Source of the DNA: Methanomicrobiales archaeon HGW-Methanomicrobiales-3
GTDB lineage: Archaea > Halobacteriota > Methanomicrobia > Methanomicrobiales > Methanospirillaceae
Reading direction: 5' to 3'
Length of the DNA: 64,000 nt
Assembly (NCBI GenBank): GCA_002839605.1
Contig: PGYK01000003.1
Span: 160,229-224,228 of the forward strand
Made by a program: the position numbers and the translations under genes
The notes under the pieces: model-generated
Databases searched by the model: none
Told to the model about the DNA's origin: nothing
The model's input: only the letters and a program-made list of their open reading frames with translations
Shown here: positions 1 through 64,000 of the stretch, in pieces
Position numbering within the stretch: position 1 is the first letter of the stretch
How the letters are laid out: each line of letters begins with the position of its first letter

Positions 1-2126
1 CTCTCGATGAACTCATAAAAATCCCGGTTTTGGATTCCTATGTACACCCGGAAGACCGGGACCGGTTCATGGAGGAACTGGAAAGATCGGGATCGGTGCG
101 GAATTTTGAGGTTCTCCAGAAGAAGAAAGACGGCTGCACGTTCAGGGTGAGAATCAATGCACAGCCCAAGAAGAACCACGAGGGAACCATAGAATGGGTT
201 GAAGGGACCGTACAGGACCTTACCGCAGAACAGGCACTGGCAGATGCCGGCCTGCAGAAGAACCGTATCGCCGGGGCGGCCCTGGACTCAACGGTCGGGG
301 TCTGCATCTGCACAACGGACTGCAACGGCACGCTGACGTATCTCAACCGTGTTGCCATCCATACTCTGGGCTACCCCGCAGAGGAGCTCATCGGCAAAAA
401 GACCCCGCTGGTGTTCCACCCTGAAGCCGAACTGACTGCCCGGAGCCGGATCCTCTCGGAGGAGACCGGGCGCCTTATCACCGGCTTTGAAATCTTTTCC
501 TGGCCGGTTGCAGAATCGGGGTATGACGAGCGGGAATGGACCTGGGTGTGCCGTGACGGCAGGACGCTCAGCATCAACCTTACCGTCAGCCTGATGAGAA
601 ATGACAGCGGGGATGAGGCAGGATACCTGTTTGTTGCAAAGGAGATAACCGAAATAAAACAACTGGAAGAGGCGTTCAGGCATGCCAGCCTCCAGATGTC
701 GGGCGTCATCTACAACCTTCCCGACGCAACATTTGCTATCGACCATGAGGGCAAGGTCATTGCCTGGAACCGGGCCATGGAGAATATTACCGGGATTAAA
801 GCCGTGGATGTTCTCGGTAAGGGCAACTATGAGTACGCGCTCTCGTTCTATGGATCGCGGCGGCCGATGCTCATCGATCTCATCGCGACGCCGGATGAGA
901 AGATCCAGGAATGGGGATTTAATTCCATCAAGAGGAAGGGCAATGCCGTGATGGCCGAAACCCCCACCCTGGACGTATCCAGAACGCTTCGGGTTCTCTG
1001 GTGTCTTGCAGCACCGATCTTTGATGCGGAGGGGAACCGGGTTGGCGCCATCGAGTCCATTGCCGATGTAACCGAGCGCAGGAAACACGAAACCGCACTC
1101 CATGACTCTGTCCAGAAATTTAAGGAGATATTTGACAATATCGGCGCTGCAATGGCAATCGTCGAAGAGGACGAAACGATCTCGTACATCAACCCGGAAT
1201 TCGGGCGGATCCTCGGCTACGTGCGGGACGAGATCGAGGGGAAGAAGAGATGGAGGGAGTTCGTTGTCCCTGAAGATGTCAGAAGAATCGACCGGGAAGG
1301 GGACCGGGTCCTGTACAAGGATGAAGATCAGGTCCGGACGGAGGTCCGGTTCATCCGCTGGGACGGGGAAGTCAGGACGGCATTTTTGGTAATGACCCGG
1401 ATTCCAGAAACGCAGAAACTTGCGATCGCTATCATGGATATCACGGACAAGATCCGTGCAGAGTCCGCAGTCCAGCAGGCCAACCGGAAACTCAACTTCT
1501 TAACCGGAGTTATCCGGCATGATATCCTCAACCAGCTCACGGTGCTCAAAGGCAACCTGGAGCTGACCCGGGAACGGAACACCGATAAAGACCAGGCAGA
1601 GGTCATTTTAAAGGAACTTGCCGCAACCGAGACCATCCAGTCGCTCATCACCTTCACAAGGGATTACCAGGACATCGGGATTGCTCCCCCGGAATGGCAG
1701 GACGTGCGACAAACGGTCATCAAATCCTGTGCCGGGATACGGCTTGGGGAGATCAGCCTCGACGTTGAGATCGAAGGGGTCGGGATCTATGCAGACCGTC
1801 TCCTCTCAAGCGTCTTCTCCCACCTCATTGAGAACGCGATCCGGCATGGGGAGAAGACCACCCGCATCCGGATCTTCTGTGAGGAATCCTTTGAGGAGCT
1901 GCACATCGTCTGCGAGGATGACGGTATCGGCATTCCTCCCGATGCAAAGGAGAAGATCTTCCATCGCCAGTTCTTCAGCCGGACCGGCCTCCAGATGTAT
2001 CTTGTGCAGGAGATCCTCTCTATCACCGGTATTTCCATTCGTGAGACCGGCATCTATGGCACCGGTGCCTGCTTTGAACTTCGCGTTCCAAAAGGCGGGT
2101 ACCGCTTCCTTACCGCGCAACAGTAA
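1..2126 (+). CDS. PAS-domain sensor histidine kinase, 5' end outside window
   Basis: Sensor kinase of a two-component system, probably cytoplasmic since no membrane segment is visible. The frame is open to base 1 and the residues before the first possible TTG (position 30) continue a PAS fold, so the true start lies upstream of the window. Counting from that TTG, a partial PAS domain covers about residues 1-65, followed by PAS domains at about 80-215, 225-350 and 360-475. The phospho-acceptor His sits in the motif IRHDILNQ near residue 490, and the ATPase domain shows the N box (LIENAIRHG) and G1 box (EDDGIGIPPD). The last glycine box is altered (TGLQMYLVQE) from the usual GLGL form. The architecture is typical of Methanomicrobiales PAS kinases; ligand and partner are unknown, although a response regulator lies 1 kb downstream on the other strand. 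Confidence 0.92.
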   Translation, partial: LDELIKIPVLDSYVHPEDRDRFMEELERSGSVRNFEVLQKKKDGCTFRVRINAQPKKNHEGTIEWVEGTVQDLTAEQALADAGLQKNRIAGAALDSTVGVCICTTDCNGTLTYLNRVAIHTLGYPAEELIGKKTPLVFHPEAELTARSRILSEETGRLITGFEIFSWPVAESGYDEREWTWVCRDGRTLSINLTVSLMRNDSGDEAGYLFVAKEITEIKQLEEAFRHASLQMSGVIYNLPDATFAIDHEGKVIAWNRAMENITGIKAVDVLGKGNYEYALSFYGSRRPMLIDLIATPDEKIQEWGFNSIKRKGNAVMAETPTLDVSRTLRVLWCLAAPIFDAEGNRVGAIESIADVTERRKHETALHDSVQKFKEIFDNIGAAMAIVEEDETISYINPEFGRILGYVRDEIEGKKRWREFVVPEDVRRIDREGDRVLYKDEDQVRTEVRFIRWDGEVRTAFLVMTRIPETQKLAIAIMDITDKIRAESAVQQANRKLNFLTGVIRHDILNQLTVLKGNLELTRERNTDKDQAEVILKELAATETIQSLITFTRDYQDIGIAPPEWQDVRQTVIKSCAGIRLGEISLDVEIEGVGIYADRLLSSVFSHLIENAIRHGEKTTRIRIFCEESFEELHIVCEDDGIGIPPDAKEKIFHRQFFSRTGLQMYLVQEILSITGISIRETGIYGTGACFELRVPKGGYRFLTAQQ

Positions 2127-2253
2127 CCTTTCCGCTTTTTTTTCTGGCTCATCGCTGATTTGTGGGGGTAACCGGGATGCACAAAACCCTGCCGGGCATC
2201 ATCGCACCCAAATCGCACAACCTTTTGGTGTGAAACACCATACCTCATAGATA

Positions 2254-3063
2254 ATGAGGAACAATTCCGTCCCGGTGATCCTTGTCCATGGCTGGAACAG
2301 TCATCCCGGGGCATGGAAGCAGCTTGTGAGCATCCTGGACCAGGAGAAAATTCCGTTTGCCCGGTTTGACCATTCGGGAAGGGAAGGCCAGAGCCTCGAA
2401 CAGATAGCATCGGCGCTTGGCGGGTTCATCAGATCCTGGCGGGAAGATACCGGCTCTACCGGCCCGGTCGATATCGTCAGCCATTCGGTGGGAACCTGCA
2501 TAACCAGATATTATCTTGAAGTCTGTGACGGGACCCGAAGGGAGGAGAAGGTGCGCCAGCTCATCGGGCTTGGGCCGCCCAACAATGGTTCGGCACTCGC
2601 CGAGCTCTTCGTTCACCCGGTGCATGGGCCGGCCATCATCAACCGTCTGACCGGGATCTTTGTTCCGGCCGGGTTCGACCCGGCAGCCGATGTAATCGTG
2701 CAGGACGTTCGCCCGAAAAGCCCGTTTATGGAGCGTCTCCGGTGTGCCGGGACCCGCCCCGATATCATATACCGGATCATTGTTACGGCAAACCCGGAGG
2801 GTGCCGAAGCATTCTTTCCGCTCTTCTCCGGCAAGACCTGGGTGATGACCGAAAACGAGGAGTTCTTCCAGACGCTTGACGGGGATGGCATCGTTGCTCA
2901 TGCCGAGTCTGCACTTCCGGGGATCTCGCTCGATATCATTCCCCTTGCAGAGGAGACGGCGGGCGATCTGCCCCCGGCAAACCAGTACTGTCATATCAAC
3001 ATGACAAAAAATCCGCTGGTGAATGACCGGATCCTCTTTTACCTGACCCGGGGCGGATCGTAA
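2254..3063 (+). CDS. alpha/beta-fold lipase/esterase-like hydrolase
   Basis: Predicted serine hydrolase of the triacylglycerol lipase type, 269 residues and cytosolic, with no signal peptide. The oxyanion-hole segment VILVHGW is at residues 8-14. The nucleophile elbow SHSVG places Ser at about 78. Candidate acid and base are the Asp in LDGDG and the His in YCHINM near the C-terminus, so the triad looks complete. The segment LGPPNNGS after the elbow is typical of lipases. The gene starts at an ATG 127 bp after the kinase and stands alone. Substrate cannot be read from sequence. Confidence 0.8.
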   Translation: MRNNSVPVILVHGWNSHPGAWKQLVSILDQEKIPFARFDHSGREGQSLEQIASALGGFIRSWREDTGSTGPVDIVSHSVGTCITRYYLEVCDGTRREEKVRQLIGLGPPNNGSALAELFVHPVHGPAIINRLTGIFVPAGFDPAADVIVQDVRPKSPFMERLRCAGTRPDIIYRIIVTANPEGAEAFFPLFSGKTWVMTENEEFFQTLDGDGIVAHAESALPGISLDIIPLAEETAGDLPPANQYCHINMTKNPLVNDRILFYLTRGGS

Positions 3064-3104
3064 AGAATATCCTGCGGAAAACGGGGGAGTGAAGAGTACG
3101 CCGC

Positions 3105-4484
3105 TCACGATCTCTTTTTTGAGAAGAGGCCGGTGATCGCCGCGATAATCCGGGAAAAGAGACTGCCGGCTGGAGTCGGGGGTTGACCTGGGGACGGGCG
3201 CTCCGTTGCAGGAGCCGGTTGCATCCCGGGCTCCCGGCGGGTCGTTTCCGGGGACTTCATGGACGGCGTCCGGGTCCCACCACCCGGGGGGATGGCCGGA
3301 ACCGGCGGGAAAGTGCGGACAACAGATGGCGCCATGCTCGCTGCCTCAGGGAATGCAGTCTCCTGCGGTTTTTCCGGTACGGTAGCAGAAGGTTCGCCAT
3401 AATCCTCAAAGAGCGAATCGCTGACTGCCATTGTTTTTCCCGGTGCGGAAGCGGGCGGGAAAGACGATGATCCATCAGGCTTTGCAGCAGTGGAAGCGCC
3501 CCCGTCTTTCACCACCGTTGCGGGGGGGACAGGAACCGGTTGCAGAGCGGGTTCCTGCACGATGCTTCCGGATACCGGGGTTGTCGCGATCTCGTTTGCA
3601 GGTAGCGTCTCCGCTGCTGGTACGGGGGGCAGCGGATCTGCCCGGGGGGCGGGAGGAGCGGGTTCTGCTGCCGGTTCCGGATGCTCCCTTTCAGGAGAAG
3701 GAACCACCGGAACCGGCGGGGAAGTGCGGGCCGGGGGATCGGAGGTATCAGCCACGGGGGATCGCAATTCTGCCTGAGGCACCGCAGGGGACGGTTCAGC
3801 GGGCCCTGGTTGAGCGGGGGGGATTTCGGGCATCGTGGCCGGTGGGCGATTCTCGTGGGGCAGCACATCTCCCTGTTTCTCGCAGAACGATTCCAGGTTT
3901 TTCCGCGACCCGGCAATCCGTGCTTCGAGGGTCGCAATCGATCGTGCCAGTTCGCTGCGGTTTTCCGCATCCGGGTATGCCATGTCCAGTTGTTTTTTCA
4001 TGACGGCAAGGAGGCTGACATCCACGTCAAGGTTGGTCTTGATGGCTAAAAACTCGTCAATAATCTCCCGGCTGACCCCGGCTGCCTCCCATGAACCAGT
4101 GATCTGTTTATTGGCAGCCTGCCGGGAGAGCACCTTCTCAATAGCCTCGATCAGTTTCTTCGGGTTCACGGGTTTTGTCAAAAAGTCATCAATGATGATC
4201 CGGTGTGCCTCCGCCTCCTCAAAACTGATCTTCTTTGCCGAGAACATGAGGACCGGGATGTGCCGGGTCTTTGTGTTATTCTTGATCCGTGCAAGCGTCT
4301 CCCAGCCATCCATGGGCTCCATCATGATATCGAGGATGATCAAGGATGGCATGACAGTCCGGAGAATCTCAAGGCATTCCTCGCCGCCGTACGACGGGAT
4401 GGGATTGTAGGACTTTTTTAAGAGCGCCACGAGTCCCTCGACAATGAACGTGCTGTCATCCACGATGAGAATGCTGTCGGTCAT
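3105..4484 (-). CDS. response regulator with long proline-rich tail
   Basis: Receiver-domain protein of 459 residues. The receiver covers about residues 1-120 with acidic pair Asp9-Asp10, phospho-acceptor Asp52 (ILDIMMEP), Ser82 and Lys104 (LTKPV), all expected for a functional receiver. No DNA-binding or enzymatic output domain follows. Instead there is a helical segment (about 125-200), a low-complexity Pro/Ala-rich stretch (about 210-435) and a hydrophobic C-terminal helix ending in KKRS. An upstream in-frame ATG at 4715 would add 77 unrelated residues; the ATG at 4484 begins exactly at the receiver, with a purine-rich GGAAGG upstream. The tail may tether the protein to the membrane or a partner (inference). 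Confidence 0.85.
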   Translation of the reverse strand: MTDSILIVDDSTFIVEGLVALLKKSYNPIPSYGGEECLEILRTVMPSLIILDIMMEPMDGWETLARIKNNTKTRHIPVLMFSAKKISFEEAEAHRIIIDDFLTKPVNPKKLIEAIEKVLSRQAANKQITGSWEAAGVSREIIDEFLAIKTNLDVDVSLLAVMKKQLDMAYPDAENRSELARSIATLEARIAGSRKNLESFCEKQGDVLPHENRPPATMPEIPPAQPGPAEPSPAVPQAELRSPVADTSDPPARTSPPVPVVPSPEREHPEPAAEPAPPAPRADPLPPVPAAETLPANEIATTPVSGSIVQEPALQPVPVPPATVVKDGGASTAAKPDGSSSFPPASAPGKTMAVSDSLFEDYGEPSATVPEKPQETAFPEAASMAPSVVRTFPPVPAIPPGGGTRTPSMKSPETTRREPGMQPAPATERPSPGQPPTPAGSLFSRIIAAITGLFSKKRS

Positions 4485-4724
4485 GAGGTGTGGGCCTTCC
4501 TTTTTTATGGGGACGATTGCCGGATTTTTTATCCGGGCCGGGGCGCTCCCCGGTTTTCCAATAATCCATGAGTCGGGAATTATTAAAAAGCGTCCGGAAC
4601 GGTCCCGGGCGTCTACCCCGCGTGGCGGGCGGCAAACCTCGACCCGATCGAGGCGCTCCGGGCGGACTAGACAAAACTCCCCATATTTTACCAATTTATT
4701 AATACCCGGAATCAATGAACTATT

Positions 4725-5063
4725 ATGCTCACCAAGAAGGAGTTCGCGGATGGCATCTATAATGTGTTAACGCCATTCGACCTCTACGAGAAGATGTCAA
4801 AGATCATCACGCCCGAGAAACACCCGGGCGTTTTCATCAATTACGGCAACGGGCATTTTGTTATCGCGCACGAGAAGTTCAACGACGGTTTATCGATCTC
4901 AACTGACGGTCTCGGGGTCTGGGTGATCACGGTGCTCGAAGCCGCTCCGGACAACTCGTACCAGTACTCGGACCGGGTGCACCGGACCGAGAACACCGAG
5001 ACGGTCAGCCGGGCGATTGCAGCGCTCCTCATCAACTGGAGCGAGAGCGCGAACCAGCAATAA
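4725..5063 (+). CDS. small hypothetical protein
   Basis: A 112-residue acidic soluble protein that I do not recognise. It has no signal peptide or membrane helix. The sequence reads as a compact alpha/beta domain with regular codon use and a good ATG start, and it begins divergently from the response regulator, sharing a short AT-rich intergenic stretch (ccatattttaccaatttatta). The stop lies 9 bp before the MITE-like element at 5072. It may be an orphan protein restricted to Methanomicrobiales; no function is proposed. Confidence 0.7.
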   Translation: MLTKKEFADGIYNVLTPFDLYEKMSKIITPEKHPGVFINYGNGHFVIAHEKFNDGLSISTDGLGVWVITVLEAAPDNSYQYSDRVHRTENTETVSRAIAALLINWSESANQQ

Positions 5064-5071
5064 AAAAAACA

Positions 5072-5484
5072 GCTCTGGTGAAATCTTTCCCACAGTGTCC
5101 TTTTTGTAGAATTGCGAGGGTGGCCCCCACTCACCCCCATAAGGGGAGGCACCACAAGGGGGCTAGCCCCCTTGACCCCCGGTTCTATCATTTTTGTTTC
5201 AGGCGCCCATTTACGGCCGGCTCCACAAAGGCGAGAGTAGATGAGACCCCGGGCGCCCGTGGCTCCATCGCAGATCAATCTATGATTTCTGGCAGGTTTT
5301 CTCAATGAAAATTGGCTTCTTCTGGAATAGATGATGGGGGTTGAGACCCCATACCCCCGAAAATGATGAAACCCGCCGACCAAAGGCGGGGCACCCCCGC
5401 GGCGGATCAAGACTGTTGAAATAATTATTTACCGATTTTCATGCTTCGGGTGTGAACTCCCGTTCATGTGCGTTTCTCCAGAGC
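5072..5484 (-). mobile_element. MITE-like element, copy A (full length)
   Basis: A 413-bp non-coding element, read on the minus strand. Its ends are inverted repeats: GCTCTGGAGAAACG at the high-coordinate end and GCTCTGGTGAAATC (plus strand, 5072-5085) at the other. Inside, in element order, are a CATGAAC...CACCC...ATGAAAA module, a GC-rich hairpin, a hairpin with a GGGG-TCTCAA-CCCC core, and a module of about 220 bp shared with copies B and E that contains the palindrome CAAGGGGGCTAGCCCCCTTG. Runs of eight A flank both ends and may be a target duplication. No transposase is present, so it would be non-autonomous. Confidence 0.75.
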
Positions 5485-5492
5485 AAAAAAAA

Positions 5493-6443
5493 TCAGAGCC
5501 AGGTATCAAGGATAACCTGCCTCTCGCCACGGGTAAACTGACCCGTTACCAGAACATGGTCTTTGCCGACAGTCCCCTTTTTCACTACCTTTTGTTCCCC
5601 GATTCCGGGAGAGTCCCAGGGTACCGGTTGGTTGTCATTGACGATGACTTCAAGAAACGTCAGTTCAGCTGCATCCTGCCCGCCATGATAGGTCACGATG
5701 ATCGTGTCAGCATCGGGTTGCTGCACCGTGGCTGCAACAACATAGGAGTGAGCGACATTCCCCGCCATCCCGAACACGAACGCAGCGATAATAGCAGCAA
5801 GGATTACAGTGACACCGATAAAAATTATCGGGATCGCGATTAACCAGATGACGGCATTTTTGGTATTCTTCCGGGATTCTTCAGCCTTCTTCTCTTCTGC
5901 TGCCGTCACCGCCTTAACAATAGTCGGGCCGGCATCCGTATCAACCGGCACTGCCTTTTTTGCATAGATGACATACGTGCCCGCGAAACGGTCGTGCAGT
6001 CCCTGCTTTACTGGCGAGAAATGGATCATGAAAAAGCCGATGAAGAGGATGAGCCCGGAGAAGATCTTGGCGATAAACCGGACCGTGGCATGCCAGAAAG
6101 AGAGCGTGTTGCCCGAAGTGTCGACAACCGTCATCCCCATGATCATCTTCCCGAACGTGCCACTATACCGGGAACTGGTAACTCCCGCAGAATACAGCCA
6201 GCAGAGGCAGACGAGGATGACAACACCGGCAACAGCACTGCCGATGATGACCGGCATCGCCGGCTCATTGAACGCCGCGGCACTTTGAGAAAAAAGGAGC
6301 GGACCGATGAAATTGCCGGCATACACCGCGCTTTCCAGGAGGTAGAAGAAGATGGTCGAGACGATGATCGCATCCATGATAAACGCGGCGGTGCGGTCAG
6401 CAAAACCGGCATAGCGTTCATCTCTTGGCAGCACTTCGGGCAT
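5493..6443 (-). CDS. RDD-family membrane protein with C-terminal pilin-like domain
   Basis: A membrane protein of 316 residues. The N-terminal RDD domain (about 5-165) has its Arg (ADRTAAF) and two Asp motifs (IMDAI, LHDRF), three to four hydrophobic segments and the GTFGKMIMGM loop. A linker (about 170-200, rich in Lys/Glu) is followed by a single membrane helix and a domain of about 110 residues ending at the C-terminus. That domain resembles the beta part of archaeal type IV pilins (AATVQQPDADTIIVTYHGG). The ATG at 6443 is preferred over 6485 because a GAGGTG ribosome site lies 5 nt upstream. RDD proteins are often transporters, but the function of this fusion is unknown. Confidence 0.8.
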   Translation of the reverse strand: MPEVLPRDERYAGFADRTAAFIMDAIIVSTIFFYLLESAVYAGNFIGPLLFSQSAAAFNEPAMPVIIGSAVAGVVILVCLCWLYSAGVTSSRYSGTFGKMIMGMTVVDTSGNTLSFWHATVRFIAKIFSGLILFIGFFMIHFSPVKQGLHDRFAGTYVIYAKKAVPVDTDAGPTIVKAVTAAEEKKAEESRKNTKNAVIWLIAIPIIFIGVTVILAAIIAAFVFGMAGNVAHSYVVAATVQQPDADTIIVTYHGGQDAAELTFLEVIVNDNQPVPWDSPGIGEQKVVKKGTVGKDHVLVTGQFTRGERQVILDTWL

Positions 6444-6749
6444 CAGGCACCTCGCATGCCACGAGATCCGGACACACATGAGCAAACCGGTTTTTGGACG
6501 GGGAGGGTTACAGGCAGGAACATTACCAGAGAAATGGGATTGGCTGGGATATTATACGATTGATTTTTTTGGCGCGGAAGGGCCGGACCCTCGTTTTTTG
6601 GAGGGTATTGTCGGGTTTTTCCTTGCCACGGGTAATCCCTTTTTCCCCTTCGGCAATGGAGCCAGGACCGGCCGTAAGGCTACGCCTCTCGCCGGAAAAG
6701 AATAAAAAAGGATTATAAGGTTTTGCGATGAGCCTATTCACGGGATATT

Positions 6750-6969
6750 TCTCATATATTCTAAAAACAGCAGACATCTCGCACCAGGATCGACGGGTTT
6801 TTCTCAAAAAAAATGCAGAACGGCAGGGATTTGCCGTGCGATCCTGGTAAAACCCACAAAAAAATTATCATCTCACCATCCCATTCACATCACACAGGCA
6901 GTCGGGAGTGTAGCAACTGCATATCCGGAAAAGAAACAAAAAAGCCGGCAATTAATTGGGGAGAGCCGC
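6750..6969 (+). promoter_or_regulatory. ppdK promoter and structured leader
   Basis: A TATA-like CATATATTCT at about 6751-6760 would place transcription start near 6780. The predicted leader then opens with a perfect 10-bp stem, ACCAGGATCG (6783-6792) pairing with CGATCCTGGT (6839-6848). It encloses a second hairpin, ACGGCA (6820-6825) with TGCCGT (6832-6837) and loop GGGATT. The coding start at 6970 is preceded by GGGGAGA. Stems are visible directly; a regulatory role is inferred. No known riboswitch was recognised. Confidence 0.45.
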
Positions 6970-9732
6970 ATGACCACGAAATGGGTGTACTCGTTTAACG
7001 AAGGAGACGGGAAGAACAAGAAGCTGTTGGGCGGCAAGGGCGCAAACCTCTGCGAGATGACGCAGATCGGCCTGCGGGTGCCGCCCGGTTTTGTGATCAC
7101 GACCGAGGCATGCCTTGCGTACCTCGATAGTCCCGACCGGGTGCTTCCTGGCGGGGTTATTGAGCAGGTCCATCGTGAACTTGCCGAAGTGGAGAAGAAG
7201 AGCGGCCGGAAGTTTGGCGGCAGGACACACCCGCTTCTCGTTTCGGTCCGGTCCGGTTCGGCAATATCCATGCCGGGCATGATGGACACGATCTTGAACC
7301 TTGGCCTGAATGCCGGGACCCTGCAGGGGCTCATCGAAGAGACCGGCAATGAGCGGTTCTGCTACGATGCGTACCGGCGCTTCATCCAGCTCTTCGGGAA
7401 GGTTGCCCTCGGGGTTCCGGAAGCGGAGTTTGACGAGGAGTTCAACGCGGTCAAGGAGAAAGCCGGCGCCCGGCACGATGTCGATCTCTCGGCAAAGGAC
7501 CTTTCCGATATTGCAGAGCGGTTCCTCTCGGTTGTGAAGCGGAGCACCGGCAGACCGTTCCCGTCCGATCCGTTCGACCAGCTGGAGATCGCCATCCGGG
7601 CAGTCTTCAACTCGTGGATGGGCAAACGTGCCGTTGATTACCGGCGCGAGTTCAGGATCACCCCCGACATGGCCAACGGGACAGCGGTCAACGTAGTCGA
7701 GATGGTCTTTGGCAACATGGGCAACGATTCTGCAACCGGTGTCGGATTCACCCGCGACCCGGGGACGGGAGAGAACGTCATGTATGGCGAATACCTGGTC
7801 AATGCCCAGGGCGAGGACGTAGTTGCCGGCATCCGGACACCCCGGCCGGTAGCTGCGATGGCCGAGGAGATGCCGGAACTCCACCGCCAGCTTGTGGAGC
7901 TGCGCAACAAGCTCGAAGCCCATTACAAGGAAGTCCAGGACTTCGAGTTCACCATCGAGAAGGGAACCCTGTACTGCCTCCAGACACGGAACGGCAAGAT
8001 GAACGCGTCGGCGCTTGTCAAGACCTCGGTCGAGATGGTGAACGAGGGGCTCATCGACAAAAGAGCAGCCCTCCTGCGGATCCAGCCCGAGCTTCTCGAA
8101 CAGCTCCTCTTCCCCCGGCTGGATCCCAACGTGACAAAAGAGCCCATTGCAAAAGGCCTGCCGGCATCGCCCGGCGTTGCCATCGGTATCGCTGTTTTCG
8201 ATGCCGACCGGGCAGAGAAACTCGGCCGGACCGGCGAACGGGTCATCCTTGTCCGGGAAGAGACAAAGCCAGAAGACATCCACGGGTTCTTTGCTTCGCA
8301 GGGGATTCTGACGAGCCGGGGCGGCAAGACCTCCCACGCCGCAGTGGTTGCCCGGGGCATGGGCAAACCCTGCGTCTCCGGCGCCGAGGGCATCCACGTG
8401 GATGTCAAGACCCGGCAGGCCCGGGCCGGCAACTGGGAATTCGGCGAGGGTACGCTCATCACCATCGATGGCACAACCGGCGCGGTCTATCTTGGCGAAG
8501 TTCCGGTGATCGAGGCAGTGTTCTCAAACGAACTTGCCACCCTGCTTGCATGGGCTGATGAGACCGCCCGGCTCAGGGTCATGGCCAATGCCGATACCCC
8601 CGAGGATGCCGAGCGGGCGGTCAGGTACGGCGCCATGGGGATCGGCCTCTGCCGCACCGAGCGGATGTTCAACGGGGTCGAGCGCCTTCCAGTCATGATC
8701 GAGATGATCGTTGCCGAGACAAAAGAGGACCGGCAGGCAGCCCTTGACCGGCTCCTGCCCATCCAGCGCGAGGACTTTAACGGGATCTTCCGGGCCATGT
8801 CCCCGCGGCCGGTCACGATCCGGCTTCTCGACCCGCCCATCCACGAATTTCTTCCTTCCGAGCACCTGCTGGTTGACGAACTCGAAGAGCTTGAAAAACT
8901 CCGGGACATCCTGCGGGGGATGAAAGTCTTATCTGACGCAGTAGTGTTCATGAACCACTCAAAGGACACCATGCCGCAGGTCCAGAAGTTCACCGACCCG
9001 GCGCTCGTGGACGAAGCGATAACGAGAAAGAAGACCATCCTTGACAAAGTCCGTGCCCTGCACGAGGTCAATCCCATGCTCGGGCACCGGGGCGTACGGC
9101 TCGGTCTCACCTTCCCCGAGATCTACACGATGCAGATCCGGGCAATCCTTGAAGCCGCGGCCGAGTGCCAGAAAGCCGGCATCGAGGTCCACCCCGAGAT
9201 CATGGTGCCGCAGGTCTGCACGGCGCAGGAACTCCGGCGGGTGAAGGTCTGGGTGGACGAGATCCGGTTTGAGGTCGAAGAGACCTACAAGGTGAAACTC
9301 GACTTCCGGTTCGGCTCCATGCTCGAAGTGGTCCGTGCCTGCATGCGGGCGGACAATCTTGCAGAGCAGGCCGAGTTCTTCAGCTTCGGAACCAACGACT
9401 TAACGCAGGCAACCTTCTCCTTCTCCCGCGAGGATGCCGAGAACAAGTTCCTGCCCATGTACAACCAGAGCGGGATCTTGCAGGACAATCCCTTCGAGGT
9501 GCTGGACGTGAAGGGTGTCGGCCGGCTCATGGAGCAGGCCGTCACGTGGGGACGGAGAACCCGGCCGGACATGAAAGTCGGGATCTGCGGCGAGCATGGC
9601 GGGCACCCGGCCTCGATCCGGTTCTGCCACTCGATCGGTCTTACGTATGTCTCCTGCTCCGGGCCCCGGGTGCCGATCGCCCGGCTCGCAGCAGCCCACG
9701 CGGCGCTGCTGGAAGAGAAGAAGACGGCGTGA
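6970..9732 (+). CDS. ppdK: pyruvate, phosphate dikinase
   Basis: Interconverts pyruvate, ATP and phosphate with phosphoenolpyruvate, AMP and pyrophosphate, linking pyruvate from CO2 fixation to gluconeogenesis. The length of 920 residues fits the family (about 870-920). The N-terminal ATP-grasp opens with GGKGANLCEM and VRSGSAISMPGMMDT. The swivelling phosphohistidine domain holds His456 in GGKTSHAAV. The C-terminal PEP/pyruvate TIM barrel carries LGHRGVRLG, FGTNDLTQ and the catalytic Cys873 in GICGEHGG. SGSAISMPGM and FGTNDLTQATFSFSR favour PPDK over PEP synthase. A GGGGAGA ribosome site precedes the ATG. It is a single gene with its own leader. Confidence 0.97.
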   Translation: MTTKWVYSFNEGDGKNKKLLGGKGANLCEMTQIGLRVPPGFVITTEACLAYLDSPDRVLPGGVIEQVHRELAEVEKKSGRKFGGRTHPLLVSVRSGSAISMPGMMDTILNLGLNAGTLQGLIEETGNERFCYDAYRRFIQLFGKVALGVPEAEFDEEFNAVKEKAGARHDVDLSAKDLSDIAERFLSVVKRSTGRPFPSDPFDQLEIAIRAVFNSWMGKRAVDYRREFRITPDMANGTAVNVVEMVFGNMGNDSATGVGFTRDPGTGENVMYGEYLVNAQGEDVVAGIRTPRPVAAMAEEMPELHRQLVELRNKLEAHYKEVQDFEFTIEKGTLYCLQTRNGKMNASALVKTSVEMVNEGLIDKRAALLRIQPELLEQLLFPRLDPNVTKEPIAKGLPASPGVAIGIAVFDADRAEKLGRTGERVILVREETKPEDIHGFFASQGILTSRGGKTSHAAVVARGMGKPCVSGAEGIHVDVKTRQARAGNWEFGEGTLITIDGTTGAVYLGEVPVIEAVFSNELATLLAWADETARLRVMANADTPEDAERAVRYGAMGIGLCRTERMFNGVERLPVMIEMIVAETKEDRQAALDRLLPIQREDFNGIFRAMSPRPVTIRLLDPPIHEFLPSEHLLVDELEELEKLRDILRGMKVLSDAVVFMNHSKDTMPQVQKFTDPALVDEAITRKKTILDKVRALHEVNPMLGHRGVRLGLTFPEIYTMQIRAILEAAAECQKAGIEVHPEIMVPQVCTAQELRRVKVWVDEIRFEVEETYKVKLDFRFGSMLEVVRACMRADNLAEQAEFFSFGTNDLTQATFSFSREDAENKFLPMYNQSGILQDNPFEVLDVKGVGRLMEQAVTWGRRTRPDMKVGICGEHGGHPASIRFCHSIGLTYVSCSGPRVPIARLAAAHAALLEEKKTA

Positions 9733-9824
9733 GATTTTTTTTCGTCCACTCTTTTTTCGTTTATCCGGGTTTTTCCTGCTCTGCACACGGGAGATGACGG
9801 TAATGAATAGAAAAAAATGCGTGT

Positions 9825-10298
9825 GCTCTGTAGAAACGCACATGAACCGATTGGGTTCGCACCCGAATGATGAAAAACGCTACCTTTTTCTTAGGGGGTT
9901 CTCCGGTTCAGGAACTCGATACGGTACTGTGGGGAAATTACCGGATATGATATCAACCCGAATTGAGGCCGCCGCGGGGCGCCCTTCGGGGCGGCGGCAG
10001 GAATCGCAACCGGGGGCATGGGGGCTTCAGCCCCCATAATCTATTATTCTGGAAATTTGTTTTTCATTTAAAAAACCTGCCAGAAATCATAGATTGATCT
10101 GCGATGGAGCCACGGGCGCTCGGGGTCTCATCGACCCTCGCCCCGTGGAGCAGGCCGTAAATGGGTGCCTGAAACAAAATGAAAGAACCGGGGGTCAAGG
10201 GGGCTTGCCCCCTTGGGGTGCCTCACCCTCTGAGGGGAGAGAGGGGGTCACCATCGTAATTCTACAAAAGGACACTGTGGGAATGTTTTCTACAGAGC
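9825..10298 (+). mobile_element. MITE-like element, copy B (full length)
   Basis: A 474-bp element between ppdK and a surface-protein gene. The left end is GCTCTGTAGAAACG (9825-9838) and the right end GTTTTCTACAGAGC (10285-10298), so the terminal inverted repeat is nearly perfect over about 12 bp. Internal order matches copy A: CATGAAC/CACCC/ATGAAAAA module, GC-rich hairpin near 9970-10000, a GGGGGC-TTCA-GCCCCC hairpin near 10022-10036, then the 220-bp module from 10077 with the palindrome CAAGGGGGCTTGCCCCCTTG. Short ORFs inside do not stay in frame between copies, so it is treated as non-coding. Confidence 0.78.
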
Positions 10299-10387
10299 CA
10301 AAGCATGAGTTTTTAAAAAAGAACAAATCAGGATAAAATCCGGAAGATTTGACAACATTTATGGATTGAACATGCATATTTTTCCAA

Positions 10388-11407
10388 ATGTCATCTCCAT
10401 TCAATGACAACACTTCCTGTTTCCGGCAGATGATCCTGCTGCTGATCCTGGCAGGTACCGCTGCATTGTTGCTACCCCCGATATCCGCAGATTCGGCAAT
10501 TACCATCACCGCACCAGGGGACCAGTCCTATTTCCTTGGAGAAACGGTGGTTTTCACGGGTACGAATGATGAAACGGATACAACCTACCTCTTCCTCATG
10601 GGACCAAACCTTCCAAAGGAGGGGGCACAACTAACTTCACCGTATCAACCGGTAACCAGCGGAGATCCCGGCTCCTTTGCCACGGCACCAACAAAACCGG
10701 ATAACACGTGGGAATATCCCTTTCTTACCGACAATCTTGGGATCGGTCCGGGAACCTACACCGTTTATGCCGTGAACAATCCGGTAACGAAAGACCAGTT
10801 GACCAGTGGATCCTATAATACGATCAGCATAATCCTCAAACGACCGTTTGTTACAGCATGGATCTCTCCACAATCAATCATCAAAGGACAGCCGTCCACG
10901 GTCACCGGATCTGCGGACGGGGACCCGGGCGAGGTCCAGCTCTGGATTATCGGGTACGACTACGCGTATACGGAAACAACCACGGTAGATCCCGATTCAT
11001 CGTATCGTTTTATCCTTGATTCACCAACAACAGAAAAATTTTCCAAAGGGCCCTGCTCGGTCATCGTCCAGCACCCGATGCAGAACAACCAGCTTGATGT
11101 CGTTGTCAGTGGCGATTTTGTCAAAAATCTCCAGATCAATGACGGAAGCGGGACGGGCGGTATGAACGTCTTCAGGATCAGTGGCCCAGGAAGCCTGAGG
11201 GGGAGCGACACGACAGATGCACTCATTAGTGCGATCAACGATCCCAGTGTGGACGACATCTATGCCCTGATCCAGACCGAGGTTGTCGATACGGGTGTTT
11301 CAGCGTTCCAGGCACAGACTCCTACGACCCGGCCGGCCCCTCTCCAGTACGCACCGTTCGGGGCACTCGCCCTGATCCTGGGAATCATCCTGTGGAGCCG
11401 GCGGTAA
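10388..11407 (+). CDS. secreted, membrane-anchored surface protein (DUF3821-type family)
   Basis: A 339-residue exported protein. A hydrophobic signal segment spans about residues 15-33 (ILLLILAGTAALLLPP), followed by beta-rich repeats, and a C-terminal membrane anchor (about 318-336) ends in Arg-Arg. Phrases such as TTYLFLMGPNLP, GPGTYTVYAVN, SIILKRPFVTAW and VIVQHPMQN are, from memory, shared by the large DUF3821-associated surface proteins of Methanomicrobiales. The usual N-terminal half of that family looks absent here, so this is a short version. It starts 90 bp after MITE copy B and ends shortly before copy C. An envelope role is inferred. Confidence 0.75.
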   Translation: MSSPFNDNTSCFRQMILLLILAGTAALLLPPISADSAITITAPGDQSYFLGETVVFTGTNDETDTTYLFLMGPNLPKEGAQLTSPYQPVTSGDPGSFATAPTKPDNTWEYPFLTDNLGIGPGTYTVYAVNNPVTKDQLTSGSYNTISIILKRPFVTAWISPQSIIKGQPSTVTGSADGDPGEVQLWIIGYDYAYTETTTVDPDSSYRFILDSPTTEKFSKGPCSVIVQHPMQNNQLDVVVSGDFVKNLQINDGSGTGGMNVFRISGPGSLRGSDTTDALISAINDPSVDDIYALIQTEVVDTGVSAFQAQTPTTRPAPLQYAPFGALALILGIILWSRR

Positions 11408-11450
11408 CAGCCATTTTTTTATTCTCCGGTATTTTCACCACATTTTTTCT

Positions 11451-11778
11451 GCTCTGTTAAAACGCCCATGAAAGAAGGTTCACACCCAAACGATGAAAAT
11501 GCATGGAACGTAAAACAGACGTCCCCGCCCATATCCCTGCACTCCTTATGGGGGCGGCAAGACCCCCCTCGTCGCACAATGGTCGGGCTGCGGAAGTGAT
11601 AGTATTCCTTAAGGTCTGAATGCGGGACACTCAAAACAGGTGATTTCCCGGGAAATTTTCATGAAAAAACCAGAAATTAAAGCCGCCACGGGGTGCACTT
11701 CGGATTGGCGGCAGTAATCCCCACGAGGGTATAGGGGCATCAGCTCCCGTCTTTAAAAAAAGCGGTTTTCACCAGAGC
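11451..11778 (+). mobile_element. MITE-like element, copy C (lacks 220-bp module)
   Basis: A 328-bp element. The left end is GCTCTGTTAAAACG (11451-11464) and the right end CGGTTTTCACCAGAGC (11763-11778). It has the CATGAAAG...CACCC...ATGAAAA left module, a GC hairpin near 11680-11715 and a degenerate GGGGCATCAGCTCCC hairpin near 11738-11752. The module shared by A, B and E is missing, so the right terminus directly follows the hairpins. It is more diverged than A and B, which suggests an older insertion. Confidence 0.65.
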
Positions 11779-11842
11779 GCTAAAAAAAAGAGAATTTTCC
11801 GGTTATTCCCGGAAGATATTCTGTCACAAGCAGGCCATCGGC

Positions 11843-13201
11843 TTACTTCATTACCTGGTCCAGCCAGTCGAAGAGCTCCTGTGCCACAAGGCTCCGGTTC
11901 TCCATGGTGCAATGGTTGGTCGCACCTTCGTCACTCGGGAGGATGACCATCTTCTTCTGCGGGTTTGGCAGGCCGTCCATAATCACCTTCTGCTGCCGCT
12001 GCACTTCCTGGCTCTTGTAATCGCCCTCTCCGACAAGGATCAGCGCCGGGACTTTCACATCCGCCGGGTCGAACGTGAAACCCTTGTTGGCGTCAGCGAG
12101 ACCCCCGGGGTTGTCCATCGACACTCCCCAGCGCCAGCAGATCACTTTTACAACGTTTGCATGGAAAGAGGACCAGGTGGCCTTTTCTTCCGGGGTTGCG
12201 ATGACTGCCGGCATGGTGGAAAAGAGCGGGTAGGCATCAACTACGCCGGAATTCATGGCAATCGCGGCTATCCGCGGGTCCTTTGCTGCAGCCTCCGACA
12301 CGAAACCGCCGCCCCCGCTGTACCCGTACGCGGCAATCTTTTTGGGATCAACGTCCGCCCGGCTCACGGCATAGTCCACAACCGATCTCATCGGCACGTC
12401 CATATCCGGGCGGAAGGTTTTGTTCTGTGCCGGCATCATACCCTGTCCGGGCAGGTCAACGGTTATGAAATTGTACCCGCGGTCATGGGCCTGCGGGGCG
12501 ATATAGAAGAAGAGATCTTCAGCAAAGGTCTCCCCGCCACCGATCATGATCAGGGTTTTTGCCGGCTTGTCACCGGATGCTTTCCAGAAGTAGCCCGGTA
12601 TGACCGTTCCCTCGTACGGGATCTCGATGTATTCCAGCGGGGGGTCGAACAATTTCCCGGCTTTCTTGAGCAATTCGCGGCTCTTGTCCGCCCGCTCCTG
12701 CATGCGGGGGTCATCGGGCAGCATGGAGATGAGCGAGATGCGGTAATAGTAGGCAGCACGCTGGAGCTGGTCGCGGGCGCTCACGGAGTGACCGGCCGCA
12801 AGCGACTGTTCGCCACGGGCCTCGGCACGCTGTGCCATGCTGAACCATTCCTCCTGCCAGCTGGCAGCATCGCCGTCATTAATCTTCACGGCAGTATTGA
12901 ATGCTTCACCGATCTCGACACCATGGTTCACCGCAGATCCCAGGATGAGCGTTCCGAAATGGAAGTCCATATCCGAGTCCGCAAAATGGTAGCTGACCCC
13001 GGTATCGTGGGCATCAAAGACCGCGGTTGTCCCCGCAGTGTCGTCATTTTTTTCAGACACCTGCGCAGGGGGGGCAGTTGTTGTCGTGACCGGCAGGGTG
13101 CCGGTATCCCCGGTGCCCGGGGAGGGGTCGGCAGGTGCGGTGCACCCGGAAGCGAGCAGTGCAAGAATGACAAGCACGGTAACAATAGCCTGATTATTCA
13201 T
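11843..13201 (-). CDS. alpha/beta hydrolase lipoprotein
   Basis: A 452-residue predicted cell-surface esterase or peptidase-like hydrolase. The N-terminus has a lipobox (LLASGC) with lipid-modified Cys at about 20, followed by a Thr/Pro-rich spacer (about 21-55). A helical region (about 60-190) precedes the hydrolase domain. The nucleophile elbow is GYSGGGG near residue 295, the acidic residue probably lies in VGEGDY, and His in NHCTMEN near the C-terminus completes the triad. The layout (helical N-part plus hydrolase) resembles FrsA/COG1073-type esterases. It stands alone on the minus strand; substrate unknown. Confidence 0.8.
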   Translation of the reverse strand: MNNQAIVTVLVILALLASGCTAPADPSPGTGDTGTLPVTTTTAPPAQVSEKNDDTAGTTAVFDAHDTGVSYHFADSDMDFHFGTLILGSAVNHGVEIGEAFNTAVKINDGDAASWQEEWFSMAQRAEARGEQSLAAGHSVSARDQLQRAAYYYRISLISMLPDDPRMQERADKSRELLKKAGKLFDPPLEYIEIPYEGTVIPGYFWKASGDKPAKTLIMIGGGETFAEDLFFYIAPQAHDRGYNFITVDLPGQGMMPAQNKTFRPDMDVPMRSVVDYAVSRADVDPKKIAAYGYSGGGGFVSEAAAKDPRIAAIAMNSGVVDAYPLFSTMPAVIATPEEKATWSSFHANVVKVICWRWGVSMDNPGGLADANKGFTFDPADVKVPALILVGEGDYKSQEVQRQQKVIMDGLPNPQKKMVILPSDEGATNHCTMENRSLVAQELFDWLDQVMK

Positions 13202-13449
13202 CCTTCTCTATCATGAGGTGTGCATAAAAAAAGGTTGTGAAATGGATCCCCGTGCCGGAACGCCGGGGTCTTTTGCCGGAAGATGGCGCTTTTTTGGTAA
13301 ATCCCGGCGGGCCAAAAATTTCCCCCGGATTTTTTTAAAATTAACGCAGAGATGAATTCCATTTTTCGTACAACCCCCAGGAAAAGGAACGGTTTTGATC
13401 ATCCGGCATCACTTCTATCTCCCTTCCCCGCCAACCAGTGTACCAGTAC

Positions 13450-14070
13450 ATGCCCCGCCCGACTCTTCCGGAAAACAAATCCCCTCTCACCGGCCCCCCG
13501 TTCTACCTCCCGGAGTTCGAAGATTCCTACCGCTACATCATCGACGAATATGAGGTGGAGCCAAAGAAGATTGCCATCTTCATGCCCTGCGCGGTGAGAA
13601 AACCCTACAGCGCGAGCCCGAGCCACCAGCTCATCCGCTCGATCATCGGCCAGGTGCTGAAGCCCGAAGAGTATCATATCGTGATCTTCGGCACCTGCGG
13701 GATCGTTCCTGCGGAACTCGAAGAGATGTACCCGTACGCCCATTACCAGTACATGCTCGGGAAGTGCAAGGACAAAAAGACCCTTGACGATTTCCTTGAG
13801 ATCGAGACCGGGCGCGTTGCCGGGTATTTGGAAAAGACACAAGACACCTACCAGTACCGCATCGGGTACTGCATCGGGCTCTTCCGGCAGGCCCTTATCC
13901 ACGGCTCTGAAAAATCCGGCATCCCCATCGACCTGATCCTGCCCTCCCGCGATCTCATCAACAGGGTCATCGAAGAGGGCGACTGCATCTTTGAGGAGGG
14001 AAGCCTCTCGATGGACGAGTACCTGGGCGAGTTCTGCGATAGTCTTATTGCGTTCCGGAACGGGCATTAA
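13450..14070 (+). CDS. DUF5591-type protein related to an archaeosine synthase domain
   Basis: A 206-residue soluble protein. Features such as FMPCAVRKPYSASPSHQ, VIFGTCGIVPAELE and LILPSRDLI match what I recall of the DUF5591 domain of ArcS, the archaeal enzyme acting on preQ0-modified tRNA at position 15. Here the domain stands alone without the PUA or TGT-like parts, so it may be a paralogue rather than the enzyme. The ATG at 13450 is preferred to GTG 13438 as it begins at the proline-rich family start; neither has a clear ribosome site. Family assignment is from motif memory and moderate. Confidence 0.6.
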   Translation: MPRPTLPENKSPLTGPPFYLPEFEDSYRYIIDEYEVEPKKIAIFMPCAVRKPYSASPSHQLIRSIIGQVLKPEEYHIVIFGTCGIVPAELEEMYPYAHYQYMLGKCKDKKTLDDFLEIETGRVAGYLEKTQDTYQYRIGYCIGLFRQALIHGSEKSGIPIDLILPSRDLINRVIEEGDCIFEEGSLSMDEYLGEFCDSLIAFRNGH

Positions 14071-14327
14071 TCGGGAGTAAAAAACTTCCCAAAACACGGC
14101 GGGGAATTCCGATCCGGTAAAATACTCATCAAGATCTGGAATGCATGTGTCGATATCAGAAGATTTCAGGATTGAACCACCAAGAAATTTTCTAAATTTT
14201 TTTTAGCAATCACAGTAGGCCTGGAATGGCATAATTCCCTTCAGATATGAATTAACCGTTGTCCGACTCGCAGAAAATCTTCAATATGACGTGTTATCCA
14301 AAAAAACGGGATGTTTTTTGATATGAT

Positions 14328-15845
14328 TTATTTCTTGAGTTTTCGTGTGTAAAACATTCCGATAATCAGGATCCCGGCCACCGGAACGACCAGTGACAGC
14401 GGCGCTTGCGTCTTCGTGGGTGTCGGCGTCGGTTTCGTAGTCGTTGGAATTGTCGTGAGCGTTGTCGTGACCGTGGTTGTTACGGTCGTGGTCGGCTGCG
14501 TGGTGATGGTAGTCGGCGGAAGGTTCGTGACCGTGATGTAGTTCGGTTTAGTTATCGAATTGAATCCATCCTCGTTGGTCGCGTTCAGCGAGACGGTGTA
14601 ATTGCCCGGTGCTGAGTACGTGTGCACCGGGTTCTGCTCCGTGGTGTTGGCACCGTCCCCGAAGTCCCAGTGCCAGCCGGTCGGTATGTTTGATGAAGTG
14701 TCGTTGAACGATACCGTCAGCGGTGCAGGGCCGGTTTCCGGTGTGCCGGTAAAGTTGGCAACGGGTGGAGCCGGGTCGCGAACGGTGACGAGGAATGGTT
14801 TCTCCATCGTGTCGCTGCCGAGATCGTTCCAGGCCCGGAGCGAGACGTTGTATGTGCCTGCGGTGTTGTAGGTATGCGCCGGGTTCCGGTCGGTCGAGTT
14901 GGTGCCGTCGCCGAAGTGCCAGTGCCATTGGGTTGGCGAGGTATCGGAGGTGTCGGTGAAGTTTACACTTAGTGGGGTCTTGCCGGAGATTGGTGTTGCG
15001 GTGAAGTTCGCGAACTGCCGGGCGTAGATCTGGAACGACAGGTAAGAACCGGATGAAGTGTTGCCGTAAAAGATCCAGACCGGTTCCAGCGTTATTTCCG
15101 GATTCTCAAGACCTTTGGCATAATATCCGAGAATCGTGCTGTATACATAGGCATCTTCACCAATACCCAGAGTGGGATTCAACACTTCGCCGTCCCTGAG
15201 CTTTACCGTCGCTTTACTGAATGGGATAACGGAGACATTCCCGGTATGAGTATACGTCCGCCATCGCTTATAAATCCAGACAAGCTCCCCGTTCTCTCCT
15301 AAAATAACCTGAATGGTATCACGGTCACCGACAACGGGTCTTCCATCAACCATCCTCCACCAGGAAACGGATGTGTCCAGAGTGATGGTTTCTTCTATTT
15401 GTAAAGTTGTTCTGTTTACAAGTTCCCCATAATTCGTTACAGCGCCAGTCAATATCGCATCAGATGGCAATCCCCCATAATTCTCAAGAATTTGTTTTGC
15501 AACTTCGGGTGCATCCTTTTCTGAAGTAACATTGTTTCTCGCATGGAACTCCCCCGGCATCTCATCCACCAAATCTCCTGCTAAGAACACCCCTTTGTAA
15601 ACAGGTATGGATGCAGGAGAATCAGGTATCGTTACATTAAGGGTAATGTTCCCAATCGATCCCGCGTATATATTCACATTTTCACCGGACACCGTTCCCG
15701 TGAATTGCATTTTTTCCGGATGATTATCCTCATTTTTCATTTCGGGAGCATTTTGCAGAATTCCTGAAAACATCAGTCCTGCACAGAATGCTGAAAAGAC
15801 TATTGCAGCCAGAATAATTTTAATGCCAGTTTTCATCTCATTCAC
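14328..15845 (-). CDS. PKD-domain surface protein
   Basis: A 505-residue exported protein. A signal or anchor helix spans residues 7-27. A unique domain (about 50-270) with beta-rich sequence follows, then two PKD domains at about 277-355 and 365-445, each with the WHFGDG/WDFGDG and HTY...GxYxVSLxA signatures. A Thr/Pro-rich linker (447-478) leads to a C-terminal membrane helix ending RKLKK. This is the classic layout of an archaeal wall-spanning protein. Its ATG overlaps the stop of the upstream NHL gene by 4 bp (ATGA), so the two are translationally coupled and probably work together at the cell surface. Confidence 0.85.
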   Translation of the reverse strand: MNEMKTGIKIILAAIVFSAFCAGLMFSGILQNAPEMKNEDNHPEKMQFTGTVSGENVNIYAGSIGNITLNVTIPDSPASIPVYKGVFLAGDLVDEMPGEFHARNNVTSEKDAPEVAKQILENYGGLPSDAILTGAVTNYGELVNRTTLQIEETITLDTSVSWWRMVDGRPVVGDRDTIQVILGENGELVWIYKRWRTYTHTGNVSVIPFSKATVKLRDGEVLNPTLGIGEDAYVYSTILGYYAKGLENPEITLEPVWIFYGNTSSGSYLSFQIYARQFANFTATPISGKTPLSVNFTDTSDTSPTQWHWHFGDGTNSTDRNPAHTYNTAGTYNVSLRAWNDLGSDTMEKPFLVTVRDPAPPVANFTGTPETGPAPLTVSFNDTSSNIPTGWHWDFGDGANTTEQNPVHTYSAPGNYTVSLNATNEDGFNSITKPNYITVTNLPPTTITTQPTTTVTTTVTTTLTTIPTTTKPTPTPTKTQAPLSLVVPVAGILIIGMFYTRKLKK

Positions 15846-17854
15846 CTCGGTTCCTCATTACAACGCCACTGATCGCGATAGAGTGGCCCTTCTACGGAAT
15901 CAGGAGTGACACCGGTTCCAATATCTGGCAAATGATCGCCAAATGCTTGATTTATGTTGCCAAAAACTACAGCGGCAACCGGTATTTCTTGAGGGCTGTT
16001 GTAATCCGGTTTACCATCTATCGTCCCGGAAGGAACAGGATCATTTTTGTATAAGACATACGTCGTTTTTCTATATGCTGAATAAATCGTTTTCTTCTCA
16101 TCGATCGCATAATGGAAGAAACGATTGGTAAATTCCGGATTGACATTCACCATCGTTTTGAAACCCAATACTCCATGTGATGTGGATAACGCTTTCCCCC
16201 AGCGATCATCAACAAGGGCATAACAGGAATGAAGAATTACCCATTTGTTTTTATTCCCCCATTTGCCTTCAACATCCGATGGAGAAAGGAAACTACCCGG
16301 TTGGTCGAGCAATCCTAAACCGGAAAGATTTTCCTCCTCCCCATAGGGAATTCCCCCATGGCCGACATGATAGTGCAAGACGGCATCGTTGAGCGTTTTT
16401 TGGTTTGGTGAGGGATTAACACCAAAATCAGATTTTGTGACAGATTCCATCGTGTTATAGAAAACCGGGTCTCCCCAACCGATTCCTTTCAGGGCGTCGG
16501 CCATATTGTCACAATTATCCTTGCCGGCATATTTGCTGAATGTGTTCGTCATCGAATACGTAAACACCTCCGGCACCCCCACCGGTTTAAAAACCTGGAC
16601 CCGGTTGTTATCATCAGTGACATACACATTGCCGGAGGTATCGACAGCGATAGCAAAGGCAAAGTTAAACTGCCCGTTACCGTTGCCGTACGTTCCCCAT
16701 TGGGTGACATACGTACCATCGGATCTAAACTTCTGGACCCGTGAATTGTACGTATCCACGACGTATACATTGCCTGACGTGTCCGTTGCGATACCATAGG
16801 GATGATCAAATTGGCCGTTGCCCGTACCTTTCGTCCCCCATTGGGCGAGGTATGTACCGTCAGAAGAAAACTTCTGGATGCGGTGGTTCCATGAATCCGC
16901 AACATACACATTGCCGGAGGTATCTGCGGCGATTCCATGCAGGTAGTTAAACTGCCCGTTACCGGCACCCTGTGTTCCCCATTGGGAATGATACGCACCG
17001 CCGGAACTGAACTTCTGGACCCGTTCATTTGCAAATTTTTCCGTAACGTAAACATTGCCAGGTGTATCTACTGCGGCGGCCTGAGCAAAATAAAACTGCC
17101 CTTTGTCCGCACCTTGTGTTCCCCATTGGGTGATGAATGTACCGTCAGGACCGAACTTCTGGATACGGAAGTTCCCCATATCTACGGCATATACATTGCC
17201 CGAAGGATCTACTGCAATACCATTGACGTAATAAAACTGTCCGATACCTGAACCGTTCGTCCCCCATTGGGTGACATATGTACCATCGGATCTAAACTTC
17301 TGGACCCGGTTATTATCATCAGTGACATACACATTACCCGATACATCCACTGCGATGCCCTCGGGATTGTTGAACTGCCCGTTGCCCGAGCCGGGAGTTC
17401 CCCACTGCATTAAGTAGACATAGGATTCAGGGTCAGTACTTCCAAGAGTACTTACACTGTTTCTCATAAGGCGGTTACCCGGCGGGTTGTCGTTGGTTTG
17501 TTCATCCTGCCTGGCAGGGGGATAACCGATTTTCCGTGCCAACCTTTGCTCCATCAGCGAACAATTATCCGGACAACTGTGGGTTGCGATCGCCGGTTCC
17601 GTTCCATTAATCTCCTGCAGAGATGTTATCATCACGATAGAACTATTTCCTGTATCGCTGGCGGGTATGGTTGAAAATTCAGTCTCATTGATACCCGGAG
17701 TATCTGCCGGTAAAATGCCAAGGGTCTGGTTTAAATGACCGGTATCAGTTACTGCAATATCCGTCACATTCTCCGCACCTGCTGCCGGCATTCCTGAAAT
17801 TACCATCCAAATCGCCAGAAGAACAATGGTAAGTATCCGTAAATAATTCCTCAA
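15842..17854 (-). CDS. NHL-repeat propeller protein with C-terminal clan CD peptidase-like (DUF6345-type) domain
   Basis: A 670-residue exported protein. A signal peptide (1-27, MPAAGA) is followed by a short region with two Cys, then six NHL repeats (about 145-425), each close to QWGT-G-GNGQF...GIAVD-SGNVYV-D...RVQKF, enough for one six-bladed propeller. The C-terminal 240 residues hold two short motifs, VGHGG with His499 and VILHSCYAL with Cys544. Their hydrophobic-strand settings match the His/Cys dyad arrangement of caspase/gingipain-like clan CD peptidases and the DUF6345 family as I recall it. The start is TTG with GGAGG 8 nt upstream. The PKD gene is coupled downstream. Confidence 0.8.
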   Translation of the reverse strand: MRNYLRILTIVLLAIWMVISGMPAAGAENVTDIAVTDTGHLNQTLGILPADTPGINETEFSTIPASDTGNSSIVMITSLQEINGTEPAIATHSCPDNCSLMEQRLARKIGYPPARQDEQTNDNPPGNRLMRNSVSTLGSTDPESYVYLMQWGTPGSGNGQFNNPEGIAVDVSGNVYVTDDNNRVQKFRSDGTYVTQWGTNGSGIGQFYYVNGIAVDPSGNVYAVDMGNFRIQKFGPDGTFITQWGTQGADKGQFYFAQAAAVDTPGNVYVTEKFANERVQKFSSGGAYHSQWGTQGAGNGQFNYLHGIAADTSGNVYVADSWNHRIQKFSSDGTYLAQWGTKGTGNGQFDHPYGIATDTSGNVYVVDTYNSRVQKFRSDGTYVTQWGTYGNGNGQFNFAFAIAVDTSGNVYVTDDNNRVQVFKPVGVPEVFTYSMTNTFSKYAGKDNCDNMADALKGIGWGDPVFYNTMESVTKSDFGVNPSPNQKTLNDAVLHYHVGHGGIPYGEEENLSGLGLLDQPGSFLSPSDVEGKWGNKNKWVILHSCYALVDDRWGKALSTSHGVLGFKTMVNVNPEFTNRFFHYAIDEKKTIYSAYRKTTYVLYKNDPVPSGTIDGKPDYNSPQEIPVAAVVFGNINQAFGDHLPDIGTGVTPDSVEGPLYRDQWRCNEEPR

Positions 17855-18189
17855 TCCTGTGTCCTCCGTTGCGTTGATTGTATTTGCCGGAGGATTGACC
17901 GCAAGGTTCTTGCAGTACCGGATTCTATCAATGATTGCCTCCGGGCAGGATCCGGCTCATCTGACTTTCCACGGTAAGTGAGCCGGTCCGTTTTCTGTTT
18001 TTAGTGTAGCCGCTATATTCAGCTGACTCTTTGAATCTGCGTTTATATCATTAAAAATATTGTGATTTTATTCCGGATCAAATGTGTATGCCAGATTATT
18101 TCTGAACTGGATATAATCGGGAGACAAAATACAAAGAAAAACCGATATCCTGATATTGACAGCTTACCACTGATCCATAACGATGCCTT
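17855..18189. promoter_or_regulatory. divergent intergenic region, NHL gene / PHI gene
   Basis: A 335-bp stretch without a gene between divergent transcription units. A TATA-like GGATATAAT near 18111-18119 could serve the PHI gene, which lacks an obvious ribosome site. A small stem GCAAG-GTT-CTTGC lies near 17902-17914, and further AT-rich sequence between 18040 and 18070 could carry promoters. Nothing else was recognised. Confidence 0.35.
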
Positions 18190-18807
18190 ATGACCGATGA
18201 AGCACCCCACATCCCCGGATTCATGCAGCAGATGGGAGAGTCCATAACCAAGACCTCGGGCTCGCTCGACCATGCCCAGATCGCAGCATTCTTCTCCGCC
18301 ATGCTTGCTGCAAAGCGGATCTATGTGACCGGCGCCGGGAGATCGGGGCTTGTTGCCAAGGCATTCGGTCTGCGGCTGATGCATCTCGGGTACGAGGCGT
18401 ACGTGGTCGGGGAGACGATAACGCCGGCGTTCCACGAAGGTGACACGCTCGTAGCCTTCTCGGGTTCGGGAGAGACGCAGTCGATGGTCTCGATCTGCGG
18501 AACCGCAAAGGAACTCAAAGGCAATGTCTGCCTTGTCACGGCAATGCCGGATTCCCGGATCGGGACGATGGCAGACCTTGTCGTGAACCTCGGGGACCCG
18601 ACCGAAACCTACATCCATGACAAGAACTCGTTCGAAGTCCGGCAGATCACCGGGAAATACCGGTCCGTCACCTCGGCCTTTGCCCCGTTCGGCACCATGT
18701 TCGAGACCCTTGCCCTTGTCTTCTCCGATGCAGTCATCTCAGCACTCATGGAGGCAAAGAAGGACGAGATCGCCAAGATGCAGGGCCGGCTCAGTAACGT
18801 GGAATGA
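18190..18807 (+). CDS. hxlB: 6-phospho-3-hexuloisomerase
   Basis: A SIS-domain isomerase (205 residues) that converts hexulose 6-phosphate to fructose 6-phosphate. In archaea lacking the oxidative pentose phosphate route, PHI with hexulose-phosphate synthase makes ribulose 5-phosphate and hence pentoses. Visible signatures are VTGAGRSGLVAKAFGLRLMH, YVVGETITPAF, the phosphosugar-binding FSGSGETQS and the C-terminal FAPFGTMFETLALVFSDAV. The length is typical for the stand-alone enzyme. The HPS partner is not adjacent. The start has no clear ribosome site, so the mRNA may be leaderless or have a short leader. Confidence 0.93.
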   Translation: MTDEAPHIPGFMQQMGESITKTSGSLDHAQIAAFFSAMLAAKRIYVTGAGRSGLVAKAFGLRLMHLGYEAYVVGETITPAFHEGDTLVAFSGSGETQSMVSICGTAKELKGNVCLVTAMPDSRIGTMADLVVNLGDPTETYIHDKNSFEVRQITGKYRSVTSAFAPFGTMFETLALVFSDAVISALMEAKKDEIAKMQGRLSNVE

Positions 18808-18954
18808 AGACCGGCCGGGAAGGTTTGATTTTTTCCGGTCATCTGCCACCCGGGCCCCGGGGGATACTCCCGTTGCGGCCCCATTTTTGGAGAAGGGCTT
18901 TATAAGATTCTGTCCTCACCTTATCAGCAAACCATGGACGGGAGAACCTGAAGC

Positions 18955-19488
18955 GTGAAATGGCAGAACCTTCTGTTGGCAGGCATCGTCATTGCCCTTG
19001 TGTCCGTTACCGGTTGTACGGGTGATGCGCCCCCCGCACCCGTGCCGGCGGTTGCAGCGATAGAGCCGGGCCAGGTACTGTATGTGGCCGGAGATGTGAC
19101 CGGCGACGGTATCCCGAGAGGCACGATCGATACCATCACGATCACGCTCGGGCTGGTGCCGGGCCAGAATCCCGCAGATATTGAGAAGATCTCGATCGTC
19201 TATGCCGACGCGATCCGGTCCGAGACCCTGGTACCGGTTGAAGGGTTCCGGGGCGATCCCCCGCAGGGCACGTGGGGGATTTTAACCGTGAACGGGGAAC
19301 TCGGCGGCCTCAACAACCGGATCGAATACGAGGAGAAGTTTGTTCTCCGGCTCAACCCGAAAGCCCCGCTGGTTCCCCGCCAGCTCGTCACGATCAGCAT
19401 CACAACCGAGGATGGAACAACATTATCCATCCGCAGGATCTCCCCGACAGTCATCATCAAGGAGAATAATTATCTCGCAACGGTCTGA
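18955..19488 (+). CDS. archaellin/pilin-like lipoprotein
   Basis: A 177-residue exported protein. The N-terminus is a lipoprotein signal (VSVTGC, Cys at about 22), but the mature part resembles the beta domain of archaellins: VTGDGIPRGTIDTITITLGL near 47-66 is close to the conserved archaellin segment. A short spacer of Pro/Ala follows the lipid Cys. No class III (pre-pilin) signal is visible, so it would be lipid-anchored rather than assembled in a filament. The start codon is GTG with GGGAGA about 9 nt upstream. It lies alone between the PHI gene and a convergent zinc-ribbon gene. Confidence 0.72.
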   Translation: MKWQNLLLAGIVIALVSVTGCTGDAPPAPVPAVAAIEPGQVLYVAGDVTGDGIPRGTIDTITITLGLVPGQNPADIEKISIVYADAIRSETLVPVEGFRGDPPQGTWGILTVNGELGGLNNRIEYEEKFVLRLNPKAPLVPRQLVTISITTEDGTTLSIRRISPTVIIKENNYLATV

Positions 19489-19532
19489 CCGGCAGGGTGC
19501 CGGGACCGTTCATCCCTTTTTAAAAAACAACC

Positions 19533-19919
19533 CTATTCGATCCGGCGGAGCATGATCCGGTAGAAGATCCAGCCGGTGATTGCGCCAATGAAAAGACAGA
19601 GAAAAATCCCGTACCGGATCTCGAATGACGATACCGTTACCGCAAGGTCAGCAATCCGTCCGCCTGCCAGGTAGAGGGCGCCGGCTGTTGCGAGCATGAC
19701 AAGAAGTGCCGGCTGGAGCAGCTGGACCTGGATCTGGCGTGCCTGGATCTCCACGAACAGTTCGTCCGCATCAGACGGTTCTTGCACGGGTTCCGGCTCA
19801 AACAACATTGAATTATCCGATATTTCTCCGGGTTCAGCTACCCGGAACTGGTGCCGGCATCGGGGGCAGAAACAGACTTCCTCAGCAATAGTATCGTAAC
19901 CGCAGGCTGGACACTGCAT
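19533..19919 (-). CDS. small zinc-ribbon membrane protein
   Basis: 128 residues. An N-terminal zinc ribbon uses Cys3/Cys6 and Cys18/Cys21 (CPAC...CPRC), followed by an acidic linker and two hydrophobic segments near 73-93 and 102-122 with a basic C-terminus. The organisation (ribbon facing the cytoplasm, two helices) is common for archaeal orphan membrane proteins. It is convergent with the archaellin-like gene. Function is not known. Confidence 0.7.
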   Translation of the reverse strand: MQCPACGYDTIAEEVCFCPRCRHQFRVAEPGEISDNSMLFEPEPVQEPSDADELFVEIQARQIQVQLLQPALLVMLATAGALYLAGGRIADLAVTVSSFEIRYGIFLCLFIGAITGWIFYRIMLRRIE

Positions 19920-20001
19920 GTACGTTCATTGGTATTACCGGAATATCAGTCTTCTAGTTTTCCTGCGATCCGGGGCATAACAAGAAGGTCTGCTTTTCGG
20001 G

Positions 20002-20361
20002 TCACTGCATCCCTGCCCAGATCATCCCAACGGCAAACGCGGTGCGGTACTCTGTTTCGGAAAAGTGGGGATTCTTCTCTTCGAGATCGGCAAGGGCGGC
20101 AGCCTGTGCCTCATCGCCATTCCCGTAGTCTCCCTGCCGGAACGCCGAGCAGATCTCCACGGCATCGAACGAGAGCCGGCGGACCCGGACCAGCGCATCG
20201 CGGCAGGCGGCGGGGGTTGCATCCGGGGCGGTATCCAGGATCCGGTTGAGGAGGCCGGCATCGTCGGGCAGCGGGCAGGACGGTGGCGACCGGCCCTGCC
20301 GGAAGACAAGGGCAAACGCTGCGGAGAGCGCCTTTGCGTCGGGTTTTGGTACGGGGGCCAT
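20002..20361 (-). CDS. small hypothetical protein downstream of FMN reductase
   Basis: A 119-residue soluble, helical protein that I do not recognise. It is treated as real because it starts 7 bp after the stop of the FMN reductase on the same strand and its ATG is preceded by AAGGATAAGGT, a good ribosome site. A co-transcribed accessory role is inferred. Competing ORFs on the other strand lack start signals. Confidence 0.6.
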   Translation of the reverse strand: MAPVPKPDAKALSAAFALVFRQGRSPPSCPLPDDAGLLNRILDTAPDATPAACRDALVRVRRLSFDAVEICSAFRQGDYGNGDEAQAAALADLEEKNPHFSETEYRTAFAVGMIWAGMQ

Positions 20362-20368
20362 CGGGACC

Positions 20369-21769
20369 TTATCCTTCCTTCTTCTGCCGTTTCAGCACCG
20401 GGCTTTCAGAAAAGACTTTTTCGAAGGGCTCGATCATGTGCTTTTTCATCTCTTTCTGTGCACTCTCCCGCACGGAAGGGATCGAGAGGAGAAGCGAGAG
20501 GAACGTGGTGCTGAGGCGCTGCCGGAGATCGCTCTGCGGGAAATCATAGAGCCCGTGTTTTGTGTAATACGCATGATCGGCCCGGAAGAACGCCCGCATC
20601 TCCGCCCAGATGTCATCGCGGAATATCTTGTGGCCGGCGACTGCGGGAAAGCCGCCCGGTGCCACGTACCCGCTCTTTGACAGGCGGAGGCAGCGGGCTG
20701 CAAGGGAATCGATCAGTTCGTCAACTGCCATCGCGATCCCGTCCTCGTCCGAGACCACCCCGGCCAGGTTTGCGCCCTGCAGGGAGGGGTAGGCCCGCAG
20801 GATCTCCTGCAGGGTTGCACACTGCGCAACCGGCCCTTCGATGAGGAAGCCCACCTGTTTTCCTGCAAATGCCGGTATGTGGCCCATGAAGAAACTCCGG
20901 TCAAAGACCTGCTTGAACTCCGCGGAGAGGTACCGGTCCTTCACGGTGCCGGCAAAGATGATGATGTCGGCAGGGAGCACGGTCTCTTTCCAGAATTCGG
21001 AGAAGCCATCAGTGTACACGCAGGTGTTGTCAAAGGCGCACCGGCAGCAGCCGAGGCACCCGCCGTTCATCTTCGCGTCGTCAATGGGGACGAGCGAGGC
21101 AGCCTTCCCAAACGAGGAGGCGAGGCGCATGGTCATCTTCTCCAGGTTCGAGCCCGGCGCTGCATCAGTGAGGATCAGGACCTGTTTGTCCCCGCAGTCG
21201 AGCGGCATCGGGATGCCCGCGGACTTGTAGTCGGGGCGGGTGCTGGTGATGGGAAGATAGGTGCGCCGGATGGCCGGGTGCTGCTGTGCGGTGGTGAGGA
21301 AGTCCTGCCCGAACCGGACGAGTTCTTCCTGGTGCATCTCTATAAGCAGGTCGTCCATCTTTGCCATGAAGGAGCCGGTCCAGCGCATGCCGAGGTCTTC
21401 GGCGACTGCGTGGAGGTACTCGTTTGCGGTGTGGTCGAAGAAGTGGATGGAGGTGGTGATCGAGGCCGCGTATTTCCCAAAAAAGGCGGAGCCGGCGTTA
21501 TGGGAGAAGAGCAGTTCGATGAACCGCTTGAACTGGGCGGGGACGAGCAGGAAGTAGACCGGCGTTGCGAAGAGGATGGCGTCCGCGGATTCGATTGCCG
21601 CGATGACTTTCTTGAACTCCTCCTCCTTTGCCTCGATTGCCGCGATCCGCTGGCCGATGTTCTCTGTCGTGAATGTGTGGCCGGGATTTGCGCGTTCGAG
21701 GAACCGGACGTACTGCATCGTCACGCTCTCGTTTCCCTTCGGGCTCCCGTTCAGGACGCAGATCTTCAT
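20369..21769 (-). CDS. two-domain NAD(P)H-dependent FMN reductase-like protein
   Basis: A 466-residue flavodoxin-fold protein made of two related halves. Domain 1 (about 1-190) begins MKICVLNGSPKGNESVT, the phosphate-binding loop of the NADPH-dependent FMN reductase family, with FATPVYFLLVPAQFKRF later. Domain 2 (about 205-400) begins VLILTDAAPGSNLEKM, contains a Cys cluster (GGCLGCCRCAFDNTC) as in iron-sulfur flavoproteins, and then FAGTVKDRYLSAEFK. A helical tail follows. It may carry flavin and possibly an Fe-S centre; the physiological role is unknown. A truncated copy of its 5' end lies at 22932-23276. Confidence 0.82.
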   Translation of the reverse strand: MKICVLNGSPKGNESVTMQYVRFLERANPGHTFTTENIGQRIAAIEAKEEEFKKVIAAIESADAILFATPVYFLLVPAQFKRFIELLFSHNAGSAFFGKYAASITTSIHFFDHTANEYLHAVAEDLGMRWTGSFMAKMDDLLIEMHQEELVRFGQDFLTTAQQHPAIRRTYLPITSTRPDYKSAGIPMPLDCGDKQVLILTDAAPGSNLEKMTMRLASSFGKAASLVPIDDAKMNGGCLGCCRCAFDNTCVYTDGFSEFWKETVLPADIIIFAGTVKDRYLSAEFKQVFDRSFFMGHIPAFAGKQVGFLIEGPVAQCATLQEILRAYPSLQGANLAGVVSDEDGIAMAVDELIDSLAARCLRLSKSGYVAPGGFPAVAGHKIFRDDIWAEMRAFFRADHAYYTKHGLYDFPQSDLRQRLSTTFLSLLLSIPSVRESAQKEMKKHMIEPFEKVFSESPVLKRQKKEG

Positions 21770-21911
21770 GGTGGGGTCTCCTGCTTTCCGGTTGGGAGGG
21801 GAGGGGGTTAAAGGTGACGGGGGGACAGATTTACCGTATCATCTTCAACCGGAGCTGCTGACAAAAAAAACAGCCCGTGCGTTTGGAGGGCCCGGAATAT
21901 TCCATGAAGTT

Positions 21912-22322
21912 TTACAAGAGAGCTTCAATCTTCCGGATCAGGACTTCCGCATGACTGACCGCGGATTCTGCCTCGGTTTTTGAGATGGAACCGGCCATGT
22001 CATACACCGAGCTGTGGCGCTTGCGCCGCATCCGGTCAAAGATGATCGCATCCTTTGAATCCAAAAAGAGTTCAGCGAATTTCACCACCGATATATGCTG
22101 GTTCGCACCATCGGGGCGGTATCCTTTCGAGAACATCAGTGCCCGGCCGGCCTGGAGAACCGCGTTGTACGCGATCGTGTACGCCCAATCCGTGTCCGTG
22201 GGAAGGATGGCCCGGCAGGTCACGAGGTCCCGGCGGGCAAGAGCAACGGCGTCCTTTACCTTCTTCCGGTCATACGGGAGCTTCCTGATAAGCCCTTCCC
22301 GCTCAAGATCCTCAATCATCAC
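21912..22322 (-). CDS. HEPN-domain protein (putative toxin)
   Basis: A 136-residue HEPN protein. The all-helical fold carries an Arg/His motif in RMRRKRHSSVYD (R97-H103, Tyr107), the region that in MNT-HEPN modules forms the RNase site and can be modified by the partner nucleotidyltransferase. WAYTIAYNAVLQAGRALM is a typical HEPN helix. It overlaps the upstream MNT gene by 11 bp, so the two are coupled. Toxin activity is inferred from the family and context. Confidence 0.82.
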   Translation of the reverse strand: MMIEDLEREGLIRKLPYDRKKVKDAVALARRDLVTCRAILPTDTDWAYTIAYNAVLQAGRALMFSKGYRPDGANQHISVVKFAELFLDSKDAIIFDRMRRKRHSSVYDMAGSISKTEAESAVSHAEVLIRKIEALL

Positions 22323-22875
22323 AGGTTCCGCTGATTTGGATCTTCTCTTCCTGCATTACATTCTTTACGAAAGGATCCTTGTTCTTCCTGCGTGTTCTGA
22401 GTTCCGCTGCTGTCATGAGGGTATAGTTGATCTCCCGGCCGGTTGCCTGCTCGCAGGCATGGATGGCCGGGATAAGCCGGTCCTCATCCACGTCCCCCAC
22501 GATGAAGAGGTCGATATCGCTTTTCGCGCCGGCGGTTCCCTTTGCAAACGATCCGTAGATGAACATGCAGGTGATCTCTTCACCGGCAAGAGATTCTTTG
22601 AGAATTTTGGGGATTCCTTCGGTCTTCAGCACGATCTTCTGGAGATCGGTATAGAGGAAATGACCGGTATTGACTGAATAGTACTGCTGGTTTCCCTTCT
22701 TCTGGCCCGCAATGAGGCCGAATGATTCGAGGTTGGCGAGCTCCCGGCGCACTGCGTTGATGTTCTCGCTTGTCGTGCGGACGATCTCGCGGATATAGAA
22801 CTCGCTCCCCGGGTTGAGCAGGAAGAGCGTGAGGAGCTTGACCCGGGTCTTTGAAGAGATCAGCGCTTCCAGCAT
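22312..22875 (-). CDS. winged-helix nucleotidyltransferase (MNT, putative antitoxin)
   Basis: A 187-residue protein. The N-terminal winged helix (about 1-70: REIVRTTSENINAVRREL, then AGQKKGNQQYY wing) is fused to a minimal nucleotidyltransferase domain (about 95-180) with the GSFAKGT motif and DID metal ligands (AKSDIDLFIVG). In MNT-HEPN pairs the MNT protein neutralises the HEPN RNase, in known cases by adenylylating it. The fused winged helix suggests autoregulation, and two 19-bp palindromic sites overlap the start codon. The start is ATG 22875. Confidence 0.85.
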   Translation of the reverse strand: MLEALISSKTRVKLLTLFLLNPGSEFYIREIVRTTSENINAVRRELANLESFGLIAGQKKGNQQYYSVNTGHFLYTDLQKIVLKTEGIPKILKESLAGEEITCMFIYGSFAKGTAGAKSDIDLFIVGDVDEDRLIPAIHACEQATGREINYTLMTAAELRTRRKNKDPFVKNVMQEEKIQISGTCDD

Positions 22876-22914
22876 GAATACATAATGTATTCAATTGAGT
22901 AAAAAATGTATTCA
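22875..22914. promoter_or_regulatory. double palindromic operator of the MNT-HEPN operon
   Basis: The first site is a perfect 19-bp palindrome, TGAATACATAATGTATTCA (22875-22893), overlapping the MNT start codon. The second, TGAGTAAAAAATGTATTCA (22896-22914), keeps the right half exactly. The sites repeat every 21 bp, two helical turns, as expected for cooperative repressor binding. Binding by the winged helix of the MNT protein is inferred. Confidence 0.6.
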
Positions 22915-22931
22915 TTGTCCGGCAGCCATCG

Positions 22932-23276
22932 GCGTATTTCCGGGGAACACTGCGCCGGCATTGTAGGAGAAGAGCAGCTCGATGAACCGCCTGAACCGGG
23001 CGGGGACGAGCAGGAAGCAGGCCGGCGTTGCGAAGAGGATGGCATCCGCGGATTCGATTGCAGCGATGATTTTTTTTAAACTCCTCCTCGTGTGCCTCGA
23101 TTGCCGCGATGCGCTGGCCGATGTTTTCTGTCGTGAATGTGTGGCCGGGGTTTGCGAGTTCGAGGAACCGGACATACTGTATCGTCACGCTCTCGTTTCC
23201 CTTGGGGCTGCCGGAGAGGACGCAGAGGTTCATGGGGGGGACTCCTGCTTTCCGGTTGGGAGGGGTGGGGGGAAAT
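22932..23276 (-). pseudogene. truncated, frameshifted copy of the FMN reductase 5' end
   Basis: A direct duplicate of about 345 bp of the gene at 20369-21769, including about 45 bp of its upstream sequence. Translation from ATG 23233 matches the first 54 residues of the parent (MNLCVLSGSPKGNESVT). It is then broken by an extra base in an eight-T run (23070-23077), and continues in another frame (IIAAIESADAILFATPACF) to about residue 90 of the parent, where similarity stops. Close similarity indicates a recent duplication. It and the intact gene flank the MNT-HEPN module. Confidence 0.85.
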
Positions 23277-23283
23277 AAGGGAT

Positions 23284-23850
23284 TTATTCGAATAGTTGTT
23301 CCATATCGGCAATCCAACTCGGATTTACTTCAATAAATTGAGATAAACATTTCATCTGCCTTTTTTTACCACGTTTATTATCAATTTTTTTCCCAGTGGA
23401 GTCATTTATTTGAATTTCTAAACTTTGTGGAATAATAAAAAAGAATTGTTTCTGACGAATTTCATAACAATTTTCAGAAATTTGTTTGACTTCCTTTTTG
23501 AGTTCCTTTTTTATCGCATCTTTCACGGTCCTTAATGTTTTTGTGTCTTGATCAAAAATTGCTATGAGAAAGTATTCTGAGTCTCCCCCTTTTAACAACT
23601 CGATAAAAATTTCCAGGCAAATATCTTTGTTTTTCTCATTTTTGATTAATGCAAACTTTTTGGTCGTCCGTTTTAATGAAAATTTTCGATAATTATCTCT
23701 GATAATTGTACTTTCTCCACCACGAATTTTCTCGTTTAATATCTGCTCTTGACTACAATTTTTTCCTGTAATTGAGTTTTTCTCAACAACTAATCGCATT
23801 AAATTTTGATCATGATCTCCTTCACACAAAAAAACAAAAAATTTAGGCAA
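23284..23850 (-). CDS. TOPRIM-like protein paired with an AAA ATPase
   Basis: A 188-residue protein with the two acidic signatures of a TOPRIM fold: FLCEGDHD (Glu10, Gly11, Asp12) after the first hydrophobic strand, and IAIFDQD (Asp100, Asp102) after a later strand. It starts at a TTG immediately after the ATPase stop, with GAGGAG just upstream, so the pair is tightly coupled. The combination equals a split OLD nuclease and recalls AriA-AriB (PARIS) and AbiL pairs, but the TOPRIM partner is shorter than AriB as I recall it. AT-rich like its neighbours. A nuclease role in phage defence is inferred. Confidence 0.65.
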   Translation of the reverse strand: MPKFFVFLCEGDHDQNLMRLVVEKNSITGKNCSQEQILNEKIRGGESTIIRDNYRKFSLKRTTKKFALIKNEKNKDICLEIFIELLKGGDSEYFLIAIFDQDTKTLRTVKDAIKKELKKEVKQISENCYEIRQKQFFFIIPQSLEIQINDSTGKKIDNKRGKKRQMKCLSQFIEVNPSWIADMEQLFE

Positions 23851-24981
23851 TTATACTCCTCGCAAATCTAAAGCAAAATTATCACTGATTTTTAGTGCTT
23901 GTTCTAAAGAATAATCATATCGAGAAATTTTTCCATCATCTAGAACGAATTTCGATATTAAAAATTTTTCACCCATTTTATTGTTTTTACCACATAGCAA
24001 AACCTCTTTGATGAGATCGAAACTATGAGTTGTCATAAAAACCTGAACTTTATACTCATTCGAGAGTTTAAAAAGAATATCTCCGAGGATTGTGATATAT
24101 CCTGGATGAAGGTGGTTTTCAATTTCCTCTATCAATAGAATGCCGTTTTTTGCTTCAATCAATTTTGTAATTATTGTTAATAACGATTTAAATCCGTCTC
24201 CGTAATAAGCATAAGGTAAATATTTAATTTTTTTCTCCCCTTCATTAAGTAGAACACCATCTTCGGTAAGTCTTTCAAAGTTTTTAATAATATTATTTTC
24301 TTTTATTATTCCTTCAACCTTTAGGATATTATCACTATTTTCATGGAATGAAAAATCCAATTTGTTTTCATGATAAATTGAAACCACCTTAATTTTTTTG
24401 GGGTTCTTCTGCGTGGATGAAGACAAATTGAATTCGATCGATGAAAATTCAAATAACAAATGAATAAGCCCACGTCGATCAACGTCTGGGAAATACTTTT
24501 TTAGGGATTCCAAATTTTGTATTCGGTTTTTTTTGTAATTTTTTGAATACGGGAATACTTCGACATGCTTGTGATTCTTAATTAGCGTTAAAAACCGGAA
24601 ATTATTGAAAATGGAATTACATAGGTCGTCAGTTTTGTTATCATCTAGCTCTTTAGAGAAAATTTTTTTTATCTTTTTATTTACTTCTTGGATTATTTCA
24701 TTTTTTACTTTGGAATCAATATCAACGATATCTCTGTAAATTGTAATGTCGTGATCGCCAGATGAAATGCGAGCAATTTTGGAATTAATATTTATTTCAT
24801 ATTCTGGGGATTCAAATGAATCGGGTGAAATATCCCGCGAAAAAAGGCAATTAATCGCACTTAACAAAGTAGTCTTTCCAGTGTTGTTTTTTCCAATTAA
24901 AAGATTGATTTGTTTCGGGTGATACTCCATTTTTTGAATACCTTTGAAATGAAAAATATTTATCTCCTTTAGCTTAGGCAT
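23851..24981 (-). CDS. OLD/RecF-like AAA ATPase of a two-gene defence-type pair
   Basis: A 376-residue ABC-type ATPase of the AAA_15/AAA_21 group. It begins with the ABC-ATPase opening KEINIFHFKGI. Walker A is LLIGKNNTGKTT (residues 28-39), Walker B is GILLIEEIENHLHPG, and the switch His follows in MTTHSFDLIKEV. It lacks a C-terminal TOPRIM domain, which instead is the next gene. Codon use is strongly AT-rich, unlike the surrounding genes, indicating horizontal acquisition. By analogy with PARIS or AbiL it would sense phage and control the TOPRIM partner (inference). Confidence 0.82.
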   Translation of the reverse strand: MPKLKEINIFHFKGIQKMEYHPKQINLLIGKNNTGKTTLLSAINCLFSRDISPDSFESPEYEININSKIARISSGDHDITIYRDIVDIDSKVKNEIIQEVNKKIKKIFSKELDDNKTDDLCNSIFNNFRFLTLIKNHKHVEVFPYSKNYKKNRIQNLESLKKYFPDVDRRGLIHLLFEFSSIEFNLSSSTQKNPKKIKVVSIYHENKLDFSFHENSDNILKVEGIIKENNIIKNFERLTEDGVLLNEGEKKIKYLPYAYYGDGFKSLLTIITKLIEAKNGILLIEEIENHLHPGYITILGDILFKLSNEYKVQVFMTTHSFDLIKEVLLCGKNNKMGEKFLISKFVLDDGKISRYDYSLEQALKISDNFALDLRGV

Positions 24982-25196
24982 AACAATTACCGATTTTCTT
25001 TTATCTCTAATTAAGTATTACTAATAATCTGCATCTCCGCAGCAATATCCCCGTATCTTTGAGATATTCTCTCCTTCACATTCCAACGGATATTGACATT
25101 GCTCTATCCTAGTACTTTTTTACTTTCAGACTACTTGCCGATCACTTAAATACAGCATAACGGCTCTATTTTGTATCTAATTTCTTAAAGGATCAA

Positions 25197-26363
25197 ATGA
25201 AAATGAAAATTCTTGAACTGATAAAAAATGAGAAAACAGAAATTGCAAAAAGTCTCTTGTTCTCGGCTTTCGTAGTCCTCATTTTTATTTTTGGAGTTGG
25301 AACTGCATTTATTGTCATCAATCAACAAAACAGTGAAGATTTGAACGATTTTTTTTACCTAAATTACCAAAATTTTGTTCAAAAAGAAGGTGCATTGAAT
25401 ATCGAACAAACGGTTCAAGAGGTTGATCATATTGCGTTACCTGAAGAAAAACTGAACACGATTGCAAATCTTATCGTAACAAACTTCACTGATCCTTTTT
25501 GGCCCGAATCAAGTGAAAATTTGTTTAATAACAAATGTTTTGGCAGTCCAATTCCGTTCAATCACCGGTTTTTCGGAAATAATTGTAATGGTTACGGCTT
25601 CGATAAGAATGGAGCAATCAGAATTCGAACCGGAAATCTCACAAATAATCCCTATTGGATCGCTTATTACAAAACCGGGGCTTGCGGTGAATTAGCGACA
25701 CTATTTGCAAACGTTACGAATCAATCCGGTTTCATAACCAGAGTAGTTTACTCTAGCGATCCTGATCATGCATGGACAGAAGTTTTCCTCAATGATAAGT
25801 GGCAATATTTCGATCCTGATATGTATCACAATTTACAAGGAAATATCACATATCAAAAGTATTGGTTTGACAATACTAGTTCATTTGAGAAAAAAATCGG
25901 ATGGAAATTTAGTAAAATTTCCGTCAGTGGATCTACCTCCACTGGCTATGAGGAAGATAGGACCTATGCATATACAAAAACTGGTAAAGTGAAAATAACT
26001 ATTATCAAACCTGTTGATCGAATTGTTGTCAGGGAGAGAGATCACGCGTCATATGTTTGGACGTTTGTGCCATCGTGTAGTAACTATCCCTGTGTTATCG
26101 AATCAAACCTTGGAAGCGGTAAAACGTATGTCCTTCAGAAGTATATTCCCACACTCCAAATTTTTATTGAGAACTCACGATTTTCAGTAAAAGAAAATGA
26201 AATTGTGAATATCAGCGTGGATACACCAATTAGATTTGATAGTTCTTCCAGCAGATTATCTGAATTATCATCAATGCCTTTACCCTTTTTTTTAGGAAAT
26301 CGCATCCCTTTGAAAATAATTGATTACCGGATGTTGATGTTCGCCCACCAGCATTCGTTCTAA
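25197..26363 (+). CDS. membrane-anchored transglutaminase-like protein
   Basis: 388 residues. A short cytoplasmic N-terminus and one membrane helix (about 20-41) precede an outside domain of the transglutaminase/cysteine-protease superfamily. The triad is clear: Cys163 in GACGELATLF, His191 in DHAWTEVF and Asp206 in YFDPDMY, close to the PNGase-like pattern. The C-terminal 150 residues are beta-rich. AAGGATC precedes the ATG and a TTAAATAC box lies near 25145. AT-rich, in the same island as the ATPase pair. It may be a surface protease or crosslinking enzyme. Confidence 0.78.
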   Translation: MKMKILELIKNEKTEIAKSLLFSAFVVLIFIFGVGTAFIVINQQNSEDLNDFFYLNYQNFVQKEGALNIEQTVQEVDHIALPEEKLNTIANLIVTNFTDPFWPESSENLFNNKCFGSPIPFNHRFFGNNCNGYGFDKNGAIRIRTGNLTNNPYWIAYYKTGACGELATLFANVTNQSGFITRVVYSSDPDHAWTEVFLNDKWQYFDPDMYHNLQGNITYQKYWFDNTSSFEKKIGWKFSKISVSGSTSTGYEEDRTYAYTKTGKVKITIIKPVDRIVVRERDHASYVWTFVPSCSNYPCVIESNLGSGKTYVLQKYIPTLQIFIENSRFSVKENEIVNISVDTPIRFDSSSSRLSELSSMPLPFFLGNRIPLKIIDYRMLMFAHQHSF

Positions 26364-26457
26364 TATGAGCCCCATCGGTAGATCCACCTGCATAAAATGT
26401 AATGCTATCGTAAAGCAACAATCTACTAATAAGAATCCAATTGATATTATTCATCTA

Positions 26458-27624
26458 ATGGCCACAAGGATTCAACGAACTAAAAAAGAAATGGGACAAA
26501 AACCTCGTAATCAAAAATTCACATTTAAGAAACCAGTATCTGAAGGGATTCCTTGGAAAAAATTTTCTGAGATCGAGATTCAAGCAATTCTCAAACATCA
26601 TTTTGAGATACTTGGTTTTGATGTAATTTGGCGACATAAGCATGATTCTGCCAACGAGAAAGGTATCGATTTAGAATGTATTCGAAAAGCAGATAAGAAA
26701 AAAATTATTATTGCGGTAAAAATCAAACCGTTGAAAAATGATATTGCCCAAGTGTTAGAATTAACAAATTCGAGAGCAGATCAAAAAATCTATGTCCATA
26801 TTAATGGGACCGCTCAAAGTTTCCGTGATCTTTCAGAGCAATACGGATCTGATATTGAATTCTGGGATCCAAATAAACTGGAAGAAAAATTGGAAGAATC
26901 GAATCTCACTCTTATTTTGAAAATAAATAATTCATGTACTTCAAACGCGATTCATGACATTACAAAAATTCTGGAAAAAACAATCAATACGATACCTAAG
27001 CAAGAGTTCCCTCAACCGACCGCAGAAGTAATGGAAACCTTGTGGGGGATGAAAAATCGAGCGGTAAGTGTTAATAAATGCGCTCGAATGACGCAAATCA
27101 TGTTTGAACATCCAGAAAATTTTGGTAACCTGAATAATAATCAAGTTCTGGATCTTGTCCTTTGGTGCCATGACCATATTTCTTCGGCATTAGATTCATT
27201 GCTGGACGGTTTCAAATCCCAATCATCAGATATGAAGGCCATCATCTATCATACCCATAAAGTAACTAGCGTTAGATCTAATTGGCGAAATTTAAAATTC
27301 TTTGATTTGGGTCTGATACCAGGAAATGTTGAATCGATGATCGGAGAAACATCAGTCACATTAACAGATAATGACATTGATCTTCATGATGAAATTCCAA
27401 AAGAAAAAATAGATGATAATACATCAACACAAATTTTCAAAAATGCTGCTGGTGAATTCTGTGCTATCGCAATCTGGGCTGATGCGTTGGAAGACACTGT
27501 TGATTTCATTCATGAAGGGTGTATGAATAGAATATTCCTTCCTAGTCCTCAAAAAGTAAAAACCGACAAGATGAAAGAAATTCAACGACGAGCTCGTGAA
27601 AAGAAATTCACACTCCCCATTTAA
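26458..27624 (+). CDS. hypothetical protein with PD-(D/E)xK nuclease-like N-terminal domain
   Basis: 388 residues from ATG 26458; an in-frame ATG at 26365, directly after the transglutaminase stop, would add 31 residues. The N-terminal part (about 40-150) looks like an Mrr-type restriction fold: ILKHHFEILGFDVIWR, then GIDLEC and KKIIIAVKIK. The usual Glu/Gln before Lys is replaced by Val, so activity is doubtful. The C-terminal half (about 190-385) is helical and unrecognised. AT-rich, part of the island at 23.3-27.7 kb. Function could be defence-related, but this is inference from fold and place. Confidence 0.55.
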   Translation: MATRIQRTKKEMGQKPRNQKFTFKKPVSEGIPWKKFSEIEIQAILKHHFEILGFDVIWRHKHDSANEKGIDLECIRKADKKKIIIAVKIKPLKNDIAQVLELTNSRADQKIYVHINGTAQSFRDLSEQYGSDIEFWDPNKLEEKLEESNLTLILKINNSCTSNAIHDITKILEKTINTIPKQEFPQPTAEVMETLWGMKNRAVSVNKCARMTQIMFEHPENFGNLNNNQVLDLVLWCHDHISSALDSLLDGFKSQSSDMKAIIYHTHKVTSVRSNWRNLKFFDLGLIPGNVESMIGETSVTLTDNDIDLHDEIPKEKIDDNTSTQIFKNAAGEFCAIAIWADALEDTVDFIHEGCMNRIFLPSPQKVKTDKMKEIQRRAREKKFTLPI

Positions 27625-27729
27625 CTGCCCTTCATCCATTTTAATTCCAACAAATTCTTTCCATCAAGATCAGCATGAAATCGGCGCATTCAAAATAAAT
27701 TCATAACCAGACCCCGCCCGGAAAAAAGC

Positions 27730-28112
27730 CAATCGCAATCGCGACCCTGATCGAAAAACAATTCCGTATCAATCAAACCTTGATCTGAAAATTTTCATCA
27801 AACCCTGCTTGAAAAATTCCGGGCAGACCTTGATTGAAATTTTTTCAGCAGACTCTGGTTGAAAAACCGGCACCAAGAACCACGCACCGACGGAGATGCG
27901 CTCTCTAGCCTGTTGCACAGAGGGTTAACATTTCCCAACCACACCTTAATTGAAATTTTTTCAGCAGACCCTGCTTAAAATTTTTTCATCAAACCTTGTT
28001 TGGAAATTTTTCACCGCGATCATGATCTCGATTGAAAAACAAATCCGGATCAATCGAACCCTGATAAAAAAAATTTACCGGACCATAATTGAAAAAAAAA
28101 TCAGCCGCCCCC
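27730..28112 (+). repeat. 383-bp long direct repeat, copy 1
   Basis: Matches 31241-31622 along its length in the same orientation, with many substitutions. It is composed of degenerate tandem units of about 25 bp (consensus near CAGACCTTGATTGAAAATTT), plus a central unique stretch (CCGGCACCAAGAACC...GGTTAAC) conserved in both copies. The ends carry related CGCGA...GAAAAACAA...GGATCAA blocks. No long ORF and no transposase. The two copies bracket a segment of about 3.1 kb. Confidence 0.8.
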
Positions 28113-28767
28113 ACTCCTTAACCCCACGCCGTAACTACCCCACCCCCAAACCCCCATTTTCCCGTCCCGGCCCACCCCCAATCCGGCCACGCTACGGGCT
28201 CCGTTGTACGGGTTTTCCGGAACGGAGCCCCATACGGGCCCGGACCCGGATCCGCCAACCCCTTGTTTGATCGAAAACTCCTGGAGGATCTCACGAAACA
28301 GGGGGTCCGGATGAGCGGCTACGACGGGGGACCCTCCGGAATGCAGCAATTCTCCGACGGGGGAATGGGGCGCTCCGTCGGAGGCGGGGCCGGAAAAGGG
28401 GGGTTCCTTTCGATCCGGCCCAGTATACCACGATCCGGCCTGAGATCGGCCCTCCAATTGCATCCAATAAGACATTTTTTGTTCTCCGACGTTGGAAAAA
28501 CCAATCGGAGCCCGTATCGGGCAGAAAAATCTCGTTATTGTACCGTTTTTTTCCGAATCAGGTACTTTTTTCGTACCGGGGGGTGTCCAGGGCGGGGGTC
28601 TCCGACGGAGATGGGGAGGGGGAAAAGGGTATCTTTCCCGGGGGATCCCGGCACGAGGGTACTGTTGGGTACCATCGGAGAAAAACGAAAGGAGGTAACG
28701 GGGTGCTTTTCCTGATGACTTTACAGCGTTATCATCCAAATAAAAAGAGTGAAGGGTGGCCCGGAAT
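28113..28767. other. gene-free hairpin-rich stretch
   Basis: No credible gene was found in about 650 bp. It holds strong inverted repeats: GGGCTCCGTT (28196-28205) with AACGGAGCCC (28221-28230), and CTCCGACGG (28352-28360) with CCGTCGGAG (28375-28383). Several more CTCCGACG or TCGGAG motifs lie at about 28487, 28510, 28594 and 28675, along with C-runs and G-runs on opposite halves. Long ORFs here run through the repeat and lack start signals. It may encode a structured RNA or be decayed sequence. Confidence 0.4.
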
Positions 28768-29586
28768 TTACTCCGGATATTCAACACCCGGATTTTTCCG
28801 GGAAATGATCAGAAGAGTCCCGAGTATTGCACCAAGGCAGATGACGGTCGTAAATCCGGGAGCGGGTTTTGTTTTTGGTTCCAGTATGAAATCAACGGTA
28901 TTGACATTTTGTTTAAAGGTCATTTCCCTTGTAACATTTACATACCCATTTTTTTCCACACTGATTTTCTGGTTGAATCCATGTGCGTCGTTGATACGAT
29001 ACGAACCATCAGCTTCAGATTGTACGATAACCGTTTTTGTATCATAGACCCTGAAAAATTCCGTTCGGATTGTCGCCCCATCTATGGGATGGCCGTCCGG
29101 TGTTGTTATCTTCCCGGATATGGTAATTCTGGGGGGTAGATCTGGCATCCCGGTTTCAACTCTGATATTCCGTGTCCGGAAAACCTGATCCCCGGCAATA
29201 TCAGTAACGGTGACAACGATTCTGTCTAAGCCCTTTGCTACAACAACGTCACAACTGAATGAGGATTGATTGCCACAGTTGGTTGATCCCTCACTGGAAC
29301 TGACGATAATAGACTGTAATGGTACCGGGCTTTTCACCGTACCGGTCACCCAGATGCGGTGAGGAACGACATCCAATAAAAAGAACTCATTTTCCTGAGG
29401 AGTGGTGATGTCAATAATTAGTGTTGAATCACCGGCAGGAACTGCCGGAGTCACGACCCCTGATTGAGCGTTGATTCCGGGAGTTATCATCATTAGGACG
29501 ATAAGGACGGGCAGGGTGTATTTAATGGCCCGGGAAAAAAAATTGAAATCAGGGGGAGCTGTCAAATGGATCAAGCGTTCCGTCAT
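28768..29586 (-). CDS. secreted protein with carboxypeptidase-regulatory-like domain and PGF-CTERM-like tail
   Basis: About 272 residues from ATG 29586 (29592 and 29607 are alternatives; GGGGAG lies 3-9 nt before the first two). A signal helix (YTLPVLIVLMMITPGINA) is followed by a beta domain with two Cys, then a carboxypeptidase-regulatory-like domain (ISGKITTPDGHPIDGATI...ADGSYRI). The C-terminus is PAPGF followed by a hydrophobic helix and a basic tail, resembling the PGF-CTERM sorting signal recognised by archaeosortase. The start overlaps the end of the metalloprotease gene, so the two are an operon. Likely a surface accessory of the upstream protease. Confidence 0.75.
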   Translation of the reverse strand: MTERLIHLTAPPDFNFFSRAIKYTLPVLIVLMMITPGINAQSGVVTPAVPAGDSTLIIDITTPQENEFFLLDVVPHRIWVTGTVKSPVPLQSIIVSSSEGSTNCGNQSSFSCDVVVAKGLDRIVVTVTDIAGDQVFRTRNIRVETGMPDLPPRITISGKITTPDGHPIDGATIRTEFFRVYDTKTVIVQSEADGSYRINDAHGFNQKISVEKNGYVNVTREMTFKQNVNTVDFILEPKTKPAPGFTTVICLGAILGTLLIISRKNPGVEYPE

Positions 29587-30871
29587 TATCATGATCTCCC
29601 CATCCAATGAACCGTTTCGTTGACAGGCTTATCACGGTTTCGCCCAGATCCCGCATCACGCTGGTTGTTGATCCGGAACCACAGGATACGTGGTTGGTGT
29701 TAGTGTAGAACTGCTGCATTGGATCAACTGCAAGAATACTAACTCCGTTGCACGTACTTGATCCCGCATATTCGTCAAGTGCCCCATAAAGGTGCAGTGC
29801 CTCATGTTCATAGTGGAATTGTGTTGCGAAATGAACTGCGCTGTCTGATCCGAGCCACCAGTATCCTATTGCTGCTTTATCTGCATATCCCTGATCGGGA
29901 CCTACTGCATATGAACGGGTTACATCATGCGTGACGAACATCAGTATTACCGAATCTGCATCCGCATAGATCTTTATTGCCCGGGCCATATCATCGGTAT
30001 ATCTGCCGTCGCTGTTACTGTCTGCGTAGCCAAGGTTTTGCGCAGCCCGTTCCATCCATCCTGAAGGACCCCATGCATTGCTGTTATCCCCGGTATTTTG
30101 TCCGCTCACGGTAACAGAATACATTCCTACGGAACTTTCAACACCGGCTCTTGAATCGGCCTGGTTTTTAATATGATTTGTCCCCATCCAGGCATCGTAC
30201 CAAGCGTCATCTTTATGTGAGTCTCTCCAGACCCCCTCTTCACCAGGAATTTGGAAATCGGTAAAGACAAGTGCAGTGTACAGGTATCCTGTCGCGGAAG
30301 GTGCTGACTGAGTACTTGGACTTGCAGTAAGAACCATGGAAGATTTCTGCAATGTGGAGATTGCAGATTGGGAGGAGACCTGGTAATTTAGGTAATCCAG
30401 GCGCGTTTGCTCTTTTTGTGCTTTAACAAAAACTGCAGCCTGTTCACTCGTTATTCCAAGACCCCGTTGTAAGTCCCGGCTGAATTCTTCAGGATTGTTT
30501 ATCTCGTAATATTTTTCTGATTCGTCCCAATATTTTTTCAGGTCTCCGGCTTCCATTTTTTTGACACTGTCTTCTATCTGCTGCTGGGATAGTCCCCATT
30601 TCAATTTATTATTCCAGAAGGTCAGAAATGTGACGGGATCTGTAAGAATAAATGCTTCCTCAGAGAGTTGTGGAGGTCGTGCTTTTAATTCACTGATATC
30701 AACAGATTCAGGGGCGGGAACCGTAACTCCAACAATGTTTGCCTCATTACTATTTTCTTCCGCGCTCACTATCGGTACAATCGCCATCGCTGCCAGCAAG
30801 AGGGCCAGCAGGACGATGCTGATTTTGGGTAGTTGCATTCTTCTTTCACTTCCTTTGATGTTTTTTTGCAT
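29549..30871 (-). CDS. secreted metzincin-like zinc metalloprotease
   Basis: 440 residues (ATG 30838 would give 429). The signal peptide IVLLALLLAAMAIVPIVSA is followed by a helical pro-region (about 40-190) and a catalytic domain. The zinc motif is HEALHLYGALDEY at 356-368: HExxHxxGxxD, the metzincin form with Asp as third ligand. A Cys pair (SSTCNG, NHVSCGSG) may form a disulfide. The C-terminus GDHDNDGTLDPFDS looks like a calcium-binding loop. GGAG precedes ATG 30871 and GGAAG precedes 30838. It leads a two-gene operon. Substrate unknown. Confidence 0.75.
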   Translation of the reverse strand: MQKNIKGSERRMQLPKISIVLLALLLAAMAIVPIVSAEENSNEANIVGVTVPAPESVDISELKARPPQLSEEAFILTDPVTFLTFWNNKLKWGLSQQQIEDSVKKMEAGDLKKYWDESEKYYEINNPEEFSRDLQRGLGITSEQAAVFVKAQKEQTRLDYLNYQVSSQSAISTLQKSSMVLTASPSTQSAPSATGYLYTALVFTDFQIPGEEGVWRDSHKDDAWYDAWMGTNHIKNQADSRAGVESSVGMYSVTVSGQNTGDNSNAWGPSGWMERAAQNLGYADSNSDGRYTDDMARAIKIYADADSVILMFVTHDVTRSYAVGPDQGYADKAAIGYWWLGSDSAVHFATQFHYEHEALHLYGALDEYAGSSTCNGVSILAVDPMQQFYTNTNHVSCGSGSTTSVMRDLGETVISLSTKRFIGWGDHDNDGTLDPFDSSP

Positions 30872-31240
30872 ACGCTCCGCTCGAAATGCACGCAGAAAAC
30901 CTTCAAGAAGTACTGAAGATAATACTCACATGCCTACGGGCGGGCCGGGTTCATTTAGTCTGCTAACTTGGGTGGACCCGTCCTTTCACTTTTCCGGGAC
31001 AACCTGAAGCTGTCCACAATGATCGGTATAATTTAGTTGTATATATTATTTGTCGGTCAAAAATTTACACGTTTGAAAAAGCGAAAGGTACTCGGTGACA
31101 AAACGTTAATATGATGTAATAAAAAGTCCCCGAGAGGAATTTTCCGGCGTGAACGAAACTGCGCGGAGATCCGGAGTTTTTTCAACGATCCACCGTGTTC
31201 CTGGCAATCGTCATAAGTGGACTCCACGCCCCGAAAATTT

Positions 31241-31622
31241 CAATCGCGATCGCGACCCTGATCGAAAAACAATTCCGGATCAACCGGACCTTGATTTTAA
31301 AATTTTCATCAAACCCTGATTGAAAAATTTTAAGCAGACCTTGATTGAAAATTTTCAAGCAGACTCTGCCAGAAAAACCGGCACCAAGAACCTCGCACCG
31401 ATGGAGAAGCACTCGCAAGCCTGTTACACACCAGGTTAACTTTTCCCAACCACACCCTGATTGAAAATTTTTCAGCAGACTCTGCTCAAAATTTTTTCAT
31501 CAAACCTTGCCTGGAAATTTTTCACCGCGATCATGATCGCGATAGAAAAACAAACCCGGATCAATCAAATCCTGATTAAAAATTTTACCGGATCCTGGCT
31601 AAGAAAAATTCAGCCGCCCCCC
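31241..31622 (+). repeat. 383-bp long direct repeat, copy 2
   Basis: Second copy of the repeat at 27730-28112, same orientation and same order of tandem 25-bp units and central GGCACCAAGAACC...GGTTAAC block. Divergence between copies is scattered, so the duplication is not recent. The preceding 370 bp (30872-31240) is gene-free upstream sequence of the metalloprotease gene with AT-rich promoter-like tracts. The repeat ends about 40 bp before the broken MNT gene. Confidence 0.8.
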
Positions 31623-31659
31623 AGCCTCCCTGATATCGTCAAGAAAATGGAGATGGGAT

Positions 31660-31945
31660 CTACGCATAGACGACCTCACCAAGAATGTAGGGTTTCAGCC
31701 GCTTCTTGATCGACCCCTTCATGACAAGGTCGACCTTCTGCCCGAAGAGATCTTCTAAGTAAAATTTACAGCTCATGTAGTTGTCGAACGTTTTCTCGCC
31801 ATTCCGGAACGTGACCAGCACATCCACATCGCTGTCCGGCCGCTCCTCTTTCGCGAACGAATGAGCCGAAGATGCCGATCTTCGAGACACCGAACCGTTT
31901 CTTTATCTCCGGTTCGTGGTTCCGCAGGAGTGCAAGAGCATCCAT
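31660..31945 (-). pseudogene. frameshifted minimal nucleotidyltransferase (MNT)
   Basis: Translation from ATG 31945 gives MDALALLRNHEPEIKKRFGV, then KIGIFGSFVRE. One extra base in the run GCGAAAGAGG (near 31850) then shifts the frame, and the rest (EERPDSDVDVLVTF...KVDLVMKG...GEVVYA) continues in the other frame to a TAG stop. With the base removed the product would be a typical MNT antitoxin of about 95 residues with intact GSF and DVD motifs. No HEPN partner follows. A remnant toxin-antitoxin locus, or a sequencing error in the A run. Confidence 0.75.
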
Positions 31946-32012
31946 GATTCTCTGTGTCTATGGTTAACCGGGATGAATATTAATGCATTGACCTGACCGG
32001 ATCGATTGTTCA

Positions 32013-33638
32013 TTACGCTGAACTGGCAACAAGATATCCGCCATCTGATGTTGGTTTTACAGAATAAATCCTTGATAATCCTTCCCCGTTTTCGAAAAAC
32101 TCAATCATGAATACAATTCCCTGTCCGGACGGGCCCTCCACGCGTATCCGGGTCCTGTTCCCGGCATGCGGCTCGGTACTGAATGAAATATCAGGCACGA
32201 ACTGATGGCTGAATGAATCCGGCTTCATGGGAAGCAGCACCTCATTAATCACATTCCCCTGTGGATCGAGAAGAATTTTTTTCTCCCCTTCTCCCCGCAG
32301 GTTTACCTCAGTTGTCATGTTGCCGGATGGTAATATCGAATAGACAATCCCGTCATTCGTCTCCACAAAAGTTCTGTTCCAGAGATAATTGCCCTGGGAA
32401 TCAAGGGCTATGATGTAACTGCCGGCCTTTTCCGGATCCTGGTCAGCCACTGAACAACTGACAAGAATGTCTCCATTGGGTGACGGATATGCCCTCCTGC
32501 AGTTCACAAAATCCTTCTCACTCTTCTCCTACAGGATATTCCCCTGCCGGTCCGCAGCCAGCATCCACCCTTCAAAAGAATACCAACCGGGTTCTGAAGG
32601 ATTTCCTTTATGGACCTCCCCTGTCATCAGGTACCCCCCGCCTGGCAGCGATATACTGGACTGGACAACTGCATTTGGATACCGGTGATGCCACAATTCA
32701 TTCCCCGCTGCATCCAGCCGGATAACAAATCCATCAGCCATGATAACCGTATACTCCTCCGCTGTCGGCAGCACGTCCTGGAGAGCGCCAAGGTTTGTCT
32801 CCCGATAAGCAAAAGTACCCCGCTGGAAATTCCAATCGGGATCGCCCGCTGTACTGAGTTTCATTACGTTCAGATCTGCATCTGTCAGGGCGGACGGCCG
32901 GAACATGCCCCCGATAATGAAACCCCCGTCAACAGACCGGCTCACGATAAGCGGGGAATCGCTGTACCCGCGAACCCGGGTCTGCCACTCCGTTGTCCCG
33001 ATTGTATCAATTTTTGTAAGAAGAGAATCCACGGAATCACCTGCTGGAGAAAACCCTGCATTTATGGGGGAAACCAGGAGGCTGAGGACAACCGGCCCCA
33101 CAAGGAAAGCGACAATGACACCCGCCAGCGCGAACATCAGGGTATCTCCATTCCGATAACGGTATGGAGTGGGTAATGCTGCAGTCGGCAAATACGGGTC
33201 TGTACCCCGGGCATGCGGGTTGAAACCGCCGTCCCGTTTCCGGATCCGACCTGCAAGAAAACTACCTGCCAGGATAAGTGCAGGGACGAGTACCGACACT
33301 ACCGGAATAATCCCGGCAAAATCCTTTCCGGCAGTATTCTTCTGGATGGTCACTGAAGAATCAAGAAAGATGATTCCGAAGACCGCCAGGGCTGCCATGG
33401 TTATGATCGTGATCTTGTCCGGGTATTTCACGAGGAGAAACGCGAGGATCGTTGGGATGAGGAATTTTATGAACAGAAGTATACCTGCGGAGAAACCCTC
33501 CAGCCGGGTACCAAAAAACCAGGTTTCCCAGTTGATAACAAATAAAAAAATGAAGGAGACCGATGAAAACAGGAAAAGGCCAAGGAGGCTATAGTGAAAG
33601 ATTGTATCAATCGTGTCTGTTTCCGGTTTTATCATCAT
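32013..33638 (-). pseudogene. membrane-anchored beta-propeller-like protein interrupted by an in-frame amber codon
   Basis: One reading frame of 541 codons. The N-terminal half has five to six hydrophobic segments (residues 1-215). The C-terminal half has PQQ/WD-like repeats with endings such as DAAGNELWHHRYPN and DSQGNYLWNRTF. Codon 370 (32529-32531) is TAG, exactly where the repeat pattern expects Trp (QGNIL-stop-EKSEK), so a single TGG to TAG change explains it. Both halves keep coding character. TAG is an ordinary stop elsewhere here (hisB, PHP gene), so pyrrolysine is unlikely. Either a recent pseudogene, a split gene or a sequencing error. Confidence 0.7.
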
Positions 33639-33810
33639 CTCAGGTCCGCTCCTTTATACACAATGATTGATCAGAAATAATAAAAGTATGATTTGGCCAT
33701 ATTTGAATTCCGATCCTGCAGCCCCTTAGGACGATTGCCGGTACCGAAGACCGCAGTTTTTGCATTTTTTCACTGGCTCTTCTGCCCGGCCCGTGCCGGA
33801 AATAACAGGA

Positions 33811-34323
33811 TTATCCCTTTCGTCTCATCATGCGAAAAAGGATCGCCAGGAGTCCGAGTGCAATGACGGTACATACCACAACAAAGACCGGGTCACTGCG
33901 GATTCCGGCCAAAAGCCCCCGGGCCCGGAAATCAATCACGGAAGGATATACCGGGTCCATAGAGTCTGACCAGGTCTCATTGGCACCGATGATCCAGATC
34001 GTGGTTATCTGCGTCGGATCATCACGCCCCGCGGATTTCCTGATCGAGAAGACCAGTTGTTTCCCGCAGGAATTGGCCGGTGGGAGGTGGACGGATTTGA
34101 AGTCCGCATTTATCTGTCCCTCGTGCCAGTTCCCGACTCCACATTCCTGAATAAATTCCATGATGATGGTATTGCCTTTCACGGTCGGGTGCAAATTCGT
34201 GAGAACTTCGACTGGTGCGCCCCCCATGCCGGGATAGATCGTAGGGGGCTCTGCTGCATACACCGTCCCGGGAACCATCGCGGTCACGAGGACGATGAGG
34301 AAAACAAGTGCAATCGATTTCAT
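33811..34323 (-). CDS. small secreted, C-terminally anchored protein
   Basis: 170 residues from ATG 34323 (the longer ORF start at 34371 adds residues before the signal peptide). The signal peptide ALVFLIVLVTAMVPGTVYA is followed by a beta-rich domain with two Cys, and a C-terminal membrane helix (VFVVVCTVIALGLLAILF) ending in RMMRRKG. It starts 10 bp after the stop of the transglutaminase-like fragment, so the two may be co-transcribed. I do not recognise a family. Confidence 0.68.
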   Translation of the reverse strand: MKSIALVFLIVLVTAMVPGTVYAAEPPTIYPGMGGAPVEVLTNLHPTVKGNTIIMEFIQECGVGNWHEGQINADFKSVHLPPANSCGKQLVFSIRKSAGRDDPTQITTIWIIGANETWSDSMDPVYPSVIDFRARGLLAGIRSDPVFVVVCTVIALGLLAILFRMMRRKG

Positions 34324-34333
34324 AAAAAAAAGG

Positions 34334-34690
34334 TTAGTTGTATCCTGGCAGTTCTCCAAACGGCTCAGCAATCATATCTTCATACCTCAACAGTCCATCC
34401 CCGGCGGGATCCGCAGTATACCGGTTGTCATCTGCATCGGTGTACTTAATCAGGTTCATATGAGTATTGTTTCCCATTTTATAAACCTGCGCGTTATTGA
34501 AGACATTCCAGGTGGGGTCGGAATGGATCCATGCACCTGCTATACGGTTTTCAAGGATAGCATGCCCATACGAATAGCCGGTTTCATTTCTCCAGGTGAT
34601 GCCGAGGAACCGTGACGGGCATCCATCCATGCAACCATGACGTACCGCGAGCATCCCGAATACCGGAAATTTCCCCGCAATGAAAATCAC
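34334..34690 (-). pseudogene. truncated transglutaminase-like fragment
   Basis: At most 118 residues, from a GTG without ribosome site. It contains the His and Asp parts of a transglutaminase-like site (YSYGHAILEN and WIHSDPTWN) but no GxCxE-type Cys nucleophile region or signal peptide. The N-terminal half of the usual domain therefore seems missing, cut at about 34690 where a divergent lipoprotein gene begins. It could instead be a short functional variant starting at the internal ATG, but loss of the nucleophile argues for a remnant. Confidence 0.45.
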
Positions 34691-34817
34691 GGGCCGGAAA
34701 ATTCATCGTGCAGGATATTTTGCAGCACCTCTTCAGGAAAAACCCTTATGGAAATTTCCCTGCAAAAATTTTCCAGAAAAGAAATTTTATTATCATCCCC
34801 GCTCGCATCGTGTATGC

Positions 34818-35654
34818 ATGACATCCGTAAAACGTACCGGGCGGCATCTGCCCGGCCTTATCGCACTGGGCATCCTGCTCGTGCTCCTTGCATTCACCGC
34901 TGGCTGTACCCAGCAGACCGCACCACCCGCAACCGCCACGCAGGCCCCGGCTGGCATGGCAAACCCGGCATCAGTCGCCTGCGGTGAAGCCGGCGGAGTG
35001 ACCGAGATTCTGACCGATGCAACCGGCGGCCAGTACGGCATGTGCACGTTTCCGAATGGAACTTCCTGCGAAGAGTGGGCACTCTTCCGTGGCGAAGGCT
35101 GCAATGCCGGTGTGACCACGGCAACCACGACCGCTCCTGCAATCGGCATGGCAAACCCGGCCTCGGTTGCCTGCGGGGAAGCCGGCGGCAAGACGGAGAT
35201 CATGAAGGACGCGACCGGGGCAGAATACGGCATGTGCAAATTCCCGAACGGTACATCCTGCGAAGAGTGGGCACTCTATCGCGGTGAAGGGTGCACGAGC
35301 GGTGTGATCGGCACCGCAGGAGAGAAGAAGATGGTGACCTTCACGGATGCCGATAATGGCAAGACCGTCACGATAACCGAAGGCACAAAGTTTGCCGTCC
35401 AGCTTGCCGAGAACCCGACCACCGGCTTCCAGTGGAACGCAACCGTCTCGTCCGGCCTTGAGATCGTCTCAGACGACTACCAGACCGATGCCCATGCAGA
35501 AGGCATGGTCGGGGTCGGCGGCACCCGGATCTGGGTTGTCCAGGCAAAGGATACCGGAGACCAGAAGTTCTCCGCAACCTACAAACGCTCCTGGGAGACA
35601 ACGACCGGGGACGAGACCGCATTTGCGCTGAACGTGAAGATCGAAAAGGCGTAA
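34818..35654 (+). CDS. lipoprotein with two DUF333 repeats and a chagasin-like inhibitor domain
   Basis: A 278-residue lipoprotein starting at ATG 34818 (not 34680), just before the signal sequence. The lipobox is AFTAGC, with Cys at about 29. Two DUF333-type repeats (about 47-95 and 107-158) share MANPASVACGEAGG and PNGTSCEEWALxRGEGC. The C-terminal domain (about 165-278) matches chagasin/I42 cysteine-peptidase inhibitors: ENPTTGFQW in the first loop, GVGGTRIW in the second, and a late YKRSWE. Likely surface-located inhibitor of papain-like or related peptidases; target unknown. Confidence 0.83.
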   Translation: MTSVKRTGRHLPGLIALGILLVLLAFTAGCTQQTAPPATATQAPAGMANPASVACGEAGGVTEILTDATGGQYGMCTFPNGTSCEEWALFRGEGCNAGVTTATTTAPAIGMANPASVACGEAGGKTEIMKDATGAEYGMCKFPNGTSCEEWALYRGEGCTSGVIGTAGEKKMVTFTDADNGKTVTITEGTKFAVQLAENPTTGFQWNATVSSGLEIVSDDYQTDAHAEGMVGVGGTRIWVVQAKDTGDQKFSATYKRSWETTTGDETAFALNVKIEKA

Positions 35655-35742
35655 AAACCGGAGCCTGCTCCGGGTCTGCCAGAAGGCCCGGAACCGCCGG
35701 GCAAACCATACTTTTTTATTTTGAAAACGCAATCCTGCCCAT

Positions 35743-36450
35743 ATGGTCTGGATCCAGGTCTGGACCGATCCGCAGGAGTTTATCCGGTCGGAAACCATCG
35801 AATCTGTCTATTACCGCCCCCTGCCAAAGGGGACGGACGAGGACTGGATTGAAGTCGTTGCCCGGCCGTCCGAAAAAGTGATCCTGCAGGTCTCGGTCAA
35901 TGCCGGGGCGTTCCCGAAGAGCGAGAATGACCAGCAGTCATGGCAGATGCTTTTCAATGCACGGGCAATCCAGGTCATCGCCGATGTCGTGAAGATCATC
36001 TCCGACCCGGACCAGAAGGCAAACATTGTTTCCTTAAAAGACTTGATCACGTTCGACTTCGTGCAGGAGGCGCCACGGAACCTCGACATCGAGATCTGGG
36101 TCTGGGACCTTGCCTGCCACCATTGCGGAAAAGAGACGCCGGTCGTGTACCCGGTCGGATCCTTCTTCGGGTTCATGCTCGAGTTCAACTTCCTCTCGAA
36201 CCTGCCGCTGCTCCTCTCCGAGAAATACCCGTTTTACACAAAAGCCCCACAAAAAGGCAAAGAGGGAGAGGAGTTTCACAATACCTGCCAGCACTGCGGC
36301 CATTCCCAGCCGGACTGGCGGGTGATGGAATCCTACCTTGAACTCGTGAACCGGCCGGAGCGTGTGAAGGAGAAGGTCCATATCACGGTCCCCCTCACCG
36401 CAGAGGAGCGGGACGAGTACCGCAAGGCGGGTATCAGTTCGAGCTGGTGA
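35743..36450 (+). CDS. hypothetical protein with CxxC zinc-ribbon pairs
   Basis: A 235-residue soluble protein that I cannot assign. Residues 1-125 form an alpha/beta region beginning MVWIQVWTDPQEF. Two Cys pairs, CHHCGKE near 127 and CQHCGHSQ near 185, probably bind one zinc and enclose a hydrophobic insert. The C-terminal tail is charged. A regular ATG start and GC-rich codon use support a real gene. It converges on purQ. Confidence 0.7.
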   Translation: MVWIQVWTDPQEFIRSETIESVYYRPLPKGTDEDWIEVVARPSEKVILQVSVNAGAFPKSENDQQSWQMLFNARAIQVIADVVKIISDPDQKANIVSLKDLITFDFVQEAPRNLDIEIWVWDLACHHCGKETPVVYPVGSFFGFMLEFNFLSNLPLLLSEKYPFYTKAPQKGKEGEEFHNTCQHCGHSQPDWRVMESYLELVNRPERVKEKVHITVPLTAEERDEYRKAGISSSW

Positions 36451-36463
36451 CCCTGATGCCCGG

Positions 36464-37321
36464 TCAGCGGAAGTATTCCACCACGTTTTTAAAGAGCCGC
36501 ATGTTCATCGATTCGGACGGAACCGGAACCCCCTTCCGCTTCATCTGCTCTTTTAAAAGCGGCCAGTCATAGAGGTTGACAAACTCCATTGCCCGCTCGG
36601 GGTGCGGCATCATGCCCAGCACCTTGCCGTCCGCGGACGTGATACCGGCAATATCCTCCACCGAGCCGTTCGGGTTGTACGGGTACTCGCCGTTTGCAGG
36701 GTTCAAATCCTCGCGGCAGTACGTGAACGCGATCATCTTACTGCGCCGGATCCGTTCCAGGGTGGCTTTTGAGCAGGAGAAATTCCCCTCGCCGTGGGAG
36801 ACCGGGCAGTACAGCCGCTCGATCCCTTTTGTCCAGAGATTGTCAGCAGCCGGTTTTAAGGTCACGAACCGGCATTCGAGCACCCCTTTCCGGTTGGGCA
36901 TGAGGGCGATGTCGCGTTTGTACTGCCGGTCGAACGCCGGTACGAGCCCGAGGTTTGCAAGAATCTGGAAGCCGTTGCAGATCCCAAGAACAAGATTGTC
37001 TCCGGAGAGGAACGCTTCCACATCCCGCCAGAGGTTGTTCCGGACCCGGTTCGCGTACGCGTTGCCGGCACCGGTATCATCGCCATACGAGAACCCGCCC
37101 GGGAAGACGAGGAGCCGGTAGTCCTCCAGTCGTTTCTTCCGGTCGATGAGGTCGTTGATGTGGACGATATCGGCCTCCATCCCCGCCCGGCTGAGGGCAA
37201 CCCGGGTCTCCATCTCGGAGTTGATCCCAAACCCGCTCATGATGAGGGCTTTTTCCATAATCGGTTCCGGAACCGCGGGGGGTTCTGTGCGCCGGGGTGT
37301 TGTGGGTGAAGGGGTCATCAT
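36464..37321 (-). CDS. purQ: phosphoribosylformylglycinamidine synthase, glutaminase subunit
   Basis: Class I glutamine amidotransferase supplying ammonia to PurL in step 4 of purine synthesis. It has the nucleophile Cys in VLGICNGFQIL, preceded by FPGGFSYGDDTGAG, and the His-Glu pair in MMPHPERAMEF. The catalytic protein proper begins MEKALIMSGFG at ATG 37258. An ATG at 37321 overlaps the purL stop by 1 bp and has a strong GGGAGGT just upstream, so translation probably starts there and adds a 21-residue Pro-rich leader. Forms an operon with purL. Confidence 0.93.
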   Translation of the reverse strand: MMTPSPTTPRRTEPPAVPEPIMEKALIMSGFGINSEMETRVALSRAGMEADIVHINDLIDRKKRLEDYRLLVFPGGFSYGDDTGAGNAYANRVRNNLWRDVEAFLSGDNLVLGICNGFQILANLGLVPAFDRQYKRDIALMPNRKGVLECRFVTLKPAADNLWTKGIERLYCPVSHGEGNFSCSKATLERIRRSKMIAFTYCREDLNPANGEYPYNPNGSVEDIAGITSADGKVLGMMPHPERAMEFVNLYDWPLLKEQMKRKGVPVPSESMNMRLFKNVVEYFR

Positions 37322-40260
37322 CAGTACCTCCCGAACGGGGCTTTGTATTCGCGTTCGAGTCCGGTCACCGGAACATCGGCAATCAGGGTTTTTGCGGTGA
37401 TCCGCAGGTTCTTCCCCCCGACCCGGCCAAGCAGGATGGCATCGGCGCCAAGCGTCCGCTCGAACGCCCGCTTGTTGTCCGGCGCAACGGTGACCACAAA
37501 CCTCCCGAGGGTCTCGGAGAAGAGGTAATAGTCCGGCCGCAGGTCCGCGGGGATCGTGATGTCCATCCCGAGCCCCCCGGCGATTGCAACTTTTGCCAGC
37601 GCAACACCAAGGCCGCCATGGGTGACCGGGAACGCGGAGGCGATGAGCTCGTGGGAGATGGCATCGGTCAGGTGCTGGTACCGGGTTTTCAGTGCCGTAG
37701 GATCGAGGGCTGGCACAGATGAACCGGAAACACCGAGATGGGCAAAATACTCCGACCCGCCCGTTTCATCGAGGGTATTCCCGATAACGTACACGAGATC
37801 GCCTTCGATCTTGGCTTCCATGGAGACCGCCCGGGTCACATCGGGATGGACCCCGATGGAGGAGATGAGGAGCGTTGGCGGCACCGAGACCTTCACCCGG
37901 TTGCCGTCCGCATCGAACCCGGAGAAGTCGTTGAACATGCTGTCTTTTCCGGAGATGAACGGCGTGCCAAAACCGGTTGCCACGTCATAGCACCCGAAAG
38001 CCGCCGCTTTCAGCTGCCCGAGCCGGACCGGGTCATCGGACGAGCACCAGCAGAAGTTGTCAAGGATGGCGATCGCGTCGAGCGGGACGCCGAGCGCGAT
38101 GAGACCGCGGATGGCAGTGTCGATCCCGGCCCCGGCCATGGCGTACGGGTTGATCTCGGAATACGCGGGGAACATTCCCTGCGAGAGCCCGACACCCTTC
38201 TTTGATTCGGGAAGGACTTTTGTCAGGCTCGCCATTGCCTGCACCCGACCCTTTCCCTGCACCGGCCCGAGGACATGGCCACCCTGCACGGTGTGGTCGT
38301 ACTGGAGGGAGATGTATTCCTTTGAGCAGATGTTCTTCCGGCAGAGCATGGCCTTTAAGGTCTCGTCAAGGCGCGGGGGGCAGGGAACGTCCGGTTCAGC
38401 ACCCCCGGCCTCCACCGGTACGGTCGTGAGCTGTTTCTTCGGCAACCCGTCGTGCAGGAAGGCAAGGTCGATGTCCATCACGGTATTTTTCTGGTACTCG
38501 ACCACGCACCGGCCGGTGGCCGTGAAGGTCCCGATCACGGTAGCTTCCACCTCGCGGCGCTGCATCAGGTCCATGAACGCATCGAGATCGTCCGGGGGAA
38601 CCGCAAGCGTCATACGCTCCTGCGACTCCGAGATCCAGATCTCCCACGGGGCCATGCCCGGATACTTGAGCGGGACGGAGTCGAGCACGACATGGCACCC
38701 GTTGCACTCCTTTGCCATCTCGGCTACCGAGCAGGAGATCCCGCCGGCCCCGTTGTCGGTGATACTCCGGTACAGTCCCCGGTCGCGGGCTTCCTTCACG
38801 ATCACGTCCGAGAACTTCTTCTGGGTGATCGGGTCGCCGATCTGCACCGCAGTGACCGGGCTCTTGGGGTCAAGGGCTTCTGAGGAGAACGTGGCGCCGT
38901 GGATTCCGTCCTTTCCCACCCGGCCGCCGACCATCACGATCAGGTCCCCGGCCTGCGCCTGCTTCTCGGACATCTTCCTGCCGGCAACTTCGCGGGGGAT
39001 GATGCCGACCGTGCCGGCAAAGACGAGGGGCTTGCCCACGTACCGGTCATCGAAGTACACGAACCCCTGCGGGGTCGGGATGCCCGAGCAGTTCCCGCCA
39101 ACACCGACGCCGTGGACCACGCCATCGAGGATCCGGCGGGGCGGGAGGATGGGTGTGGACCGGTCCTTTCCGCGGAAGAGCGCCGGGTCGCTCTCGGGGT
39201 CACCCACGCAGAAGCCGTAGATGTTGATGCAGGGTTTTGCCCCGAGACCGAAACCGATGGTGTCGCGGTTCACCCCGACAATACCGGTCAGGGCGCCGCC
39301 GAACGGGTCGAGGGCCGAGGGGGAGTTGTGGGTCTCGACCTTGTGGGTGACAAGGTACTGGTCGTCAAAGATGATCGCCCCGGAGTTGTCGGAGAAGACG
39401 CTGACGCAGATGTCCTTGTCGCCCCGCTCTGCCCGGATCTTATTCGTGGCTGCCTGGATGCAGGTTTTGTACAATCCCTTGGGCACATCCTCGTCCAGCG
39501 CCGAGGCGAAGATCGTGTGCTTGCAGTGCTCGCTCCAGGTCTGGGCCAGCGCCTCGATCTCGAGATCGGTCGGCTTTCGTCCCTGCGTCGTAAAATAATC
39601 GCGGATGGCATGGAGCTGGGCAAGGTCGAGGGCAAGCGGTCCCCGGCGCTGGCCGGTCTGCGGGTCGGTGATCCCTTCCTTGCCGATCCGGGCAAGTTCC
39701 CCGTCATCGATATCCAGGTCAACGGTCTCTGCCGTGGGCAGTTCGTGGAGTTCCACGAAGGGCACGACCCGGTCCATACCGGTAGTGCCGTACTCGGCCC
39801 GGGTCCGGACATGCACCCGGTTCACGAGCGGGTTTGCAAGGGTTGAGGCCAGTTTCTGCACCGCATCGTCCCCGATCCTCCCGCAGACAAAATAGAGCTG
39901 CGAGGAGAAGACCGCGTCGCCTCCGGCAAACGTCATCGAGAAATAGTCCTCGATGGTCTGGCGGGCGGTCGTGCCCACGTTATCGGTGACGCCCGGCAAA
40001 AATCCGACCTCGATGGCATAGTCAAAGTTTGCCCGGGTCGCCTCGTTCACCGTAAACTCCTGCACCACCGGGTTTGCGAGCTGCGATCCGATCTCGCGCA
40101 GTTCTTCGGCTGAAAAATCCCGCGCTGTGATCGCGATGGTGTACACATCGATCTGGTGCAGCTCCTCGACCATGAACCCGAGCGAGCGGATCCGGTCGGT
40201 GCGGACTTTGAGCCGGGGATCGGTCTTGTAGCGGACTTCTATCCGGTGGACGTGGGGCAT
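37321..40260 (-). CDS. purL: phosphoribosylformylglycinamidine synthase, large subunit with PurS-like N-terminus
   Basis: A 979-residue synthase converting FGAR to FGAM with ATP and ammonia. It is longer than the archaeal small PurL (about 700). Its N-terminal 190 residues contain two PurS-like segments (HRIEVRYKTDPR; LYFVCGRIGDDAV), so PurS appears fused. The catalytic core follows with QTWSEHCKHT, VTHKVETHNSPSALDPFGG, the glycine-rich TDNGAGG and the C-terminal SGKDSMFND. No glutaminase domain is present; purQ follows with 1-bp overlap. The promoter would lie in the 160-bp gap before the next gene. Confidence 0.95.
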   Translation of the reverse strand: MPHVHRIEVRYKTDPRLKVRTDRIRSLGFMVEELHQIDVYTIAITARDFSAEELREIGSQLANPVVQEFTVNEATRANFDYAIEVGFLPGVTDNVGTTARQTIEDYFSMTFAGGDAVFSSQLYFVCGRIGDDAVQKLASTLANPLVNRVHVRTRAEYGTTGMDRVVPFVELHELPTAETVDLDIDDGELARIGKEGITDPQTGQRRGPLALDLAQLHAIRDYFTTQGRKPTDLEIEALAQTWSEHCKHTIFASALDEDVPKGLYKTCIQAATNKIRAERGDKDICVSVFSDNSGAIIFDDQYLVTHKVETHNSPSALDPFGGALTGIVGVNRDTIGFGLGAKPCINIYGFCVGDPESDPALFRGKDRSTPILPPRRILDGVVHGVGVGGNCSGIPTPQGFVYFDDRYVGKPLVFAGTVGIIPREVAGRKMSEKQAQAGDLIVMVGGRVGKDGIHGATFSSEALDPKSPVTAVQIGDPITQKKFSDVIVKEARDRGLYRSITDNGAGGISCSVAEMAKECNGCHVVLDSVPLKYPGMAPWEIWISESQERMTLAVPPDDLDAFMDLMQRREVEATVIGTFTATGRCVVEYQKNTVMDIDLAFLHDGLPKKQLTTVPVEAGGAEPDVPCPPRLDETLKAMLCRKNICSKEYISLQYDHTVQGGHVLGPVQGKGRVQAMASLTKVLPESKKGVGLSQGMFPAYSEINPYAMAGAGIDTAIRGLIALGVPLDAIAILDNFCWCSSDDPVRLGQLKAAAFGCYDVATGFGTPFISGKDSMFNDFSGFDADGNRVKVSVPPTLLISSIGVHPDVTRAVSMEAKIEGDLVYVIGNTLDETGGSEYFAHLGVSGSSVPALDPTALKTRYQHLTDAISHELIASAFPVTHGGLGVALAKVAIAGGLGMDITIPADLRPDYYLFSETLGRFVVTVAPDNKRAFERTLGADAILLGRVGGKNLRITAKTLIADVPVTGLEREYKAPFGRY

Positions 40261-40420
40261 GGGCAGTCTCTAGTATGTGGTTGATCGTGATGGTGAAAAA
40301 TGGTATCGGGTGGAGGGGCCAAAAGATCCGGTACAAGGATCTTGTCATCTGCCGGACCGTTATCCTTTCGATTTTTCATCATCCCTGAAAAGACCCTGGA
40401 TTCAGGGATTCCGTAGATCA

Positions 40421-41143
40421 TCAATACAGATGAAACAGGCTGTTTGTAAGGAACGCACCCTCCTTTTCTGTTTCCCTGACGTAGATGAGATAATCGTCAG
40501 ACTCGAACCCGGTGGTATTCAGGGTGTAGGACCAGATGTTTAGCGATGCGTCTCCCGCCTGCACAACCGCAGTCCTCGGGACCGGGTTTTCCCATGGGTC
40601 TTCACAGGGAAGAATTGGCCGGTCGTAATTTCCCGCGAAAATGACAAGAGTCAGCTCCCTGCCGGGGGGGAGGTTGGTTGTGCCGGTAATCTCAAAGGTC
40701 CTGCCCGCAGCCCAGGAACCTACCGGGTCGATAGTAATGGTGATGAGCGTATCGTTGCCGGATGACGGATCCAACAATACCGGCCACTTCAAACGAGTAT
40801 ATTCATCATTCATCATCTGTTCTGCTTTCTCCTGACCGAGCTCTTTTGCCAGAAACGCAACGTATTCCCGGTTCGCCTCAAGGAACTCTTTGCGGGATAG
40901 GATGTTTTGCCTTGCGTGAGTGATATTCATGGGATAGGATGTGATTGCCGTTCGCTCAATGCAGTTTTCCGTATTGGTATCGGTTTTATTTTGGGTTGAT
41001 TCAAGCCCGGGATCCGGCGCCGGGGTAATTTCAATGCTGTATGGATCGTCGGAATGATCCTTTTGTGGTTCGGAAAGGCTCGTGCATCCGGCTGCCATGA
41101 CAACCGTAAACGCAAGAATCGACAGTATCAACAGGTTTCGCAT
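40421..41143 (-). CDS. hypothetical lipoprotein
   Basis: 240 residues. Lipobox VMAAGC with Cys at about 20, then a charged Asp/Thr-rich spacer, a helical middle (about 75-120) and a beta domain (about 130-240) with TFEITGTTNLPPGRELTLVI and VQAGDASLNIWSYTLNT. This C-terminal domain resembles those of Methanomicrobiales surface proteins carrying DUF3821-like regions. Stand-alone gene facing MITE copy D. Function unknown. Confidence 0.75.
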   Translation of the reverse strand: MRNLLILSILAFTVVMAAGCTSLSEPQKDHSDDPYSIEITPAPDPGLESTQNKTDTNTENCIERTAITSYPMNITHARQNILSRKEFLEANREYVAFLAKELGQEKAEQMMNDEYTRLKWPVLLDPSSGNDTLITITIDPVGSWAAGRTFEITGTTNLPPGRELTLVIFAGNYDRPILPCEDPWENPVPRTAVVQAGDASLNIWSYTLNTTGFESDDYLIYVRETEKEGAFLTNSLFHLY

Positions 41144-41307
41144 GGTCTTCTGTGCTCCTTAACAAACAAGGTATCTGATTCTGCCTGCACGGATTATTCA
41201 GCATGCAGGTAATTTCGAAAATATACTATATCATCGCTTATATTAATTTAGATCCGGAGAATTCCACAATGAAAAGGCGAGTGCATAAAGATGAGATCAT
41301 TCTTGAG

Positions 41308-41552
41308 TGATTGGAGAAACGTGCATGAACGGGAGTTCGCACCCAAAGAATGAAAAACGCTACACGAGGGATTTCTTTTTAGCACTTCCCGATTCAGGGC
41401 CTTTCGTGGGGCACGGCTTGGGGAAATATCCGATCCGAAAACCGAATTGAGGCCGCCGCGGGAGCGCCCCCGCGGGGGCGGCGGCAGTGCTCGTTTTGGG
41501 TTAGCAGGGGGCATCAGCCCCCATCATATTGATAGGAAATTTCCACCACCGC
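41308..41552 (+). mobile_element. MITE-like element, copy D (diverged, lacks 220-bp module)
   Basis: A 245-bp element. The left end TGGAGAAACG (41312-41321) matches copies A-C for 10 bp and is followed by CATGAACGGGAGTTCGCACCC and ATGAAAAACGCTAC. A perfect GC-rich hairpin, GCCGCCGCGGG...GCGGCGGC, follows at about 41452-41485, then GGGGGCATCAGCCCCC at 41508-41523. The right end AATTTCCACCACCGC is a degraded copy of TTTTCACCAGAGC. Similarity to copy B is high in the left module. It lies upstream of the PHP gene. Confidence 0.6.
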
Positions 41553-41683
41553 AAAAAATTCCCCCCCGGCCGCGATTGCCGGATAGCGACGGTTCATATA
41601 GTCCCGGGACAAACTGTCCAAAAACCAGGAACGGGCCGGGTGCAATTCGGGCACCATATCAGAACCTGCGGGTGAGGACGAAC

Positions 41684-42376
41684 ATGGACGATTGGGAGGA
41701 CTTCTGGAAGTTCGATATGCATGTCCACACCTGGCACTCCGGGGATTCGATAACCGATCCCCGCCAGGTAATCGATCTCTACAAACAGAAAGGGATCCTC
41801 TGCCTTGTCTGCGACCACAACACCACGGCAGGCTCCCGCGAAGTGTATGCCGGCATTCGGGAGGTCAACCCGGAAATACCCCTGATCCTGTCCGAGGAGA
41901 TTATGACCGAAAGCGGGGAGATCATCGGCCTCTTCTTAACCGAAGACGTACCCCCGTACCTCTCCGCGGCCGAAACCGTTGATTCCATCCACGACCAGGG
42001 CGGGCTCGCTCTCGTGCCGCACCCGTTTTGCTCGTACCGCGTCTCAAGCGCCCTCCGTTCGGATATCCTCGACGAAATCATTGGAAGCGTGGACATCATC
42101 GAGGGATACAATGCCCGGAACCTCAAAGACGAGGACAATTACCGGGCGCGGAAGTATGCTCTGGCGCACGATATTGTGGTCTCCGCCGGCTCCGATGCCC
42201 ACACCACCCTTGAACTGGGGCGCTGCTTCATGGAACTTGCCCCGTTCTCCACGCCACGGGAACTGCTCGCCACGCTTCGGAGCGGCCGGCCGGAGTTCTG
42301 CCTCATGGATCCCAAAATCCACCAGGTGACCCGGCTCGTCAAAGCGGTCAAACGCGACCGTCTGCGGGAAGAGTAG
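41684..42376 (+). CDS. PHP-domain metal-dependent phosphoesterase
   Basis: 230 residues. The PHP fold begins with FDMHVHTWHSGDS (first HxH metal motif), then CDHNTTAG, an Glu in LILSEEIMT, ALVPHPF (His) and AGSDAHTTLELG (DxH) near the end: all expected metal ligands of the PHP family. Members act as phosphatases on nucleotides or histidinol phosphate. The chosen ATG (41684) has GGTGAGG about 6 nt upstream; an upstream in-frame extension runs into the MITE. Ends in TAG. The substrate is unknown; histidinol-phosphatase activity is possible but unsupported. Confidence 0.85.
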   Translation: MDDWEDFWKFDMHVHTWHSGDSITDPRQVIDLYKQKGILCLVCDHNTTAGSREVYAGIREVNPEIPLILSEEIMTESGEIIGLFLTEDVPPYLSAAETVDSIHDQGGLALVPHPFCSYRVSSALRSDILDEIIGSVDIIEGYNARNLKDEDNYRARKYALAHDIVVSAGSDAHTTLELGRCFMELAPFSTPRELLATLRSGRPEFCLMDPKIHQVTRLVKAVKRDRLREE

Positions 42377-42480
42377 GGGCAGATGGCGAGGGGTATTTTC
42401 CTGCACAGAATGGTCCCTTCGGGCAGAACCGGTTGCAGGGACAACCCAAAGGGACCCCTACACCGGCTACTATTATCCCG

Positions 42481-42933
42481 ATGCCCGGTAAAAATGTACA
42501 CCGGATGTCATCCCACGAACTCCTTGAAGTCGAATGCCCGTCCTGCAGGGCAAAACAGGATATCGTTATCTGGAAATCGTTAAATGTCACCCGCGACCCG
42601 GAGATCCGGGAGCAGCTCTTCACCGGGAAGATCAATTATTTTACCTGCGGATCCTGTGACTTTGAAGGGTTCATCTCCGCGCCGCTGGTCTACCATGACA
42701 GGGAGAAGAAGATCTGCGCACAGTATGTGCCCGTGGAATATCTTGAGGATGAAGAGTACCTGAAACAATCCTTCACGCCCGACGCTGAGATCCGGCCCGG
42801 CCTGCCGGAAGACACTGCCAGGATTGCCGACAGGGACTGTTTCCGGCATGCCCACATCGTCTTTTCCATGGCCGAACTGATCCGCTATGTCCTGTTCCGG
42901 GACCGGCTTTTGCAGGTATTTCAAGCAACCTGA
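42481..42933 (+). CDS. CpXC-domain zinc protein
   Basis: A 150-residue soluble protein. It carries the CpXC family pattern: VECPSCRAKQDIVIWKSLNV, then RDPEIREQLFTG and FTCGSCDFEG, two CxxC pairs that would bind zinc. The C-terminal half is helical. The start may also be ATG 42505, just before the domain; neither has a clear ribosome site. It precedes a HIT gene by 17 bp, likely one transcript. The biochemical role of the family is not known to me. Confidence 0.78.
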   Translation: MPGKNVHRMSSHELLEVECPSCRAKQDIVIWKSLNVTRDPEIREQLFTGKINYFTCGSCDFEGFISAPLVYHDREKKICAQYVPVEYLEDEEYLKQSFTPDAEIRPGLPEDTARIADRDCFRHAHIVFSMAELIRYVLFRDRLLQVFQAT

Positions 42934-42950
42934 AGAGGAGTGTGACCACG

Positions 42951-43400
42951 ATGGAAAAGATACCCGGCTGCCCGTTCTGTGTCCCGTATGGAGACGACAT
43001 CGTTGCAAGGAACAGACTCTGTTATGCCCGCTGGGACCGGTTCCCGGTCACCAAAGGCCACCTGCTCCTCATCCCGTTCCGGCATACCCCGGATTATTTC
43101 TCCTTAACCGATGAGGAGAAGCATGCGATGACAGAGCTTATTGAAGAGTGCCGGAAAATTATTGCGGAAAATTTCAGGCCGGCAGGATATAATATCGGAT
43201 GGAATATCGGTACCGCTGCCGGCCAGACCGTGATGCACTGTCACGGCCATTTCATCCCCCGGTACGTGGGCGATACGGATAATCCAAAAGGGGGCGTCAG
43301 GAGAGTGGTTGCCGGCAAATATTACAAGGATCCACGGCGGCGGATAATTCCCCGGCCGGCCTGGTCGCCGGACAGCGAAGCTGATGAGGAGCGTGGATAA
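42951..43400 (+). CDS. HIT-family nucleotide hydrolase/transferase
   Basis: A 149-residue histidine-triad protein. The N-terminal CPFC motif is followed by VTKGHLLLIPFRH, YNIGWNIGTAAGQTV and the catalytic HIT motif HCHGHFIPR. Such proteins hydrolyse nucleotide phosphoramidates or dinucleoside polyphosphates. The ATG at 42951 is about 10 nt after GAGGAG and starts MEKIPGCPFC; GTG 42942 is a less likely alternative. Cotranscribed with the CpXC gene. Confidence 0.88.
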   Translation: MEKIPGCPFCVPYGDDIVARNRLCYARWDRFPVTKGHLLLIPFRHTPDYFSLTDEEKHAMTELIEECRKIIAENFRPAGYNIGWNIGTAAGQTVMHCHGHFIPRYVGDTDNPKGGVRRVVAGKYYKDPRRRIIPRPAWSPDSEADEERG

Positions 43401-43407
43401 CCGGATC

Positions 43408-43647
43408 TTACGTATCCCGGGCGATAATTTTCATTACCGTTTCCTGTGCTCCCGGTGACAGGTGCAGGCAGTCAAGGATACAGGGGAGGATCTGCACAAG
43501 CGTTACCTTCCCCTGCGGTGTGGCAAGATACTCACTGATTGCTTTCTGTCCTTCCGGGGAGGAGAGGAAATTCTGGATCGTCTCCTTCCCTTTGGGAGAG
43601 GCCAGGTACGAGGCGATCATGCCTTTCATCGGATCGAGTGCCATCAT
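43408..43647 (-). CDS. small hypothetical helical protein
   Basis: 79 residues from ATG 43647 (GGGG upstream); the longer ORF to 43767 overlaps the start region of the AI-2E gene and adds basic, unlikely sequence. The protein has two near repeats, SPKGKETIQNFLSSPEGQK and TPQGKVTLVQIL, suggesting a short helical repeat of about 17 residues. Family unknown. Convergent with the HIT gene, divergent from the transporter. Confidence 0.55.
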   Translation of the reverse strand: MMALDPMKGMIASYLASPKGKETIQNFLSSPEGQKAISEYLATPQGKVTLVQILPCILDCLHLSPGAQETVMKIIARDT

Positions 43648-43769
43648 AAACCCCACATTGTTGTGCCATTTCCGGTTGTTTCCCAAGAGAGATAAACGCA
43701 CACGGGAAAAACCCCCAGGAGACCGGAAGGTAAGCTTTGTAACATTCCGGAACAGATACAAAAACAACC

Positions 43770-44831
43770 ATGGAGTTTTCTGGACTGTCCCGGACCGAGC
43801 GCGTGCTCTTGATGATTGCGCTCCTGTTCATCATTGTCGTCGCCGTGAAGATGACCGCGTTTATCGTCTCGCTCTTCCTGATGTCGGTGGTAATCACGAT
43901 GCTTGGGATCCCGGTGCTTGTCAGGCTCAGGGAGAGGGGGATCCCGACGGGGAGTGCGGTTGCCCTCATTTCGGTCATAGCCGCAATCATCATCGGTGCG
44001 TTTTTGCTCTTTGCCAATCTCTCGTTCCAGATGCTGATTGCGGATATCCCGAAATTCCAGCAGGAACTTGCACTCCGGACCTCCGAACTCACGGCCTTCT
44101 TTGAACCGCTCGGGATCTCGTTTGGCGAGGATATCCTGCATTCCCTTGATCTCGGGCAGATCTTTTCGATGGGGATGGCGGGCTTAAGCGGGCTCTCCGA
44201 AGGGCTCATGTTCCTCTTCTTTGTTGCCGTAACCTCCTTCTTCCTGCTCCTTGAGATCCCGGCTATCACCCTCCGGCTCGAAGACCGGTTTGGCCGGGAT
44301 TCGCATACCATGAAACAACTCACCCGGATGACCGGGTACATCATCGATTTTATCGTGGTCCGGACCGAGACGAACTTTATCCACGGTTGCCTCTTTGGGG
44401 GATTCCTCTGGGCGATGGGAGTCCATGCAGCACTCCTGTGGGGGATGCTCACGTTCCTGCTTGGTTACATCCCGTATTTCGGGCTGCTGCTTGCTGCAAT
44501 CCCCGCGGTCTTCTTTGCCTGGCTCCAGTTCGGAATTCCCGGGGCGGTGACGGTCATTGTGGTTGTCTGTATCCTGAACCTGATCGTGGAGAATCCGTTG
44601 TATTCGTACCTGACGGCGCGAAAATACGAGATGCCGGCACTTCTTGTCATCGTCTCGGTGATCTTCTGGGGCTGGCTTCTGGGTCTTGTCGGGATGCTCT
44701 TTTCGATCCCGTGCACCCTGATGGTCCTCCTCGTCTGCCAGCTCTCCGATGATCTCCGCTGGATCAACGTGATGCTCGGGGTCAGCCACCTGTTTGAAGA
44801 AGTGGGTGTCAAACCGGCGAAGCACGAGTAA
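43770..44831 (+). CDS. AI-2E/PerM-family transporter
   Basis: A 353-residue polytopic membrane protein. Two to three N-terminal helices, a soluble-looking segment (about 90-140), and a C-terminal helix cluster with GYIPYFGLLLAAIPAVFFA and ENPLYSYLTARKYEMPALLV, the signature of the AI-2E transporter (UPF0118) family. Some members export autoinducer or act as Na+/H+ antiporters; substrate here is unknown. Single gene, ATG start. Confidence 0.88.
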   Translation: MEFSGLSRTERVLLMIALLFIIVVAVKMTAFIVSLFLMSVVITMLGIPVLVRLRERGIPTGSAVALISVIAAIIIGAFLLFANLSFQMLIADIPKFQQELALRTSELTAFFEPLGISFGEDILHSLDLGQIFSMGMAGLSGLSEGLMFLFFVAVTSFFLLLEIPAITLRLEDRFGRDSHTMKQLTRMTGYIIDFIVVRTETNFIHGCLFGGFLWAMGVHAALLWGMLTFLLGYIPYFGLLLAAIPAVFFAWLQFGIPGAVTVIVVVCILNLIVENPLYSYLTARKYEMPALLVIVSVIFWGWLLGLVGMLFSIPCTLMVLLVCQLSDDLRWINVMLGVSHLFEEVGVKPAKHE

Positions 44832-45077
44832 TTTTCCTGGCAGGCTGGGGGGATCAACCCCAATTTTTGCCCGGGAGTTTTCTCCGGATTTTTGCCTTAT
44901 GAGATTTCTCAAAAAAGATGAATGAACCCCCGTATCCCTTCAGGTCATCGGGGGGTCTTATTATTCTCTGGTGTAATCTCCCGCCTCAGGTACTGTCTGT
45001 GGCAGCAGTTCGAAAGGGAGGAGTGTGGGGGGAAATTCACGTGGAATTTCTCTTGGTGTAACCAGCCTGCCTCCGGA

Positions 45078-46580
45078 TCACGCCACGTCCGGCCACGCCA
45101 CCACGAACCGCCAGCCGGTCAGCGGGGAGGTCCGGAACTTTGCCTGGTACTGCACGCCCCCGTCCTCATACGATACGGTGCCGCTCTCCTGTGACTGAAT
45201 CGTCCGGAGCGCCTGCCCGAATGATGAGCTGGCGCCGATGGTGGTGATGTCGCGGGATATCTGCCCCTTCTCCGAATGGAGGGCAAACTTGTTCTCCTTG
45301 TCGATCGCGTAAAAGATGAAGGGGTCCCTGATCTCTTTCTGGAGCGCATCGGTCAGGGTGTCGAGATACACGGATGCCCCGAGGATCCCCGTAACCTTCC
45401 CGTTCTCCTCAACGGGCACGGCAACGATCGCGGTGTTCCTGCCCGTCGAATGGCTCACGACAACGGTTCCCACCGATTCATCCCCGGCCAGCACGCCCGG
45501 GAAGTAGGATCGGCTCATCAGGTTTGCCGTGGTGAGCCCGTCAATAATCGTGTAATAGGAACCGTCCGGGTTCGCGTACCATGTCCTTGCATCCGGTTCA
45601 TTGGACTCAAGAACAACGAGCAGTGGCCTGACCGTCTCCCAGCGTGCGGCCTTTGCATCGGATGTTACCGCCACCACCTCGTAGGTTCGCAGAACGACAA
45701 GGAGCCGGCTGTCGGTTGCCGCCATCAGGGTGGAAAGCGCAAGATCGGCCTGATCTCCGGCCGATGCCGGGACGCTTGTGCTACCTGCGGTTTTCATCCC
45801 GTACTTCTGCCGGATAGTATCGAAGGTCCCATCCCGCTTCATCGCATCAAGGGCATCCTGCCAGCGGGCAGTCACGTCATCGGGGGTGTCCTTGCTGAAC
45901 GCGATATACAGGTCAACTGACCGGACGGAATAGGCTGCCTGGAACCGTGAAGGATCGATCTTCTCTTTCTCTGCGATTATGACTGCGTTTCCCGAGCTGC
46001 CGAACCAGAGATCGGTCCTGCCGGCAAGAAGGTTGCGGAGGCATTCTGCCTCGCTCTCGCAGGTCTGGACATTCGTAAAATGGTTCTCCAGCAGGAACTG
46101 GTGACGGGCATCGTCTTTCACCACACCAATTGCTTGAACCTTCTTTGCCGCTTCAAGGCTGTCGAGCGTGATGCCACTGTCGCTCTTGGTATAGAGCATG
46201 TAATCGAACGTGGTGACGGGCCCGACCCACTTGAAAAGGTTCTCCCGTTCATCTGTTCGCCCGGTTGCATACAGGGCAACCGACGGGCCGGCAACTGCTG
46301 CATTGTACCCCTCGTTCCATGGCAGGACCTCAATGGTTGCTTTCTGGTTGAGGCGCGAGAGGATCCCGTTCACCACGTCGGTTGCCTGCCCGGTCACCAC
46401 ACCGTCCGCACCGACATAGTTGAACGGCGGGAGCTCTTCGGTGATGATCCGGATCCCCGCGTCCGCGGGTTCCGCTGCGGGTGACGGGGTGTCTGAGACG
46501 CACCCGCAGGAGAGTACCAGTCCTGCGATGAGGAGCAGGAGCCAGGAGAGGAAAAATTGTGAATGGCTGGGTGTTTGCAT
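45078..46580 (-). CDS. lipoprotein with solute-binding and cache-like domains
   Basis: 500 residues. The signal ends in a lipoprotein-like VLSCGC (Cys about 27). Residues about 40-265 form a periplasmic-binding-protein type 2 domain (IRIITEELPPFNYVG; DLWFGSSGNAVII; MKRDGTFDTIRQKYGM). Residues about 280-500 form a cache-like sensory domain (TWYANPDGSYYTIIDG; VGTVVVSHSTGRNTAIVAVP; GRFV-type end GWRFVVAWPD). No transmembrane output domain is present, so it is probably an extracellular ligand binder. Not next to a transporter. Confidence 0.8.
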   Translation of the reverse strand: MQTPSHSQFFLSWLLLLIAGLVLSCGCVSDTPSPAAEPADAGIRIITEELPPFNYVGADGVVTGQATDVVNGILSRLNQKATIEVLPWNEGYNAAVAGPSVALYATGRTDERENLFKWVGPVTTFDYMLYTKSDSGITLDSLEAAKKVQAIGVVKDDARHQFLLENHFTNVQTCESEAECLRNLLAGRTDLWFGSSGNAVIIAEKEKIDPSRFQAAYSVRSVDLYIAFSKDTPDDVTARWQDALDAMKRDGTFDTIRQKYGMKTAGSTSVPASAGDQADLALSTLMAATDSRLLVVLRTYEVVAVTSDAKAARWETVRPLLVVLESNEPDARTWYANPDGSYYTIIDGLTTANLMSRSYFPGVLAGDESVGTVVVSHSTGRNTAIVAVPVEENGKVTGILGASVYLDTLTDALQKEIRDPFIFYAIDKENKFALHSEKGQISRDITTIGASSSFGQALRTIQSQESGTVSYEDGGVQYQAKFRTSPLTGWRFVVAWPDVA

Positions 46581-47000
46581 CGTATATCACATCCCGAAAA
46601 TGACCAATGGTTTTCTGATCTGATTACCGGCTGCAACCTGAAAAATCCTCTGGTCTTTTTCTTCTGGCAGGGAACTTCTGGTTCTCTTTTTTGGCCGGAG
46701 GGCAAAAAAGCCCCGGGTCCTGTTCAGTACCACAGACCGGTTATGCGAAAGTGTGGACACCCGCAGTTCATCAGGAAGACGGGTATGATGCATCCGGACT
46801 AACCGGGACGGGTAGTACCCAGAAGAGAGAGGTACCAAAAATCCCTGGAATGGACACGACAGGATATCTCCTGTTGAGGAGGTGTTCACAAAAAAAAATT
46901 CAGATTATCATTGAGGGGGGCGGGCTTCACGGGGTCCGGCAGGAAAAAAAGATACCGGAAGATGCTGGTTGAGCTTTCCGGTCCGAAACGTCACGGGCAC
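46581..47000. other. gene-free intergenic region
   Basis: 420 bp between two minus-strand lipoprotein genes. No ORF with start signals, no repeat shared with other parts of the window and no strong hairpin were seen. It should contain the promoter of the 45078-46580 gene near 46590-46640. Otherwise nothing identifiable. Confidence 0.4.
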
Positions 47001-48671
47001 TTATAACTGGTCGGTGTAGATACCGGATCCCACGAACCAGGTATCGTCAACCGGCGCAACGTAACAGAGTTTCAGCCCGGCTTCACCATTATCCGGGTTG
47101 AAATACTGCACGTACACAAACCCTCCGCCACGCTGGGCAGCAGCGGACTCCCATTGGATAATTTTTACGCCATAGGTGTCGGCGAAGTCCCGCCGGTTCG
47201 AACCGATCAGTTCAGGCTGGAACGGAAGCGCAAGCGTAGTGCCGTTATAACCATAGGCAAAGATGTACCGGCTCCCATCGGCATAAACGCCGTTGAGGTC
47301 ATTGAAGTCAGCAACAGCCTTTTCTGCACCCTGCACCTGTGCGTAATCGCGGGCTGCTTTTACCCTCCCGACAAGATCGTCCCGTTCCGTATCATTGAAC
47401 CCTGCGGGAAATTCGGGCAGGTAGATCCCCGACCCGACAAACCATTCGTTGTCAACCGGTATGACAGAGGAGAGTTTGAACTCCTCCCGGTAGTTGTCTT
47501 CAGGGTTCGGGTAAATGTAGTAGAGCGAACCGCCGCCATTTCCCGCGATCTCAATAAGCCCGTCAATGAATTCAACGCCATTGGAATCGGTTATGCCGGT
47601 CCTTTTAGTACCAAGCAGCCCCTGCTGGTAGGGCAGCGCAAGGACGGTCCCGTCCATCCGGTACGCGTAGATGTAAAGTTCCCCGTCGATGAACGTCCCG
47701 TTGGGGTTATTGAACTCTTTGAGTGCTGCCTCTTTGCCGTGTTCCTTTGCATAAGAGGCTGCCCGCTGCACGAACAGGGTGAGGTTTGCAAACCGGGCAT
47801 CGGTCGTGCCGGATACCGGTGTCGGGGCACGTACGGTCTTCAGATCAGTTTCATCTGCAAAACCCGTGACTACCACCCGCCACGAGGTCCCGTCGATCCC
47901 TGCAGTTTCCCAGACCGCGGTCTTGGTCACGTTCCGGTTCCAGTCACGGTCCCGGAAGGTGTAAGTCCCGGTTCCGGACGGCTCCTGCACAATCCGGGAA
48001 AAAATTGCCTGAAGGGCGGGATCCGCGTACGCCGGATCGGTGAAGAGATTTTTGCCAATCTCTTCTTTGGTTGTATCGTAAATTACCGTTCCGTCCACCT
48101 GTGTCACCCAGACATCGTACGCAGTGCCATTGATGATGGGCAGGATCTGCCGGCCGAGGAACACATCCGGAGCGTAGGTGATGTCGGTATAACCGAGATA
48201 TTCTGCTGAAGGGGAGAAAACGGGGTAACTCTGCGAGACACCGGTGAACCCTTCTGCCATCAAAAAGACCCCGCTGATGATCGGTGCCTGTTTTGTGTTC
48301 GCATCTTGTACCTGAGACTGCCAGCTCAAATCCTCACCGACAATTCCGGCATAGTTTTCAGGCGCTGCAGCAAGGACAATCCCTTCTTTTGAAATAACAA
48401 GGGATGAGACCGCCCACGGGTGGCGGAGAAGGTTCCTTGCAAGTATCGCCTCCGCTTCCCGTCCCGTAAGACCCGTTTCTGAAAGGGCGAGGGAATTGTT
48501 TCGTATCCCATCCTTAAGCTCGCCGAGACCTGCATTGATGGATGTTGCAACCGTATCTGCAACGGCCACCATATCGTCGTTCTGCATCCCGGCAACCGTA
48601 TCAGTGCACCCGGTCACGGCAACCAGCGCAGTAAGGATCAAAAAAATTCCCAGAATATGAACTACCTTCAT
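47001..48671 (-). CDS. multi-cache-domain lipoprotein
   Basis: 556 residues. Lipobox ALVAVTGC, Cys about 22. The N-terminal region (about 35-290) reads as a double-cache sensor (GVSQSYPVFSPSAEYLGYTD; YDVWVTQVDGTVIYDTTKEE). Two further single-cache-2-like modules follow (about 290-425 and 430-556), each with a Lys/Ala-rich helix then ADGxxYIFAYxxxGTxLALPFQ and ending DxxWFVGSGIY. No transmembrane signalling part, so a soluble-facing extracellular sensor or binder. Second lipoprotein of this kind in a row, hinting at a shared environmental role. Confidence 0.82.
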   Translation of the reverse strand: MKVVHILGIFLILTALVAVTGCTDTVAGMQNDDMVAVADTVATSINAGLGELKDGIRNNSLALSETGLTGREAEAILARNLLRHPWAVSSLVISKEGIVLAAAPENYAGIVGEDLSWQSQVQDANTKQAPIISGVFLMAEGFTGVSQSYPVFSPSAEYLGYTDITYAPDVFLGRQILPIINGTAYDVWVTQVDGTVIYDTTKEEIGKNLFTDPAYADPALQAIFSRIVQEPSGTGTYTFRDRDWNRNVTKTAVWETAGIDGTSWRVVVTGFADETDLKTVRAPTPVSGTTDARFANLTLFVQRAASYAKEHGKEAALKEFNNPNGTFIDGELYIYAYRMDGTVLALPYQQGLLGTKRTGITDSNGVEFIDGLIEIAGNGGGSLYYIYPNPEDNYREEFKLSSVIPVDNEWFVGSGIYLPEFPAGFNDTERDDLVGRVKAARDYAQVQGAEKAVADFNDLNGVYADGSRYIFAYGYNGTTLALPFQPELIGSNRRDFADTYGVKIIQWESAAAQRGGGFVYVQYFNPDNGEAGLKLCYVAPVDDTWFVGSGIYTDQL

Positions 48672-48860
48672 AGCGTTTGTGTTGCCGGTGATTGCCTATG
48701 AATATTTTCAAAAAAACCGGGGAAGACCGGCTCGTCGTGCCGCTTCGCCTCCCTGCATCGCGTCACCTGCATCGCGTCACCTGCATCATCATCCTGGTTT
48801 TTTTAAAAGAGTGTTAGGGCGATTGTCTCGCGTTTGAACGGGATCCCCCGCATACGTCCG

Positions 48861-48921
48861 GGTATCATTAAATACCGGGACCTGGTAATAATTGACTGAC
48901 TAGTCAATTTATGGTGAGACC
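48861..48921 (+). promoter_or_regulatory. promoter and palindromic operator of AKR-TetR-ABC operon
   Basis: A TATA-like TTAAATAC (48868-48875) lies inside a GGTAT...ATACC inverted repeat. About 25 bp downstream is ATTGACTGACTAGTCAAT (48891-48908), an 18-bp palindrome with 7-bp arms placed over the expected transcription start. GGTGAG precedes the ATG at 48922. Position and symmetry suit repression by the TetR protein encoded in the same operon. Confidence 0.65.
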
Positions 48922-50154
48922 ATGTTATACCGAAAAGTTCCCAAGACCGGTGACGAACTCTCGATCCTCGGCTTCGGCTGCATGCGGTTCCCTGCTAAGG
49001 GGCGGGGGATCGATGAGGAGCGGGCGATCCGGCAGATCCGGCACGCGATTGATAACGGGGTCAATTACGTTGACACGGCGCCCGTGTACCACATGGGGAA
49101 GAGCGAGAAAATCCTTGCAAAAGCCCTCGCGGACGGATATCGTGAGAAGGTAAAGATCGCAACCAAGATGCCGCACTGGTCGGTTGTTACCCGGGAGGAC
49201 ATGGACCGGATCCTAAACGAGCAGCTCGCAACCCTCCGGACGGACCACATCGATTATTATCTTCTCCACACGCTCAACGGTTCCGCCTTTTCCCGGCTCG
49301 TCAGCCTTGGCGTCCTGGAATTTCTCGATGCCGCAAAGAAGGATGGCCGGATCAGAAATGCCGGCTTCTCGTTCCATGCAACGCTTGCCGAGTTTAAGGA
49401 GATCGTGGATGCATACCCGTGGGAGTTCTGCCAGATCCAGTACAATTATCTTGACGAGACGAACCAGGCCGGGACCGAAGGCCTGCAGTACGCAGCAGGC
49501 AAGGGGCTTGCCATCGTCATCATGGAACCCCTGCGGGGAGGCAACCTCGGGGGGCGGATGCCGGAATCCGTGCAGGCGATCTGGGATGCTGCGCCCGTCA
49601 GGCGGTCACCCGCAGAATGGGCGTTGCGCTGGGTGTGGGATCACCCCGAAGTCACGGTCGTCCTCTCGGGCATGAACGAGGAGGCGCATATCGATGAGAA
49701 CCTCAAAGCTGCAGAGACGGCACTTCCCGGTTCGCTCTCAGCAGGTGAACGGGCCATGATCGATGCTGCCCGGGATGAGTTCCGGCGCCTGATGAAAGTC
49801 GGCTGCACGGGCTGCGGGTACTGCATGCCCTGCCCGTTCGGGGTGGACATCCCCGGCTGCTTTGCCGGGTATAACGCCCGCCATCTCTTCCCCCATGATC
49901 CAGCAGGCAGGTTCCAGTACATCGGCCGGCACAGCGGGCTGATGGGGCAGGTATCGTATGCCGGGCTCTGCCGGAACTGCGGAAAGTGTGCGAAAGTATG
50001 CCCGCAACACCTGCCCATACCGGAACTCATGAACCATGTTGCAAAGGAGATGGACGGTCTTGTCATCCCGGTGGTGGTTCCTTTCCTGAAGGCCGGGCTG
50101 TGGGCAATGAACAAGGCAGGAGCGGTGAAGCGTGCGATCCTAGGAGCGAAGTGA
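48922..50154 (+). CDS. aldo/keto reductase with C-terminal 4Fe-4S clusters
   Basis: 410 residues. The AKR barrel (about 1-290) has GFGCMRFP at its start, the catalytic set DTAPVYHMGKSE, KIATKMP and YYLLH. The C-terminal extension (about 290-400) carries Cys clusters CTGCGYCMPCPFGVDIPGC and CRNCGKCAKVCPQ, typical of ferredoxin-like 4Fe-4S binding, a common form in anaerobes. First gene of a four-gene coupled operon with its own TetR regulator and an ABC exporter, which suggests a detoxification or stress role (inference). Confidence 0.92.
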   Translation: MLYRKVPKTGDELSILGFGCMRFPAKGRGIDEERAIRQIRHAIDNGVNYVDTAPVYHMGKSEKILAKALADGYREKVKIATKMPHWSVVTREDMDRILNEQLATLRTDHIDYYLLHTLNGSAFSRLVSLGVLEFLDAAKKDGRIRNAGFSFHATLAEFKEIVDAYPWEFCQIQYNYLDETNQAGTEGLQYAAGKGLAIVIMEPLRGGNLGGRMPESVQAIWDAAPVRRSPAEWALRWVWDHPEVTVVLSGMNEEAHIDENLKAAETALPGSLSAGERAMIDAARDEFRRLMKVGCTGCGYCMPCPFGVDIPGCFAGYNARHLFPHDPAGRFQYIGRHSGLMGQVSYAGLCRNCGKCAKVCPQHLPIPELMNHVAKEMDGLVIPVVVPFLKAGLWAMNKAGAVKRAILGAK

Positions 50155-50155
50155 G

Positions 50156-50788
50156 ATGGCCGGGCCGGGAAGCGACAGGAAAGAGGCGATCCTGAACACG
50201 GCGCTCACCCTCTTTGTTACGCGGGGTTTCTACGGGACGCCAACCTCGCTCATCTCGAAGGAGGCCGGTGTAGCGACCGGTACGCTCTTTTTTTATTTCA
50301 AAACAAAAGAAGAACTCATCGACACCCTGTACCTGCGGATCAAGGCTGAAGCTGCTGCGGCCATGCGAAGGGGACTTGATGATGAGCAGGATACTCAAGG
50401 GAGGCTCCGGCGTCTCTGGGTTAATGCCGTGGAATGGGGGATAAAAAATCCTGCAAAGATGCAGTTCATGGAACAGTTTGCCCATTCGCCGTTTGTCTCC
50501 ACGACCGCCCACGAGGAAGGGCTGTCCCGGTTCTCGTTCCTGCACGAGTACGTGCTGCAGGGAATCCGTGAGGGTGTCATCCGTAACTCTGATCCATCCC
50601 TGCTCTTCTGCATGATGGCATCAACGCTCGCGAGCGTGATCGCCCGGGTGGCGGAAGTTGACGATCCGGAGGTACGGCGCACCATCATTGAACAGGGCAT
50701 GGACTTTGTCTGGAACGGGTTACGGGCAGAAGGGGTTCCGAGAGAGAAGAAGAGCAGGAGATCAACAAGGGAAACGGTGATACCATGA
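50156..50788 (+). CDS. TetR-family transcriptional regulator
   Basis: 210 residues. The N-terminal HTH (about 8-55) has ILNTALTLFVTRGFYGTPTS and the recognition-helix region ISKEAGVATGTLFFYFKTKE, typical of TetR. The C-terminal helical domain (about 70-190) would bind a small ligand. Its ATG starts 1 bp after the AKR stop and its TGA overlaps the next ATG (ATGA). The palindrome at 48891-48908 upstream of the operon is the likely binding site. Confidence 0.92.
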   Translation: MAGPGSDRKEAILNTALTLFVTRGFYGTPTSLISKEAGVATGTLFFYFKTKEELIDTLYLRIKAEAAAAMRRGLDDEQDTQGRLRRLWVNAVEWGIKNPAKMQFMEQFAHSPFVSTTAHEEGLSRFSFLHEYVLQGIREGVIRNSDPSLLFCMMASTLASVIARVAEVDDPEVRRTIIEQGMDFVWNGLRAEGVPREKKSRRSTRETVIP

Positions 50789-51510
50789 CAACGATACTGG
50801 AAGCACAGGGATTATGCAAAAACTATGGCGACGTTGCCGCTGTCGATGCGGTCTCGCTCAGCGTACAGGAAGGAGCGCTCTTTGGCCTGCTTGGCCCGAA
50901 CGGCTCCGGCAAGACGACCATGATCAAGATGCTGACCGGGCAGGTCCGGCCTACGGGCGGCTCGGCAACGGTTCTCGGGCTTGACGTGACGAGAGATCCT
51001 GTCGAGGTCCGGAACCGGGTGGGGATCATCCCCGAGCAGGAGACACCCCCGAGTTTCCTCACCTCCATGGAGTATCTCCGGTTTGTCGGTGCGGTCCGGA
51101 AGATTCCCGATCTTGAGTCAAAGGCGGACTGGTGGTTCGACTTCCTTGAATTCCGGGACAAAAGAGATGTGCTCTGCAAGGATCTCTCGCGGGGCACGCG
51201 GCAGAAACTGATGTTTGCGCAGGCGTTCATCCACGAGCCGGCCCTTGCCCTCATCGATGAGCCGCTCATCAACTTTGACCCGATCATGCAGGACGTGGTC
51301 AAGGAGTACCTTGCGGGTTATGTGAAGAACGGCAGGACCATCTTCCTCTCAACGCACATCCTTGAGGTGGCAGAGGAGATCTGTAGTGAGTTTGCCATCC
51401 TGCACAAGGGAAAACTTCTGCACACCGGCCCGGTTGCCGAACTGACCGGAAGGGGCGAACACCTCCCGCAGTTCTTCCTCTCGCTTGTCCGGAAGGGTAA
51501 ACATGTTTGA
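50785..51510 (+). CDS. ABC transporter ATP-binding protein
   Basis: 241 residues. Walker A GLLGPNGSGKTTMIKML, Q-loop region IIPEQETPPSFLT, a signature variant LSRGTRQKLMFAQAF, Walker B LALIDEPLIN and switch His in LSTHILEVAEE. It is coupled to the TetR gene before and to the permease gene after (8-bp overlap), so the ATPase and permease form an exporter of the ABC-2 type. Confidence 0.93.
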   Translation: MTTILEAQGLCKNYGDVAAVDAVSLSVQEGALFGLLGPNGSGKTTMIKMLTGQVRPTGGSATVLGLDVTRDPVEVRNRVGIIPEQETPPSFLTSMEYLRFVGAVRKIPDLESKADWWFDFLEFRDKRDVLCKDLSRGTRQKLMFAQAFIHEPALALIDEPLINFDPIMQDVVKEYLAGYVKNGRTIFLSTHILEVAEEICSEFAILHKGKLLHTGPVAELTGRGEHLPQFFLSLVRKGKHV

Positions 51511-52909
51511 GCTCTTCATCGCGATGGTAAAAGAGGAGTGGCGGATGCACTCCACCATGTTCGGGAGCCTCTCCTTTGCCCTCTTCCCGGTGATGATCTT
51601 CGGGATCGCGTTCATGGGGGCATTCCTGCTGCCGCTGGTACGCACAACCCTCCCTGCCGGCAACCTGTCGATCATCATTCATTCGAGTTTCCTCCTCCTC
51701 GGGTTCATGGTCGGGGCGTTCGGTCTGCTCGGCAACGAAGTGATGAACCGCCGGTTCGGGCAGGCAAGCCTTCTTGCCTACTCTGCCCGGAGCCTGCCGC
51801 TCTCTGAGGCGCACATCTTTGCAACCTTCGTTGTCAAGGACGTGGTCTACTACTTCTTCCTCTGGGTCTTCCCCTTCGGGCTCGGATATCTCATTGCATC
51901 GCCGTTCATCGGTGCCACGCTCGCGTCAGCCCTGCTCCTCCTCCTGACCCTGACGCTTGCGTTCCTCTACGGGCTCTGCACCGTCTTCTTCCTCTCGGCA
52001 CTCTATGCCCGGTCCCGGTCACTCCTGTTTGGGGCAATGATCCTGCTTGGCGCCGCGTGGGGTTCGGTTGTTCTCTTCACCGGGATCAACCCGGCACACT
52101 TCTTCCCGCCGATCCTCCTCTACGCTGCCTTCTCGTGGACGAGCCTTGCCGTCTCGGTAATCGTCCTCTCCATCCTGTTTGCTCTCTCCGTCCTGCTCTT
52201 CAGCCCTGAACAGACCGGCACCACAAAAGAGTTCCGGGATGCTTTCGCCCCGCTTCACCAGAAGTTCGCCTTCCTCCCCGATCCCCCGCTTGCTGCAAAG
52301 GATATGATCGACCTGTACCGGAGCGGGAGCGCAATCGGCCAGACGCTCTTCTCGTTCCTGATCCCGCTTGCGGTGATCTGGTTCTTCCTCTCCTTCCTTG
52401 GCCCGTACCTGCCCCCGCATGGGCTCATCTTCCTGTTTGCCATCGTCACCGGCGTCATTGCGTCGACCATGTACACGTGGGTCACGATGTTTGACTCGTT
52501 CGGGCCCTATGCCTGCCTGCCGGTTGCCGTGAGCCGGCTCATCAGCGGGAAGATCACGACGTTCTCCCTCCTGCAGGTTGTTCCCGTCCTCTTCATTGCG
52601 GCGGTTGCCTTCCTTGCCGGGGAGGCTGCAAACATCATCCCTGCCGTGGTGCTCTGCCTTGCAGTCTCGTTCTACGCTGCGGGGGTCATGGTCTGGCTGA
52701 CCGGCCTCTCCCCGAACGTGCTCGTCTATGACGTGAAGGTGCTCTTTGTGTACCTCGTCCTCATCGGGATCGTTCTTACGATCTTCTCGGCTCTCGCGTT
52801 TGCAGATCCCCTGTATGCCCTTGCATCGGCAGTCCTCTTCCTGCCGGCCGGGTATTTTGTCAGGATGGGGAAGGCGCGGTGGGATGCGGTGGATCCTTCG
52901 GGATTCTAA
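51503..52909 (+). CDS. ABC transporter permease (ABC-2-like)
   Basis: A 468-residue integral membrane protein with about 12 hydrophobic segments. The chosen ATG at 51503 has GGAAGGG 5 nt upstream and overlaps the ATPase gene by 8 bp; the longer ORF start at 51485 lies within the ATPase. The N-terminus MFELFIAMVKEEWRMHS is the usual cytoplasmic lead of such permeases. Last gene of the operon; MITE copy E begins 10 bp after its stop. Substrate unknown. Confidence 0.88.
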   Translation: MFELFIAMVKEEWRMHSTMFGSLSFALFPVMIFGIAFMGAFLLPLVRTTLPAGNLSIIIHSSFLLLGFMVGAFGLLGNEVMNRRFGQASLLAYSARSLPLSEAHIFATFVVKDVVYYFFLWVFPFGLGYLIASPFIGATLASALLLLLTLTLAFLYGLCTVFFLSALYARSRSLLFGAMILLGAAWGSVVLFTGINPAHFFPPILLYAAFSWTSLAVSVIVLSILFALSVLLFSPEQTGTTKEFRDAFAPLHQKFAFLPDPPLAAKDMIDLYRSGSAIGQTLFSFLIPLAVIWFFLSFLGPYLPPHGLIFLFAIVTGVIASTMYTWVTMFDSFGPYACLPVAVSRLISGKITTFSLLQVVPVLFIAAVAFLAGEAANIIPAVVLCLAVSFYAAGVMVWLTGLSPNVLVYDVKVLFVYLVLIGIVLTIFSALAFADPLYALASAVLFLPAGYFVRMGKARWDAVDPSGF

Positions 52910-52918
52910 AATTTTTTT

Positions 52919-53153
52919 GGTCTGAAGAAATCCTGCCAGAAATCATAGATTGATCTGCGATGGGGCCACGGGCGCTCGGGGTCTCATCGACCCTCGCCCC
53001 GTGGTGCAGGCGGTAAATGGGTACTTGAAACTGAATGATAGAACCGGGGGTCAAGGGGGCTTGCCCCCTTGGGATGCCTCCCCCTCTGGGGGAGAGAGGG
53101 GGTCATCCTCGCAATTCCACAAAATGACACCGTGGGAATGATTTCTACAGAGC
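52919..53153 (+). mobile_element. MITE-like element, copy E (220-bp module only)
   Basis: A 235-bp element between the ABC permease and a histidine kinase gene. The left end GGTCTGAAGAAATC (52919-52932) is joined directly to the module CCTGCCAGAAATCATAGATT that in A and B lies deep inside. The right end is GATTTCTACAGAGC (53140-53153). It includes the palindrome CAAGGGGGCTTGCCCCCTTG (about 53053-53072). AAATTTTTTT occurs immediately on both sides, a possible target duplication. Very close to the same module of copy B. Confidence 0.75.
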
Positions 53154-53162
53154 AAATTTTTT

Positions 53163-54881
53163 TTAAGAATGGAGCGGCCGCCATGCTTCCGGCGGGACAA
53201 CCAGTTCGAACCGTGCCCCACTGCCTGCCGTACCACATTCGGTAATCGTGATGCCGGTCAGGGAGAGGATGTCCCGTGAGATGGCAAGCCCAAGCCCGGT
53301 GTTTTTCCCGTGCCCGTACCGGAAGATCGCCTCTTTCTCCTCCTCCGGTATACCAACCCCGTCATCCTCAACGATAATGTGCAGGGAATTATCCTCTGCC
53401 TCCCGGGTCGTGATATCGATTTTCGTGATCTCTTTCCCATGGCGGACAGCATTTTCAAGAATATTGTACAAGACTTTTACCGCAAGGGGATCGGTATAGA
53501 TCTCAACTGCGGCGATCTTTGAGTTGATGGGAATGCCGGCATCCGGAAGATCGTTTGCTGCACGGGACAGGATGAGCCCAAGGGACTGCCAGGCCGGCTC
53601 ACTCGCCCCGATCTCCTGGTAATCGCGGGTGAACTGGACCTGCTCGTGGATCCGTTTTGCGATCTCCATGCTTGACGCGATATAGGCGTTGTTGGCCGGA
53701 TCCTTCGGGTTCTCTTGTAAGAGCAGCAGGTAGCCCGAGAGTGCGCTGACAAGGTTGTTGATATCATGCCGGGTCAGCTGGGTGAGGAGCGAGATCTTCT
53801 CGCCGGCAATGCGGAGGGCTTTCTCGGCGTTCTTCCGGTCCGTGATATCCCGCACCACAAGGACCATACCGGCCGGTTCGCCGTACGGATCCTGCACCAG
53901 CGAGCCGGCAATGCTCACCGTCCGGGCGGGCGATCCTGCGGGGGTGGTCTCAAGATCGGTGATGCGACCGTTCTCAAGAATGGAGGCCCGGATGAGATCA
54001 AAGGCCGCATCCGGAATACAGGCAGCAACATTTTTTCCCGGGAGGCACTTCCCGTGAATACCAAAGATAGCGTCCGATGCTTCGTTGGTGCTGATGATCA
54101 TGCCGTTCATGGCAGCAAGGAGCATGGCATCCGGCATGGTCCGGAGAATGTCCGGTACCGCAGTCCTCGGGCTTAAGATGAAGAGCTCGTGTTTTCTGAT
54201 AGCCACGGTAATAAAGATGGAGAAGAGAACGATCCCGATGAAGACCATGTTTGGCAGGTAGATGCCAAGAGATGGCAGGAGGATGCCGGACAGGAACCCG
54301 AAAACGATGACGGTGCTGATGGCAACGCCTATCAGGATCGCCTGGTTTTTGATCTTTTGTGTTGATGCTTTGTGCCAGAAGAGGAAGATCACTGCCGTGG
54401 CAATGAGCATCATGACAAGGATGTAGAGAGCTTCTGCCTGGTACGCGATACTTTCGCTGATGGGGAGATAGACAAACCCGTGATCCGGCCGGGGCTGAAT
54501 GGAAAAAATCCAGTCGGTGAAGAGCAGGATGAGGGAGATCGCTACAGCCGGAATGTAGATAAGAGAAAGGGCAGGGTACCGGTATCGCCCGTACCCTTTC
54601 GGGTTTGTCAGGGTGAGAACGAAATGAAGGGTGAATGCCACAACAAACGGCCAGAACGAACTCACTTTGAGCCAGAATGAAAAACCGTCAACGGTTCCTG
54701 CCTGCCAGATCATGAATTCGCAAAAAGCCCAGTAACTGGCTGCAACCATCGCGAGCAGGAAGAGACGGTTGAGTTCCGAACTCGAATTCTTGACCCAGGC
54801 AGCGATCCCAAGGCCATAAGTGACAAATGCCGAGGCAAGACAGAAGAGCGACAGGACTGCGATGATGATATCCATGGACAT
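53163..54881 (-). CDS. membrane sensor histidine kinase with PAS domain
   Basis: 572 residues from ATG 54881 (in-frame ATGs at 54920 and 54875 also exist). The N-terminal membrane region has seven to eight hydrophobic segments (to about 235), like the 7TM sensor module of archaeal kinases. A PAS domain follows (about 245-360: MPDAMLLAAMNGMIISTNEA). The kinase core has His in LTRHDINNLVSAL, N box LENAVRHGKE, G1 EDDGVGIPEEE and G2 GHGKNTGLGLAISRD, all intact. No adjacent response regulator. Confidence 0.92.
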   Translation of the reverse strand: MSMDIIIAVLSLFCLASAFVTYGLGIAAWVKNSSSELNRLFLLAMVAASYWAFCEFMIWQAGTVDGFSFWLKVSSFWPFVVAFTLHFVLTLTNPKGYGRYRYPALSLIYIPAVAISLILLFTDWIFSIQPRPDHGFVYLPISESIAYQAEALYILVMMLIATAVIFLFWHKASTQKIKNQAILIGVAISTVIVFGFLSGILLPSLGIYLPNMVFIGIVLFSIFITVAIRKHELFILSPRTAVPDILRTMPDAMLLAAMNGMIISTNEASDAIFGIHGKCLPGKNVAACIPDAAFDLIRASILENGRITDLETTPAGSPARTVSIAGSLVQDPYGEPAGMVLVVRDITDRKNAEKALRIAGEKISLLTQLTRHDINNLVSALSGYLLLLQENPKDPANNAYIASSMEIAKRIHEQVQFTRDYQEIGASEPAWQSLGLILSRAANDLPDAGIPINSKIAAVEIYTDPLAVKVLYNILENAVRHGKEITKIDITTREAEDNSLHIIVEDDGVGIPEEEKEAIFRYGHGKNTGLGLAISRDILSLTGITITECGTAGSGARFELVVPPEAWRPLHS

Positions 54882-55234
54882 GAGGGGATCCTTTGATTCT
54901 TGTAGTGCCGGGAACTGCACCAGGTACCCTGAGGGGAAGTCCTGCGGTTTTTTATTCAGCTGCCAGCAGTCCGGTTATAGTAAAAGGACTCTGTTTCCTG
55001 ATGAGAAAACGGTTGTCATTTTAGGCTGCTGATAGTGTGCCTGATGAAACGCTGAAGTGGTGCAGGGTCTGGTGTCTGCACGCGTGCGGAATTCCCCGGT
55101 TGTGAGAAAGATCGGGTTAATTTCAGCAGGAAAACACGACACGGTTCCGGAAATGAACCCCCGGGCTGCCCCGGGAAATGCCGTGACCTGCAAGTGTTTA
55201 TCCTCTTTGGCGCCAACCCCTACGGGCATACACG

Positions 55235-56608
55235 ATGTCCGCAACACAGTTCTTCCCGATCCGGCCGGAGATGCTTGCCCTTGCCTGCGAGACGGTCACG
55301 CAGAAGGTCTCCCGCCTCCCGTTCCTGCGCAGCGGGGTCATGGTGACCGGTGAACTTATCGGGGTGACCATGGAGTGCCTCAATGCAGAGTCCACAAAAA
55401 CGCTTCCTCTCACCACCCCGCGGGATCCCCCGGAGGGTGCGGCTGAAGGGCTTGACCGGTGCCTTGAAGGGCGTCTTTCTGGCCCGCAGAAAGCCACCGT
55501 TCCGGTCATAGCCGAGGTACTCGTCAGTGCCGGTATTGCTGCACCTGCCCAGGTGATCGAGCGGCAGTTCATCAATCCCCGGAAAGCCCTGCGCCTGTCC
55601 GAAGGATGGACCTGGCATATTGCATCCACGATGAGCCCCCGGGCAAAGCTGGCCGGAGAAGGTGTGGCTGATACCTCTGCACTCTCCTGGATGAGCATCT
55701 GCCCGGTCTGCCGGACCGGTATCCTGAACCGTATCGTTGGAAAACAGCTCTTCGGCGTTCCCCACACAGACTTCCTTATCGAATGCACGCATTGCGGGGC
55801 AAAATTTATCCCGGTTGGCCCGGCGTACCGGCTGGTCTCCATCGCAACCATCCGCGATCCGCTCTGGAAAAAATATCTCGACAAGACCTACCCGCCGGAG
55901 ACCTGGGCTGCTATTGCGCGCGGGACAAGTCCGGGCGGGAACCCCTTAAAACGTCCCGCGGAAAAGCCAAAAGCAGATGCAGCTGCCACGATCCCTTCGG
56001 GAAACCTTGCCCGGATGAATGACGGGTCGCTTGCCGTACCGATTGATGGGAAGACCATCTATTTCCGGCCGGTACCGCTCACGTTCTCCGGGCCGGTCCG
56101 GGAAGGGGCTTTTTCCCGGATGCAGAAGACCCTCAGCGAGGTTCTTGAAGATCCCGCGTTCGCACACCTGCTCGATCCGGTCAATGCAAAATACTCCCGG
56201 TATCTTTCGTTAAAGGCGGGCCTCTTCCTCTCCCAGCTCAAGGAACGGCACGACCCGTTCTACCGGGAGTTCCTCAATCCATATGGTGATGAGAAATACG
56301 GCTCATTCCGGGCTGCTGAATCCCATGAGATCGACCGGTCCGGCATCCTGCTCGTTTCAGTGAAACGCGGGATCTACTATGCCTGTGCGTGCGAGGGCCC
56401 GTTTCGCGGGGTGATCAATGATTCCTTTGGACGGGTCATTCCCGAGCACTGCTATCTCAACGGCGATCCGGTCCGGTGCCGGATCAATGCAGTGCTCTGC
56501 AACAACCGCTCAGATGCCGGCCTCTTCGTGTATGCAGCCACCATGGGGGAGGAGCGGGATCGTATCCTTGCATTCCTGAATGGAGCGAATAAAGAAAATC
56601 CCCGGTAA
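55235..56608 (+). CDS. hypothetical protein with a zinc-ribbon motif
   Basis: A 457-residue soluble protein that I do not recognise. Two CxxC pairs, CPVCRTG near 161 and CTHCGAK near 186, probably bind zinc. After them comes DPLWKKYLDKTYPPETW, a linker, and a C-terminal alpha/beta domain with YFRPVPLTF and a Cys-containing GIYYACACEG. Sequence and codon use are normal for the genome. A GTGTTTATCC box near 55194 may be the promoter. Function unknown. Confidence 0.72.
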   Translation: MSATQFFPIRPEMLALACETVTQKVSRLPFLRSGVMVTGELIGVTMECLNAESTKTLPLTTPRDPPEGAAEGLDRCLEGRLSGPQKATVPVIAEVLVSAGIAAPAQVIERQFINPRKALRLSEGWTWHIASTMSPRAKLAGEGVADTSALSWMSICPVCRTGILNRIVGKQLFGVPHTDFLIECTHCGAKFIPVGPAYRLVSIATIRDPLWKKYLDKTYPPETWAAIARGTSPGGNPLKRPAEKPKADAAATIPSGNLARMNDGSLAVPIDGKTIYFRPVPLTFSGPVREGAFSRMQKTLSEVLEDPAFAHLLDPVNAKYSRYLSLKAGLFLSQLKERHDPFYREFLNPYGDEKYGSFRAAESHEIDRSGILLVSVKRGIYYACACEGPFRGVINDSFGRVIPEHCYLNGDPVRCRINAVLCNNRSDAGLFVYAATMGEERDRILAFLNGANKENPR

Positions 56609-56672
56609 AAACCGCCCGGGTGATACCTGAGGCCGACCAGAGTATTTTTCATATCTGATGAGAACATTATAG

Positions 56673-56689
56673 TTATCCAGTCTGGATAA
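56673..56689. promoter_or_regulatory. 17-bp perfect palindrome upstream of zinc-ribbon/PH gene
   Basis: TTATCCAGTCTGGATAA reads as TTATCCAG, one central T, and its exact complement. It lies 22 bp before the ATG at 56712, next to an AT-rich box (AATTATTATAC), where an operator would block initiation. The regulator is unknown. The palindrome is seen directly; its role is inferred. Confidence 0.5.
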
Positions 56690-56711
56690 ATTATTATACG
56701 GAGCTCAATAG

Positions 56712-58067
56712 ATGAAGTGCCCTCACTGCGGGATGATCATCAGGGATAATATCACCGAATGCGGCTATTGCGGCGGAAAGATAGTCCAGCGACCGCAGGG
56801 AGCGCAGCCCGGCAGCGGAACGTTCGGGCCCGCACCCCTGGGTATGGCGCCCCCTGGTGACCAGGAGGTGGAGGGTGATGATGAAGAAGGGGGTCTTGCC
56901 CCCTATCTCCAGCCCGGCGAGCAGGTACTCATCGGGTCGCTCAATGTCTCGGTCAAGAAATTCTTTTTCCATGCATACCTGACCAACCAGCGGGTGTTTT
57001 TGATCGACACCCTGGAGAAGAAACTCAAAGTCACCGCAAAGGATGTCCCACGGGACACGATTGCCGGTTGTATTGTTGAATTCTCCGAGAATTCCGACCC
57101 GGTGCTGGTCATCTCCATCCGTTCCGCTGAAGACGACATTAAGACGATGAAGATCGTCTTTGTCCAGAACGGCATGGATCGTTCGGCAGAGATCGATGAA
57201 TGGATCTCGCTCATCCAGGAAGAAGAACCCGCAAAAAAATCAAAGAAACGGCCCGCAGCACCGGCGCAGGTAACGGAGGTTGAGGAAGAACCGCAGGTTT
57301 CCCGCCCGGCAAAGCCCGTGCCAAAACCAGAAGTCCGCCCTGCCCGGAAACCCACCAAGGATCCCGAGATGCAGCCCCCGGTGAAGCGGCTCCTCTCCAT
57401 GTATAACGTGCCGGAAGCAGAACCTGCACCGGAAGCGCCCGTTACCCCGCAGGTGCGCAAAGCACAGGTCCGGCAGGTGACAGAGACTCCAAGAAAACCC
57501 GTTGTTACCCCGCACTATGATCGCGAGATCCCGGAGGTCGAGGAGGCCGGCACCCAGCCGGTATCAAAACCCGAAGTGCAGTCGGCCATGAAAGTGGCAA
57601 TGAAGAGTGCCATGCGCCCGCTCCAGCAGCAGCACACCAAACCGATACGGCGTACAGTTACCGCAGAACCCGAGCAGCAGGAACGCCCCGCCCCCGCTCC
57701 CCAGCGCCGGCCTGTAGTACAGGAACCGGTAAAGGAGAAGCATACTCATGAAGAAGAGGTCGTGACAGCAACCCCCCAGTTCTGTCACAACTGTGGCAAA
57801 AAGCTCCCCCATGCCGCCAACTTCTGTCCCGGATGCGGTACCAAGCTCAGCCAGTCCCGGACCCTGCCGCAGACCCGCAATGCCGCAACGGTTCCCGACA
57901 AGCGTGTCACAAGAACCGATCCCCCATCTCATGAACCCCGCAGGGTGCCGGACGAGGATTATGACGAGGATGAGGGTGGCGAAACACCGGTTGTTGCAAA
58001 ACCCCCAATCAAGAGAGCTCCCAAGGGGAGCGAGATGACCATCCTCCACAAATTCCTGCGGAGATAA
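56712..58067 (+). CDS. zinc-ribbon protein with PH-like domain and disordered linker
   Basis: 451 residues. An N-terminal ribbon (CPHCGMII...CGYCGGK, residues 3-22) is followed by a bacterial-type PH-like domain (about 70-170: LQPGEQVLIGSLNVSVKKF, YLTNQRVFLIDT). A long Pro/Glu/Lys-rich, probably disordered region (about 175-355) leads to a second ribbon, FCHNCGKKL...NFCPGCGTKL, and a short basic tail. GGAG lies about 9 nt before the ATG. Possibly a scaffold binding membrane or protein partners; function unknown. Confidence 0.8.
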   Translation: MKCPHCGMIIRDNITECGYCGGKIVQRPQGAQPGSGTFGPAPLGMAPPGDQEVEGDDEEGGLAPYLQPGEQVLIGSLNVSVKKFFFHAYLTNQRVFLIDTLEKKLKVTAKDVPRDTIAGCIVEFSENSDPVLVISIRSAEDDIKTMKIVFVQNGMDRSAEIDEWISLIQEEEPAKKSKKRPAAPAQVTEVEEEPQVSRPAKPVPKPEVRPARKPTKDPEMQPPVKRLLSMYNVPEAEPAPEAPVTPQVRKAQVRQVTETPRKPVVTPHYDREIPEVEEAGTQPVSKPEVQSAMKVAMKSAMRPLQQQHTKPIRRTVTAEPEQQERPAPAPQRRPVVQEPVKEKHTHEEEVVTATPQFCHNCGKKLPHAANFCPGCGTKLSQSRTLPQTRNAATVPDKRVTRTDPPSHEPRRVPDEDYDEDEGGETPVVAKPPIKRAPKGSEMTILHKFLRR

Positions 58068-58229
58068 TTACTCCCCCTCATTTCTCTTTGGATTTTCGTA
58101 TCTTCCCTGCGTGATCGGGTTTCCGGCCGGATTTTTGCCAGTTCCCGTCGGGCAATGGGGATTTTTCTCCCGGAAAAACACCCGGGAAAATTACTGTTGA
58201 TAATAAAAACACGGGTGGTAATTGCGTAA

Positions 58230-58290
58230 TTAGAAATGGTTATATGACCTTCAATCTCATGTACTATATCTACGTCCCACGAGGAAATCC
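58230..58290 (+). promoter_or_regulatory. promoter of mat
   Basis: A TATA-like GGTTATATGA near 58236-58245, preceded by purines, lies about 46 bp before the start. GAGGAAATCC immediately before ATG 58291 provides the ribosome site. This likely drives the mat-hisG-hisA-hisB block. Confidence 0.5.
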
Positions 58291-59493
58291 ATGAAGAGAA
58301 ATATCCAGATTGAAGCATTGGACCAGATTCCCTTAGAAAAACAGCGCATTGAACTCGCTGAACGCAAATGCCTTGGCCACCCCGACAGTATCGCGGACGG
58401 TATTGCCGAGTCGATCAGCCAGGCACTCTGCAAGACCTACCTTGATGAATTCGGGGTTGTCCTGCACCACAACACCGACCAGGGCGAAGTCGTTGCCGGA
58501 GAGTCAGCGCCAAAGTTTGGCGGCGGCCGGATGATCCGCCCGATCTATGTTCTTCTGGATGGCAGGGCGACCAAGCAGTTCAACGGTGTTACCATCCCCG
58601 CCGATGCTGTAGCGGTTGAAGCAGCCCACAAGTACCTCCACAAGATCCTTCCCGATCTCAACCTCAACCGTGACCTGATGATCGACTGCCGCCTCGGGAC
58701 CGGTTCAACCGACCTGCGGGATGTCTTCAAGCCCAGCCAGGGTAAAGTCCCCCGGGCCAACGATACATCCTTTGGTGTCGGCCATGCTCCCTTCTCGGAA
58801 GTGGAGAATATCATCCTGAACAGTTCCAATTATATCGACACCAAGCTCCGCAAGAAGTACCCGGCAATCGGCCAGGACATCAAGATCATGGGGCTGCGCG
58901 ACGGCAATACCATCACCCTCACCATCGCCTGTGCCATCGTTGACCGGTACTGCAAGGACATCCGGGAGTACTCGGAATACATGACCCTGCTCAACGAGGA
59001 GATCACCGCGATCGCAAAGAAGAGCACCAAGAGAAAAGTTGTTGTCCACGTGAACACGGCAGACGATATCAAGAAGAAGAGCGTCTTCCTCACCGTTACC
59101 GGGACTTCCGCCGAGATGGGCGACGACGGTTCCGTTGGCCGGGGCAACCGGTGCAACGGGCTCATCACCCCAAGCCGGCCAATGTCCATGGAAGCCACGA
59201 GCGGCAAGAACCCGATCAACCACATCGGCAAGATCTACAACCTCCTCTCCACCCACATTGCAAAAGAATGTGTCAGGAAGGTTGACGGAGTCGAGGAGAT
59301 GTACATCCGCCTGCTCTCCCAGATCGGAAAACCGATCGACCAGCCGCTTGTTGCAAGTGTCCAGGTTCTGCCCCAGTGCGGCGTAAAACTCAAAGACATC
59401 AATGCCGACATCAGGGAGATCGTGGACGACCAGCTGGCAAATGTCACCTCAATCACCGAAAAAGTCATCGAAGGCAAGCTCAAAACCTTCTGA
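58291..59493 (+). CDS. mat: S-adenosylmethionine synthetase, archaeal type
   Basis: Makes S-adenosylmethionine from methionine and ATP. The 400-residue length is typical of the archaeal MAT family, distant from bacterial MetK. Visible are GHPDSIADGIAESISQALC near the N-terminus, HHNTDQGEVVAGESAPKFGG, the glycine-rich VGRGNRCNGLITP and GKNPINHIGKIYN. hisG starts 7 bp downstream, so the his genes may share its transcript. Confidence 0.97.
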   Translation: MKRNIQIEALDQIPLEKQRIELAERKCLGHPDSIADGIAESISQALCKTYLDEFGVVLHHNTDQGEVVAGESAPKFGGGRMIRPIYVLLDGRATKQFNGVTIPADAVAVEAAHKYLHKILPDLNLNRDLMIDCRLGTGSTDLRDVFKPSQGKVPRANDTSFGVGHAPFSEVENIILNSSNYIDTKLRKKYPAIGQDIKIMGLRDGNTITLTIACAIVDRYCKDIREYSEYMTLLNEEITAIAKKSTKRKVVVHVNTADDIKKKSVFLTVTGTSAEMGDDGSVGRGNRCNGLITPSRPMSMEATSGKNPINHIGKIYNLLSTHIAKECVRKVDGVEEMYIRLLSQIGKPIDQPLVASVQVLPQCGVKLKDINADIREIVDDQLANVTSITEKVIEGKLKTF

Positions 59494-59500
59494 TACGACA

Positions 59501-60418
59501 ATGGCGAAAACAGCAAAACCCAGAAAAAATACCCGTAACCCAACCCCTTTTTCCGATATTGTACGGCTGGCGATCCCCAACAAGGGGAGGATCGCTGCGC
59601 CGATCATGGATCTTGTCGAGAAGAGCGGGCTCCACCTTGCCGAGAGCGGCACCGAACGGCGCCTGATCACCCGCACCCTGGATCCCCATGTTGAGATCCT
59701 CTTTGCACGCCCGGTGGATATCCCGGAGTACGTGGCAACCGGTGCAGCCGATCTCGGGATCACCGGTCATGACATGGTTATCGAACGGGAATCGGATGTT
59801 GAGGAACTCCTCGACCTTGCATCAGGCCGTGCAAAGCTTGTCCTTGCCGTTCACGAGGATTCCCCCGTAACGACGGTGAAAGAACTTGCCGGTAAAAAAG
59901 TTGCCACCGAGTTTCCCGTCATCACCCGCGCCTACTTTGCCCGGCACAAGGTGAAGGTGAACGTGGTGCTCGTTGGGGGAGCCTGCGAGGCAACGCCCCA
60001 TCTGGGTATTGCTGATGCGATTGTTGACCTCTCCAGTTCGGGGACAACCCTCAAGACCAACCGGCTCCGGGTGCTTGACGAGGTGCTTACCACCTCAACC
60101 TTCCTGATCGCAAACCATGAATCGCTCAAAACCAAGCGGGAGAAGATCGATGAGATCCATCTTGCGCTGGAGAGCGTGATCCGGGCACGGGGCCAGTGCT
60201 ACCTGATGATGAATGTTAAGCGGGCATCGCTTGACACCGTGAAGCGGGTGCTGCCCGGTCTCTCGGGACCGACCGTGATGGATGTTGCGTCGTCCGAAGG
60301 TCTGGTCGCGGTTCATGCAGTGGTAAACGAGGAACGGGTCTATACCCTCATCAACCAGCTACGGCGGGCCGGGGCAAAGGATATCCTCGTCATGGCCATC
60401 CAACGGATGATCCGCTGA
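59501..60418 (+). CDS. hisG: ATP phosphoribosyltransferase, long form
   Basis: First enzyme of histidine synthesis, joining ATP and PRPP. 305 residues, consistent with HisG-L carrying a C-terminal ACT-like regulatory domain (about 220-300) that allows histidine feedback. Catalytic signatures are LAIPNKGRIAAPIMDL, GAADLGITGHDMV and the PRPP loop region DAIVDLSSSGTTLKTN. ATG 59501 begins 7 bp after the mat stop; upstream in-frame codons lie within mat and are not used. Confidence 0.95.
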   Translation: MAKTAKPRKNTRNPTPFSDIVRLAIPNKGRIAAPIMDLVEKSGLHLAESGTERRLITRTLDPHVEILFARPVDIPEYVATGAADLGITGHDMVIERESDVEELLDLASGRAKLVLAVHEDSPVTTVKELAGKKVATEFPVITRAYFARHKVKVNVVLVGGACEATPHLGIADAIVDLSSSGTTLKTNRLRVLDEVLTTSTFLIANHESLKTKREKIDEIHLALESVIRARGQCYLMMNVKRASLDTVKRVLPGLSGPTVMDVASSEGLVAVHAVVNEERVYTLINQLRRAGAKDILVMAIQRMIR

Positions 60419-60424
60419 TACACA

Positions 60425-61135
60425 ATGAAGATCTTTCCCGCTGTTGACATTCTCGGGGGCCGGTGCGTCCAGCTGGTGCAGGGGAAGCGCGAGAGCGCTA
60501 CGGTGTACGGGGATCCGCTCTCCTGTGCCACCCGCTGGCTCAACGAGGGAGCCACAGCCCTCCACGTGGTGAATCTCGACGGGGCGTTTGGCGCGTCATC
60601 GAAGAATGCGGAGCTGATAGCAGACGTTATCCGGAAGACCGGGGTCGAGATTGAACTCGGCGGCGGCATCCGGTCCGTGGACGATGCCCGCCGCTGGCTG
60701 GAGACTGGGGTTGACCGGGTCATCATCTCCACGCTTGCCACCCAGGATCCCGGATGTATCCGGATCCTCTGCCGGGAATTCGGGAGCGAACGGATCATGC
60801 CCGGCGTGGATGCCAAAGGCGGGCAGGTTGCCGTACACGGCTGGCAGGAGACCTGCGGGGATTACCTTGACTGGGCAAAACGGTTCGAGGAGCTCGGGGC
60901 CGGGTCGCTCCTCTATACCAACGTGGATGTCGAGGGGCTCCAGCAGGGCGTGCGGTTCGAACCGGTGAAGCGCCTGATCGATCACGTGGGTATTCCGGTG
61001 GTAGTCGCCGGGGGCGTATCAGCCCGGTCGGATGTGGCCGGTCTCTGCAGGACGGGGGCCTTTGGTGCGGTCCTCGGTTCGGCCCTGTACAGCGGGAAGA
61101 TAACCTTACACGAAGCATTGGAGGAATGTCGATGA
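60425..61135 (+). CDS. hisA: phosphoribosylformimino-AICAR ribotide isomerase
   Basis: A 236-residue TIM-barrel isomerase of histidine synthesis. Starts [20 protein letters not shown] with the catalytic Asp in PAVDI, has VVNLDGAFG, the phosphate-binding GGGIR and [11 protein letters not shown], and the second Asp in YTNVDVEG. It begins 6 bp after hisG and its TGA overlaps the hisB ATG. Confidence 0.96.
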
Positions 61136-61713
61136 GAGTTGTTGAAGTCAAACGGGCAACAAAGGAAACGAAGATTGTGATCCGGATCAATCCCGATGGC
61201 AAAGGGAATGTAACCGTGGAGAGCGGGGTGCCGTTCTTCGATCACATGCTCACTGCAATGGGAAAGCACGGGGGATTTGATCTCTCCTGTACCGCACAAG
61301 GAGACCTCCATGTCGACTGCCACCATACCATTGAGGATATCGGGATCGTCCTTGGGGATGCGATAAAGCAGGTCATTGGCGAGGGGCACGGTATCCGCAG
61401 GTTTTCCCACGCGGTCATCCCGATGGATGAATCAATTGCACAGGTTGCGCTGGACTGCGGCGGGAGAGGGTATCTTGTCTTCACCGGCACGTTCGGCAGC
61501 AAAGCTGTCGGCACCATCCCTTCAGATATCTTCGAGCATTTCTTCTACTCGCTCTGCACCCGCGCCGGGATAACAGCCCACATCACCTTCTCCGGCAAAA
61601 ACGATCACCACAAGTGCGAGGCAGCGTTCAAGGCATTCGGTATTGCCCTTGGCCAGGCGCTCGCGATCACGGGCGACAAAAAAGCGGTCCGGAGCACGAA
61701 AGGAAAGTTCTAG
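61132..61713 (+). CDS. hisB: imidazoleglycerol-phosphate dehydratase
   Basis: 193-residue dehydratase of histidine synthesis. The manganese-binding motifs [22 protein letters not shown] and [12 protein letters not shown] are all present. The start at 61132 (overlapping the hisA stop as ATGA, with GAGGA 6 nt upstream) is preferred to ATG 61126. Stop is TAG. T-rich tracts at about 61755-61780 between hisB and the convergent histone gene probably terminate both. Confidence 0.96.
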
Positions 61714-61805
61714 ATCGTTTTAATGTTCTCCGGGGTGATCCAGCCCCAAATGCTTTTTTCTCTTAAAATTTTTTAGAAGCGTAATTGATAAGAAAAAGAG
61801 TTGAT

Positions 61806-62012
61806 TTAGTTGGACTTTGCAGCCAGATCAACGTCTTCTTTCTTGATCGTCTTGCGGCCTGCGTGTTCGGCAAGCTTGTTTGCTTCCTTGGTCAGCTGGG
61901 CGATGTACTTTTCAGCCTTTGCAACCAGTGCCTCTGCTGCATCGCTTCCAACGCGTTCCGCTCCGTTTTTCTTCGCAATCCTCACAACTGCGGCAATTGG
62001 TAAATCTGCCAT
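61806..62012 (-). CDS. archaeal histone
   Basis: A 68-residue histone-fold protein of the HMf type that wraps DNA. It starts MADLPIAAVVRIAKKNGAER, followed by VGSDAAEALVAKAEKYI and ends in GRKTIKKEDVDLAAKSN, the expected DNA-contact residues. On the minus strand a TATATTTAAATA box lies 31-42 bp upstream of the start (62043-62054), and GAGGTT serves as ribosome site. Confidence 0.96.
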   Translation of the reverse strand: MADLPIAAVVRIAKKNGAERVGSDAAEALVAKAEKYIAQLTKEANKLAEHAGRKTIKKEDVDLAAKSN

Positions 62013-62042
62013 GTTTTAAACCTCAAAAAGAAATCCTCTTGG

Positions 62043-62054
62043 TATATTTAAATA
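62043..62054 (-). promoter_or_regulatory. TATA box of histone gene
   Basis: TATTTAAATATA on the minus strand, a strong archaeal TATA box, 31 bp before the histone ATG. With initiation about 25 bp downstream the leader would be short, containing the GAGGTT ribosome site. It suggests a strongly expressed gene. Confidence 0.65.
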
Positions 62055-62208
62055 CTTTTTGGGCAAATCCTTCAAATTGCCCTGCATTATGAGTTTGGAA
62101 GGTTTCCCGTTTAGCAAGTAAAAATCGGAGTCCAGAATTTCGCAGAATATTTTTTAATCGCGTTAAATCGTTATTTTGAGAAAATAACGAGTTTTTAAGC
62201 CCTTTATT

Positions 62209-62973
62209 TTATTCCAGCAACGATGCTGCGAGCAATAGCGCATTCGTGTAATTTGGTGAGGCGCGCGAACTATCCACGAAAATTCTGCTGATATTTACCA
62301 CGGGCGCGCCATGTCCGTGCCCGGCTCCCAAAAAGACGAGCGTTCTGAAGATAAGATTGCCGGAGATGCCATCCGGTGCAATGATGAGCCCGCAGGTTTC
62401 AACCGCATCCTCAATGAGGATCTCGCAGTGGGTGGCTCCCGTGAGCTCTGCAACTACCTGTGCATCGGTAATACTTGTATCCACCCGCTGATGCCGGCCG
62501 ATATCCCCCAACCTTCCCCCGGATAATACCCCGACTTTCTCCGGAAGGCCGAACTTTTTGGCAATTGCCTGGCCTTTCCTGATAAGTTCGGTCTTCTCCT
62601 CGATCGTCCAGCCTTCATCCACCCCGACCGGTGCGAGAAGGAATTTTCTGCCCCGGGCAGTCTCCAGAAGAGCGATGCGTTCGAGATGGTCCACACCCAT
62701 GGCGTTTTTCAATGCCTTCAGCGTGGAGTTGGCCGGAAGGGTTCCCCGCACGGCGGCAGCGATCGTTCCCGCTGCAAGATCTCCAACCAGCGCCTGTTCG
62801 GGTTGTACGTGTTCAATCACCGAGACGTTTTCCGGTAAGGAGATGCCGGCAAGGGTTCCCGGCCGGCAGTAACAGACAACCCCGCACCGGCCGGCAAAGT
62901 CCGGAATACCGGCAATAACTTTTTCTGCATCGCCGGCAATCCCGATCCCGATCTGCTTCAGCGCACCTGGCAT
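62209..62973 (-). CDS. methanogenesis marker protein 4 (MtxX-like)
   Basis: 254 residues. Belongs to the marker-4/MtxX group, related to phosphate acetyl/butyryl transferases and found in methanogens. Recognisable parts are IGIGIAGDAEKVIAG, IAAAVRGTLPANSTL, GVLSGGRLGDIGRH and the end VFLGAGHGHGAPVVNIS. Function in methanogenesis is not settled. Its ATG lies 16 bp inside the end of the mmp2 gene, with GAGGA about 7 nt upstream, so the two are coupled. Confidence 0.88.
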   Translation of the reverse strand: MPGALKQIGIGIAGDAEKVIAGIPDFAGRCGVVCYCRPGTLAGISLPENVSVIEHVQPEQALVGDLAAGTIAAAVRGTLPANSTLKALKNAMGVDHLERIALLETARGRKFLLAPVGVDEGWTIEEKTELIRKGQAIAKKFGLPEKVGVLSGGRLGDIGRHQRVDTSITDAQVVAELTGATHCEILIEDAVETCGLIIAPDGISGNLIFRTLVFLGAGHGHGAPVVNISRIFVDSSRASPNYTNALLLAASLLE

Positions 62974-63971
62974 GGGATGTCCTCATCGCAGAGATGCATG
63001 ATCCCGTTTTTGATAAAATCAAAGACCTGCGTCTCCTGCCCGTCATACCGGATCCGCAGCTCTTTTGTCGCGTCAACGACTCCTATCTCCTGTGCCGTCA
63101 TGCCAACTTCGGCAAACAGCCGGACCAGTTCTGTTACGTTCTCCTTTTTGGCCGTAAGCACAAAACCCATGCCGGGATACATCTTCACCCACTGCTCAAA
63201 GGTCATGTTGTTGGCGGTAAGGTCCGGTTTTGGGATCTTTGCCAAGTCGATCTCCGCACCCTTCCCGCTGACCTCGAGGAGCATCCCGAGCGTCCCGATG
63301 AAACCCGGGTTGCTGATATCCTTGCCAGCGGTAGCGAGGTGCCTTCTCCCGATCTGTTTCATCAGCCCGATCTGTGCCCGGACCTCTTCGGAGGTTTTCA
63401 TCGTCACCGAGTCCCAGTTGAGGATGCAGGACGGGTGGACGCGACCGGTGAGATCGATGGCCATCACGATGCTGTCGCCCACCTCTGCCGTGTGGCTGTA
63501 GATAAGGGAATCGATACGGGCACACCCGAGGATGGAGACATCGATGACGCTGTACGGGGCATCCGGGTGCAGGTGTCCGCCGACAATCGGGACACCGAAC
63601 TGCTCGGAGGCGTCGTGCATCCCCTTGACCACCTGGTCAAGAATGGCAGTGTTCGCAATCGAGAAGATATCGACCATCGCCACCGGGTGGCCGCCCATTG
63701 CGGCAATATCATGGATATTGACGAGCACCGAGCAGTATCCTGCCCAGTAGGGATCGGCTTCCATGAGTTTGCTCCAGATGCCATCGGCTGCAAGGAGAAG
63801 CGCCTCCCCGTGGTGCTCGATGACTGCTGCATCCTCGCCAAACGATGCCAGGACATGGGGGGCATCAATCCTGAGCGCCTTAACCATGTCACCGATCGCA
63901 TGCTTGCGACGAACTCCTTCGTATTCCCTGACAACTTTTGCTATTGCTTCTGTGGAGCAGCTGTGGACCAC
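62958..63971 (-). CDS. methanogenesis marker protein 2 (AIR synthase-like)
   Basis: 337 residues. A member of the PurM/AIR synthase-like superfamily (FGEDAAVIEHHGEALLLAADG; SVLVNIHDIAAMGGHPVAMV; ATAGKDISNPGFIGT) restricted to methanogens as marker protein 2, whose enzymatic role is unknown. Start is GTG 63971 with AGGTGAT about 6 nt upstream; the frame stays open to the window edge, so a longer form cannot be excluded. Followed by mmp4 with overlap. Confidence 0.9.
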   Translation of the reverse strand: MVHSCSTEAIAKVVREYEGVRRKHAIGDMVKALRIDAPHVLASFGEDAAVIEHHGEALLLAADGIWSKLMEADPYWAGYCSVLVNIHDIAAMGGHPVAMVDIFSIANTAILDQVVKGMHDASEQFGVPIVGGHLHPDAPYSVIDVSILGCARIDSLIYSHTAEVGDSIVMAIDLTGRVHPSCILNWDSVTMKTSEEVRAQIGLMKQIGRRHLATAGKDISNPGFIGTLGMLLEVSGKGAEIDLAKIPKPDLTANNMTFEQWVKMYPGMGFVLTAKKENVTELVRLFAEVGMTAQEIGVVDATKELRIRYDGQETQVFDFIKNGIMHLCDEDIPCQVR

Positions 63972-64000
63972 GACATCACCTGAACTGTTGCATGAAAAAT

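Follow-up and report, generated by a model that had tools for sequence, protein, structure and literature searches.

The 64,000-nucleotide stretch of archaeal DNA analysed here (the window) encodes an exported protein whose C-terminal domain we assign, from its sequence, to DUF6345 (PF19872), a known Pfam family that is listed without a function. The domain is predicted to have a clan CD-like fold with a His-Cys dyad, and its gene is followed by one for a membrane-anchored protein with a YycI/FTP-PepSY-like domain. By analogy with characterized systems, the first gene probably encodes an exported clan CD cysteine peptidase and the second a YycI-type membrane-anchored partner that tethers, folds or inhibits it. 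We propose more tentatively, at chances a little short of even, that the two genes are an undescribed archaeal two-component surface protease system, in which an inhibitor-chaperone of the YycI/FTP-PepSY fold would act in trans on a secreted clan CD cysteine peptidase. For the enzyme half, the assignment is new in a family that was known but had no explanation; more surprising is that the two genes are conserved as a unit.

The enzyme gene and its domains

The enzyme gene lies on the minus strand and has the following features.

15842–17854, minus strand: DUF6345 (clan CD-like) enzyme gene, 670 aa, with signal peptide, linker, six-bladed NHL propeller and predicted catalytic domain
17786–17854, minus strand: signal peptide or hydrophobic N-terminus, residues 1–23 (hydropathy peak at residues 7–23, score 2.29; boundary approximate)
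16582–17407, minus strand: six NHL blades, residues 150 to about 425 (QWGT repeat starts; NHL and SBBP Pfam matches)
15845–16564, minus strand: DUF6345 domain, residues about 431–670, predicted clan CD-like fold (PF19872 E 3.7e-7, over the cut-off; AlphaFold2 model; fold matches)
16358–16360, minus strand: codon of His499, predicted catalytic His of the dyad (invariant in 49 domains; after model strand 74–78)
16223–16225, minus strand: codon of Cys544, predicted nucleophile (invariant in 49 domains; after model strand 119–123)
16175–16177, minus strand: codon of His560, third invariant residue (invariant in 49 domains)

The open reading frame starts with TTG, with GGAGG 8 nt ahead. Repeated units beginning with QWGT and matching NHL start at residues 150, 196, 243, 291, 338 and 385, and these six blades make up one propeller at the sequence level (Pfam NHL E 2.7e-38). 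The C-terminal domain of about 240 residues that follows them carries the motifs HVGHGG (His499) and ILHSC (Cys544). A preliminary description of this DNA had reported the same coordinates, signal peptide, single six-bladed propeller and motif positions, all of which agree with our reading of the frame, the Pfam matches and the hydropathy profile. Matches to ScyF, PD-T4-6 and other proteins were set aside, as they are driven by the propeller blades only.

When scanned alone, the C-terminal domain matched PF19872 with 30.3 bits, above the curated gathering cut-off of 26.9; a Pfam scan of the full-length 670-aa protein did not report DUF6345. Relatives of the domain match the profile more strongly; at E <= 1, matches are seen in 43 of 49 relatives. 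A literature search for DUF6345 found no paper naming the family. To the Pfam entry, which gives no function, the present analysis adds a clan CD-like predicted fold, a predicted dyad and a conserved partner gene.

The modules that precede the DUF6345 domain vary among relatives. NHL blades are found in the window protein and in genome G159, Kelch repeats in G195 and G141, other propeller-blade-like repeats in G158 and G160, and PKD domains in G160, G134 and, by eye, G180; some relatives have nothing besides a signal peptide before the domain. The propeller, which the preliminary description regarded as an adaptor, is indeed present, but it can be rejected as an essential adaptor since relatives replace it with Kelch, PKD or other modules or drop it. 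On the sequences compared, NHL and PKD appear to be exchangeable extras.

The DUF6345 domain is predicted to have a clan CD-like fold

An AlphaFold2 model of the window domain, built with 11 relatives, reached a pLDDT of 85.6 and a pTM of 0.88 and has the caspase-like alpha/beta/alpha fold that the preliminary description had anticipated. The best PDB matches in Foldseek were caspases 1, 11 and 4 together with C11 peptidases. In a VIA fold comparison, all 50 matches listed are clan CD-fold proteins with Z scores of 11.9–15.2 and rmsd values of mostly 2.9–3.9 Å over about 160–190 residues; among them are CHAT (Z 15.2), metacaspase (13.5), legumain (13.2), MALT1 (13.0), gingipain R (12.7) and separase (12.3), as well as caspases.

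In clan CD, the catalytic dyad sits at the C-terminal ends of two neighbouring strands, His then Cys (PMC4357240). In the model, His499 (residue 80) comes directly after strand 74–78 and Cys544 (residue 125) directly after strand 119–123, which bears out the earlier proposal that VGHGG and ILHSC lie at strand ends as in clan CD. At the level of strand order, the predicted fold thus does not lack the dyad geometry of the clan. Across the family, 49 divergent DUF6345 domains share only three invariant columns, namely His499, Cys544 and His560. As the His and Cys are invariant in domains so divergent, the two motifs are not due to chance, and the invariance of the three columns is the strongest argument from sequence for the predicted catalysis. 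The motif around His560, SHG[IV]LGF, is kept in the 49 domains; in the model this residue opens the strand that follows the Cys loop, a place expected to be away from the dyad.

Links to known clan CD families were also sought by sequence. Pfam scans of the 49 domains gave weak C14 matches in three (best E 0.0024) and a C50 match in one, and no Pfam C14 match for the window protein. The alignment of DUF6345 with archaeal C14 in hhalign covered the HxGHG region only (17 columns, probability 10%), and that with archaeal C25 gave nothing useful (probability 0.2%). At the level of sequence, then, the homology to known clan CD families is weak. Neither the full protein nor the domain alone matched Peptidase_C25 (PF01364) in Pfam, and a sequence and profile search of solved structures with the domain returned nothing useful. 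Of the "caspase/gingipain-like" label given earlier, the fold is therefore upheld by the model and its fold matches, but membership in the C25 gingipains proper is rejected on the missing PF01364 match and the hhalign value. By predicted fold and motif we regard DUF6345 as clan CD-like, but we place it in neither C14 nor C25; the order has separate, true genes of both families. The domain resembles the clan CD peptidases (C14, C25, C11 clostripain, C13 legumain and C50 separase) in predicted fold, strand order and placement of the HG and C motifs, and differs from them in an identity of about 10% and in the third invariant His.

The partner gene encodes a YycI/FTP-PepSY-like domain

The gene that follows has these features.

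14328–15845, minus strand: partner gene, 505 aa, with N-terminal membrane helix, YycI/FTP-PepSY-like domain, two PKD domains, Thr-rich stalk and C-terminal membrane helix
15018–15656, minus strand: YycI/FTP-PepSY-like domain, about residues 64–276 (YycI 2o3o Z 11.2; Pfam YycI and FTP matches in homologues)
15842–15852, minus strand: stop/start overlap with embedded ribosome-binding-like GAGGTGA (direct sequence reading)

The partner frame overlaps the enzyme stop by 4 nt (GTGA). The likelier start is the ATG at 15836; as GAGGTGA stands just before it, translational coupling is plausible. The preliminary description had called this gene a coupled PKD surface protein. The adjacency and overlap hold, and coupling is plausible, but the PKD label misses the conserved part of the protein, which is the YycI/FTP-like domain.

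The predicted model of this domain (pLDDT 80.5, pTM 0.69) has a YycI fold; the domain is extracytoplasmic and follows the membrane helix at the N-terminus. Its closest fold matches were YycI (2o3o; Z 11.2 over 180 residues) and EUBREC_2869 (9.5), followed by a fungalysin propeptide (4k90_B; 8.1), YpeB (7.7), vibriolysin propeptides (7.0–7.3; 3nqy 7.3) and YycH (6.8), after which Z falls to 4.2. Homologues of the partner match Pfam YycI with E values of 4e-7 to 1e-6 (29.0–30.4 bits versus a cut-off of 29.7), and give weak matches to Pfam FTP, the thermolysin propeptide motif; the window partner itself gave no match to the Pfam YycI profile. The N-terminal membrane helix is found in all 20 partners examined, and some partners with PKD tails have a second membrane helix at the C-terminus.

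The two genes are conserved as a pair

Pairing was counted at 50 archaeal loci that carry at least 140 residues of the DUF6345 domain. Pairing was scored as strict where the partner domain was fused or lay on the same strand within −140 to +300 nt downstream, which holds at 43 of the 50 loci. The count rises to 47 of 50 with four loci (L087, L091, L094 and L088_15079) at which the partner is fragmentary, weakly matched or cut by the contig end. As for the remaining three, L100 has its partner on the opposite strand of a short contig, L088_19392 is cut at the end of the locus, and L089_18684 is a second copy in a tandem array of genome G043 with no partner directly downstream. The two fused genes, in G160, have DUF6345 ahead of the partner domain. 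PKD repeats, DUF6345 and a YycI-like domain are joined in two genes of one Methanoregula genome (L090:4544-6985 and 8242-13830), which encode single proteins of 813 and 1862 aa.

The distance matrices of enzymes and partners correlate with r 0.82, a value reached in 1 of 2000 trials when partners were shuffled only among paralogues of the same genome; linkage alone can yield such congruence, so the correlation speaks for joint inheritance and not for binding. The converse of the pairing fails, as partner homologues without DUF6345 occur in G192, G193, G194 and other genomes. The YycI-like homologues of these three genomes are at loci L115–L118; those at L116–L118 come after another kind of exported protein, about 465 aa long.

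Relatives of the window domain occur in 21 of the 232 genomes of the order, and the family profile matches in 40 of the 393 genomes of the phylum; named loci are in Methanoregula, Methanofollis, Archaeoglobus and Methanophagales. A pattern scan of genome contigs, with a closer subset of relatives as the query alignment, returned archaea only, and among 14 control genomes PF19872 matched in Methanosarcina acetivorans only. No relatives were found in viral contigs, plasmids or phages, so nothing in these collections points to a mobile or phage element.

The genome of the window holds one paralogous pair, on another contig (C13; L086:4994-6532), whose enzyme gene is frameshifted near its end; the window copy is therefore the intact one. 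Contig C15 holds one more remnant of a partner gene, which contains a stop. In the G043 array (G043:C1:1402001-1462000; L088 and L089), of ~10 kb, partner genes alternate with some ten copies of DUF6345; in-frame stops or frameshifts are present in several copies.

Possible function of the pair

FTP-PepSY domains are propeptides that control thermolysin-type metalloproteases. To our knowledge, the YycI/FTP-PepSY fold has so far been tied to metalloproteases, spore lysins and kinases. The YpeB protein is encoded in the same operon as SleB, is membrane-anchored, is needed for SleB stability and can inhibit SleB in vitro; it is proposed to hold SleB inactive, and the two proteins are co-dependent (PMC6660665). 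That dedicated inhibitory domains can control enzymes of clan CD is known from the gingipain propeptides (PMC3677877). YycI acts on a histidine kinase as an accessory protein of WalK, and not on a protease (PMC7355866).

The partner is closest to YycI and YycH in its domain fold (2o3o Z 11.2) and, in its minimal forms, in the single N-terminal membrane helix; unlike YycI, a protein of Firmicutes that pairs with a histidine kinase, it neighbours a peptidase-like gene and has PKD repeats added. SleB-YpeB of Bacillus spores likewise combines, in two genes, an exported enzyme with a PepSY-type protein anchored in the membrane (YpeB Z 7.7), although SleB is a cortex-lytic enzyme of bacterial spores and not a peptidase. 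To the FTP-PepSY propeptides of thermolysin- and fungalysin-type metalloproteases the partner is related in fold (4k90_B Z 8.1; 3nqy Z 7.3) and by weak Pfam FTP similarity, whereas those are N-terminal propeptides and the partner is a separate membrane protein or a C-terminal fusion beside a cysteine-type enzyme. Because the folds of YpeB, the partner of SleB, and of the FTP-PepSY propeptides are related to that of the partner, we favour a role for it in tethering, chaperoning or inhibiting the enzyme. Counting against this reading are the weak sequence-level links to known clan CD families, the partner domains that occur without DUF6345, the G043 copy with no partner directly downstream, and the action of YycI itself on a kinase. 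The computations show the family membership, the predicted fold, the invariant residues, the topology, and the conserved pairing and fusions of the genes; we infer proteolytic activity for the enzyme, and its binding and inhibition by the partner. His499 and Cys544 would form the catalytic dyad of the exported DUF6345 peptidase, and the NHL propeller would be an exchangeable binding module. The extracytoplasmic YycI/FTP-PepSY-like domain of the partner may bind the enzyme, help it to fold or to stay at the surface, and keep it inactive until needed. In the window species, the PKD repeats and C-terminal anchor would extend the partner into the cell surface.

The tight pairing would also suit an enzyme that cleaves or matures the neighbouring membrane-anchored surface protein, and in Methanoregula the partner is a large surface protein that has PKD domains and an anchor at its C-terminus. 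We consider this unlikely, as the fold of the conserved part of the partner is YycI/FTP-like, proteins related in this fold are regulators or propeptides, and minimal partners have no PKD tail to release. DUF6345 might instead be a clan CD-fold transpeptidase or ligase of the GPI transamidase or legumain type for the attachment of surface proteins, the partner being its membrane subunit. The surface location, the membrane-anchored partner and the VIA matches to GPI-T (8imy_K Z 12.3) and asparaginyl ligases (Z about 13) agree with this; however, ordinary peptidases match equally well, no substrates with sorting signals were identified and the sequence holds nothing that separates a ligase from a peptidase, so that we rate it as improbable.

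We give similarly little credence to a signalling unit in which the DUF6345 protein serves as sensor or activator, its cleavage event being the trigger, and the partner, like YycI, works by way of a membrane receptor. The closest solved fold of the partner is that of YycI, an accessory of the WalK kinase (PMC7355866), but no histidine kinase was found near the pair among the scanned window genes. A DUF6345 domain that keeps the clan CD fold but serves as a non-enzymatic binding module would fit the weak hhalign links to active families, and pseudo-orthocaspases exist (PMC6426788); this is nevertheless very improbable, since almost nothing but the predicted dyad is invariant across the 49 domains.

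The reading of the pair as a peptidase with a tethering or inhibiting partner gives a testable function to an unannotated family of Methanomicrobiales, Archaeoglobus, Methanophagales and other archaea. It suggests that in archaea a caspase-like enzyme at the surface has a membrane protein of the YycI/PepSY type as its partner. If this reading is true, the principle of a tethered PepSY-type partner extends to cysteine peptidases, and proteolytic control at the archaeal cell surface becomes a question.

Other genes of the window

A flavodoxin/NADPH-reductase-like gene lies at 20369–21769, and 22580–23317 is a second, broken copy of its N-terminal part; a nucleotidyltransferase-like gene (22312–22875) is found beside these copies. 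The low-G+C stretch at 23284–24981 encodes an AAA_15/OLD-like ATPase (PADLOC PDC-M38A, AriA, AbiLi) and an adjoining small open reading frame, which possibly form a defence pair.

Follow-up and report, generated by a model that had tools for sequence, protein, structure and literature searches.

The locus analysed here belongs to contig PGYK01000003.1 of Methanomicrobiales archaeon HGW-Methanomicrobiales-3 and lies in a 64,000-nucleotide stretch, referred to throughout as the window, in which all positions are counted unless another locus is named. Two touching genes occupy the reverse strand: gene A (23851-24981) encodes a 376-residue AAA_15/AAA_21 (OLD/RecF-type ABC) ATPase, presumed to act as sensor or scaffold, and gene B (23284-23850) encodes a short TOPRIM protein of 188 residues (P0002), the presumed nuclease effector. 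The TTG start codon of gene B begins at the base right after the TAA of gene A (a gap of 0), and an AGGAG stretch is found five bases upstream of this TTG, within the last codons of gene A.

Gene A matched Pfam AAA_15 with 85.1 bits (9.6e-24; cut-off 32.1) and AAA_21 with 85.4 bits (9.8e-24; cut-off 27). Across 14 aligned ATPases, the invariant positions include G30, N32, N33, G35, and K36 of Walker A (GKNNTGKT, residues 30-37; 24871-24894), E285 and E286 of Walker B (LLIEE, residues 282-286; 24124-24138), and H319 of the H-loop or switch (TTHS, residues 317-320; 24022-24033), all encoded on the reverse strand. The same is true of a C-terminal tail, D372-L373-R374-G375 (23857-23868, reverse strand), which ends one residue before the stop codon, is kept in the haloarchaeal-type ATPases as well, and is encoded by codons that overlap the Shine-Dalgarno-like AGGAG of gene B. 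An AlphaFold2 model of the gene A product (pLDDT 83) was matched by Foldseek to GajA, retron Eco8 OLD, PtuA-like retron ATPases, and Rad50.

In gene B, TOPRIM motif 1 (EGDHD, residues 10-14; 23809-23823) stands at the end of strand 4-9 and motif 2 (DQD, residues 100-102; 23545-23553) at the end of strand 94-100, both on the reverse strand, and E10, G11, D14, D100, and D102 are the sole invariant positions among 15 sequences of the family. A third element, SLE (residues 143-145; 23416-23424, reverse strand), may belong to a second metal site: S-L-E is found near residue 143 in most, not all, Methanomicrobiales relatives and appears to resemble S-x-E, the reported metal-B ligands of Retron-Eco2 (PMC12405507). 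The AlphaFold2 model of the gene B product (pLDDT 87.7, pTM 0.85) has an alpha/beta fold, with EG..D and DxD predicted at C-terminal strand ends as expected for TOPRIM. Foldseek searches with this model returned no solved TOPRIM among the 50 matches listed per library (PDB and BFVD), those listed being generic alpha/beta folds with low TM-scores, and profile searches of PDB sequences were empty or insignificant, so that the assignment of gene B to the TOPRIM fold rests on motifs and profiles.

P0002 itself matched no Pfam or PADLOC model, TOPRIM and defence models included. Among 13 relatives, PDC-M38B was matched weakly by 11 (best 1.1e-5; range 1e-5 to 1e-2) and DUF3226 (PF11536) by eight, the best with 22.0 bits (E 1.6e-4), below the Pfam cut-off of 27 bits; membership in DUF3226 was therefore rejected, and hhalign of the gene B family against the DUF3226 set gave a marginal probability of 19%. 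Relatives also matched the retron RT-Toprim_I-C model (6e-5, profile positions 348-534, i.e., its Toprim part), and three matched OLD-like_TOPRIM weakly, while neither DUF4435 (PF14491) nor RloB was matched at E<=1 by P0002 or 13 family members. The initial annotation had read the locus as an OLD/RecF-like ATPase with intact Walker motifs, followed without a gap by a 188-residue protein that starts at TTG and carries EGDxD and DxD signatures, and each element of that reading stands; of the profiles it named, those for the ATPase were matched above their cut-offs, and DUF4435, RloB, and DUF3226, named for the partner, were not.

A paired family in the Halobacteriota

Matches to gene B were found in 17 of 232 genomes of Methanomicrobiales (18 by profile), with the complete pair in approximately 16. 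Where the gene B relative is intact, it is almost always preceded immediately by an ATPase gene on its own strand; in the exception (L027), the TOPRIM gene stands at the end of the contig. Profile searches added four more distant pairs from other Halobacteriota families (L085-L088) with the same gene order, and profile comparison of these with the window family gave full-length alignments for both the TOPRIM protein (E 6e-16) and the ATPase (E 6e-44), the latter running to the last residue. The split OLD-like arrangement first proposed for the window is thus a recurrent gene order in Methanomicrobiales and beyond. No TOPRIM relative of gene B was found in plasmids, phages, or IMG/VR, and no haloarchaeal-type ATPase in plasmids. 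PDLC04619 gave no match in 295 genomes either, in a search in which no control gave a signal, so that this result does not speak for absence.

Both genes share one frame in the window, with a single TAA between them, as a single-gene OLD broken by an in-frame stop codon would. This reading was rejected, because the junctions among relatives (-4, -1, 0, 2, or 18 nt) differ in frame, and the window pair is taken to be a natural two-gene unit rather than a broken fusion. Distances among the ATPases correlate with those among the TOPRIM proteins (r = 0.94; Mantel p = 1e-4), also within the order alone (r = 0.91), a pattern that co-inheritance of the two genes as a unit would produce. OLD classes 1-3 and Gabija, in which ATPase and TOPRIM form one polypeptide (joined in class 2 by a GajB helicase gene), were likewise set aside, since the genes are separate in every intact relative.

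Divergent from the pair, on the forward strand (25197-27624), are genes for a transglutaminase-core protein, whose N-terminus apparently holds a membrane segment, and for a 419-residue protein with a weak match to Mrr_cat (restriction endonuclease), possibly a two-gene module. They were considered as further subunits and rejected, as inspection found no counterparts beside the relatives.

Relation to known ATPase and TOPRIM systems

In PADLOC, both partners, gene B through its relatives, find their best models in a single defence candidate, PDC-M38, which joins a PDC-M38A ATPase to a PDC-M38B TOPRIM protein and includes AAA-ATPase + DUF3226 pairs. PDC-M38A (PDLC04608) matched gene A at 3e-34 over residues 3-374, i.e., its whole length, and matched the ATPases of all 13 family members, while AriA and AbiLi (both 2e-25) ranked behind it. 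Two touching genes, an AAA_15/21 ATPase and then a TOPRIM protein, are common to PDC-M38 and the window pair. The differences are the missing PDC-M38B match of P0002 and the low significance of the matches of its relatives, the size of the TOPRIM protein (187-221 residues in the window family vs 213-283 in the PDC-M38 examples examined), and the N-terminus of gene A, which has no extension, unlike the ATPase of one full PDC-M38 pair on an IMG/VR contig (L103, 4798-7889). The latter ATPase has an N-terminal extension of 400 residues (with a weak ParB_N match, below cut-off), ends in DIRG, and overlaps its EGxHD TOPRIM gene by 4 nt; this pair adjoins a gene that matches a phage portal. The three bacterial plasmid matches of gene A examined were likewise called PDC-M38A by PADLOC, and two of them have a DUF3226-annotated neighbour; on the M. 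jannaschii plasmid (L089, 2323-4085) the ATPase is split into two open reading frames, the second ending in IDLRG, followed by a DUF3226-annotated gene. The very C-terminus of DUF3226-partnered ATPases is mostly E-V-R or D-V-R.

Judged by sequence, the window pair represents a divergent lineage, in archaea, of ATPase and TOPRIM pairs of the PDC-M38 kind; it belongs to a wide ATPase + TOPRIM class, of which the archaeal D-L-R-G lineage, with a TOPRIM protein of approximately 190-220 residues, is a branch missed by current models, and it is distantly related to candidate antiviral systems known in bacteria. Within the library of papers covered, a literature search returned no experimental paper and no phage or virus assay on PDC-M38, and no paper that names PDC-M38 or DUF3226.

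The pair had also been likened to PARIS and AbiL, and here the ATPase bears out the resemblance but the partner does not. PARIS (AriA-AriB; OLD class 4) has adjacent ABC ATPase and TOPRIM genes too, and its published detection rule combines AAA_15 at at least 32 bits or AAA_21 at at least 27 bits with DUF4435 (PF14491) at at least 27 bits (PMC9122126). Gene A scores above both ATPase thresholds, whereas the gene B family is not DUF4435, on which ground membership in PARIS was rejected, and AriA is not the best match of gene A. AbiL (AbiLi-AbiLii) presents a similar picture: the AbiLi match of gene A is exceeded in its relatives (8e-34), but no AbiLii or RloB match appears among all matches of the gene B family at E<=1, and the pair is not assigned to AbiL. 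HEC-01 follows the same two-gene logic of an ATPase with a small TOPRIM-like protein, though its ATPase and its partner both belong to families other than those of the window pair.

For gene B, a further likeness is to the Toprim part of Retron Eco2 and type I-C RT-Toprim retrons, with which its relatives can be aligned. The Toprim of Retron-Eco2 is an RNase that binds metal through E374, D378, D460, D462, and S513/E515, the spacing from E374 to D460 being 86 (PMC12405507); the corresponding E-to-DxD spacing is also 86 in several gene B relatives and 90 in the window protein. The window Toprim differs in being free-standing and paired with an ATPase, with no reverse transcriptase partner seen. 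These comparisons bear on an alternative that is also antiviral but OLD/GajA-like, in which ATPase and TOPRIM protein would together form a DNA nuclease acting directly on invading or replicating DNA, without release of a toxic RNase. The presence of Gabija GajA and retron Eco8 OLD among the best solved matches of the gene A model and the weak OLD-like_TOPRIM matches of three gene B relatives speak for it, given that OLD and GajA are DNases (PMC10568477). We nevertheless hold it to be a possible but rather unlikely explanation, as the genes are separate, as in PARIS, the gene B relatives align better with the Eco2-type Toprim, a reported RNase (PMC12405507), and no GajB-type helicase gene was noticed adjoining the pairs.

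Genomic setting and distribution

The pair lies in an accessory island of approximately 12.9 kb (21812-34679), bounded in the window by a reductase gene on the left and a DUF333/chagasin gene on the right; in six congeneric genomes (L060-L065) these two genes stand side by side, approximately 95 bp apart in L060. Its AT-rich core (23272-27722) has 33% G+C vs 55% in the remainder of the window, in keeping with the AT-rich island first described, and the pair has lower G+C than its surroundings at 11 of 13 loci. Only the window's own genome, among 39 of the source genus, carries the pair, which is in a recently acquired DNA block. Both gene trees group the pairs of Methanocalculus with those of two other families (supports 0.78-0.997), apart from Methanocorpusculum of their own family (f3), which points to transfer.

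Several further features of the island were observed. In a seventh congener (L059, 9576-16387), the reductase gene is adjoined by another AT-rich cargo, in which AAA-like and kinase-like genes were recognised by eye, so that the window site may be an insertion hotspot. A repeat of approximately 300 nt (27723-28022 and 31234-31533, 87% alike), with 23 full or partial matches scattered over the genome, forms the right border of the AT-rich island; the second copy is adjoined by a reverse-strand open reading frame (31660-31890) for a minimal nucleotidyltransferase of 76 residues, perhaps a truncated MNT antitoxin. The 5' end of a flavodoxin/FMN-reductase gene is duplicated (21491-21807 and 22954-23271, 90% identity), the second copy lying on the far side of the toxin-antitoxin-like module described below, and each copy stops approximately 38 nt short of the start codon and gives way there to foreign DNA, as though insertion had struck the same spot twice.

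A defence role is supported by the context of the pair and of its relatives. Beside the pair, and outside it, is the toxin-antitoxin module already recognised in the initial annotation, here identified as HEPN-MNT-like (21912-22875, reverse strand; genes 21912-22322 and 22312-22875), with matches to Pfam HEPN (1.2e-6) and NTP_transf_2 (2.2e-9) and to PADLOC PDC-M05B (1e-20) and PDC-M05A (3e-52), the PDC-M05 candidate being enriched in archaea (PMC12988326). In Methanocorpusculum petauri (L023), a type I restriction-modification (R-M) system flanks the pair, with HsdR on one side and HsdS and HsdM on the other; a caspase gene and a weak SIR2-type match are found near the pair at L018 and a PDC-S05 gene at L030, while at L022, L024, and L032 the pairs stand alone among apparently core genes. 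The strongest single argument for defence is a site in Methanocalculus, between a 'YALEKVLPP' gene and a corrinoid-protein-like gene, at which four genomes carry the pair. The site is empty in G019, with the flanks 160 bp apart, retains a TOPRIM remnant only in G013, and in G017 holds a HEC-01-type pair in place of the window-type pair (L027, 1520-3306). It thus swaps systems of the ATPase-TOPRIM type, and such exchange is what defence hotspots show.

This setting also bears on two readings without an antiviral role. The pair could be a selfish addiction module that stabilises the island, with the TOPRIM protein as toxin and the ATPase as antitoxin; the AT-rich island, the adjoining HEPN-MNT module, and the occurrence of DUF3226 relatives on plasmids are compatible with this, but single-gene deletions of PARIS are not toxic, which argues against a toxin-antitoxin reading of such a plan (PMC9122126), and the R-M association, together with the replacement of the pair by another defence system at the Methanocalculus site described above, makes the idea very improbable. 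A housekeeping or DNA-maintenance factor, the other reading, has a precedent in Cran1, an archaeal OLD of the Sulfolobales that is a cell-cycle factor rather than a defence protein, the one function known for an archaeal OLD, with a conserved gene whose deletion was not obtained (PMC12796447). Cran1 likewise combines an ABC ATPase with TOPRIM in an archaeon, and the loci among core genes, as well as the fact that four Methanocalculus genomes have kept the pair at a single site, could be understood in this way. Cran1 is, however, a single, conserved, and essential protein, whereas the window system is split, accessory, and patchy: in its own genus, 38 of the 39 genomes lack the pair, as does most of the order, copies are decayed or broken in G013, G105, G084, and G097, empty sites occur, and the gene trees separate two genera of one family. 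A housekeeping role, already disfavoured, is in our view very improbable. Conservation as core genes outside defence contexts, which the initial annotation had said would speak against its proposal, was not what we found; given the patchy distribution and the empty sites, a core-gene reading was rejected.

Proposed mechanism and significance

We consider the pair most likely to be a candidate archaeal antiviral system. Its mode of action is probably, by analogy, that of an accessory system built on the PARIS plan, in which an ATPase sensor would hold a TOPRIM nuclease and free it on infection; in PARIS, AriA holds AriB, a Toprim tRNase, and sets it free in response to a viral trigger (PMC12409363). 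Following this precedent, the gene A product would assemble into an ATP-dependent oligomer with a sensor role, binding the gene B protein and keeping it inactive, plausibly through the invariant D-L-R-G tail. A virus-made trigger would change the ATPase and so free the nuclease, which would bind two metal ions through EGxxD and DxD and cut nucleic acid of the host; RNA, for instance tRNA, is a more likely target than DNA. Growth would then stop before virus release, an abortive outcome. The AriB and Retron-Eco2 precedents, the spacing of 86, and the S-L-E element lead us to regard a released RNase as about twice as probable as a DNase, a choice that rests on distant sequence similarity.

The tail as a lock on gene B is our proposal; alternatively, in the window, its codons may be kept because gene B uses them as a putative ribosome-binding site. 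That ATPases of the DUF3226 branch carry E-V-R tails speaks for a function of the tail in the protein itself. Carried further, archaea might have a lineage of their own of abortive-infection systems made of two genes, to which the pair would belong: the ATPase would hold a free-standing TOPRIM RNase (probably a tRNase) by its universally conserved D-L-R-G at the C-terminus, a docking latch with a variant (E-V-R at the C-terminus) in the DUF3226/PDC-M38 branch. This fuller version we put forward tentatively, as a possible but rather unlikely reading.

Apart from CRISPR and R-M, little of archaeal immunity has been mapped, and in one survey nearly a third of archaeal genomes had no other detected systems (PMC12988326). 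Present models would miss the pair, as its TOPRIM protein matches nothing in Pfam or PADLOC, while its shared anatomy links the PADLOC candidate PDC-M38, PARIS, and retron Toprim effectors. The invariant ATPase tail as a latch that holds the nuclease offers a hypothesis at the level of residues; the fuller version given above, if true, would mean that a PARIS-like system works in archaea and would provide a general rule for how such ATPases hold their nucleases.
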